DNA of 40,293 nt. Source: an uncultured Bacteroidota bacterium. GTDB lineage: Bacteria; Bacteroidota; Bacteroidia; Flavobacteriales; Flavobacteriaceae. Shown piece after piece: positions 1 to 40,293 of the stretch (positions are counted from its first letter, which is position 1; the number at the start of each line of letters is the position of its first letter). A program made the translations under genes and the position numbers. The notes beneath the pieces are model-generated. The model had not been told where the DNA came from, made no database searches, and saw only the letters and a program-made list of their open reading frames with translations. The stretch covers positions 1 to 40,293 of the forward strand of contig CABXVR010000011.1 in assembly GCA_902515565.1 (NCBI GenBank). The letters run 5' to 3'.

Positions 1-450
1 AAGAAAATAGTTATTTCTAAAGGTGTAGGTGCTGCTGTATCTGATAAAAAATTAATAGACTACGCTGTCGAAGAAATTACTAATATCTCTGGTCAAAAAG
101 CTGTCGCAACTATCTCTAAAAAAGATGTTGCTACCTTCAAATTAAGAAAAGGTATGCCAATTGGAGTTAAAGTAACTTTAAGAGGAGAAAAAATGTATGA
201 ATTTTTAGATCGTTTAGTTACATCTGCACTACCTAGAGTTAGAGACTTTAATGGTATCAAAGCTACTGGTTTTGACGGTAGAGGTAATTATAACTTAGGT
301 GTTGTAGAGCAAATAATTTTCCCAGAAATTAATATTGATAAGGTTAATAAGATTTCTGGTATGGATATAACTTTTGTTACTAGTGCTGATACAGACAAGG
401 AAGCAAAATCATTATTAACTGAATTAGGTTTACCATTTAAAAAAAATTAA
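1..450 (+). CDS. rplE: 50S ribosomal protein L5 (5' end cut by window edge)
   Basis: L5 sits in the central protuberance of the large subunit and binds 5S rRNA. The reading frame is open from base 1 and gives 149 residues before the stop. L5 is normally about 180 residues, so roughly the first 30-35 are outside the window. Recognisable L5 features are the [14 protein letters not shown] stretch, [18 protein letters not shown], and the ending with [21 protein letters not shown]. The gene stands 3 nt before rpsN, in the standard spc-operon order. An internal ATG at 154 is not the true start, because clear L5 sequence continues upstream of it. Confidence 0.97.
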
Positions 451-453
451 ACT

Positions 454-723
454 ATGGCTAAAGAATCAATGAAAGCCCGTGAGGTAAAAAGAGCAAAAAC
501 AGTAGCAAAGTACGCTGAAAAAAGAAAAGCTTTAAAAGCAGCTGGAGATTTTGAAGGATTACAAAAGTTACCAAAAAACGCATCACCAATTAGAATGCAT
601 AATAGATGTAAACTAACAGGTAGACCTAAAGGATATATGAGAACTTTTGGATTATCAAGAGTTATGTTTAGGGAAATGGCAAATAAAGGATTAATCCCAG
701 GTGTAAGAAAAGCCAGCTGGTAA
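454..723 (+). CDS. rpsN: 30S ribosomal protein S14, long zinc-free form
   Basis: S14 binds 16S rRNA in the head of the small subunit. At 89 residues it has the length of the long (C-minus) form. The C-terminal half reads [20 protein letters not shown] and ends KASW, as in long-form S14. The paired CxxC zinc knuckles of the short zinc-binding form are absent; only one Cys (in NRC) is present. It starts 3 nt after rplE, so it is co-translated or closely co-transcribed. It is followed by the longest gap in this part of the operon (60 nt before rpsH). The identification is secure. Confidence 0.97.
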
Positions 724-732
724 TATTAACTG

Positions 733-746
733 GTTAAAGGTTTAAC
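733..746 (+). promoter_or_regulatory. Small inverted repeat in the rpsN-rpsH gap
   Basis: GTTAAA-GG-TTTAAC is a perfect 6-bp inverted repeat just after rpsN, inside a 60-nt gap when most neighbouring gaps are 2-20 nt. It could form a small mRNA hairpin. In E. coli the spc operon is controlled by S8 binding the mRNA near rplE, and this site is close to the S8 gene. A regulatory role is inference only, since such short palindromes also arise by chance in AT-rich DNA. Confidence 0.25.
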
Positions 747-783
747 AAAAAAGTTAAAAACCATAATCATAAAATTAAAAACT

Positions 784-1182
784 ATGTATACAGATCCAAT
801 AGCGGATTATTTGACAAGAATTAGAAATGCAGTCTCTGCTAAACACAGAGTAGTTGAAATACCTGCATCTAATTTAAAGAAAGAAATTACTAAAATTTTA
901 TTCGATCAAGGATATATTTTAAGTTATAAATTTGAAGATTCTACAGTTCAGGGTACAATTAAAATTGCACTTAAATACAACAAACTGAGCCAAGAATCTG
1001 TAATCAGAAAAATACAAAGATTAAGTAAACCTGGTTTACGTAAATATTCAAATTCTAATGATTTACCTAGAATTTTAAATGGTCTTGGAATTGCTATCGT
1101 GTCCACTTCTAAAGGAGTTATGACTGCTAAGCAAGCAAAAAGACACAATGTAGGTGGTGAGGTAATTTGTTACGTATACTAA
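784..1182 (+). CDS. rpsH: 30S ribosomal protein S8
   Basis: S8 is a primary binder of the 16S central domain and, in enteric bacteria, the autogenous repressor of the spc operon. The 132-residue product has the normal length. It opens with the family's [13 protein letters not shown] and closes with the S8 signature region [20 protein letters not shown]. The ATG at 784 gives an N-terminus that aligns with the family. There is no Shine-Dalgarno sequence, only an A-rich leader. It is followed by rplF 15 nt downstream. Confidence 0.97.
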
Positions 1183-1197
1183 TTTAAAGATAAGATC

Positions 1198-1740
1198 ATG
1201 TCAAGAATAGGAAATAACCCAGTATTGATACCCGAAGGTGTTACAGTAAACATTGAAGAAAATGTTGTAACAGTAAAAGGTAAGTTAGGTGAATTAAAGC
1301 AAGAGTTTTTAGATATTACGATTAAAATTGAAGACAATTCAGTTGTATTATCTAGACCTTCTGAACATAAAGACCACAAAGCTAAGCATGGATTATACAG
1401 AGCATTAATAAATAATATGGTTAATGGTGTTTCTACAGGGTGGACTAAAGAATTAGAACTTGTAGGTGTTGGTTACAGAGCAACTAATCAAGGACAAAAA
1501 CTTGATTTAGCATTAGGTTTTTCTCACAATATAGTTTTAGAAGTAGTTCCTGAAGTTAAAGTAGAGACCATTTCTGAAAAAGGTAAAAATCCTATTGTTA
1601 AATTAACATCAATTGACAAACAACTTATAGGTCAAGTAGCAGCTAAAATTAGAGGTTTTAGAAGTCCTGAGCCTTACAAAGGAAAAGGAGTTAGATTTGT
1701 AGGTGAACAAGTAAGAAGAAAAGCAGGTAAATCAGCTTAA
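1198..1740 (+). CDS. rplF: 50S ribosomal protein L6
   Basis: L6 lies near the GTPase centre at the base of the L7/L12 stalk. At 180 residues it has the family length. It begins SRIGNNPV and carries the C-terminal signature PEPYKGKGVR. The two homologous alpha/beta halves expected of L6 are consistent with the length and with the internal GQVAAKIRGFR segment. It is separated from rpsH by 15 nt and from rplR by 12 nt, inside the spc operon. Confidence 0.97.
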   Translation: MSRIGNNPVLIPEGVTVNIEENVVTVKGKLGELKQEFLDITIKIEDNSVVLSRPSEHKDHKAKHGLYRALINNMVNGVSTGWTKELELVGVGYRATNQGQKLDLALGFSHNIVLEVVPEVKVETISEKGKNPIVKLTSIDKQLIGQVAAKIRGFRSPEPYKGKGVRFVGEQVRRKAGKSA

Positions 1741-1752
1741 AAAAATAGAATT

Positions 1753-2109
1753 ATGGCATTAACAAAGCAAGATAGAAGACAAAGAATTAGAAACAGAATC
1801 AGAAAAATAATTTCTGGTACTGCAAACAGCCCTAGACTATCTGTGTATAGAAGTAACAAGGAGATATACGCTCAATTAATTGACGATGTTTCAGGTAAAA
1901 CTTTATGCGCTTGTTCTTCTAGAGAAAAAGAAATTATTACTACAGAAGGAAGTAAAAAAGATATTGCTTCTTTAGTAGGAAAGACATTAGCAGAAAAAGC
2001 TGTTAAGTTAGGTGTTAGTAAAGTATCATTTGACAGAGCGGGTTATTTATATCATGGACGTGTTAAATCTTTAGCAGATGGTGCTAGAGAAGGAGGACTT
2101 AAATTTTAA
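1753..2109 (+). CDS. rplR: 50S ribosomal protein L18
   Basis: L18 binds 5S rRNA with L5 and places it in the central protuberance. The product is 118 residues with a basic N-terminus ([11 protein letters not shown]), the [18 protein letters not shown] core and the C-terminal [15 protein letters not shown] typical of L18. It ends only 4 nt before the rpsE start. A purine-rich GAGAAGGAGGA stretch lies within its last codons. It resembles a Shine-Dalgarno sequence but is probably just the conserved REGGL coding sequence. Confidence 0.97.
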
Positions 2110-2113
2110 TAAT

Positions 2114-2629
2114 ATGTATCAAAACGTAGAATCAGTAAAACCAAGTGGATTAGATCTTAAAGATCGTTTAGTTGGAGTACAAAGAGTTACTAAAGTGACT
2201 AAAGGTGGTAGAGCCTTCGGTTTTTCAGCAATTGTAGTTGTTGGAGATGGAAATGGTGTTGTAGGTCATGGATTAGGAAAGTCTAAAGATGTTGCAAGTG
2301 CTATTGCAAAAGCAGTGGAAGATGCAAAAAAGAATTTAGTTAGAATTCCTTTAATAAAAGGAACTCTCCCACATGAGCAAAAAGGTAAATTTGGAGGAGC
2401 GAGAGTTAATATAATTCCTGCTGCACCTGGTACCGGTGTAATTGCTGGTGGTGCGTTGAGAATTGTTCTTGAGGCGGTTGGTGTACATGACGTATTATCT
2501 AAATCACAAGGTTCTTCAAATCCACATAACGTGGTAAAAGCTACTTTTGAGGCTTTATTGAATTTGAGAGATGCTAATACAATAGCTAAAAATAGAGGTA
2601 TATCCTTACAAAAAGTTTTTAACGGATAA
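2114..2629 (+). CDS. rpsE: 30S ribosomal protein S5
   Basis: S5 is part of the mRNA entry region and contributes to decoding accuracy. The reading frame is open from 2078, but I chose the ATG at 2114. It lies 4 nt after the rplR stop and gives [20 protein letters not shown], the usual Bacteroidota S5 N-terminus, for a product of 171 residues. The double-stranded-RNA-binding-like N-terminal domain ([19 protein letters not shown]) and the C-terminal [12 protein letters not shown] loop are both present. rpmD follows after 5 nt. Confidence 0.96.
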
Positions 2630-2634
2630 TTAAG

Positions 2635-2814
2635 ATGAAAAAGATTATAATAACACAACAAAGAAGTGCAATAAACCGTACTCAAAGACAAAAAAGAACT
2701 TTAGTGGCTCTTGGTCTTAAAGGAATTGGGCAAAGTATTGAACATGATGCAACTGCTAATATTCTTGGTATGATAAAAAAAGTTAATCATTTAGTTTCTT
2801 TTAAAGAGGCTTAA
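2635..2814 (+). CDS. rpmD: 50S ribosomal protein L30
   Basis: This short gene encodes 59 residues. It reads MKKIIITQQRSAINRTQRQK, then TLVALGLKGIG and a C-terminal MIKKVNHLVSF, which is the L30 pattern (K-x-T-hydrophobic start, RQKRTL, GLGLKKI-like turn, V-x-HLV end). L30 is a single-domain large-subunit protein that sits between rpsE and rplO in the spc operon, as it does here. It lies 5 nt after rpsE and 19 nt before rplO. Confidence 0.95.
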   Translation: MKKIIITQQRSAINRTQRQKRTLVALGLKGIGQSIEHDATANILGMIKKVNHLVSFKEA

Positions 2815-2833
2815 TAAAAAAAAACACTTAAAA

Positions 2834-3286
2834 ATGGATTTAAGTAATTTAAAACCTGCTGAAGGATCAGTTAATAACAATAGTAAAAGAATAGGTAGAG
2901 GTCAAGGATCTGGTAAAGGTGGTACTGCTACTAGAGGTCATAAAGGTGCTAAGTCTAGATCTGGTTATTCTCGAAAAATAGGATTTGAAGGCGGTCAAAT
3001 GCCACTACAAAGACGTGTGCCTAAATTTGGTTTTACGAATATTAATAGAAAAGAATATCAAGGAATAAATTTAGATGTTATTCAAGAATTGGTAGATAAC
3101 AAGAAAGTTAAAGATGAATTAGATTTTAATTCTATTGTTGAATTAAGATTAGCTAGAAAAAATGAACTAGTTAAGATTCTAGGAAGAGGAGAATTAAAAG
3201 CAAAAATTAAAGTAACTGCACATAAATTTACAGCTTCAGCAAAAAGTGCAATCGAAGCTGCTGGAGGAGAAGCAGTAACATTATAA
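2834..3286 (+). CDS. rplO: 50S ribosomal protein L15
   Basis: L15 is a late-assembly large-subunit protein with an extended, Gly- and basic-rich N-terminus. That region is plain here: GRGQGSGKGGTATRGHKG followed by GFEGGQMPLQRRVPK. The length of 150 residues is normal. The C-terminal globular part (VTAHKFTASAKSAIEAAGG) also matches. It ends 6 nt before secY, the conserved L15-SecY junction. Confidence 0.97.
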   Translation: MDLSNLKPAEGSVNNNSKRIGRGQGSGKGGTATRGHKGAKSRSGYSRKIGFEGGQMPLQRRVPKFGFTNINRKEYQGINLDVIQELVDNKKVKDELDFNSIVELRLARKNELVKILGRGELKAKIKVTAHKFTASAKSAIEAAGGEAVTL

Positions 3287-3292
3287 TTATAT

Positions 3293-4645
3293 ATGAAGTT
3301 TATAGATACAATAAAAAATATTTGGAATATAACTGAGTTAAAAGATAGAATTCTTTTTACCCTGTTCATGTTGGTTGTTTACCGATTTGGTGCACAAATA
3401 ACTCTTCCTGGTATTGATGCAGAAATGTTAGGTAGTTTAAAATCTGAAACATCAGAAGGTATACTAGGATTATTAAATGCATTTACTGGTGGAGCTTTTG
3501 CAAATGCATCGGTATTTGCACTCGGAATTATGCCATACATATCAGCTTCAATTGTAGTACAACTTATGGGTATTGCAATTCCATATCTTCAAAAACTTCA
3601 AAAAGAAGGGGCTAGTGGTCAGAAAAAAATCACGCAAATCACAAGATGGCTTACTATAGCTATATGTTTAGTTCAAGCACCCGGATATTTAGCTAGTTTA
3701 GATATTATGTTTGGTATTCCACAAGAAGCATTTTTACTTGGTCAGGGTCCATTGTTTTTCTTTACTGGAACAATTATTTTAGTTACAGGCTGTATTTTTG
3801 CAATGTGGTTAGGAGAAAAGATTACTGACAAAGGAATTGGAAATGGTATATCTTTATTAATTACTGTAGGTATTATAGCTACAATGCCACAGTCATTTAT
3901 ACAAGAATATGCAGCTAGAGTTACTGGATCTAATGGTGGTTTAATGATGATTTTAATTGAATTAGTCATATGGTGGTTAATAATTCTTGCTTCGGTATAC
4001 TTAGTTATGGCAGTCAGAAGAATATCTGTTCAATATGCAAGAAGAACTGCATCTGGCAGTTATGAAAAAAATATTTCTGGGTCTAGACAGTTTTTACCAT
4101 TAAAACTAAATGCATCAGGTGTGATGCCAATAATATTTGCTCAAGCATTAATGTTTGTTCCTGGTTTAATAGGAGGATCTAGTTTGTTAAAAGATTACTC
4201 TATTGGTCAATGGATGATTTCTAATTTTAGTGATATTTTTGGATTATGGTATAATGTCGTGTTTGGATTATTAATAATGGTTTTTACTTTTTTCTATACT
4301 GCTATTACTGTTCCAACTAGTAAAATGGCAGATGATTTGAAAAGAAGTGGTGGTTTTATACCTGGAATAAGACCTGGCACAGAAACAGATACATATTTAA
4401 ATAAAATAATGTCTCATATTACACTCCCAGGATCAGTATTTTTAGCTTTAATAGCCGTATTCCCTGCTTTTGTCGTTCAATTTATGGACGTTCAACAAGG
4501 ATGGGCATTATTCTTTGGAGGTACATCTTTATTAATTATGGTTGGTGTAGCCATAGATACTATGCAACAGGTTAACTCGTATTTATTAAATAAGCATTAT
4601 GACGGGTTAATGAAAGCAGGTAAAAATAGAAAAACAGGAATATAA
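3293..4645 (+). CDS. secY: Preprotein translocase channel subunit SecY
   Basis: SecY forms the protein-conducting pore of the inner membrane and works with SecE/SecG, SecA and, here, the SecDF encoded at 29810. The 450-residue product has the family length and about ten hydrophobic helices. Family markers are LPGID early, [14 protein letters not shown] in helix 2, the cytosolic loop [24 protein letters not shown], and a basic C-terminal tail. Its stop overlaps the infA start by one base (TAATG), so the two are probably translationally coupled. Confidence 0.97.
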
Positions 4646-4860
4646 TGGCAAAGCAAGCAGCAATAGAGCAAGATGGCTCAATAATAGAAGCATTGTCTAA
4701 TGCAATGTTTAGAGTAGAATTAGAAAATGGTCACATAGTGACTGCACATATTTCTGGTAAGATGCGTATGCACTATATTAAATTATTACCAGGAGATAAA
4801 GTTAAATTAGAAATGAGTCCTTATGATTTATCTAAGGCTCGCATAACATATAGATATTAA
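4645..4860 (+). CDS. infA: Translation initiation factor IF-1
   Basis: IF-1 is an OB-fold protein that occupies the ribosomal A site during initiation. The 71-residue product has the standard length and the typical segments [37 protein letters not shown] and [13 protein letters not shown]. Its ATG shares a base with the secY stop codon. No methionine aminopeptidase (map) or adk gene lies between secY and infA, unlike many bacterial spc operons. rpmJ follows after 9 nt. Confidence 0.97.
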
Positions 4861-4869
4861 TATAAAATC

Positions 4870-4986
4870 ATGAAAGTAAGAGCTTCAGTAAAAAAGAGAA
4901 GTGCAGATTGTAAAATCGTACGTAGAAAAGGTAGACTTTATGTGATAAACAAAAAGAATCCAAGGTTTAAACAAAGACAAGGTTAA
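4870..4986 (+). CDS. rpmJ: 50S ribosomal protein L36, zinc-free form
   Basis: This 38-residue gene reads [20 protein letters not shown] and ends PRFKQRQG, the unmistakable L36 frame. The usual zinc ligands (Cys-x2-Cys, then a further Cys and His) are mostly missing. Only one Cys remains, the second CxxC position is replaced, and the position normally holding the third Cys is Asn in VINKKNPRF. This is therefore a C-minus L36 that should fold without zinc. It lies 9 nt after infA and 2 nt before rpsM. Confidence 0.95.
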
Positions 4987-4988
4987 TT

Positions 4989-5363
4989 ATGGCAAGAATA
5001 GCAGGTGTAGATATACCAAAACAAAAGAGAGGAGTTATTTCCCTTACCTATATTTTCGGAATAGGTAGAACTCGTGCAAAAGAAATTTTGATGTCAGCTG
5101 GTGTTGACGAGAGCGTTAAAGTTAATGATTGGTCTGATTCAGATATCAGTAAAATTCGTGAGGCTGTAAGTTCTTTCACTATTGAAGGTGAATTAAGATC
5201 TGAAACTCAATTAAACATTAAAAGATTAATGGATATAGGGTGTTACAGAGGCATTAGACATAGATCTGGCTTACCACTAAGAGGTCAAAGAACTAAAAAC
5301 AACTCTAGAACTAGAAAAGGAAGAAGAAAAACAGTTGCGAACAAGAAAAAAGTAACTAAATAA
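4989..5363 (+). CDS. rpsM: 30S ribosomal protein S13
   Basis: S13 is in the small-subunit head and makes intersubunit bridges with L5. The 124-residue product begins [10 protein letters not shown], has the helix-two-turn-helix segment [11 protein letters not shown], and the basic C-terminal signature [17 protein letters not shown] followed by a Lys/Arg-rich tail. All are standard for S13. It is the first gene of the classic alpha operon order rpsM-rpsK-rpsD-rpoA-rplQ, and begins 2 nt after rpmJ with no promoter visible between them. Confidence 0.97.
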
Positions 5364-5374
5364 TAATTAGTAAT

Positions 5375-5758
5375 ATGGCAAAGTCAAGTACTAAAAAGCG
5401 TAAAGTAATAGTTGATTCAATAGGTGAGGCACATATTGTTGCTTCATTTAACAACATTATAATATCATTAACTAACAAAAAAGGAGACGTTATCTCTTGG
5501 TCATCTGCTGGAAAGATGGGCTTTAGAGGTTCAAAGAAAAACACTCCTTATGCTGCTCAATTAGCTGCAGAAGATGCAGCTGCTGTTGCAAAAGACGCAG
5601 GTTTGAGAAAAGTTAAGGTATATGTAAAAGGTCCTGGAAATGGAAGAGAATCAGCAATAAGATCTATACATAATGCTGGTATTGAAGTCGCAGAAATCAT
5701 TGATGTGACTCCAACTCCTCACAATGGGTGTAGACCTCCAAAACGTAGAAGAGTTTAA
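5375..5758 (+). CDS. rpsK: 30S ribosomal protein S11
   Basis: S11 sits on the small-subunit platform beside the mRNA exit path. The 127-residue product has the conserved [15 protein letters not shown] strand, [30 protein letters not shown], and the C-terminal [13 protein letters not shown]. It is 11 nt after rpsM. It is followed by a 91-nt non-coding stretch, the largest gap inside the ribosomal operon, which separates it from rpsD. Confidence 0.97.
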
Positions 5759-5806
5759 TAAAATAATTAAGTATAAATCAGAGACAAAATACTATCGAAG
5801 GATTAG

Positions 5807-5820
5807 ATTAAGACCTTAAT
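5807..5820 (+). promoter_or_regulatory. Inverted repeat in the leader of rpsD
   Basis: ATTAAG-AC-CTTAAT is a perfect 6-bp inverted repeat in the 91-nt gap before rpsD. S4, the rpsD product, is the autogenous repressor of the alpha operon in E. coli, and unusually long leaders inside ribosomal operons often hold such control sites. I do not see a full pseudoknot like the E. coli S4 target. The regulatory assignment is therefore tentative; AT-rich palindromes of this size also occur by chance. Confidence 0.25.
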
Positions 5821-5849
5821 TCATAGTTACTCTAAAAAAAACAAAACAA

Positions 5850-6455
5850 ATGGCAAGATATACTGGTCCAAAAACAAAAATTGCAAGAAAATTTGGTGAG
5901 GCTATTTTCGGAGAAGATAAGTCTTTTGAAAAAAGAAACTACCCTCCAGGTCAACATGGAAACACTCGTAGACGTGGAAAAAAATCTGAGTACTCTGTAC
6001 AACTTATGGAGAAGCAAAAAGCTAAATATACTTATGGTATTTTAGAAAAGCAATTTAGGAATATGTTTAAAAAAGCTACTGCTGCTACTGGAATTACTGG
6101 TGAAGTTTTATTACAACTTTGTGAATCTAGACTAGATAATGTTGTTTTTAGAATGGGTTTATCAAATTCAAGAAGTGGAGCAAGACAACTTGTGTCTCAC
6201 AGACATATAACTGTTAATGGAGGTATAGTGAATATACCATCTTACAGTTTAAAACCTGGAGATATTGTAGCTGTTAGAGAAAAGTCTAAATCTCTTGAGA
6301 CAATAGAAAGAGCTCTTTCTAATTCTTCAAGTGTATTTGAATGGATCACTTGGAATAGCGATCAAATGCAAGGTACTTATGTATCAGTCCCTGCAAGAAT
6401 TCAAATTCCAGAAAATATTAACGAACAGTTCATTGTTGAATTGTACTCAAAATAA
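5850..6455 (+). CDS. rpsD: 30S ribosomal protein S4
   Basis: S4 starts 16S 5'-domain assembly and helps form the mRNA entry helicase. The 201-residue product has the basic N-terminal region ([34 protein letters not shown]) and the S4 RNA-binding domain from about residue 90 ([35 protein letters not shown]). There are no Cys pairs, so it is the zinc-free type. The leader just before the ATG is extremely A-rich, with no Shine-Dalgarno sequence. Confidence 0.97.
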
Positions 6456-6475
6456 TAATTAATATACAAAGTATT

Positions 6476-7468
6476 ATGGCAATATTAAATTTTCAAAAAC
6501 CGGATAAAGTAATAATGATTAATTCAACTGATTTCGATGGTAAATTCGAATTCAGACCACTTGAACCTGGTTACGGCTTAACAGTTGGTAATGCTCTTAG
6601 AAGAGTTTTATTATCATCTCTTGAAGGTTTTGCAATTACTTCAGTGAAAATTGAAGGAGTTGATCATGAGTTTTCAACAATCTCTGGGGTTGTAGAAGAT
6701 GTGACTGAAATTATTTTAAATTTAAAACAAATACGTTTTAAAAGACAAATTGAAGAAGTTGATAATGAAACCGTTTCTATTTCTCTTTCAGGTCAAGACA
6801 AAATCACAGCTGGTGATTTTCAAAAATTTATTTCAGGATTTCAAATTTTAAATTCAGATCAGATTATTTGCAACTTAGATTCCAAAGTCAAAATTCAAAT
6901 GGAGCTTTCTATTGAAAAAGGTAGAGGTTATGTTCCAGCTGAAGAAAATAAAAAATCTTCTGCCCCAATTGGAACAATTTTTACTGATTCTATTTTTACT
7001 CCAATAAAAAACGTAAAATACTCTGTTGAGAACTTTAGAGTAGAACAAAAAACTGATTACGAAAAATTAGTTTTTGAAATAATGACAGATGGCTCTATCA
7101 ATCCTCAAGATGCGCTAACTGATGCAGCTAGAATTTTGATACACCACTTCATGTTATTTTCTGATGAAAGAATTACTCTAGAAGCTGATGAAATTGCAAA
7201 AACAGAAACTTATGATGAAGAGTCATTACACATGCGTCAATTACTCAAAACTAAATTAATTGATATGGATCTTTCTGTTCGTGCTTTAAATTGTTTAAAA
7301 GCTGCAGAAGTAGATACTCTAGGTGATTTAGTTTCATTTAATAAAAATGATCTTATGAAATTTAGAAACTTTGGTAAAAAATCTCTTACTGAATTAGAAG
7401 AATTGGTAATTGTTAAAGGACTAAATTTCGGAATGGATTTAACAAAATATAAATTAGATAAAGACTAA
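6476..7468 (+). CDS. rpoA: RNA polymerase alpha subunit
   Basis: The alpha dimer scaffolds assembly of RNA polymerase. The 330-residue length is normal. The N-terminal dimerisation domain (about residues 1-235) shows [21 protein letters not shown] and [20 protein letters not shown]. The C-terminal domain (about 250-325) has the helix-hairpin-helix part with [20 protein letters not shown] and [11 protein letters not shown], which contacts DNA and activators. It lies between rpsD (20 nt) and rplQ (28 nt), as in most bacteria. Confidence 0.98.
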
Positions 7469-7496
7469 CTTTATTAGAGTTTAAATAAATTGAATA

Positions 7497-8138
7497 ATGA
7501 GACACGGAAAAAAAATAAACCATTTAGGAAGAAAAACAGCTCATAGAAAATCTATGTTAGCTAATATGGCTTGTTCTTTGATAGAACACAAACGAATTAA
7601 TACTACTACTGCTAAAGCTAAAGCATTAAAACAGTTTGTTGAACCTCTGATTACTAAGTCTAAAAATGATACAACTCAAAATAGAAGAATCGTTTTTTCT
7701 AGACTAAGACAAAAGGAAGCTGTTGCTGAATTATTTCGTGACGTATCAGCTAAAATTGCTGATAGACCTGGTGGTTACACTAGAGTTATTAGATTAGGAA
7801 ATAGACTTGGAGATAATGCTGATATGGCAATGATTGAACTTGTAGATTACAATGAAACATATAATGCTGGTAAAAAGAAAAAATCTTCCACTAGAAGACG
7901 TAAAAAAAGTACAGCTCCCAAAGTCGATGATGTGCAAATAGAATCAACTGAGTCAGTTGTTTCTGAAGTTAATGACGATTCTATTGTAGAGCCTACTGAG
8001 TCTATTAAAGCTACTGTAGAGTCAACGAATGAAACTGAAGAAGTAGCTGAAAATACTGAAGTACCTACTGAAGATGTAGATGCTAAAGTAGAAGATGATA
8101 CTACTGCTGAAAAGCCTAAATCATCCGAAGAAAAATAG
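7497..8138 (+). CDS. rplQ: 50S ribosomal protein L17 with long low-complexity C-terminal tail
   Basis: The first 125 or so residues are ordinary L17 ([20 protein letters not shown]; later [20 protein letters not shown]), a protein near the peptide exit tunnel. E. coli L17 stops at about this length. Here a further 85-90 residues follow: first a strongly basic patch ([13 protein letters not shown]), then a Glu/Asp/Ser/Thr/Val-rich acidic tail with repeated ESTESV/EPTESI/VESTNE-like units. Extended L17 is common in Bacteroidota, so it is probably genuine and not a fusion artefact. The tail is likely disordered. Confidence 0.96.
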
Positions 8139-8181
8139 AACCCAAATCAAATCATTTAAAGAACTAAAAACCCTTTTTTTT

Positions 8182-8895
8182 ATGAGATATTTATTTTTAT
8201 TTATTACGTTTTTATTTTCTGTATCACTTTCATTAGCTCAAACCAGTTCTGTAGAAGCTGGGGGTAGTCAAGCTATGGAAAATTATGCCCAATTAGCAAC
8301 TGGAAACGGAGCTAGTTACGGTAACTCTATGATGTTTTATAATCCAAAAAGATATATTGATGGTACAATTCATTTATTTGAAGGTTGGAATAACACTGCT
8401 GTAATTCACACTATTTCAGACGATAAGTTTCTCGTTAAACGTGTTAACTTGAATCTTAAGAGAAATTCATTTGAAGCAAAAATGAATGATTCAGATTCTA
8501 TATTTTCATTTACATTTAACAATATCAAAAAAATTGTAATAAATAATAAGACGTACAAGAACTTTTACTATGATGATGATAACAGAGTATATGAAATGTT
8601 ATATGATACAGATCAGTATAAATTCATGAAGGGATTTGAAGTTAAGTTAATTTCAGGTTCCGCGAACCCTATGGTGAACAGACCTAATGATAGATATGTA
8701 AGAGGTGAAGAATTTTTTATTATGGTAAATGGATCTATTAATCCTATAAAACTTAAAAAGAAATCTATTTACAGGTATCTTAAAATGGATAAATTAAACA
8801 CATCCAAACTTGATATGTTTATCGAATCAAATTCTCTTTCTTTAAAGAAAGTTGATGACATTATAAAACTTTTAGAATATCATAATAATATCTAA
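8182..8895 (+). CDS. Hypothetical exported protein at the end of the ribosomal operon
   Basis: I do not recognise this family. The frame is open from 8095, overlapping rplQ, but the ATG at 8182 gives a clean signal peptide (MRYLFLFITFLFSVSLSLAQ, cleavage after about residue 19) and a 237-residue product. The mature part has a Gly/Ala/Ser-rich start (EAGGSQAMENYAQLATGNGA), then a mixed alpha/beta-looking region with many Lys, Asn and Asp and a Tyr/Asp cluster (NFYYDDDNRVYEMLYD). There is no lipobox and there are no internal membrane helices, so a periplasmic or outer-membrane-associated location is likely. It follows rplQ by 43 nt with no terminator between and precedes a strong terminator, so it is probably transcribed with the ribosomal genes. 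Confidence 0.8.
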   Translation: MRYLFLFITFLFSVSLSLAQTSSVEAGGSQAMENYAQLATGNGASYGNSMMFYNPKRYIDGTIHLFEGWNNTAVIHTISDDKFLVKRVNLNLKRNSFEAKMNDSDSIFSFTFNNIKKIVINNKTYKNFYYDDDNRVYEMLYDTDQYKFMKGFEVKLISGSANPMVNRPNDRYVRGEEFFIMVNGSINPIKLKKKSIYRYLKMDKLNTSKLDMFIESNSLSLKKVDDIIKLLEYHNNI

Positions 8896-8935
8896 TATTT
8901 ATACGCTTTCTTAATTCGTATATTAAATTGTTAAT

Positions 8936-8964
8936 AAAGAGGTTATAATTTAGCCTCTTTTTTT
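8936..8964 (+). terminator. Rho-independent terminator after the ribosomal operon
   Basis: AAAGAGG pairs with CCTCTTT (7 bp, extendable by a T-G pair) around a 9-nt AT-rich loop, and the right arm runs into a T tract. It lies 40 nt after the stop of the hypothetical exported protein, closing the long ribosomal transcription unit before carA. Confidence 0.85.
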
Positions 8965-9022
8965 ATTTATTAATAATTATAATATTGATTATTATATTTA
9001 TTTTTACTCTAGTTTACATTTT

Positions 9023-10123
9023 ATGGAATACAAGAAAAGGAAAAAAGCGATTTTATTATTGTCTGATGGTACTATGTTTTACGGAAAATCAGTCTACGGT
9101 GAAGGTACTGCATTTGGAGAGGTTTGCTTCAATACTGGAATGACTGGATATCAAGAAATTTATACAGACCCTTCTTATTTTGGCCAGTTGATGATTATGA
9201 CAAATCCCCATATTGGTAATTATGGAGTGGTTAATGATGAGTCAGAATCTGATTCAGTAAAAATTTCTGGTTTAATATGTAAAAATTTTAGTTACAACTA
9301 TTCTAGAGAACTAGCTGATAGCTCATTGGAAGAATTTTTAAATAAGAATAATCTTTTTGCAATTTCTGATATTGATACGAGGGCTTTGGTTAGTTATATA
9401 AGAGATAATGGCGCTATGAATGCTGTAATAACTACAGATGTCGATGATATAGACTCATTGTCTAAGAAATTAGCAGAAGTTCCATCCATGGAGGGTTTAG
9501 AGCTTGCTTCTAAGGTTTCTACCAAATCTACTTATTATTATGGTAATGAGAGTTCTAAATTTAAAGTAGCAGCTCTAGATTTAGGGATAAAAAAAAATAT
9601 TTTAAGAAACTTAGCTAAAAGAGATGTATATATTAAGGTATTTCCATTTGACTCATCTTTTGAAGAAATGAAGGAATGGAATCCTGACGGTTATTTTTTA
9701 TCAAACGGACCTGGAGACCCAGAGCCATTGAAAGTCGTGCAAGATGTTGCGAAAAAAATTATTGATCAGAATCTACCTCTGTTTGGTATATGTCTAGGAC
9801 ACCAAATCATTGCTTTGGCTAATGGAATCTCTACTTACAAAATGCACAATGGTCACAGAGGGATAAACCATCCTGTTAAAAACCTAATAACTGGTAAAGG
9901 AGAAATCACTTCTCAGAATCATGGTTTTGCTGTAAATAAAGAAGAATCCTTAGCTAATGAAAATGTAGAAATAACACATATACATTTAAATGACGATACT
10001 GTCGCAGGCATAAAACTTAAAGATAGTAATTGCTTTTCTGTTCAATTTCATCCTGAGGCTAGTCCTGGCCCTCATGATTCATCATATTTATTTGACGAAT
10101 TTATAGAAAATATGAGTAAGTAG
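9023..10123 (+). CDS. carA: Carbamoyl-phosphate synthase small (glutaminase) subunit
   Basis: CarA hydrolyses glutamine and passes ammonia to CarB to make carbamoyl phosphate for pyrimidines and arginine. The 366-residue product has the CarA-specific N-terminal domain (GTAFGEVCFNTGMTGYQEI, DPSYFGQ) and a class I glutamine amidotransferase domain from about residue 185. The catalytic triad is visible: Cys257 in FGICLGHQ, and His343 and Glu345 in FHPEASPGP. carB is not in the window. The promoter is not clear; the nearest candidate (TATATTTA at 8993) differs from consensus at the last base. Confidence 0.97.
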   Translation: MEYKKRKKAILLLSDGTMFYGKSVYGEGTAFGEVCFNTGMTGYQEIYTDPSYFGQLMIMTNPHIGNYGVVNDESESDSVKISGLICKNFSYNYSRELADSSLEEFLNKNNLFAISDIDTRALVSYIRDNGAMNAVITTDVDDIDSLSKKLAEVPSMEGLELASKVSTKSTYYYGNESSKFKVAALDLGIKKNILRNLAKRDVYIKVFPFDSSFEEMKEWNPDGYFLSNGPGDPEPLKVVQDVAKKIIDQNLPLFGICLGHQIIALANGISTYKMHNGHRGINHPVKNLITGKGEITSQNHGFAVNKEESLANENVEITHIHLNDDTVAGIKLKDSNCFSVQFHPEASPGPHDSSYLFDEFIENMSK

Positions 10124-10202
10124 TAATTTGATTGTCAAATTTTTACTATTACGTTTTCGTTAATTATCTCCTTTTAATAGATTAAAATCTATATATAATT
10201 AA

Positions 10203-10210
10203 TATTTTTG
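10203..10210 (+). promoter_or_regulatory. Bacteroidota-type -7 promoter element before eno
   Basis: TATTTTTG exactly matches the Bacteroidota sigma-factor element TAnnTTTG and ends 25 nt before the eno ATG. No good TTG -33 element is seen about 20 nt upstream. The position relative to the start codon is like that of several other matches in this window. Confidence 0.55.
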
Positions 10211-10235
10211 TAGAAATTATTTATAAAAAATTATT

Positions 10236-11522
10236 ATGTCCAACATTAAAAAAATTCACGCCAGACAAATCTTTGATTCAAGAGGTAACCCAACAATTGA
10301 AGTTGATGTTATTACTGAAAACGGTTCAATTGGAAGAGCCGCTGTTCCTTCTGGTGCTTCAACTGGTGAACATGAAGCAGTTGAATTAAGAGATGGAGGT
10401 TCTAATTACATGGGAAAAGGGGTTATAAAAGCGGTAAATAATGTAAATAATATTTTAGCATCATCAATTATTGGATTATCCGTTTTTGATCAAACTGAAA
10501 TTGATCTTAAAATGATAAACTTAGACGGTACTGCTAACAAATCTAATTTAGGTGCAAATTCAATTTTAGGTGTTTCTTTAGCAGTCGCAAAAGCAGCTGC
10601 AGCCGAAAAAAAAGTCCCTTTGTACAGATATATTGGTGGAGAAGATGTGTGTACATTACCTGTGCCTATGATGAATATTATTAATGGAGGTTCTCACAGT
10701 GATTCTCCTATAGCTTTTCAAGAGTTTATGATAATACCAGTACTTGCAAAATCTTTTACACATGCAATGCAAATGGGTAGTGAAATATTCCACCATTTAA
10801 AATTAGTTTTAAAAAGCAGAAAATTAAGCACAGCAGTTGGTGACGAGGGTGGGTTTGCCCCTGTTTTAGATGGAACTGAGGATGCTTTAGATACTATTGC
10901 TTTGGCAGTAGAAAATGCAGGTTATTCTTTTGGTAAAGAGATAATGATAGCGTTAGATTGCGCTGCTGCAGAGTTTTATGAAAACAATGTATATAATTAC
11001 AAAAAATTTGAAGGTGATCATGCAGAAGTAAGAACAAGTAAACAGCAAGCTGATTATCTAGCAAGTTTAACCTCAAAATATCCAATTATTTCAATTGAAG
11101 ACGGAATGGATGAAAATGATTGGGAGGGTTGGAAATATTTAACAGAATTAATCGGAGATAAAATTCAACTTGTCGGAGATGATTTATTTGTAACCAATGT
11201 TGAAAGACTTTCTAGAGGTATTAATGAATCAATAGCTAATTCAATATTAATTAAAGTTAATCAGATAGGTAGTCTTACGGAAACAATAAAAGCTGTAGAA
11301 ATGGCCCATAATGCTGGTTTTACATCAGTAATGTCACACAGATCTGGAGAGACTGAAGACAATACTATTGCTGATCTCGCAGTTGCACTAACAACAGGTC
11401 AAATCAAGACTGGCTCTGCCTCTAGGAGTGATCGAATGGCTAAGTATAACCAGTTGTTGAGAATTGAAGAGGAGTTAGGTTCTAAGGCTTTCTTTCCTCA
11501 AGGGAGTGTGTTCAAGGCATAG
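10236..11522 (+). CDS. eno: Enolase (phosphopyruvate hydratase)
   Basis: Enolase converts 2-phosphoglycerate to phosphoenolpyruvate in glycolysis and gluconeogenesis. The 428-residue length is normal. Signature segments are [32 protein letters not shown] with the catalytic Glu at 204, [11 protein letters not shown] with Mg-binding acid residues near 288, GDDLFVTN near 315, catalytic Lys340 in IKVNQIGS, and [10 protein letters not shown]. It has its own promoter-like element and is followed 63 nt later by gltA. Confidence 0.98.
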
Positions 11523-11555
11523 GCTATAATGTTTTAATAATTCGTAGATATTTCG

Positions 11556-11563
11556 TATTTTTG
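11556..11563 (+). promoter_or_regulatory. Bacteroidota-type -7 promoter element before gltA
   Basis: TATTTTTG is a perfect TAnnTTTG match ending 22 nt before the gltA ATG, in the 63-nt eno-gltA gap. No clear -33 TTG is present; a TTTT run lies about 20 nt upstream. It suggests that citrate synthase can be transcribed separately from eno. Confidence 0.55.
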
Positions 11564-11585
11564 CATTCCTTAATACAAAAATTAA

Positions 11586-12881
11586 ATGTCAAAAAAAGCT
11601 AAACTACTTATAAATAATCAGGAATTTGATTTCCCCCTTGTTTTAGGTTCTGAAAACGAAATTTCTATTGATGTAAAACAATTAAGAGCTCTTACAGATG
11701 GAGTTACTACAATAGACCCAGGTTTCAAAAACACTGCTTCATGTGAAAGTAAAATAACTTATCTAGACGGAGAAAAAGGTATTTTAAGATATAGAGGTTA
11801 CTCGATTGAGGATTTAGCTAACAATGCTAGTTTTTTAGAAGTTGCTTATTTACTAATATATGGAAATCTTCCAACAGAAGATCAGTATAAAAAATTCAAT
11901 GATGATATTAAAAGTGAGAGTATTGTAGACGAGGATATTAAAAAAATATTAGAAGCATTTCCAAAATCAGCCCATCCGATGGGTATATTGTCATCATTAA
12001 CAAGTGCATTAACTGCTTTTAATCCCACTTCTAATACTATAGATTATAACAGGAGTAAAGCTGAGCTTTACGAAACTATAGTAAAAGTTTTAGGAAAAAT
12101 TCCAGTATTAATTGCTTGGACCTTTAGGAAAAAGAATGGCTTACCTTTAGACTACGGAGATACTTCTTTAGGTTATGTTGAGAATATTTTAAAAATGATG
12201 TTTAATAAGCCAAATGAAACATATATTCAGAACCCAATTTTGGTTAACGCCCTTAACAAGCTTTTAATTTTACACGCCGATCATGAGCAAAACTGTTCAA
12301 CTTCAACAGTAAGAATCGTAGGTTCTTCTCATGCAGGTTTATTTGCCTCAATTTCTGCAGGAATATCTGCATTGTGGGGGCCTTTACACGGTGGAGCAAA
12401 TCAAGCAGTGCTTGAAATGCTTGAATCGATTAACGAAGATGGTGGAGATACAAATAAGTATATGCAAAAAGCAAAAGATAAAGAAGATCCATTTAGATTA
12501 ATGGGCTTTGGTCATAGGGTTTATAAAAGTTTTGACCCTAGAGCTAAAATAATTAAAGTAGCAACCGATGAAGTTTTAAATAATCTAGGAGTAGTCGATC
12601 CTGTTTTGGATATAGCCAAAGGTTTAGAAAAAGAAGCATTAAGTGATAAATATTTTGTAGATAGAAGTTTATATCCAAATGTTGATTTTTATTCTGGTAT
12701 TATCTACCGAGCAATGGGAATTCCATCTGACATGTTTACTGTAATGTTTGCTCTAGGTAGACTTCCTGGATGGATAGCACAATGGAGAGAAATGAGACTA
12801 AGAAATGAGCCAATAGGTAGACCAAGACAGGTTTATACCGGAGAAAATCACAGAGAATATACTCCAATTTCTAACAGATAA
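11586..12881 (+). CDS. gltA: Citrate synthase, type II
   Basis: This enzyme condenses acetyl-CoA and oxaloacetate to citrate at the head of the TCA cycle. The 431-residue product resembles the hexameric type II enzymes, with the N-terminal extension KLLINNQEFDFPLVLGSE. Catalytic residues are His268 in GPLHGGANQAV, His310 in MGFGHRVYKSFDPRA and Asp367 in YPNVDFYSG. HADHEQNCSTSTVR is also typical. Together with mdh at 28752 it gives two TCA-cycle enzymes in this window. Confidence 0.98.
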   Translation: MSKKAKLLINNQEFDFPLVLGSENEISIDVKQLRALTDGVTTIDPGFKNTASCESKITYLDGEKGILRYRGYSIEDLANNASFLEVAYLLIYGNLPTEDQYKKFNDDIKSESIVDEDIKKILEAFPKSAHPMGILSSLTSALTAFNPTSNTIDYNRSKAELYETIVKVLGKIPVLIAWTFRKKNGLPLDYGDTSLGYVENILKMMFNKPNETYIQNPILVNALNKLLILHADHEQNCSTSTVRIVGSSHAGLFASISAGISALWGPLHGGANQAVLEMLESINEDGGDTNKYMQKAKDKEDPFRLMGFGHRVYKSFDPRAKIIKVATDEVLNNLGVVDPVLDIAKGLEKEALSDKYFVDRSLYPNVDFYSGIIYRAMGIPSDMFTVMFALGRLPGWIAQWREMRLRNEPIGRPRQVYTGENHREYTPISNR

Positions 12882-12920
12882 TATAGGTCTCACTCTATTT
12901 CTTTCTTAGTATATTTACAT

Positions 12921-13850
12921 ATGTTAAAAATCTATATTAACAACGAAACCTCAGAACTAGTGTCTGTAATATTGGGTTCTGCGATTTCTAACGGCCCAAC
13001 TCCAAATATTGAAGACTGTTACGACCCAAAAAGTATTGAACATATTTTAAACGGTACATATCCTACTGAAAAAGATATGATCAGTGAATTAAATTCATTT
13101 AAAAATATTTTAATTAAATATGGAGTAAAGGTGTATAGACCAGATCTAATTAATAATTATAATCAGATATTTACACGAGATATTTCTTTTGTTATTGAAG
13201 ATAAAATTGTTTTATCTAATATGATTGATAATAGATCCTCAGAGTTGTCAGCTATCAATTATATACTTAGTGAAATTCCTCCCAAAAATATTATTAAACT
13301 TAGCTGTGACAGTCATGTTGAAGGCGGTGATGTAATACTACTTAATGATTATATTTTTATTGGAATCTACTCTGGTGAAGATTATCCTAATTACATAACT
13401 GCTAGAACAAATTTGAATGCTGTAAATGAAATAAAAACATATTTTCCGAAAAAGATCATAAAGACTTTTGAACTAAGAAAATCAAACTCTTCCCCGATGG
13501 ATAATGCTCTTCACTTGGACTGTTGTTTTCAGCCAATAGGAAAAGATAAAGCAATAATTTACCCTGGTGGTTTTTTACTTAAAGAGGATTATGATTGGTT
13601 AGTTGATTTTTTTGGAAAAGAAAATATTTTTGAAACTACAAAAGAAGAAATGTATAACATGAATTGTAATGTGTTTTCAATTTCTGAAAACGTAATTGTT
13701 TCTGAAAATAATTTTAGTAGATTAAATGAGTGGTTAATTTCAAAGGAATTTACTGTTGAGAAAATAAACTATTCAGAGATTGCTAAGCAAGAAGGTTTGT
13801 TGAGGTGTTCAACTATGCCGTTAATAAGAAAACAATCTAATTTTGAATAA
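12921..13850 (+). CDS. Dimethylarginine dimethylaminohydrolase / amidinotransferase-like protein
   Basis: The 309-residue product belongs to the guanidino-group-modifying superfamily (arginine deiminase, DDAH, amidinotransferase), which forms a covalent thiouronium intermediate on Cys. The expected catalytic residues are all visible: the FTRD motif (about residue 90), Glu134 in HVEGGD, His198 in HLDCCF, and the nucleophile Cys296 in LLRCSTMP. Substrate (arginine, methylated arginine, or an amidino donor/acceptor pair) cannot be decided from sequence. It starts 39 nt after gltA, and its last 8 bases overlap the next gene, a second member of the same fold. The pair probably acts in arginine or citrulline catabolism. 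Confidence 0.85.
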   Translation: MLKIYINNETSELVSVILGSAISNGPTPNIEDCYDPKSIEHILNGTYPTEKDMISELNSFKNILIKYGVKVYRPDLINNYNQIFTRDISFVIEDKIVLSNMIDNRSSELSAINYILSEIPPKNIIKLSCDSHVEGGDVILLNDYIFIGIYSGEDYPNYITARTNLNAVNEIKTYFPKKIIKTFELRKSNSSPMDNALHLDCCFQPIGKDKAIIYPGGFLLKEDYDWLVDFFGKENIFETTKEEMYNMNCNVFSISENVIVSENNFSRLNEWLISKEFTVEKINYSEIAKQEGLLRCSTMPLIRKQSNFE

Positions 13851-14796
13851 ACAAAGTGCAAATACTATTTTGATGATTAGACCGCTTGCATTTAATTATA
13901 ATGTACAAACTGCTGTTAACAATCATTACCAAAATGCCAATGATTTTAACAATAACTCTAATCAAATTAATTTAAGAGCTCAAGCTGAATTTGACAATTT
14001 TGTATTAAAACTCCGATCTTTTGGTGTGGAAGTTATTGTTTTTCAAGATGATGATAAGTTTGACACACCAGATTCAGTATTTCCCAATAATTGGATTTCA
14101 TTTCACTCAAACGGTGATATTGCCCTATATCCAATGTTTGCAGAAAATAGAAGAAATGAAAGAAGAGAAGATGTTGTTAAATACATTGAAAAAAACGATT
14201 ATTCTATTAGAAATATTATTGATTATTCATCTGCGGAAGAATCTAACATATTTTTAGAGGGCACAGGGAGTATAGTTTTAGATAGGTTAAATAGAAAAGC
14301 TTATTGTGCTATTTCTGAAAGATCTAACGAAGATCTGTTGATTGAGTTTTGTGAAGACTTTGAATATACTCCAGTAATTTTCAATGCGTTTCAGACGGTT
14401 AAACAAGCAAGAAAGTTGATTTACCATACAAATGTTATGATGTGTATTGCTGATAATTTTGTCATTATATGCCTAGATTGCATAGATGATAAAAAAGAGA
14501 GAAATAATGTAATTGAACATTTAAAAGAAGATGGAAAAGAGGTTGTTGAAATTTCAGAAAATCAAGTCAATTCATTTGCTGGTAATATGCTGCAGGTTTT
14601 AGATAGAAATAATAATTATGTGCTGATTATGAGTGAATCTGCGTATAATGTGTTGACTCCTACTCAAAAAAATATTATAAATAAGTATGCTAAAATTGTT
14701 TTTAGTTCATTAAATACAATTGAGACATATGGAGGGGGAAGTGCTAGATGTATGATGGCTGAGGTATTTTTGCCCAAAGCCAAACAGAAATTATAA
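13843..14796 (+). CDS. ctlX: CtlX-type citrulline utilisation hydrolase / arginine deiminase-related protein
   Basis: The 317-residue product is a second guanidino-modifying-fold enzyme. It starts with the CtlX-like ANTILMIRP and has DSVFPNNWISFH, Glu139 in LEGTGS, His195 in IYHTNVMM, and the C-terminal nucleophile Cys303 in GGGSARCMMAEVFLP. I chose the TTG at 13843 because it keeps the conserved ANTILMIRP start; the first ATG (13873) would begin inside that motif. This puts an 8-nt overlap on the upstream DDAH-like gene, pointing to translational coupling. The two active sites have the same Glu-His-Cys layout, so they may be ancient paralogues. Exact substrate is unproven. Confidence 0.82.
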   Translation: MNKQSANTILMIRPLAFNYNVQTAVNNHYQNANDFNNNSNQINLRAQAEFDNFVLKLRSFGVEVIVFQDDDKFDTPDSVFPNNWISFHSNGDIALYPMFAENRRNERREDVVKYIEKNDYSIRNIIDYSSAEESNIFLEGTGSIVLDRLNRKAYCAISERSNEDLLIEFCEDFEYTPVIFNAFQTVKQARKLIYHTNVMMCIADNFVIICLDCIDDKKERNNVIEHLKEDGKEVVEISENQVNSFAGNMLQVLDRNNNYVLIMSESAYNVLTPTQKNIINKYAKIVFSSLNTIETYGGGSARCMMAEVFLPKAKQKL

Positions 14797-14819
14797 TATA
14801 TTATATTTATAGCTATATA

Positions 14820-16601
14820 ATGAATAAAATGAATATTGAATCTTCTTTACAAACAATTGCAGTTAAAGCAATCGAACAGTTATACAAAGTAAACATTGAT
14901 AGTGTCGAAATACAGCCTACAAGAACTGATTTTGAGGGAGATTTAACTATTGTTGTCTTCCCATTATTAAAACTTCTAAAAACTACCCCAATTGATTTAG
15001 CAAACAGTTTAGGTAATTATATAGTTGAAAATGAAAAATCATATACAACATTCAATGTTGTTTCAGGCTTTCTTAATCTTGTTGTTTCTGACAGCTATTA
15101 TTTAAATCATTTTAATGCAATAAAAAATGAAAATGATTTCGGTTTTGTTAAACCAACTTCAAATGATTGTACAATGATTGAATACTCTTCGCCTAACACC
15201 AATAAGCCACTACATCTTGGACATATTCGTAATAATTTGTTAGGCTATAGTGTGGCTCAAATACTTAAAGCATCTGGTAAAAATATTCTTAAAACTCAGA
15301 TAATAAATGATAGAGGTATTCATATATGTAAAAGTATGTTAGCCTGGGTTAAGTTTGGGAACGGAGAAACTCCTGATTCCACATCCTTTAAGGGAGATAA
15401 GCTAGTTGGAAAGTATTATGTTTTGTTTGACAAGGAATATAAAAACCAAATTAAATCTCTAATAGAGAATGGCACTTCAGAAGAAGATGCTAAAAAAAAT
15501 GCACCCATACTAATTGAAGCCCAGGAAATGCTTTTGCTTTGGGAGTCAGGTGATGAAGAAACTGTCAAGCTTTGGAAGACAATGAATGGATGGGTTTACA
15601 AAGGTTTTGAAGAAACTTATAAAAATCTTGGAGTAGATTTTGATAATTATTATTACGAAAGTAATACCTACCTCTTAGGTAAAGAGTTTATAAAAGAAGG
15701 TATTAATAAAAATGTTTTCTACAAAAAAGAAGATGGTAGTGTGTGGTGTGATTTGTCGAATGAAGGATTGGACGAAAAAATTGTTTTGAGATCTGATGGA
15801 ACTGCAGTCTACATGACTCAAGATATTGGTACAGCTATTCAAAGAGTTAAGGATTTTCCTAACATTAACTCAATGATTTACACTGTTGGTAATGAACAAG
15901 ATTATCATTTTAAAGTATTGTTCCTGATACTAAAAAAATTAGGTTTCAAATGGTCAGAAAACTTACATCATTTGAGTTATGGAATGGTTGATTTACCAAG
16001 TGGTAAAATGAAAAGTCGAGAAGGTACTGTTGTGGATGCAGATGATTTGTTACTAGAAATGACCAATACAGCTAAAGAAATATCGTCTGAGCTTGGAAAA
16101 TTGGAAGACATGGATCAAGAAGAGAAAAACAATGTTTTTGAGATTATAGGTAAAGCAGCCTTGAAATACTTTATTTTGAAAGTTGATCCAAAAAAGAGAA
16201 TATTATTTGACCCAAAAGAGTCTGTAGATTTTCAAGGAAATACTGGCCCTTTTATTCAATATTCATATGTTAGAATACAGGCTATTTTAAGAAAAGTAGA
16301 CTCTGTTAGCAATGATGATTATAACGGAATTTTAGACCCCAAAGAAAAAGAGCTGATAAAGCAGTTACTAAGCTTTCCTTTAGTGATTCAAAATGCCGCG
16401 AATACCCAAAGCCCTGCTTTAGTTGCTAATTATGTTTATGATTTGGTGAAGTTGTTTAATTCCTTTTATCAATCCTTACCTATATTAAAAACTTCTTTTG
16501 AAGATAGAAAAATATTTAGATTACAATTGTCTAAATCAGTTTCTTACACCATTAAAAATGCTTTGGATTTACTAGGTGTTGGTATAGTGCAAAGAATGTA
16601 G
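14820..16601 (+). CDS. argS: Arginyl-tRNA synthetase
   Basis: This class I synthetase charges tRNA-Arg. The 593-residue product has an N-terminal tRNA D-loop-recognition (Add1) domain, the ATP-binding HLGH at residues 132-135 inside SSPNTNKPLHLGHIRNN, the KMSKS-type loop KMKSR at 396-400 (SGKMKSREGT), and the C-terminal anticodon-binding DALR-like domain starting about 470 (FIQYSYVRIQAIL). A second ATG at 14829 is possible. It follows two arginine-related enzymes by 23 nt and ends before a two-way terminator shared with proteorhodopsin. Confidence 0.97.
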   Translation: MNKMNIESSLQTIAVKAIEQLYKVNIDSVEIQPTRTDFEGDLTIVVFPLLKLLKTTPIDLANSLGNYIVENEKSYTTFNVVSGFLNLVVSDSYYLNHFNAIKNENDFGFVKPTSNDCTMIEYSSPNTNKPLHLGHIRNNLLGYSVAQILKASGKNILKTQIINDRGIHICKSMLAWVKFGNGETPDSTSFKGDKLVGKYYVLFDKEYKNQIKSLIENGTSEEDAKKNAPILIEAQEMLLLWESGDEETVKLWKTMNGWVYKGFEETYKNLGVDFDNYYYESNTYLLGKEFIKEGINKNVFYKKEDGSVWCDLSNEGLDEKIVLRSDGTAVYMTQDIGTAIQRVKDFPNINSMIYTVGNEQDYHFKVLFLILKKLGFKWSENLHHLSYGMVDLPSGKMKSREGTVVDADDLLLEMTNTAKEISSELGKLEDMDQEEKNNVFEIIGKAALKYFILKVDPKKRILFDPKESVDFQGNTGPFIQYSYVRIQAILRKVDSVSNDDYNGILDPKEKELIKQLLSFPLVIQNAANTQSPALVANYVYDLVKLFNSFYQSLPILKTSFEDRKIFRLQLSKSVSYTIKNALDLLGVGIVQRM

Positions 16602-16622
16602 TAATTATTAAATATATTGCAT

Positions 16623-16656
16623 AAAAAAAGGCTACACAATCGTGTAGCCTTTTTTT
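16623..16656. terminator. Bidirectional terminator between argS and proteorhodopsin
   Basis: GGCTACAC and GTGTAGCC form a perfect 8-bp GC-rich stem around the tetraloop AATC, flanked by seven A on the left and seven T on the right. The whole element is a 15-bp perfect inverted repeat. It therefore gives a hairpin plus U tract in both directions, ending argS (stop at 16601) on the plus strand and proteorhodopsin (stop at 16682) on the minus strand. Confidence 0.93.
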
Positions 16657-16681
16657 ATATTGTTCAAAAGAATCTTTTAAA

Positions 16682-17398
16682 TTATGATTCTTTAACAGCT
16701 AAACCATATACAACAAGACCAAATCCGATTTTGTTGATAGCATCACCAATGTTGTATATTACTTCCATTGAAGGTAAAAACGCTTCAATACCGTTATACC
16801 ATCCATCAGTACCAGCCATATATCCTAATGGATAAATTGCCCAACCAACAAGAAGGAACCAACATAACATTTTGTGAGCTTCTAATACGTTTCCACCAGC
16901 AGCAACTGCTAGTTTTTTAAGACCACCTAACCATACTTCGTATGCGATCCAGAAATATGCTAAACCTGAGATGAATCCCCAAGCACCAGCACTTAACATT
17001 CCACCGTCCCATCCAGACTCTCCAAAGAATCCAGTGACAAGCATCACAGTTGAAAGTCCAATAAGCTTCCACATATCTGATTTAGTCGCTCCAGCAACTT
17101 TAAGTATTAAGTAAAACTCAACACACATTAATGGAACAGTTAAGATCCAGTCTACGTATCTGAATACAGTAGTACTATCTCCGGCTGCATGAGCATCTCT
17201 CATGTACATGTAATGTACAGCAGCAATAAATGTAATTAATCCTGAAACTAAAAGAGAAGTTCTCCATTTAGCATCAACACTGTTCATTGACAAGAAGAAA
17301 AACACAGATGCTGCCATCATAGCCATTGCTCCAAGCCAGAACGTAAATCCAGTGCCATCCGTAGGGACAGACATTGCAATAAAGTTTAAATAATTCAT
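16682..17398 (-). CDS. Proteorhodopsin, light-driven proton pump
   Basis: This is a seven-helix retinal protein of 238 residues that pumps protons out of the cell in light. Helix C carries Arg80, the proton acceptor Asp83, Thr87 and the proton donor Glu94 (RYVDWILTVPLMCVEF), i.e. the D-T-E motif of H+-pumping proteorhodopsins. The retinal Schiff-base Lys is Lys223 in DAINKIGFGL. His62 in HYMYMRD corresponds to the His paired with the acceptor. Met91 occupies the spectral-tuning position (105 in the reference protein), where Leu/Met go with green and Gln with blue absorption. The N-terminus may be a short signal/first-helix region. The nearby blh would supply retinal. Confidence 0.97.
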   Translation of the reverse strand: MNYLNFIAMSVPTDGTGFTFWLGAMAMMAASVFFFLSMNSVDAKWRTSLLVSGLITFIAAVHYMYMRDAHAAGDSTTVFRYVDWILTVPLMCVEFYLILKVAGATKSDMWKLIGLSTVMLVTGFFGESGWDGGMLSAGAWGFISGLAYFWIAYEVWLGGLKKLAVAAGGNVLEAHKMLCWFLLVGWAIYPLGYMAGTDGWYNGIEAFLPSMEVIYNIGDAINKIGFGLVVYGLAVKES

Positions 17399-17429
17399 AT
17401 TTGTTATTTTAAAAATTAATAGTTAAAGG

Positions 17430-17457
17430 CTAAAATACTAAATATTTTGCAAATCAA
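17430..17457 (-). promoter_or_regulatory. Possible promoter of proteorhodopsin
   Basis: Read on the minus strand, TTG (17457-17455) is followed after 17 nt by TATTTTAG (17437-17430). This differs from TAnnTTTG at one position and lies 31 nt before the start codon. The 178-nt gap upstream of proteorhodopsin, with an insulating terminator at its far end, supports a promoter here. This precise site is only a candidate. Confidence 0.35.
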
Positions 17458-17524
17458 TAAATATAGCTACTAATAATTATCATATTAATAGCTTTATCCT
17501 TCTTAAATTATTGATTAAATAAAA

Positions 17525-17555
17525 AAAAAAGAACCCCGTTTTGAGGTTCTTTTTT
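17525..17555 (-). terminator. Terminator after the membrane protein upstream of proteorhodopsin
   Basis: AAAAAAGAACC pairs with GGTTCTTTTTT around a 9-nt loop. On the minus strand the hairpin is followed by a long U tract (the A run from 17521). It lies just after the stop of the minus-strand membrane protein at 17577, so that gene and proteorhodopsin are separate transcription units despite having the same orientation. There are T's on the plus-strand side as well. Confidence 0.8.
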
Positions 17556-17576
17556 ATTATTTTAAAAAATTATAAT

Positions 17577-18368
17577 CTATAAGGATTTGAAAGGTAAGTA
17601 TGGTCCTTTAATCCAATTTACTAATGTTGAAACTAAGCCAAAGAAGAATTTGTATATAACAATGTTAATATAAAGATTTATCAATGTAAACAATACTCCA
17701 ATAAATGCTGCAAAAACTCCCATTGCTCCAGCAATTGTCCAAGCATCCCCACCATTTCCTAACATGCTAAGGTCTGGATTCAATACAGCATCCATTGCAT
17801 CTGCAATTGCATAAGCTGGTGAATCAGAAAGCATTCCAAATAAAGCGCTGGTTCCCATTGAAGCCATTTCGACTAGACCAGCAGTCATGTTTCCAAGTCC
17901 ACCTCCAATATTTAATGTTGTAACAAAACTTAATGTAGCTCCAATTGCACCAAATAAGCCAACCATTGCTAAAACATATCCTGCCACCTTTATAATAGAA
18001 ATAGGAAGGTCTAGAAATATTAGATGAATGATCCCACTTTTAGAAGTTCCTAAATTATCACCAACATTACTTACTATTTTTGAAATAGGAAAAGCTGCGT
18101 AAGTCCATAAAAGCATTCCAATTAACATTCCGATAATACCCATTGCGTCCATACCATCAAATCCGCCATTCCAAAGAGGGCTTAAAGTTGAATATAAAAT
18201 ACCTAATAGAAATAAGAATGCACCTACACTAAAAATTTTGCCGATCCATCCTGCAATTGAGTTTTCAGATTCCTCAATACATGAATTCCATGAATTCCAA
18301 GGAAGCTTAGAGTTGACCATGTTTGGAGAGTCAACTACCATGTTAAAAATGTCTTTAATTTTGTCCAT
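17577..18368 (-). CDS. Unrecognised multi-pass membrane protein beside proteorhodopsin
   Basis: I do not recognise the family. The frame extends up to a TTG at 18398, but the ATG at 18368, preceded by an A-rich leader, gives a more natural 263-residue product. A hydrophilic N-terminus (about 1-40, with PWNSWNSCIEESENS) is followed by roughly five hydrophobic stretches near residues 41-62, 76-98, 120-148, 212-236 and 238-252. The region between 152 and 210 is rich in Gly, Met, Ala and Ser with several Asp, and may be a re-entrant or extracytoplasmic loop. It lies between proteorhodopsin and blh but has its own terminator. A role in rhodopsin assembly, ion coupling or membrane organisation is guesswork from context. 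Confidence 0.78.
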   Translation of the reverse strand: MDKIKDIFNMVVDSPNMVNSKLPWNSWNSCIEESENSIAGWIGKIFSVGAFLFLLGILYSTLSPLWNGGFDGMDAMGIIGMLIGMLLWTYAAFPISKIVSNVGDNLGTSKSGIIHLIFLDLPISIIKVAGYVLAMVGLFGAIGATLSFVTTLNIGGGLGNMTAGLVEMASMGTSALFGMLSDSPAYAIADAMDAVLNPDLSMLGNGGDAWTIAGAMGVFAAFIGVLFTLINLYINIVIYKFFFGLVSTLVNWIKGPYLPFKSL

Positions 18369-18603
18369 TTTGTTTAATTTTTTATGAGTTAGTTTCAAGT
18401 AAGTTAGTAAATTATTGTAACATTTTAAACTTATTGATCTATTAATTACCTGAATTAGAGTTATTTACAGGTTTGACTAGTGTTTGTTATTAAGCATTTT
18501 AATTGTGTTAATTCAACCCTTATTTCATTGTTTTGTGTCATTTGATAGATTTAATAATAAATTTTATTTGTACATTTCTGACTATATATTAACAAGCAAA
18601 AAA

Positions 18604-19518
18604 TTGAGTAATAACTTTTCTTCAAATAAAGATTTTAATGGAGTATTAATAGTTAGCTCTTTTTTTGCACTTTGGCTTTCTGCTCAAATATCGCCTGTCA
18701 TTGAATCAAATATCGCCTATATTATGATTCTTACAGTTGGAATTTTACATGGCTCTAACGACATAATGCTTGTAAATCACAGTATTAAGTCTAAGTCGAA
18801 CATTTCTAGCTTAAACATTTTTATAATTTATGTGCTAATGGTAGGGTTAGTTGCTGTTTTATTTTATTTTTTACCCTTTTTAGCACTGAGTCTGTTTGTT
18901 ATTTTTAGCTCTTATCATTTTGGAGAACAGCATTTTATTTCTAAAAGTAATACTAAAAACTATCTTATATCTTTGTATTTCACTTTCTATGGAATGTTGA
19001 TATTTTCAATGATATTTTTCTCTTCACCAGAAGATGTTATAATCATTGTTAATGAAATTACTAATGTTTTTATTACACAGGACTTTTTAAAAACATTGTT
19101 ATATTCTTCATTAATATCAACAATAATATTATCATTTCTCATGCACTACAAGAAATTTATAACATTCAACTTTTTTGAAGAGATAATTTTGATTGCTCTT
19201 TTGTTCGTAATCTTTAATATTGCTTCACTTATAGCTGGATTTGCAATATATTTTATTATTTGGCATTCGATTCCATCTCTTAGAGATCAAATTATAGAGC
19301 TTCATAGTGAATTCAATAAAAAGAATCTTTTAAAATATCTTAAAAACTCAGCACTTTACTGGTTAATTTCTATTGTTTCTTTAATTGTGCTTTATTATCT
19401 TGTTAATGATGATAAACTATTTATTTCATTGTTCTTTTCTTTTTTGTCAGCAATCACTTTTCCCCATGTACTTGTAATGTTTAATTTATTTAAGAATAAA
19501 TCCAAAGATTTAAGCTAA
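18604..19518 (+). CDS. blh: Brp/Blh family beta-carotene 15,15'-dioxygenase
   Basis: Blh cleaves beta-carotene into two retinals, the chromophore of proteorhodopsin. The protein is an integral membrane enzyme with about eight hydrophobic segments. Conserved His residues that would bind the iron appear in GILHGSND (His49), YHFGEQHF (His105, His110), IWHSIP (His221) and FPHVLVM (His288). The start is uncertain: the frame is open from a TTG at 18484, and the first in-frame ATG would cut off the first helix. The TTG at 18604 gives 304 residues, close to the usual family length, and is my choice. It is divergent from the unknown membrane protein and separated from ffh by 47 nt. Confidence 0.88.
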   Translation: MSNNFSSNKDFNGVLIVSSFFALWLSAQISPVIESNIAYIMILTVGILHGSNDIMLVNHSIKSKSNISSLNIFIIYVLMVGLVAVLFYFLPFLALSLFVIFSSYHFGEQHFISKSNTKNYLISLYFTFYGMLIFSMIFFSSPEDVIIIVNEITNVFITQDFLKTLLYSSLISTIILSFLMHYKKFITFNFFEEIILIALLFVIFNIASLIAGFAIYFIIWHSIPSLRDQIIELHSEFNKKNLLKYLKNSALYWLISIVSLIVLYYLVNDDKLFISLFFSFLSAITFPHVLVMFNLFKNKSKDLS

Positions 19519-19535
19519 ATAAAGGCTTAAATTCT

Positions 19536-19543
19536 TAAATTTG
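19536..19543 (+). promoter_or_regulatory. Bacteroidota-type -7 promoter element before ffh
   Basis: TAAATTTG is a perfect TAnnTTTG match ending 22 nt before the ffh ATG, in the short gap after blh. No -33 TTG is obvious. It would let ffh be transcribed independently of the light-harvesting cassette. Confidence 0.5.
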
Positions 19544-19565
19544 AATTTCTAAATAATTCTTTAAT

Positions 19566-20897
19566 ATGTTCAATAATCTAAGTGAAAAGTTAGATAAGGC
19601 CCTTCAGGTTCTAAAAGGTCATGGTAGAATAACTGAAATTAATGTTGCTGAAACATTAAAGGAAGTTAGAAGAGCATTGTTGGATGCAGATGTTAATTTT
19701 AAAATTGCAAAGGAATTTACTGTTAGAGTTAAAGAAAAGGCTATTGGTCAAAATGTATTAACAGACTTAAAGCCTGGTCAGCTAATGGTAAAGATTGTTA
19801 AAGATGAGTTGACAGCTCTTATGGGTGGCGATGCTTCAGAACTTAATATAGTTAGTTCTCCGTCCATAATACTGATGTCAGGATTACAAGGTTCTGGTAA
19901 AACTACATTTTCTGGCAAACTAGCAAATTACTTAAAAACGAAAAAAAATAAAAAGCCATTATTAGTGGCGTGTGATATTTACAGACCAGCTGCTATAGAA
20001 CAATTAAATGTTTTGGGAGGTCAACTAGGTGTTGAGGTTTATAGCGATCCAGAAAATAAAGATCCTGTTTCTATCTCTAAAGCCGCTATAGCACATGCAA
20101 AATCAAATGGGTTTAATCTTGTCATAATTGATACTGCCGGTAGATTGGCAATTGATGAGCTGATGATGAATGAGATATCAGATATTAAAAAATCGATTAA
20201 GCCCGATGAAATATTATTTGTTGTGGACGCCATGACTGGTCAAGATGCAGTAAATACAGCCAAAGCATTTAATGAAGTTTTAGATTTTGACGGAGTTATA
20301 CTAACTAAACTTGATGGAGATACAAGAGGTGGTGCAGCTCTTTCAATTAAGCAAGTTGTAAATAAACCTATCAAGTTCATTGGTACGGGGGAGAAAATGG
20401 AAGCAATTGATGTTTTTTATCCATCTCGAATGGCAGATCGAATACTTGGAATGGGTGATGTGGTTTCTTTAGTTGAAAGAGCACAGGAGCAATTTGACGA
20501 AAAAGAGGCCAGAAGAATCCAGAAAAAAATTGCAAAAAACACTTTTGGGCTAGATGATTTCTTAAAACAAATCCATCAAATAAAGAAAATGGGTAATATG
20601 AAAGATTTGGTTGGAATGATTCCAGGTGCAGGTAAGATGATGAAAGATGTAGATATAGATGACGATTCTTTTAAGTATATCGAGGCTATGATTTATTCTA
20701 TGACACCTAAAGAAAGGTCTAATCCGTCACTAATTAATAAATCCAGAAAAGATCGTATTGGTAAAGGATCAGGAACTTCTATACAACAGGTGAATCAATT
20801 ATTAAAGCAATTTACCCAAATGAGTAAAATGATGAAGATGATGCAAGGTGGAGGCGCTAATAAGATGATGCAAATGATGCAAAACATGAAAAGATAA
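19566..20897 (+). CDS. ffh: Signal recognition particle protein Ffh
   Basis: Ffh binds the 4.5S/SRP RNA and signal sequences of membrane proteins and, with FtsY, delivers ribosomes to SecY. The 443-residue product has the N domain (about 1-90), the GTPase G domain with P-loop GLQGSGKTT (106-114), DTAGR (189-193) and TKLD (247-250), and the methionine-rich M domain from about 325. It ends in a run of Met/Gln/Lys that forms the hydrophobic signal-binding groove. Length and order are normal. folD follows after 10 nt. Confidence 0.97.
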   Translation: MFNNLSEKLDKALQVLKGHGRITEINVAETLKEVRRALLDADVNFKIAKEFTVRVKEKAIGQNVLTDLKPGQLMVKIVKDELTALMGGDASELNIVSSPSIILMSGLQGSGKTTFSGKLANYLKTKKNKKPLLVACDIYRPAAIEQLNVLGGQLGVEVYSDPENKDPVSISKAAIAHAKSNGFNLVIIDTAGRLAIDELMMNEISDIKKSIKPDEILFVVDAMTGQDAVNTAKAFNEVLDFDGVILTKLDGDTRGGAALSIKQVVNKPIKFIGTGEKMEAIDVFYPSRMADRILGMGDVVSLVERAQEQFDEKEARRIQKKIAKNTFGLDDFLKQIHQIKKMGNMKDLVGMIPGAGKMMKDVDIDDDSFKYIEAMIYSMTPKERSNPSLINKSRKDRIGKGSGTSIQQVNQLLKQFTQMSKMMKMMQGGGANKMMQMMQNMKR

Positions 20898-20907
20898 TTT
20901 TTGATAA

Positions 20908-21774
20908 ATGACAATATTAGACGGAAAAAAAACTAGTAATGATATCAAGGCTGAAATTGCAGAATCTGTAAAAGAGATTACTGCAAACGGTTCAAGACCT
21001 CCTCATTTAGCTGCTGTCATTGTTGGTGATGATGGTGCTAGTTTGACTTATGTTGGCAGTAAAGTCAGAGCTTGTAAAAAAGTTGGTTTTGATTCTACAC
21101 TTATTAAGCTTTCTGAAAATATTTCGGAACAAGAATTACTTTTAAAAGTCAAAGAGTTAAATGAAAATGATGCAATAGATGGCTATATCGTACAATTGCC
21201 ATTACCTAAGCATATCGATTCGCAAAAAATATTAATGGCTGTTGATCCAGATAAAGATGTAGACGGCTTTCATCCTACAAATTTTGGAAAAATGGCACTT
21301 AACCTGCCAACTTTTATTTCTGCTACACCATATGGTATTATGGAACTATTAGATAGGTATAACGTAGAAACTTCAGGGAAGCATACCGTTGTAATTGGAA
21401 GGTCAGATATTGTTGGTAGACCAGTAAGTATACTCATGAGTCGAAAGTCAAATCCTGGCAATTCCACAGTTACATTAGCGCATAGTAGAACTAGAAATAT
21501 AAAAGAATTAACTCTTCAAGCAGATATAATTATTTCAGCACTTGGTTCTCCAAATTTTGTTACTGAAAATATGGTAAAAGATGGAGTTGTCGTTGTAGAT
21601 GTTGGAATAACAAGGGCAAAGGATGATTCTAAAAAGGGCTATAAAATTGTTGGAGATGTTGACTATGAGAATGTCTCAAAAAAATCTAGTTTTATCACCC
21701 CTGTTCCGGGAGGTGTTGGGCCTATGACAATAGCAATGCTTTTAAAGAACACTCTTCAAGCATTTCTTAAATAA
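20908..21774 (+). CDS. folD: Bifunctional methylenetetrahydrofolate dehydrogenase / methenyltetrahydrofolate cyclohydrolase
   Basis: FolD interconverts 5,10-methylene-, methenyl- and 10-formyl-tetrahydrofolate with NADP. The 288-residue product has the catalytic Tyr48 and Lys52 of the YVxxK motif (SLTYVGSKVRACKKVG), Asp120 in DVDGFHP, the nucleotide-binding GRSDIVGRP at 164-172, and PVPGGVGPMT at 265-274. Gene length is standard. It is 10 nt after ffh and likely co-transcribed. The 136-nt stretch that follows holds no terminator that I can identify. Confidence 0.97.
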   Translation: MTILDGKKTSNDIKAEIAESVKEITANGSRPPHLAAVIVGDDGASLTYVGSKVRACKKVGFDSTLIKLSENISEQELLLKVKELNENDAIDGYIVQLPLPKHIDSQKILMAVDPDKDVDGFHPTNFGKMALNLPTFISATPYGIMELLDRYNVETSGKHTVVIGRSDIVGRPVSILMSRKSNPGNSTVTLAHSRTRNIKELTLQADIIISALGSPNFVTENMVKDGVVVVDVGITRAKDDSKKGYKIVGDVDYENVSKKSSFITPVPGGVGPMTIAMLLKNTLQAFLK

Positions 21775-21910
21775 ACCAATATTTATTGGACAGAAAATGG
21801 AATATAATAACAGCATCAATTAACCATAAGCATATGTTTTTGTAATTTAGATATTTATAAACCTCGTAAATAGCAAAAAACTTATATTTCTCATATTTGA
21901 AAAAAAACAA

Positions 21911-22373
21911 ATGAAAAATCTATTTTTTCTTTTTTTAATGATTTCCATTCAATTAATTAGCCAAGTCAATTATAATGTACCTTCTCACGAATGGAAAAAC
22001 AGCACCCAAACTTGGTTAGACCTTTATTTAATAAATAGTGGATGGGACAATTACAGTTCAGGTTCTTAATGATAGTGGGGTGGAATATGGAGATGTTACA
22101 TTAGTATTTGCATGTGTGTCTTTATCTAATGCTGATGAAATATTAGAGAATTCACTTAAATTATATCCCAATCCGGTAATAAATATTTTAACAATTGAAT
22201 CAAATAGCGTTGCGATTTCTAATGTTGAAATCTATTCGATTTTAGGTAAAAAAATAAAGGAAATTAATTCAAATTTCAGTTTTATTACAACTGATAATTT
22301 ATCTAGCGGAATATATTTTATTAAAATATACTCTGAAAATGGATTTACAATAAGGAAGTTTTTAAAAAGGTAG
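21911..22373 (+). pseudogene. Remnant of a T9SS-exported protein (signal peptide and sorting domain in different frames)
   Basis: An ATG at 21911 begins a signal peptide (MKNLFFLFLMISIQLISQ) and a short mature piece, ending at a TAA at 22069 after 52 residues. In the +1-shifted frame an open stretch from 22035 to 22373 encodes about 110 residues. These finish with a typical type A T9SS C-terminal sorting domain: LKLYPNPVINILTI, YSILGKKIKEI, LSSGIYFIKIYSENG and a C-terminal IRKFLKR. A real T9SS cargo would have both in one frame with a functional domain between. The simplest reading is an internal deletion plus frameshift. A TAnnTTTG-like box with one mismatch (CATATTTG, 21892) precedes it. 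Two separate tiny genes are less likely. Confidence 0.72.
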
Positions 22374-22380
22374 TAATTAA

Positions 22381-22803
22381 TTACTTCTCAAAAATTTGAT
22401 TAAAATCCTTAAAGGATTTGAATTCTATTGCATTTCCTGACGGATCATTAAAGAACATAGTCGCTTGTTCACCTGGTTGGCCTTTGAATCGTATATAAGG
22501 TTCAATAATAAATTTTACACTTTTAGACTTAAGTCTAACCGATAATTCCTGAAATGTATTCCATTCTAATACGACTCCAAAATGGGGTACAGGAACATCT
22601 TTTCCATCGACAAGATTTTTATGTGATTTTGCAATTGATTTTTGCTTATAATGTATAACGAGTTGGTGTCCAAAAAAATCAAAATCTACCCAATGATCAC
22701 TGCTTCTGCCTTCCTTACAGCCTAATATTTGTTTATAAAAATCTCTACACTTTGAAAGGTTATCTACAGGAATTGCTAAGTGAAAAGGGGTTAATTTATT
22801 CAT
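22381..22803 (-). CDS. VOC (glyoxalase/dioxygenase) fold protein
   Basis: The 140-residue product has the paired beta-alpha-beta-beta-beta units of the vicinal oxygen chelate fold. It opens with [20 protein letters not shown], has [10 protein letters not shown] in the middle and closes with [16 protein letters not shown]. Likely metal ligands are the His in PFHLAIP, the His in VPHFG and the Glu in AIEFK. VOC members include glyoxalases, dioxygenases and resistance proteins, and the substrate cannot be told. The ATG at 22803 overlaps the end of rluF by 8 nt, indicating coupling; a TTG at 22809 is an alternative. It converges with the T9SS remnant 7 nt away. Confidence 0.85.
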
Positions 22804-23509
22804 TATCAATTAGTTTATTTAAAGAACTAACCTCTTTTTTTGTTAGCTCTCTGTATTCTCCTATAGGTAGGTCTAATTCGATATTCATTATTCTGGTTCT
22901 TTCCAAGGAAACAACTCTATAATTAAAATATTCACACATTCTTCTAATTTGTCTATTTAGTCCCTGAGTTAGAATAATTTTAAACTCATTACTTCCAGTC
23001 TTTTTAATTTTGCACTCCTTTGTAATGGTGTCCAATATTGGGACCCCTTTTGACATTCGATCGATAATAGTTTGAGAAAGTGGTTTATCTACTTTAACTA
23101 GGTATTCTTTTTCGTGATTGTGTTCTGTTCGCAAAATTTTATTTACAATATCTCCGTCATTTGTAAGAAGAATTAGCCCTGAACTTGGTTTGTCTAATCT
23201 TCCTATTGGGAATATTCTTTCTGGGTAATTTATAAAATCTATTATATTGTCTTTTTCAACTCTGGTGTCTGTAGTACAAACTATTCCTATTGGTTTGTTT
23301 AGAGCCAAATAAATTTTCTCTTTTTTCTTAGCCTCGAGTACATTATCATCAACTTTTATTTCGTCGTTTATAGAGATTTTCTGGCCCAGTTCAGCTGCCT
23401 CTCCATTTATAAAAACCCTTCCAGACTCAATAAGCTTATCTCCAGCTCTTCTAGAGCAGTAGCCAATTTCGCTTAAATACTTATTTAATCTGATTAATTC
23501 TTTTTCCAT
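22796..23509 (-). CDS. rluF: 23S rRNA pseudouridine synthase, RluF type
   Basis: This enzyme isomerises uridine to pseudouridine in 23S rRNA; RluF acts at position 2604 in E. coli. The 237-residue product has an N-terminal S4 RNA-binding domain ([20 protein letters not shown]) and an RsuA/RluF-type catalytic domain with the catalytic Asp106 in [18 protein letters not shown]. The segments [29 protein letters not shown] and LERTRIMN point to RluF over RluB or RsuA. Its ATG directly abuts the stop of the upstream lipoprotein gene, and its 3' end overlaps the VOC gene. Confidence 0.92.
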
Positions 23510-24064
23510 CTAATTTATCCATTGTAAATAAAGATCTTTAATTTTAGCATTATCTGGAATTTGAGCTTTATCAATATCTATATTTGAATTATACCTTAGG
23601 TTTGATGGGAGTTGATTTTTATCAATTGTAAAATACAAATTAGCTGCGTTGATTGAAATGATTAAATTTCTTAGGCTATTTTGAATGCTGCTGATATTGT
23701 AATTGTCTCTTATTTCTTTAAAGGTACTACTAGGGCCTATTCCTTTTTTAGTTTTATATTTTGGATCAATTATCTTAATTAATTTTGCTGTAGATGTGTA
23801 GTCTAGGTCTTCTTTTGGTGTAATTTCTAATAATTCATTTCCTTCTTTATCAAGTATAGTTATGTCATTAAATTTTCCCGTAAAACTATCTCCGGAAATA
23901 TCATTTCTTATAGAGTCGTTTTTAAAAATTTGAATTAAATCTTTAATCATCGTTGTGTCGCTTACATGTCCTATGCTGTTTTTTGAAATTAAGTAAGGAT
24001 CTTTTTCATTAGAACATGAATAGATTATAGTAGTAGCGATTAATAAGATTATAATTTTATTCAT
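23510..24064 (-). CDS. Hypothetical lipoprotein
   Basis: The 184-residue product has a short signal sequence ending in a lipobox (TTIIYSCSN), so the mature protein should begin at Cys17 and be lipid-anchored. I recognise no family. The mature part is hydrophilic, with a Thr/Gly/Asp-containing stretch around DSFTGKFNDITILDKEGNEL and a segment GIGPSSTFKEIRDNYNIS. That segment resembles the 'threshold then slope' pieces of small periplasmic beta proteins, though this is weak. It is the first gene of a lipoprotein-rluF-VOC group on the minus strand, with zero spacing to rluF. Confidence 0.8.
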   Translation of the reverse strand: MNKIIILLIATTIIYSCSNEKDPYLISKNSIGHVSDTTMIKDLIQIFKNDSIRNDISGDSFTGKFNDITILDKEGNELLEITPKEDLDYTSTAKLIKIIDPKYKTKKGIGPSSTFKEIRDNYNISSIQNSLRNLIISINAANLYFTIDKNQLPSNLRYNSNIDIDKAQIPDNAKIKDLYLQWIN

Positions 24065-24151
24065 TGTTTTTTTATTCTTTTAATGTTGTGTAAATATAAT
24101 TATTTATGATATCTATATTTAATTATTTTCACTAAATAAATGTTACTTAAT

Positions 24152-24182
24152 TATTTTTGTAATAAATAGAAATTTATATTTG
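24152..24182 (+). promoter_or_regulatory. Two tandem -7-type promoter elements before queE
   Basis: TATTTTTG (24152-24159) and TATATTTG (24175-24182) both match TAnnTTTG exactly. The first ends 29 nt before the queE ATG, a normal distance in this window. The second ends only 6 nt before it, so initiation there would give a leaderless or nearly leaderless mRNA. TTTG at the end of the first box is 15 nt before the second, somewhat short for a -33 element. Confidence 0.55.
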
Positions 24183-24188
24183 CAGACG

Positions 24189-24818
24189 ATGGATGATAAT
24201 ACTAAAAATTTAGTTGATAAAGGTGAAATGTTGCCATTAATGGAGTCATTTTACACGATTCAAGGTGAGGGTTTTCATAAAGGAACTGCAGCTTATTTTA
24301 TTAGACTTGGGGGTTGTGATGTAGGTTGTCATTGGTGTGATGTGAAAGAGAGCTGGGATGCTCTTCTTCATCCACCCACATTAACTACAGATATTGTAAA
24401 AAATACTAAGAATTTTAGTGACACTGTTGTCATTACGGGTGGTGAGCCGCTTATGTGGGATATGACTATGTTAACTAAATTGTTAAATGCAAAAAATAAG
24501 TCTGTCCATATTGAAACTTCTGGAGCTTATGATCTTTCTGGTAATTGGGATTGGATTTGTTTGTCTCCTAAAAAAAGAAAACTACCAAAGAAAGAAATAT
24601 ATCAAGTTGCAAATGAACTTAAAATGATAATTTATAATAAGAGTGATTTTGAGTTTGCTGAGACAGAGGCTGCGAAAGTTAATTCAGACTGTGTGTTGTT
24701 TTTGCAACCTGAATGGAGTAAAAGAGACTTGGTTATGCCGCTTATTGTAGATTATGTTATGCAAAACCCAAAATGGAAGGTGTCTCTTCAAACGCATAAA
24801 TACCTTAATATCCCTTAA
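24189..24818 (+). CDS. queE: 7-carboxy-7-deazaguanine synthase (radical SAM)
   Basis: QueE makes 7-carboxy-7-deazaguanine from 6-carboxy-tetrahydropterin, a step toward queuosine in tRNA. From the ATG at 24189 the product is 209 residues; a TTG at 24180 is possible but lies inside a promoter-like box. The substrate-binding FYTIQGEGFHKGTAAYFIRL and the cluster-binding Cys43, Cys47 and Cys50 (CDVGCHWC) identify the radical SAM core. CX3CX2C is the standard arrangement. GGEPLMWD is the SAM-binding GGE-type motif. folE (36366), encoded elsewhere in this window, makes the upstream pterin precursor of the same pathway. Confidence 0.95.
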   Translation: MDDNTKNLVDKGEMLPLMESFYTIQGEGFHKGTAAYFIRLGGCDVGCHWCDVKESWDALLHPPTLTTDIVKNTKNFSDTVVITGGEPLMWDMTMLTKLLNAKNKSVHIETSGAYDLSGNWDWICLSPKKRKLPKKEIYQVANELKMIIYNKSDFEFAETEAAKVNSDCVLFLQPEWSKRDLVMPLIVDYVMQNPKWKVSLQTHKYLNIP

Positions 24819-24966
24819 TTACTTATTTTTATTTCTACGCTTTTTTATTGATTAATAAGTTATCAATATTTATTAATTAGCATATAAATATATATAAATG
24901 TAATCATAAATTAATATTTAATGTATAATATTAATATTATATGCATATTTGCTTAAAATATATAAT

Positions 24967-26637
24967 ATGTGCGGAATAGTTTGTGCTTTTGATATAAAGC
25001 AAGCCTCAGATTCTTTAAGACCAGAAATATTAGAAATGTCAAAAAAAATTAGACATAGAGGCCCTGATTGGAGTGGTATTTATAGTTCTGCTAATGCTAT
25101 CATTTCACATGAAAGATTAGCTATAGTAGACCCTAAGTCGGGTAGGCAGCCTCTTTTTAGTTCTGACAAAAAGTTGGTATTAGCAGCTAATGGAGAGATA
25201 TATAATCATTTTGATTTAAGAAAAGAGTTTATTGGTTCTTATGATTTTTCTACTAATAGTGACTGTGAGGTTATTATTGCTTTATATGAAAAATATGGAC
25301 CATCTTTTTTAGATAAAATGAATGGTATTTTTGGTTTTGCAATTTATGATTCAGAAAATGACGAGTATTTTGTAGCAAGAGACCACATTGGTATAATTCC
25401 TCTTTACATTGGATGGGATGAAAAAGGGACTTTTTATGTAGCTTCTGAGCTTAAAGCTTTGGAGGGTAAGTGTAAGAAAATCGAACTTTTTCCACCTGGT
25501 CACTATTATCATAGCAGTGAAAAAGAATTTGTTAAGTGGTATTCTAGAGACTGGAGTGATTATAAAGCTGTAAAGGAAAATACAACAAGCATAAAATTAA
25601 TTAAAGATACTCTGGAGTCGGCTGTGCATAGACAGCTTATGAGTGATGTGCCTTATGGTGTTTTGCTTTCTGGGGGATTAGATTCATCCATTACATCTGC
25701 TATCGCTAAAAAATATTCTCAAAAGAGAATTGAAAGTGGAGATAAAGCAGATGCGTGGTGGCCTCAATTACATTCTTTTTCTGTAGGCCTCAAGGGTTCT
25801 CCAGATTTATCTGCAGCTAAAAAAGTTGCTGACCACATAGGGACAATTCATCACGAGATAGTATTTACAGTTCAAGAGGGTTTAGATGCAATTAAAGATG
25901 TAATATATAATTTAGAGACTTATGATATTACAACTATAAGAGCTTCAACTCCAATGTATTTAATGGCAAGGGTTATTAAATCAATGGGTATTAAAATGGT
26001 ATTGTCTGGTGAAGGTGCCGATGAACTATTTGGCGGTTACTTGTATTTTCATAAAGCACCAAATTCTAAAGAATTTCATGAAGAAACCGTGAGAAAGATG
26101 AATAAGCTCCACATGTATGATTGTTTAAGGGCTAATAAAAGTTTGGCTGCCTGGGGAATAGAAGGCAGGGTGCCGTTTTTAGATAAAGAATTTATTGATG
26201 TAGCAATGAGTGTTAATCCAAATGATAAAATGATTAATTCTGAAAGAATGGAGAAATGGGTTTTAAGAAAAGCATTTGAAGATTATTTGCCTGAAAGTAT
26301 TGTCTGGAGACAAAAAGAACAGTTTAGTGATGGAGTTGGTTATAGCTGGATTGATAAGTTAAAAGAACTTGTCAATAATTCTGTTTCTGACGATCAAATG
26401 AAATCAGTTGAAATTGATTTCCCTAATCAACCGCCAACATCGAAAGAGGAGTATTTTTACCGCTCAATATTTCAATCTCACTTTCCAAGTAAGGCAGCTG
26501 CACTAAGTGTGCCGCAAGAACCTTCAGTGGCTTGTAGTACTAAAATAGCACTAGAATGGGATGAAGCATTTAAAAATATGAATGAGCCGTCAGGCAGAGC
26601 AATTGCTCAGGTTCATGAAGATGCATACAAGGCATAG
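24967..26637 (+). CDS. asnB: Glutamine-hydrolysing asparagine synthetase, class B
   Basis: AsnB transfers ammonia from glutamine to aspartyl-AMP to make asparagine. I chose the ATG at 24967 over 24949 because the family begins Met-Cys-Gly-Ile-Val and Cys2 must become the N-terminal nucleophile. The product is 556 residues. The glutaminase domain (about 1-205) shows RHRGPDWSG, HERLAIVDPKSGRQPL and NGEIYNH. The synthetase domain has the ATP pyrophosphatase loop SGGLDSS at 235-241 and SGEGADELFGGYLYFHKAP. The upstream 148 nt are very AT-rich, with only a one-mismatch -7 box (CATATTTG, 24944). Confidence 0.96.
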   Translation: MCGIVCAFDIKQASDSLRPEILEMSKKIRHRGPDWSGIYSSANAIISHERLAIVDPKSGRQPLFSSDKKLVLAANGEIYNHFDLRKEFIGSYDFSTNSDCEVIIALYEKYGPSFLDKMNGIFGFAIYDSENDEYFVARDHIGIIPLYIGWDEKGTFYVASELKALEGKCKKIELFPPGHYYHSSEKEFVKWYSRDWSDYKAVKENTTSIKLIKDTLESAVHRQLMSDVPYGVLLSGGLDSSITSAIAKKYSQKRIESGDKADAWWPQLHSFSVGLKGSPDLSAAKKVADHIGTIHHEIVFTVQEGLDAIKDVIYNLETYDITTIRASTPMYLMARVIKSMGIKMVLSGEGADELFGGYLYFHKAPNSKEFHEETVRKMNKLHMYDCLRANKSLAAWGIEGRVPFLDKEFIDVAMSVNPNDKMINSERMEKWVLRKAFEDYLPESIVWRQKEQFSDGVGYSWIDKLKELVNNSVSDDQMKSVEIDFPNQPPTSKEEYFYRSIFQSHFPSKAAALSVPQEPSVACSTKIALEWDEAFKNMNEPSGRAIAQVHEDAYKA

Positions 26638-26695
26638 TTTTAGCTGATTTTTACACTTATAATTGTTAATAACTTATAAGGTTATTTAAGTATAA

Positions 26696-28735
<2,040 letters not shown>

Positions 28736-28751
28736 CTAAAAATATATAATT

Positions 28752-29678
28752 ATGAAAATAACTGTTGTTGGTGCTGGCGCAGTAGGCGCTAGTTGTGCAG
28801 AATATATAGCAATAAAAGATTTCGCTTCTGAAGTTGTTTTATTAGATATAAAAGAAGGTTTTGCCGAAGGTAAAGCGATGGATTTAATGCAAACTGCATC
28901 CCTAAATAATTTTGATACAAAAATTACTGGTACAACCAATGATTACAGTAAAACAGCAAATAGTTCTATTTGTGTTGTAACTTCTGGAATTCCTCGTAAA
29001 CCAGGAATGACAAGAGAAGAATTAATTGGTATAAATGCAGGAATTGTAAAAACAGTTACATCAAATCTAATTAAGTACTCGCCAGAAACAATCCTAATTA
29101 TTGTTAGTAATCCAATGGATTCAATGACGTATTTAGTACATAAAACTACAGATCTTCCAAAAAATAAAATCATTGGAATGGGTGGTGCTCTTGATTCAGC
29201 GAGATTTAAATACAGACTAGCAGAAGCTCTTAATGCTCCAATCAGCGATGTTGATGGCATGGTTATAGGTGGCCATAGTGATGTAGGAATGGTTCCTTTG
29301 ACCTCTAATGCTACAAGAAATAGTATAAATGTTTCTGAATTTGTTTCTAAAGAAAGGCTTGAAAAAGTAAAGCAAGATACCAAAGTCGGAGGAGCAACAC
29401 TCACAAAATTACTCGGCACATCTGCTTGGTATGCCCCTGGAGCGGCGGTCAGTGGATTAGTTCAGGCAATTGCTTGCGACCAAAAGAAAATGTTTCCGTG
29501 TTCTGTCCTGTTAGACGGTGAATATGGTCTTAATGACCTTTCTATTGGTGTTCCTGTAATACTTGGAAAAAATGGTATTGAAGAAATAGTTAAGATAGAA
29601 TTAAGCGAAGCTGATATGAAGCATTTACATGAGAGTGCTGAAGGAGTTAAGAAAACAAATAATCTTTTAGCTTTATAA
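28752..29678 (+). CDS. mdh: Malate dehydrogenase, LDH-like type
   Basis: This enzyme oxidises malate to oxaloacetate with NAD in the TCA cycle. The 308-residue product has the Rossmann GAGAVG (7-12) and Asp32 for NAD ribose. The substrate residues of a malate rather than lactate dehydrogenase are Arg82 and Arg88 (GIPRKPGMTR), Asp148 and Arg151 (LDSARFKYR), and catalytic His175 in IGGHSDVGM. It resembles the LDH-like MDH common in Bacteroidota. It is 16 nt downstream of gyrB and probably shares its transcript. Confidence 0.96.
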   Translation: MKITVVGAGAVGASCAEYIAIKDFASEVVLLDIKEGFAEGKAMDLMQTASLNNFDTKITGTTNDYSKTANSSICVVTSGIPRKPGMTREELIGINAGIVKTVTSNLIKYSPETILIIVSNPMDSMTYLVHKTTDLPKNKIIGMGGALDSARFKYRLAEALNAPISDVDGMVIGGHSDVGMVPLTSNATRNSINVSEFVSKERLEKVKQDTKVGGATLTKLLGTSAWYAPGAAVSGLVQAIACDQKKMFPCSVLLDGEYGLNDLSIGVPVILGKNGIEEIVKIELSEADMKHLHESAEGVKKTNNLLAL

Positions 29679-29714
29679 ATTGCTATTAAATTTCTGGATT
29701 ATTTTTGTTTCCAA

Positions 29715-29746
29715 TAAATTGATCAATTTAGAAATGATTCATTTCT
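29715..29746 (+). promoter_or_regulatory. Two adjoining palindromes upstream of the secDF promoter
   Basis: TAAATTGATCAATTTA (29715-29730) is a perfect 16-bp palindrome. It runs directly into AGAAATGA-T-TCATTTCT (29730-29746), a perfect 8+1+8 inverted repeat. The second ends one base before the TTG of the -33 element of secDF. This is where a DNA-binding regulator could sit. Neither has a T tract, so an mdh terminator is unlikely. Confidence 0.4.
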
Positions 29747-29747
29747 G

Positions 29748-29778
29748 TTGTCAATTTATTAGTTAAATCATATATTTG
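29748..29778 (+). promoter_or_regulatory. Promoter of secDF (-33 TTG, -7 TATATTTG)
   Basis: TTG at 29748-29750 and TATATTTG at 29771-29778 are separated by 20 nt, the best match to the full Bacteroidota promoter layout in this window. The -7 box ends 31 nt before the secDF ATG. Confidence 0.65.
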
Positions 29779-29809
29779 CTCGTTTTTAAATTGAATAAAA
29801 TACATCACA

Positions 29810-32761
29810 ATGCAGAATAAAGGATTAATAAAATTATTTGCTTTAATGTTTGGTCTGGTAAGTATATACCAGCTATCATTCACTTTTAAAGCTAACCAGG
29901 TTGAGGATAATGCAGCCAAGTATGCTGTAAGTAAAGTCTCAGAATCACAAACTGATTTTGATAAGCAAAGGAATATCATAGAAGCCAATTATTTAGATTC
30001 TTTATCAAACACATCTGTTTTTGATATTGGAATTTCTGATTATACTTTTAATGAAGTTAAGGACAGAGCTATGAATTTAGGTCTAGATTTAAAAGGTGGT
30101 ATAAATGTAATTCTTCAAATTTCGGTTAAAGATATTTTAAAAGGCCTTTCTAATAACAGTAGGGACCCTATATTTAATCAAGCACTTGTTGATGCTGAAG
30201 AAATACAAAAAAATAGTCAAAACACTTATCTAGAAGATTTTTTCGTTGCATTTGATGCTATTAAAGGTGAAACAAAACTTGCTTCACCGGATATATTTGC
30301 AAATAGAAGTTTGAGTGAAGAAATTACATTTGATATGAATGATCAAGATGTACAACCCATAATTAAAGAAAAAATTGATGAGTCTATTGTTTCTGCTTTC
30401 GAAGTTTTAAGAAAAAGAATTGATAAGTTTGGAGTTACTCAACCAAATATTCAAAGGCTTGGGAATTCAGGAAGAATTTTAGTGGAATTACCTGGGGCCA
30501 AAGATATTGAAAGAGTTAAGAATTTACTACAAAGTACAGCCCAATTAGAATTTTGGGATGCCTTTAGAGGTCAAGATTTTTTAAATTTTATTGTACAAGC
30601 TAATGAGGTAGTTAAATCTATGGAAGATATCGAGCAGGTTTCTGAAAGTTCTGATGACACTGATAGTGAAATTGATGATTTATTAGGAACTAGTTCTGAC
30701 TCAACTTTTGTTGAAGTTAATCCGATTTTGGATGCAATTAAAGGTCAAGGTTATCCTGGTGGTCCTATTATTGCAACTTTTGATTCTAAATTAAAAGAAA
30801 AAATCTCTGAATACCTTAAAATGTCTGAGGTTAGATCTTTACTTTCATCTGAACAAAGAGATGCTAAGTTTGTTTGGGGAATCCCAACACTTGATGTTGA
30901 AGGAAATGAATTAATAGATTTATATGTTTTACAAGGAAACAGAGATAATAAACCTGAATTAAGTGGTTCAGTAATTACAGATGCAAGACAATCATATTCT
31001 CCATCTGGCCAGCCTACAGTTAGTATGCAAATGAATGCTAAGGGAGCAAAAGTTTGGGAAAAAATGACAGGAAATGCTTTTACTAAGGGAAGTCAAATTG
31101 CTATAGTTTTAGATGAAACTGTTTATTCTGCTCCTGGAGTAACCACTGGTGCTATCTCGGGAGGTAATTCCGAAATTTCAGGGACATTCACATTAGAAGA
31201 AGCAATTGATTTAGCTAATGTTTTAAGAGCTGGAAAGCTTCCTGCATCAGCTGATATAGTCCAAGCAGACGAAGTTGGCCCATCTCTTGGAAAAGAAGCT
31301 ATTGAGACAGGTTCTAGATCATTTATTATAGCTCTTTTATTAGTGTTATTGTGGATGATATTTTACTACGGTAAGGCAGGTATATATTCTAATGTCGCTC
31401 TTGTTTTGAATATCATTTTAATATTCGGAGTTTTAGCTGGGTTAGGTGCTGTATTAACATTACCTGGAATTGCTGGTATAGTACTTACAATAGGTATTGC
31501 AGTTGATGCTAATGTTCTTATTTACGAAAGAGTAAGAGAAGAGATAATAAAGGGTAAAAAACAAGTTGCTGCCATTGAAGATGGTTTTGCAAACGCTTTG
31601 TCTTCTATACTTGATGCAAATATAACAACAGGTTTGACAGCTTTGATATTATTTTCTTTAGGTACAGGCCCGATTAAAGGTTTTGCAACCACTCTATTAA
31701 TTGGTATTATAACTTCATTATTCACTGCAATTTTTATTACAAGGATATTGATAGAATGGAATACTAATAGAGGAGGGAAATTAGATTTCTCAACTTCACT
31801 TACAAAAGGACTGTTTAGAAATATTTCAATAGATTTTCTTAAGAAAACTAAAGTTACATATTTAATATCAGGGGCAATCATTACTGCTGGATTAGCTTCA
31901 CTATTTACAACAGGACTTGACCAAGGTATTGATTTTGTAGGTGGTAGAACATATACAGTTAGATTTGCTCAAGATGTAAATACTGAAGATGTTAAGTTAG
32001 AAACAAACGCAATATTTGGTAGTTCTGAGGTTAAAACTATTGGATCCGCTAATCAGCTAAAAATATCAACTAAATATAAAGTAGATGAAAATTCTGCAGA
32101 GGTTGATGAAGAAGTACAAAATAAATTATTTAAATCTCTAGTTAACTTTTTACCTAAAGATTATACTTACTCACAGTTTCTAAATGCTGAAAATAATGTG
32201 GGTAAAGTTCTCTCAGGAAAAGTGAGTCCAACTATTGCAGATGATATTAAACAATCTTCGCTGTGGGCTGTTTTAGCCTCTCTTGTAGTAGTGTTTTTAT
32301 ATATTTTGTTTAGATTCAAAAAATGGCAATTCTCTCTTGGAGCAGTTGCAGCTGTTTTTCATGATGTATTAATTGTACTTGGAATATTCTCTTTAACTTA
32401 TAAGTATATGCCATTTAATATGGAGATTGATCAAGCTTTTATTGCTGCTATACTTACAGTAATTGGTTATTCATTAAATGATACTGTTGTGGTATTTGAT
32501 AGAATTAGAGAATTTATTGACGAGCACTCAACATGGGAATTTAATAAAATTGTAAATACTGCACTAAATAGCACTTTAAGTAGAACCTTGAATACTTCAT
32601 TTACAACTTTAGTTGTATTAATGTCTATGTTCTTTTTAGGCGCAGAATCTCTAAGAGGGTTATTATTCGCCCTTATAGTGGGTGTTTTAGTAGGTACATA
32701 TTCTTCCGTATTTATAGCAACTCCAATAATGCGAGATACTATTGGAAAATCAAAAAAATAA
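29810..32761 (+). CDS. secDF: Fused protein translocase subunits SecD-SecF
   Basis: SecDF uses the proton gradient to pull secreted proteins through SecYEG. The 983-residue protein joins both subunits, as is common in Bacteroidota. An N-terminal membrane helix (about 7-26) is followed by a large periplasmic SecD region with the signature LGLDLKGGINVILQ (about 90-105) and a long insert rich in Asp/Ser near residues 275-300. Six helices follow from about 500, with TIGIAVDANVLIYERVREE. The SecF half begins near 680, with GIDFVGGRTYTVRF (about 707) and a second six-helix set including IGYSLNDTVVVFDRIRE. It has its own promoter and a strong terminator. Confidence 0.96.
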   Translation: MQNKGLIKLFALMFGLVSIYQLSFTFKANQVEDNAAKYAVSKVSESQTDFDKQRNIIEANYLDSLSNTSVFDIGISDYTFNEVKDRAMNLGLDLKGGINVILQISVKDILKGLSNNSRDPIFNQALVDAEEIQKNSQNTYLEDFFVAFDAIKGETKLASPDIFANRSLSEEITFDMNDQDVQPIIKEKIDESIVSAFEVLRKRIDKFGVTQPNIQRLGNSGRILVELPGAKDIERVKNLLQSTAQLEFWDAFRGQDFLNFIVQANEVVKSMEDIEQVSESSDDTDSEIDDLLGTSSDSTFVEVNPILDAIKGQGYPGGPIIATFDSKLKEKISEYLKMSEVRSLLSSEQRDAKFVWGIPTLDVEGNELIDLYVLQGNRDNKPELSGSVITDARQSYSPSGQPTVSMQMNAKGAKVWEKMTGNAFTKGSQIAIVLDETVYSAPGVTTGAISGGNSEISGTFTLEEAIDLANVLRAGKLPASADIVQADEVGPSLGKEAIETGSRSFIIALLLVLLWMIFYYGKAGIYSNVALVLNIILIFGVLAGLGAVLTLPGIAGIVLTIGIAVDANVLIYERVREEIIKGKKQVAAIEDGFANALSSILDANITTGLTALILFSLGTGPIKGFATTLLIGIITSLFTAIFITRILIEWNTNRGGKLDFSTSLTKGLFRNISIDFLKKTKVTYLISGAIITAGLASLFTTGLDQGIDFVGGRTYTVRFAQDVNTEDVKLETNAIFGSSEVKTIGSANQLKISTKYKVDENSAEVDEEVQNKLFKSLVNFLPKDYTYSQFLNAENNVGKVLSGKVSPTIADDIKQSSLWAVLASLVVVFLYILFRFKKWQFSLGAVAAVFHDVLIVLGIFSLTYKYMPFNMEIDQAFIAAILTVIGYSLNDTVVVFDRIREFIDEHSTWEFNKIVNTALNSTLSRTLNTSFTTLVVLMSMFFLGAESLRGLLFALIVGVLVGTYSSVFIATPIMRDTIGKSKK

Positions 32762-32764
32762 ATT

Positions 32765-32800
32765 AAAAAAAAAGCCTTACAAATTGTAAGGCTTTTTTTT
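32765..32800. terminator. Bidirectional terminator between secDF and the folE operon
   Basis: GCCTTAC and GTAAGGC form a 7-bp stem around AAATT, with nine A before and eight T after. It can end secDF on the plus strand (stop 4 nt upstream) and the convergent minus-strand DUF3817 gene (stop at 32828). Confidence 0.92.
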
Positions 32801-32827
32801 AGTTTTAGTTTACAGAACTAGTTTTCT

Positions 32828-33118
32828 TTAGTTTCTCCTCAAATCAGTTTTAAAGTATTTATAATCTACATAGAATGTTCCAAAAGGAATTATTGAAGAA
32901 ATTAATACAACTACAGTTTTTATAAAACTCCAATTATATTTTTTGCTATTCACTAAAGAAAGTATAACGTATGCAACAAATAAAAGTCCATGAGGCATAC
33001 CTAGAAGTTTAACAAAAGATGGGTCATTGGCATAATACTTTATGGGTACTGCAATAAATAACAGTAAAATATATGATATGCCTTCTAAATAACTTATTAC
33101 TCTAAATGTTTTTATCAT
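32828..33118 (-). CDS. DUF3817-like small membrane protein
   Basis: The 96-residue product has three hydrophobic helices and the DUF3817 pattern: an N-terminal FRVISYLEGISYILLLFIAV, the loop DPSFVKLLGMPHGLLFVAYV and a last helix before FYVDYKYFK. The function of this family is not established; the conserved Glu in LEG and His in MPHG are notable within the membrane. Its start overlaps the lgt stop by four bases (ATGA), so translation is probably coupled. It is the last gene of a five-gene operon and precedes the two-way terminator. Confidence 0.85.
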   Translation of the reverse strand: MIKTFRVISYLEGISYILLLFIAVPIKYYANDPSFVKLLGMPHGLLFVAYVILSLVNSKKYNWSFIKTVVVLISSIIPFGTFYVDYKYFKTDLRRN

Positions 33119-33930
33119 TTTCTAAGCATATAATAAATACCGAGTAATATAAATGGAATACTAAGAGTTTGACCTGTATTCATTCCAAGTATCCAGTCTT
33201 CTCTTCCAGCAACTTGTGCCTCTTTAAAGAATTCTACGATAAATCTTGTTACCCATAAAAGGGTTAAAAATAAACCAAACATGTATCCAGATTTCAATGC
33301 TTTTGAAGTTTTCCAATAAGTAAAATAAACTATCACAAATACAATTAAATATCCAAATGCTTCATAAAGTTGACCAGGATGTCTTGGTTCTGTTTCACCT
33401 ATTGCCTTAAATACAACACCAAAAATACTGTCTGTTTTATGGCCAATTATTTCAGAATTAAAAAAGTTTCCAAGTCTAATAAATACTGCTCCTATTGAAA
33501 CAGGAATTACAAGCCTATCTAAAATCCATAAAATATTCTTCTTTAAGACTTTTTTATTGTACAAATACATGGAATAAATTATTCCAATAGCTGCGCCATG
33601 ACTAGCAAGACCTCTAAAACCAGTGAATTCAAATGAAGGATTAAATCTAAAAGGTAGAAAAACACTTAGAAAGTCTTGTTTGAAAAGTTCTGGTTGGTAA
33701 AAAATCACGTGACCTAATCTAGCTCCGATGATTGTACCTAAAATTGTGTACATGAATAAAGAGTCTAAACTTTCTTCACTTAAAGATTCTTTTTGATATA
33801 TTTTTTTCATTACAAAGTGCCCAATCGTAAATGCGGCTATCCACATTAGACTGTAGTAATGAATAGTGAACTTTCCGAATATGTTAATGCCTTCCGAAGA
33901 AGGGTCCCAAACTATGTCTAATGCATACAT
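33115..33930 (-). CDS. lgt: Prolipoprotein diacylglyceryl transferase
   Basis: Lgt transfers diacylglycerol from phosphatidylglycerol to the lipobox Cys of prolipoproteins, the first step in lipoprotein maturation. The 271-residue membrane protein has about seven helices. Signature residues are His111 in LASHGAAIG, Arg152 in IRLGNFFNSEIIG, the RHPGQLYEA segment (183-191), and Arg229/Glu233 in TRFIVEFFKE. It follows yidD by 12 nt. The lipoprotein at 23510-24064 is an example of a likely substrate. Confidence 0.95.
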   Translation of the reverse strand: MYALDIVWDPSSEGINIFGKFTIHYYSLMWIAAFTIGHFVMKKIYQKESLSEESLDSLFMYTILGTIIGARLGHVIFYQPELFKQDFLSVFLPFRFNPSFEFTGFRGLASHGAAIGIIYSMYLYNKKVLKKNILWILDRLVIPVSIGAVFIRLGNFFNSEIIGHKTDSIFGVVFKAIGETEPRHPGQLYEAFGYLIVFVIVYFTYWKTSKALKSGYMFGLFLTLLWVTRFIVEFFKEAQVAGREDWILGMNTGQTLSIPFILLGIYYMLRK

Positions 33931-33942
33931 ATTATATAAGTT

Positions 33943-34179
33943 TTATTTTTTAATATTTTTTTTTGGTACAGGGTCATATCCCGATTTGCCCCATGGGTGA
34001 CAGCTAAATATTCTAATTACCATTAATTTTGACCCATTAAAAATTCCATGTTCCTTTAGTGCTTCTATTGAATATTGTGAACATGTAGGCTGAAATCTAC
34101 AAGTAGCAGGGGTTAAAGGTGAAATTAAATTTTGATAAATCTTAATTAAAAAAATTAAAGGTAAAGTTAGAATTTTCAT
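33943..34179 (-). CDS. yidD: Membrane protein insertion efficiency factor YidD
   Basis: YidD is a small membrane-associated protein thought to assist YidC. I chose the ATG at 34179 (78 residues); a TTG at 34185 would add two residues and overlap cysS. Family features are a short N-terminal amphipathic helix, LISPLTPATCRFQPTCSQYS with Cys27 and Cys33, and Cys60 in IFSCHPWGKSGYDPVP. It sits between cysS (2 nt) and lgt (12 nt), whereas in many bacteria it lies next to rnpA-yidC. Confidence 0.93.
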   Translation of the reverse strand: MKILTLPLIFLIKIYQNLISPLTPATCRFQPTCSQYSIEALKEHGIFNGSKLMVIRIFSCHPWGKSGYDPVPKKNIKK

Positions 34180-34181
34180 TT

Positions 34182-35663
34182 TCAATTAATTGAATATGTA
34201 GTTTCGTTATTGCTATCATTTAATGTGATGCCACCATTAGATAAATCATTCCTAATTTTATCACTTAAAGCATAATTTTTATTTAACCTAGCTTCATTTC
34301 TTAGTTCAATCAATAAGCTAATTGCAGAATCTAGTTTGTCCGAATTAGAATCAGAGTTATTATTGACTTCTAAACCTAAAATATCAAAAACAAACTCATT
34401 AAATTTTTGTTGAATAACTTTTAAATCTTTTGCAGATATTTTGGCCTTTCCCATTTTAACTTGATTTATAAATTTTACTGAATTGAATAATTCAGCAATT
34501 AAAATAGGAGTGTTAAAATCATCATTTAAAGCATTGTAGCAGTTAGAAACCCAATTATTAATATCAAAATCTGAGCTACTTGAGCTTTTTAAATTATTTA
34601 AACTTTTTTGAGCTTCCATTAGTTTATTAAATCCTTTTTCAGAGGCCTCAATTGCTTCGCTGCTAAAATCTAATACACTTCTGTAATGCGCTTGAAGAAT
34701 AAAAAAACGAATAACACTGGAAGAAAAAGGTTTATTCAAAATGGAGTTATTCCCTGATAAAACATCTCTTGGTAAAATATTATTACCAGTAGACTTAGCC
34801 ATTTTATTACCATTTAATGTTAGCATATTAGCGTGCATCCATATATTAGCCGGACTTGTATTATTGCATGCAATAGATTGGGCTATTTCACATTCGTGAT
34901 GTGGAAATTTTAAATCCATACCACCTCCGTGAATATCAAAATTATCACCTAGATATTTAGTACTCATTGCAGTACACTCTAAATGCCATCCAGGAAAACC
35001 TAATCCCCATGGAGAATTCCATTTCATTATATGACTACTATCTGCTTTTTTCCAAAGTGCAAAATCTTGAGGGTTTTTTTTATCACTTTGACCATCTAGT
35101 TTTCTAGAATTATGAACCAAATCTTCAATATTTCGTTTACTTAAAATTCCATAATTATTTGTTTTATTATACTTTATTACATCAAAATATATGGACCCAT
35201 TTACTTCATAGGCAAGGTTGTTTTTAAGTATGGTTTTGATTATTTCAATCTGCTCAATTATATGACCAGTAGCTGTAGGTTCAATGCTGGGTGGAAGCAA
35301 ATTAAATTCATTTAAAGTATTATGAAAATCTACTGTATATCTTTGAACAACTTCCATTGGTTCAATTTCCTCTAGCCTTGCTTTCTTACTTATTCTATCT
35401 TCACCATTATCTGAATCATTTTCAAGGTGACCAGCATCTGTAATATTCCTTACATAGCGAACTTTATAGCCAAGATGAAGTAAATATCGATATATAATGT
35501 CAAACGACATAAATGTCCTAACATTGCCAAGGTGAACATTACTATAAACAGTAGGGCCACAAACATACATTCCTACTCTTTTTTTGTTAACAGGTTTGAA
35601 TTTTTCTTTCTTGCCAGTTAATGAGTTGTATATGTAAAGAATGTTTTCTTTTGTTAAGGACAT
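34182..35663 (-). CDS. cysS: Cysteinyl-tRNA synthetase
   Basis: This class I synthetase charges tRNA-Cys. The 493-residue product has the zinc ligands Cys35 (CGPTVY), Cys230 (WHLECTAM), His255 and Glu259 (FPHHECE). The HIGH-type motif is HLGN at 44-47 and the KMSKS-type loop KMAKS at 287-291. The C-terminal region beyond about 430 is Ser/Asn/Asp-rich before a helical tail with [20 protein letters not shown]. It lies 16 nt after folE and 2 nt before yidD in the minus-strand operon. Confidence 0.96.
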
Positions 35664-35679
35664 TAATTAAAGTTAAGAA

Positions 35680-36366
35680 TTATAAACCTTCAAAAGAAGT
35701 TTCTAATTGAATATATTTTAAAAACTCTTCTCTAACTTCTGGTTTTTTGAAAGCACCACCAAACTCACTAGTTATTGTGCTACAGCCAGTATCTTTAATT
35801 CCACGAGAATTTACACATAAATGTTTAGCATCTATAACGCAAGCTACATCATCGGTATTTAATACACTTTGCAATTCTTTTACAACTTGAATAGTTAATC
35901 TCTCTTGCACTTGAGGTCTTTTAGAAAAGTAATCTACAATTCTATTCATTTTAGATAACCCTACAACAGTCCCATTTGAAATATAAGCAATATGGGCTTT
36001 TCCAACTATTGGTAATAAATGATGTTCACAAGTAGAGTAGACAGTTATATTTTTTTCTACCAACATTTCATTATATTGATATTTGTTATCAAAAGTGGAA
36101 GATACAGGTTTCTTTACCGGGTTCAAACCTCCAAAAATTTCATTAACATAAGCTTTGGCTACTCTTTTTGGAGTTCCTTTTAAGCTGTCATCTGTTAAAT
36201 CTAGACCCAGTGTATGAAGAATATTCCTCATGTTTTCTTCTATAATTGAAATTTTTTCATTATCAGATAATTCAAAAGCATCAATTCTTAATGGTGTTTC
36301 AGTTGATGAACCTACATGGTCATCTCCGAAATTATCAATGTGTTTTGCTAAATTATTTTCTTTCAT
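35680..36366 (-). CDS. folE: GTP cyclohydrolase I
   Basis: FolE converts GTP to 7,8-dihydroneopterin triphosphate, the first step of folate and, via QueD and QueE, of queuosine precursors. The 228-residue product has about 35 N-terminal residues of variable sequence, then the conserved core with zinc ligands Cys113 and His116 in CEHHLLP and Cys184 in KHLCVNSRG. KMNRIVDYFSKRPQVQERLT and GCSTITSEFGGAF complete the signature. It is the first gene of the five-gene minus-strand operon and is preceded by a good -7 element. Confidence 0.96.
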   Translation of the reverse strand: MKENNLAKHIDNFGDDHVGSSTETPLRIDAFELSDNEKISIIEENMRNILHTLGLDLTDDSLKGTPKRVAKAYVNEIFGGLNPVKKPVSSTFDNKYQYNEMLVEKNITVYSTCEHHLLPIVGKAHIAYISNGTVVGLSKMNRIVDYFSKRPQVQERLTIQVVKELQSVLNTDDVACVIDAKHLCVNSRGIKDTGCSTITSEFGGAFKKPEVREEFLKYIQLETSFEGL

Positions 36367-36399
36367 TTTTTATTTTAAATTTCTAAATTAGACGTAATT

Positions 36400-36407
36400 C
36401 AAAGATA
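36400..36407 (-). promoter_or_regulatory. Bacteroidota-type -7 promoter element before folE
   Basis: Read on the minus strand, TATCTTTG matches TAnnTTTG exactly and ends 33 nt before the folE ATG. The 152-nt region to the divergent gene at 36519 gives room for promoters both ways. I see no clear -33 TTG. Confidence 0.55.
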
Positions 36408-36518
36408 GTAATAATTACTAAAGTTGGGTATTTATAAATAATATAAAATGTTAAATTTGTTATAATTTCTATTATCTAAAAAATTGATTTAAATTAGCTA
36501 CACCTTTAGCAAAAATTT

Positions 36519-37001
36519 ATGAAAAAAATAAACTTCTTTATTATACTTTATTTTTCAATAAATTTGGTGGTCTCTCAACAGAATAACAATTTTTCAAGTG
36601 AGAGCTCTAATAAAAACAATTCATACAATTGGATTGTTGACTATCCTGAAAATATTAGATTACCTTTTACAAATTTAGAAATCCAAAAGCTTAAATATAT
36701 TTATGGTGATCAATTGAAAAAGTATGTTTTGGATAAACCTTCTAGAGTTAAGGATATTAAACATATTTTTAGAAATAGGGTTGTAATCCAAAATGAAGAA
36801 GTAAAGGATATTTCAAATTATCCGCTTTTATCCACTATTTCTGTTTTTGATGTTTTTAACAATTCAATACAATCTCATGTATTTAATAAAGACAATTTTA
36901 ATCCATTGATTTATAATTTTAATTTTAATTCAAAAACAAGATTAATCTATAGAGTTGATAACACTAATTATTTAATTGTCATTAAATCAAAATTTAATTA
37001 A
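36519..37001 (+). CDS. Hypothetical exported protein preceding a large surface protein
   Basis: The family is not recognised. The 160-residue product begins with a signal peptide (MKKINFFIILYFSINLVVSQ, cleavage after about residue 19). It then has an Asn/Ser-rich linker and a conserved-looking region with WIVDYPENIRLPFTNLEIQK and LKYIYGDQLKKYVLDKPSR. There is no lipobox, no internal membrane helix and no T9SS sorting domain, so it is likely periplasmic. It ends 7 nt before the start of the very large exported protein and presumably is co-transcribed with it; it could be a chaperone or partner for that protein, which is inference from position only. Confidence 0.82.
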   Translation: MKKINFFIILYFSINLVVSQQNNNFSSESSNKNNSYNWIVDYPENIRLPFTNLEIQKLKYIYGDQLKKYVLDKPSRVKDIKHIFRNRVVIQNEEVKDISNYPLLSTISVFDVFNNSIQSHVFNKDNFNPLIYNFNFNSKTRLIYRVDNTNYLIVIKSKFN

Positions 37002-37008
37002 AGCATAT

Positions 37009-40000
37009 ATGAAAAAGTATCTATTTCTATTTTTTATGCTTTTACCATTTATTGGTTTATCTCAAGACATATTAATTAGTGAAGGTGGTACTATAAATAC
37101 CTGCTCTGGAACTTTACTTGATTCAGGTGGAGCTAGCGGAAATTATTCTAGCAATGAAAATTATTCTATAACTATTTGTCCTGATAATCCTGGTCAAAAT
37201 ATTGAATTAGATTTCACTTCTTTTAGTACACAACTAAATGCTGATATTTTAACAATTTATGATGGGCCTGATAATACTGGAACAGGAACAACTTATTCAG
37301 GAAATGCTACTCAAAGTCCCGGTTTTATTACTGCAACTAATTCAACTGGTTGTATAACAGTTGAGTTTTTTAGTAATGCTGCAGCAAACACAACTGGATT
37401 TGCAGCAAATATTTCATGTTATGAACCATGTCAAGAAATTATTGGTTCCATTGATAGTGTTTCTCCAGAACCAAATGCAGAAGGTCAGGTGACAGTTTGC
37501 CCTGGTGAAGAAGTGACTTTTACAGCATCTGGTGAGTTTTCCAACTCAAGTGAAGGTGCAACTTTTGCCTGGGAATTTGGAGATGGTACAACAGCAGAAG
37601 GATTAACCGTTAGTAAGGTATATGATCAGTCTGGAATCTTTTCGGCTGGACTTGTTATTACAGATACTAATCCTCTTGGGTGTTCTTCATTACAAATTAC
37701 ACAAATTGTAATTGTAGCTCCTTCAATTGATTTTACTGGAACTGAAGCCGGAAAGACTGAACTTTGTTTTGGTGATTCAACAACATTATTTGGTGTGGCC
37801 GAAAGTACACAATTAGAAGATTGTGCCCCTGAAATATTTGAACAGACTTGGCTTGAAGACACTCAAACCACAGGTCAACAAGCGTCTTATGAATCTACAA
37901 TTTCTGTTGAGTGTTACGCTGATGGCTTAGAATTTACGGATATTTCACAGCTTATTCAAATATGTGTTGTTATAGAACATTCCTTTATTGGAGATCTAGA
38001 TATGTTATTGACAGCTCCAAATGGTCAATCTGTTTATTTTGCACAATATGGAGATGGAAATGACCCAGGTACTTCATTAGGTATTCCTGATGAACTTGAT
38101 AATGGAAATCCAGGGACTGGCTTTGAATACTGTTTCACTCCAGATGCAACTGCGGACATTTCTTCAACTGGTGGAACAACTGTTCCAGCAGGAATTTATG
38201 GAGCTTCCAATGGTTCATCTTTTACAGATCTTTTAGGAACTTCATTGAATGGAGATTGGACTTTTACAGTTATAGACAGTTGGGCGGCAGATGATGGAAC
38301 CATTTTTTCTTGGAATCTTGATTTTGATCCTGCTTTATCAGCACCACCGTCAGAAATAATTTCACAACTTTGGTTAGATGATCCATCCATAGTTTCTGTT
38401 GAAGGTAATAATATTGTCGTTAGTCCAACAGAGTCCGGTGAAATATGTTATACTTATGTAGTTCAGGACGATTTTGGTTGTGAATACTCAGAAACTATTT
38501 GCATCAATGTTGAAGAGGAGATAGTTACAGAACAGGCTATAAATTTATTTATATGCGACCCTTTAACCACTGATTTATTTTTTGACTTTACTGAAAATGA
38601 AAGTCTGATATCCTCGATTGCTACTGACCCTGATAATTTAATTATTTCTTTTTATGAATCTTTAGAGGATGCCGAAAACGAATCTAATCCAATTACTGAA
38701 ATATCCAATTATTTAGGATTTGATGATCAAATAATTAATGTAAGAATTGAATATTTAGAATCAAACTGTTACGAAACCCAATCTTTTACTTTAAATGTTA
38801 CTGATCCTCCTGTAGTTAATCCAGTCGATAAGTTATTTATTTGTGATGATGAAACAGATGATGGTTTTGTTGATTATGATCTTAATAATTTTAATTCTCA
38901 ACTTTTAGGAGATCAATCTGAAAATGATTATTTAGTTTCTTATTATCTAAGTTATGATGATGCTTATAACGGAACTAATGAATTAGAAATGCCATATGAA
39001 ATCTCTAATAGTTCAATATTTTACCCCAGAATAGATGTAATAGGAACAACAGGCTGTTTTAATATAGGCGATTCAGATATTTTAAGTTTTCAAGTTAATC
39101 CACCAGATGATTCTTCTTTTGAAATGACTCCTACATGTGATGGAGGGACAGCAAATATCACTGGATTTTTTGGGGGAACTTTTGTATTTAACGAAGCTCC
39201 AACTGATGGTGCAGTAATAGACTCTTCAACTGGTTTAATTACAGGTGGAGATTACAATACTACATACTCAGTTAGCTATACAACAAACGGAGATTGTCCA
39301 ACAACTACTGTAGTTCCATTTACATCTGTTGAAGATGACGATTCTTCCTTTGAGATGACTCCTACATGTGATGGTGGAACAGCAAAAATTACAGGATTAG
39401 CAGGAGGAACTTTCTCATTTGATACAGCTCCAACTGATGGAGCAGTAATTGATTCTTCAACTGGTTTAATTACAGGTGGTGATTACAATACCACTTATTC
39501 AGTTAGCTATACTACTGTAGGTAATTGTCCAACAACCACTATAGTTTCAGTTACATCTATTATTGCAGATGATTCTTCCTTTGAGATGACTCCTACATGT
39601 GATGGAGGAACAGCTACTATTACAGGCTTAGCAGGAGGAACTTTCACATTTGATACAGCTCCAACTGATGGAGCAATAATAGACTCTTCTACTGGTACTG
39701 TATCCCAAGGGGGCTATGGGGTAGATTATTTTATTATATACACAACTAATGGAGATTGTCCAACTTCATCAATTGTTAATTTTTCTTCAGCAGTTCTTCC
39801 AGTTATTAGCGATCCAACTCCATTTGAAGTTTGTGATGATAATATTGCAGATGGTTTTGTTGAGATGGACTTAAGTATTAAAAATTCAGAAATTACAAAT
39901 GGTAATTCTAATTATGCAGTTACTTATTATTTAACTAGTGAGGATGCAAGTACAGCTAATAGTCCATTAACCTTACCATACACCAATATATCAAACCCTC

Positions 40001-40293
40001 AGACTATATTTATTAGAGTTGTTGATATTATATATGGCTGTTTTGTTACAACATCTATGGATCTTATTGTTCAATCTGCACCTGCGGCAAATACTCCTCC
40101 TGTTCTTGAGTATTGTGATGCTGATGCCGATGGTTTTGGAGTATTTACTCTCAATCAAGTGGATTCGGAAATAACTTCTGGTCAAACAGGTCTAGTTGTA
40201 ACATACCATGAAACACAAGCTGATGCAGAAAACAATGTTAATGCAATTACAGGAGATTATAATAACATTGTTCAATACCAACAGACTATTTAT
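37009..40293 (+). CDS. Very large modular exported protein, T9SS/adhesin type (3' end outside window)
   Basis: The frame is open from the ATG at 37009 to the last base, 1095 codons without a stop. Domains in order: signal peptide (1-19, ...FIGLSQ); CUB-like domain (about 28-137, with LTIYDGPDNTG and Cys pairs); PKD domain (about 160-227, FAWEFGDGTT); proprotein-convertase P-domain (about 300-441, FIGDLDMLLTAPNGQ, LNGDWTFTVIDSWAADDG). These are followed by two Cys-Asp modules (about 510-600 and 600-699, FICDDETDDGFVDYDL), three tandem 77-residue repeats (700-930), and two more Cys-Asp modules (from about 938 and 1032, VCDDNIADGFVEMDL). The DxxxDGF runs suggest calcium binding. Similar Bacteroidota proteins end in a T9SS type B sorting domain; that end is not visible here. 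A role in adhesion or gliding is inference. Confidence 0.9.
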   Translation, partial: MKKYLFLFFMLLPFIGLSQDILISEGGTINTCSGTLLDSGGASGNYSSNENYSITICPDNPGQNIELDFTSFSTQLNADILTIYDGPDNTGTGTTYSGNATQSPGFITATNSTGCITVEFFSNAAANTTGFAANISCYEPCQEIIGSIDSVSPEPNAEGQVTVCPGEEVTFTASGEFSNSSEGATFAWEFGDGTTAEGLTVSKVYDQSGIFSAGLVITDTNPLGCSSLQITQIVIVAPSIDFTGTEAGKTELCFGDSTTLFGVAESTQLEDCAPEIFEQTWLEDTQTTGQQASYESTISVECYADGLEFTDISQLIQICVVIEHSFIGDLDMLLTAPNGQSVYFAQYGDGNDPGTSLGIPDELDNGNPGTGFEYCFTPDATADISSTGGTTVPAGIYGASNGSSFTDLLGTSLNGDWTFTVIDSWAADDGTIFSWNLDFDPALSAPPSEIISQLWLDDPSIVSVEGNNIVVSPTESGEICYTYVVQDDFGCEYSETICINVEEEIVTEQAINLFICDPLTTDLFFDFTENESLISSIATDPDNLIISFYESLEDAENESNPITEISNYLGFDDQIINVRIEYLESNCYETQSFTLNVTDPPVVNPVDKLFICDDETDDGFVDYDLNNFNSQLLGDQSENDYLVSYYLSYDDAYNGTNELEMPYEISNSSIFYPRIDVIGTTGCFNIGDSDILSFQVNPPDDSSFEMTPTCDGGTANITGFFGGTFVFNEAPTDGAVIDSSTGLITGGDYNTTYSVSYTTNGDCPTTTVVPFTSVEDDDSSFEMTPTCDGGTAKITGLAGGTFSFDTAPTDGAVIDSSTGLITGGDYNTTYSVSYTTVGNCPTTTIVSVTSIIADDSSFEMTPTCDGGTATITGLAGGTFTFDTAPTDGAIIDSSTGTVSQGGYGVDYFIIYTTNGDCPTSSIVNFSSAVLPVISDPTPFEVCDDNIADGFVEMDLSIKNSEITNGNSNYAVTYYLTSEDASTANSPLTLPYTNISNPQTIFIRVVDIIYGCFVTTSMDLIVQSAPAANTPPVLEYCDADADGFGVFTLNQVDSEITSGQTGLVVTYHETQADAENNVNAITGDYNNIVQYQQTIY
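39106..39798 (+). repeat. Three tandem in-frame 231-bp repeats inside the large exported protein
   Basis: Units start at 39106, 39337 and 39568, exactly 231 bp (77 codons) apart. Each begins DDSSFEMTPTCDGGTA and continues with GGTF, APTDGA, IDSSTG and GDCPT or GNCPT. Units 1 and 2 keep LITGGDYNTTYSVSYTT; unit 3 diverges there to TVSQGGYGVDYFIIYTT. Long stretches are identical at DNA level, so the array looks recently duplicated. Confidence 0.93.

Follow-up and report, generated by a model that had tools for sequence, protein, structure and literature searches.

A 263-residue frame between the proteorhodopsin (PR) gene and blh, in a 40,293-nucleotide stretch of DNA from an uncultured flavobacterium (the window), encodes an inner-membrane protein that belongs to no known family. 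This protein, here called X, may well be an optional component of rhodopsin islands that moves from one species to another as a gene on its own. The window and a sister species (genome G004) share only 37% identity in X, whereas the adjacent PR is 99.6% identical at the protein level.

X and its family

The first-pass annotation had placed X between PR and blh, and both frame and coordinates proved correct. The ATG at 18368 lies near the start position of the homologues; an alternative upstream TTG at 18398 would yield a protein of 273 aa. Full-length homologues are present in other genomes and X is therefore a true gene. The region is organized as follows:

16620..16659, minus strand: PR terminator, between PR and argS (18-pair stem and T tail)
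16682..17398, minus strand: proteorhodopsin, PR (PF01036, 3.4e-37)
17525..17555, minus strand: intrinsic terminator of X, ahead of PR (13-pair stem, then a T run)
17577..18368, minus strand: X, 263-aa inner-membrane protein of no known family (open frame; homologues with similar start and end; no significant library match)
18484..19518, plus strand: blh, beta-carotene 15,15'-dioxygenase (PF15461, 1.3e-39; TIGR03753, 3.6e-53)

The start codon of blh is uncertain, the G004 copy being called from a later TTG. The genes flanking the trio are presumably argS and ffh. X had been proposed to be regulated separately from the rhodopsin, and its own terminator fits this proposal. A promoter scan gave 15 sigma-70-like sites compared to 19.4 expected from shuffled sequences; hence, the separate promoter that the proposal also implied is suggested only by the terminator and the gene order. 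Scanning for the Bacteroidota-type promoter motif yielded five sites, all on the plus strand and none placed for X or PR.

In agreement with the earlier statement that X matches no known family, neither the single sequence nor the aligned family gave a significant match in Pfam, NCBIfam, PHROGs, PADLOC or the PDB sequences. The Pfam search of X returned 0 families at E<=10, and thus no PF01036, which was also not among the families matched at E<=1 by any of 16 X members. PF15461 and TIGR03753 did not match X, and the best PADLOC model reached E=0.074 in one of 17 X members. A degenerate rhodopsin or Blh was ruled out by profile-profile comparison: hhalign of the X family against 14 PRs gave E=0.15 (probability 0.4%, 36 columns) and against 7 Blh proteins E=0.41 (15 columns). 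An internal duplication was likewise ruled out (hhalign E=0.25 over 17 columns). Searches of phages, viral contigs and plasmids ruled out a phage or plasmid gene; a relative of X was confirmed in no viral contig (pattern-based search) and in no plasmid, and the best phage rows, two Gordonia phage with E=0.09 over 61 residues, were taken as chance. In a literature search, with most subscription papers outside its reach, X was named in no title or abstract start.

Microbial rhodopsins (PF01036) and X are both helical membrane proteins of similar length and are gene neighbors, but X shows no profile match to them and its models have four long helices where rhodopsins have seven. The Brp/Blh beta-carotene dioxygenases (PF15461, TIGR03753) are also membrane proteins encoded next to X, yet here, too, a profile match is lacking. 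According to an excerpt of PMC2739507, the Anabaena sensory rhodopsin transducer family occurs with rhodopsin, has relatives also in rhodopsin-less bacteria, and forms a beta-sandwich. It is mentioned as a parallel only and no homology is claimed, X being a helical membrane protein.

About five membrane segments had been proposed for X. Hydropathy and charge instead favor four membrane helices with the termini inside, and two AlphaFold models, of the window X (16 rows; pLDDT 65.5, pTM 0.60) and of X from genome G415 (17 rows; 66.8, 0.62), contain the same four long helices. Given the modest confidence of both models, the number of helices and the topology may be incorrect. The helices probably span about residues 44-66, 78-98, 125-150 and 212-240, with both ends in the cytoplasm. 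The composition noted earlier for residues 152-210, rich in Gly, Ala, Met and Asp, was confirmed in the sequence. This region corresponds to:

17736..17918, minus strand: residues 151-211 of X, variable acidic Gly/Met/Ala-rich segment, putative periplasmic loop (conservation, charge, pLDDT)

The segment has a mean pairwise column identity of 0.16, whereas the eight remaining segments reach 0.28-0.42 (based on 10 representative rows out of 16). Its net charge is -5.1, and the model pLDDT falls below 50 over residues 172-206. Invariant positions in the 16-row alignment include D13, P15, S34, D120, G130, Y239, P256 and P259. At the column of residue 100 an Arg is nearly invariant, the window itself having a Ser. 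X would display a conserved cytoplasmic TM2-TM3 hairpin (Arg column 100, Asp-120, Lys/Arg-127) and a conserved C-terminal tail. Foldseek searches with the models found no structure at E<=0.001; the best E-values were 0.38 and 0.019 in the PDB and 0.081 among viral models. The row at E=0.019 is a channelrhodopsin with a TM-score of 0.17, and several of the non-significant rows are rhodopsins. VIA rows reached Z-scores of up to 7.2, the usual level for helical bundles.

X or its remnants were found in 22 genomes: 18 carry a full-length gene, one a copy cut by a contig end (G001) and three a degraded copy (G403, G561, G1027). Among 99 relatives, 5 carry X, one of them as no more than a C-terminal piece where a contig begins. 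The order sample yielded 9 of 395 genomes, family f7 8 of 88, family f18 2 of 117, the class sample 5 of 375 and the phylum sample 2 of 395. There is overlap among the samples, and the window's genome is included in those of relatives, order, class and phylum; G403, recognized as a pseudogene carrier later, is scored as X-negative in the order, f7 and PR tallies. A scan of genome contigs gave four X loci, one of which is also G1196; its contig is identical to L006 of G805 and was counted once. All X genomes of stated kinship belong to the window's class (the kinship of G806-G808 is not given). According to the first-pass annotation, a wide distribution of X in flavobacteria lacking rhodopsin would have spoken against its interpretation; the family turned out to be rare in every sample searched. 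Comparison shows X to be a real, rare and unclassified protein family.

Occurrence beside proteorhodopsin and blh

The PR search covered 20 of the 22 X genomes (G1230 and G1027 were left out) and was positive in 16. PR was not found in G056 (90% complete), G380 (84%, X intact), G808 (completeness not stated) and G890. The latter is 99% complete and carries an intact X, although the search batch with G890 gave no match in its four genomes or in the controls, while the same model matched in other batches. A Blh-type domain exceeded the cut-off in 12 of 19 X genomes tested; the twentieth genome of that search, G003, gave no X match. Within the order sample, PR was over the cut-off in 8 of 9 X genomes compared to 89 of 386 others (Fisher one-sided 7.6e-5, kinship ignored); within family f7 the figures were 7 of 8 and 51 of 80 (p=0.17). 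Conversely, 89 of the 97 PR genomes in the order sample had no X match. Co-occurrence with PR, suggested earlier as a check, is thus seen as enrichment in the order sample and not as a strict partnership. PR is more frequent with X, yet X also occurs without PR; hence, X shows enrichment with PR without being tied to it, and is not always or nearly always found with it.

X directly adjoins PR in seven genomes of three families with different surroundings. In family f1 these are the window (G000), G001, G002 and G004; in f7 G383 and, with X as a pseudogene, G403; in f18 G561, where X is a remnant. Adjacency is probable from contig ends also in G197 and G415, in which the starts of X and of PR each lie no more than about 230 bases from the end of a contig; the ends do not overlap, and the order hyp-blh-PR in the X-less genome G179 makes the X-PR order plausible. 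The blh gene directly adjoins X in the window, G004 and G415, so that X lies between blh and PR in the first two and probably in the third. Orientation of X to PR varies, being same-strand (window, G001, G004), convergent (G002) or divergent (G383, G561). Other genes lie beside X in G056, G380, G890, G1230, G1027, the genomes of genus g129 and L006-L009. In the ASP10-05a group (L007:6939-10867), X is located near what we take to be genes for an AraC-type regulator and a cytochrome c peroxidase-like protein.

Several features of these loci were noted in passing. On L091 (G1230), a full-length X and the frame adjoining it lie at 346-762 and 863-1678; the adjoining frame is presumably an IS3-type transposase. 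Contigs break within X in G001, at the edge of X in G197 and G415, and at its expected place in G003, the breaks being at L005:1-81, the starts of L057, L056 and L040, and the end of L038; mixed population alleles could cause them. A lycopene cyclase (CrtY, PF05834) and a Blh-type dioxygenase (PF15461) are naturally fused in single open frames, 657-683 aa long, at L064:214-2214, L060:1489-3537 and L080:2464-4434, and fused frames lie beside PR in G376 and G324.

The two nearest frames on each side of 20 X loci (71 frames) were compared all against all. PR was the only immediate neighbor common to several lineages (g1, g125, g172), and blh was the first or second neighbor in the same three. The only other neighbor shared across lineages was a weak second-place match to dxs (24%). 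This recurrence of PR and blh across lineages indicates that the position of X is not due to chance. It also makes it quite improbable that X and PR are simply both mobile and land in the same exchangeable spots without any shared selection, as chance contact with PR is estimated at about once per 750 lineages (two neighbors, some 1,500 genes). Such hitchhiking would nevertheless account for the different genes adjoining X elsewhere and for the way in which blh, X and PR are each present or missing independently of one another in the g125 island described below. A single inherited PR-X cassette was ruled out: the PRs beside X do not form one clade (5 rows versus 9, AU p=0.0009; two of the five PRs are adjacent by inference only and the window PR is a long branch).

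A dedicated partnership of X with PR in phototrophy, by way of PR folding, retinal handover from Blh to PR or ion balance, is rather unlikely. It is in line with the contact of X with PR in three families and with blh in two, with its place between the two genes, and with the frequency of PR and Blh-type domains among X genomes. Against it stand the many PR genomes of the order without an X match, the intact X of G890 and the variable orientation, to which the replacement and decay described in the next section are added. Moreover, in six PR-containing flavobacterial genomes, all that were then available, only the genes for PR, blh and a photolyase-like flavoprotein were present throughout and absent from 13 others, according to an excerpt of PMC2668756.

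Replacement and decay of X

Compared with G004, 18 other syntenic frames of the window, PR included, show 86-99.6% protein identity. Two tracts were delimited by DNA alignment:

16390..17456, no strand: tract nearly identical to G004, apparently carrying a recently exchanged PR (17 differences, 6 inside PR)
17560..18332, no strand: divergence crater, with X a distant allele compared with that of G004

Inside the crater there are 41-63 identities per 100 alignment columns, compared with 76-100 in the flanking blocks (two gapped end blocks were left out); the values are 98-100 for PR, 76-79 just outside X and 84-92 for blh. The edge of the PR tract toward X is sharp at about 17456, with dense differences from 17457 on, and the edge on the argS side is approximate. 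Fourfold sites of PR are 98.2% identical (111 sites), in contrast to 52-70% in nine other genes, X apart; the argS part of G001 was ignored as out of frame, and several gene ends are displaced by a few codons, with no bearing on the contrast. The near-identical silent sites together with the sharp edge suggest that PR was recently exchanged or shared and that X was replaced.

Phylogenetic analysis agrees with replacement. The window X and the X of L006-L009 fall into one group (support 100/99). Monophyly of the three full-length X of the genus was rejected (p=5.5e-6), as was a grouping of the window X with that of G004 (p=8.9e-5); only 17 X rows, several near-identical, were available, and the trees carry long-branch warnings for G004 X and window PR. 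Simple rapid evolution of X was ruled out by other pairs. X identity is 97 and 94% within L007-L009, 99.6 and 94.7% within g129, 90% between G415 and G197, and 70 and 65% in two wider pairs; in all seven it lies within or above the range of its neighbors (for g129, two rows of 31-42%, likely paralogue matches, were left out of that range). All five g1 genomes are incomplete (64.75-82%), and the main technical doubt is that an assembly chimera may be present at PR or X.

Since X differs by 63% beside an almost unchanged PR, a close fit of X to PR is not expected. Decay of X points in the same direction. The island of the f7 genus g125 reads metB-trkA-hyp-[blh]-PR-trpS, where the names of the flanking genes are presumptive. 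G383 carries X in this island. The copy of X between PR and trpS in G403 (L072:5337-6099), whose PR is 96% identical to that of G383, is a pseudogene containing frame breaks and an internal deletion. G407 lacks X and has a short gap at its place; its PR shares 98% identity with the one in G383. G380 carries X, but PR was not found there. In both G403 and G561, X is degraded beside an intact PR. This comparison of genomes shows that X is acquired, swapped, disrupted and lost independently of PR.

Replacement in place between the window and G004 would also be expected of an envelope protein kept variable by frequency-dependent selection, for instance a target of phage or contact toxins or an immunity protein, with the island a mere site of swapping. 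The acidic segment, variable where the rest of X is conserved, the contig breaks in or at X or its expected place, which mixed alleles could cause, and the transposase-like frame beside X in G1230 would fit as well. We consider this unlikely, as the other pairs show no hypervariability of X, and X has no significant relative in PADLOC, PHROGs, phages or viral contigs and, by eye, no conspicuous toxin, phage or defense gene nearby.

Implications for rhodopsin islands

We therefore return to X as an optional, singly exchanged membrane protein. Small-genome bacteria of the Bacteroidota type would carry it in their rhodopsin gene islands and exchange it horizontally on its own. Most likely, X would be an accessory protein of the envelope that acts alone in the energized inner membrane and is of benefit in those cells and under those conditions in which PR pays off, and would not be a bound subunit of PR or Blh. 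Its activity might lie in transport, signaling or envelope stress. The light-related role proposed by the first-pass annotation is upheld in part: the recurrent place of X next to PR and blh speaks for it, whereas the swap, the decay and the occurrence of X without PR speak against a dedicated rhodopsin or retinal partner. A role in light use is possible, and a function as PR subunit or in retinal transfer is less likely. Adjacency in three families could reflect a tighter tie to PR than the optional, singly exchanged protein allows. A further-reaching reading would make X the founder of a new membrane-protein family that modulates rhodopsin phototrophy in these bacteria, recruited beside PR several times, with swapped alleles tuning a periplasmic function and PR spreading separately through the same locus; we regard this as rather doubtful.

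PR islands are commonly taken to consist of PR together with retinal synthesis. The present analysis adds an unclassified membrane protein that recurs in them. PR and X are seemingly exchanged between species gene by gene with opposite outcomes, PR being homogenized and X replaced. X is thus a concrete candidate for a function accessory to light-driven pumping, and the window and G004, with the same PR beside a different X, provide a natural contrast.
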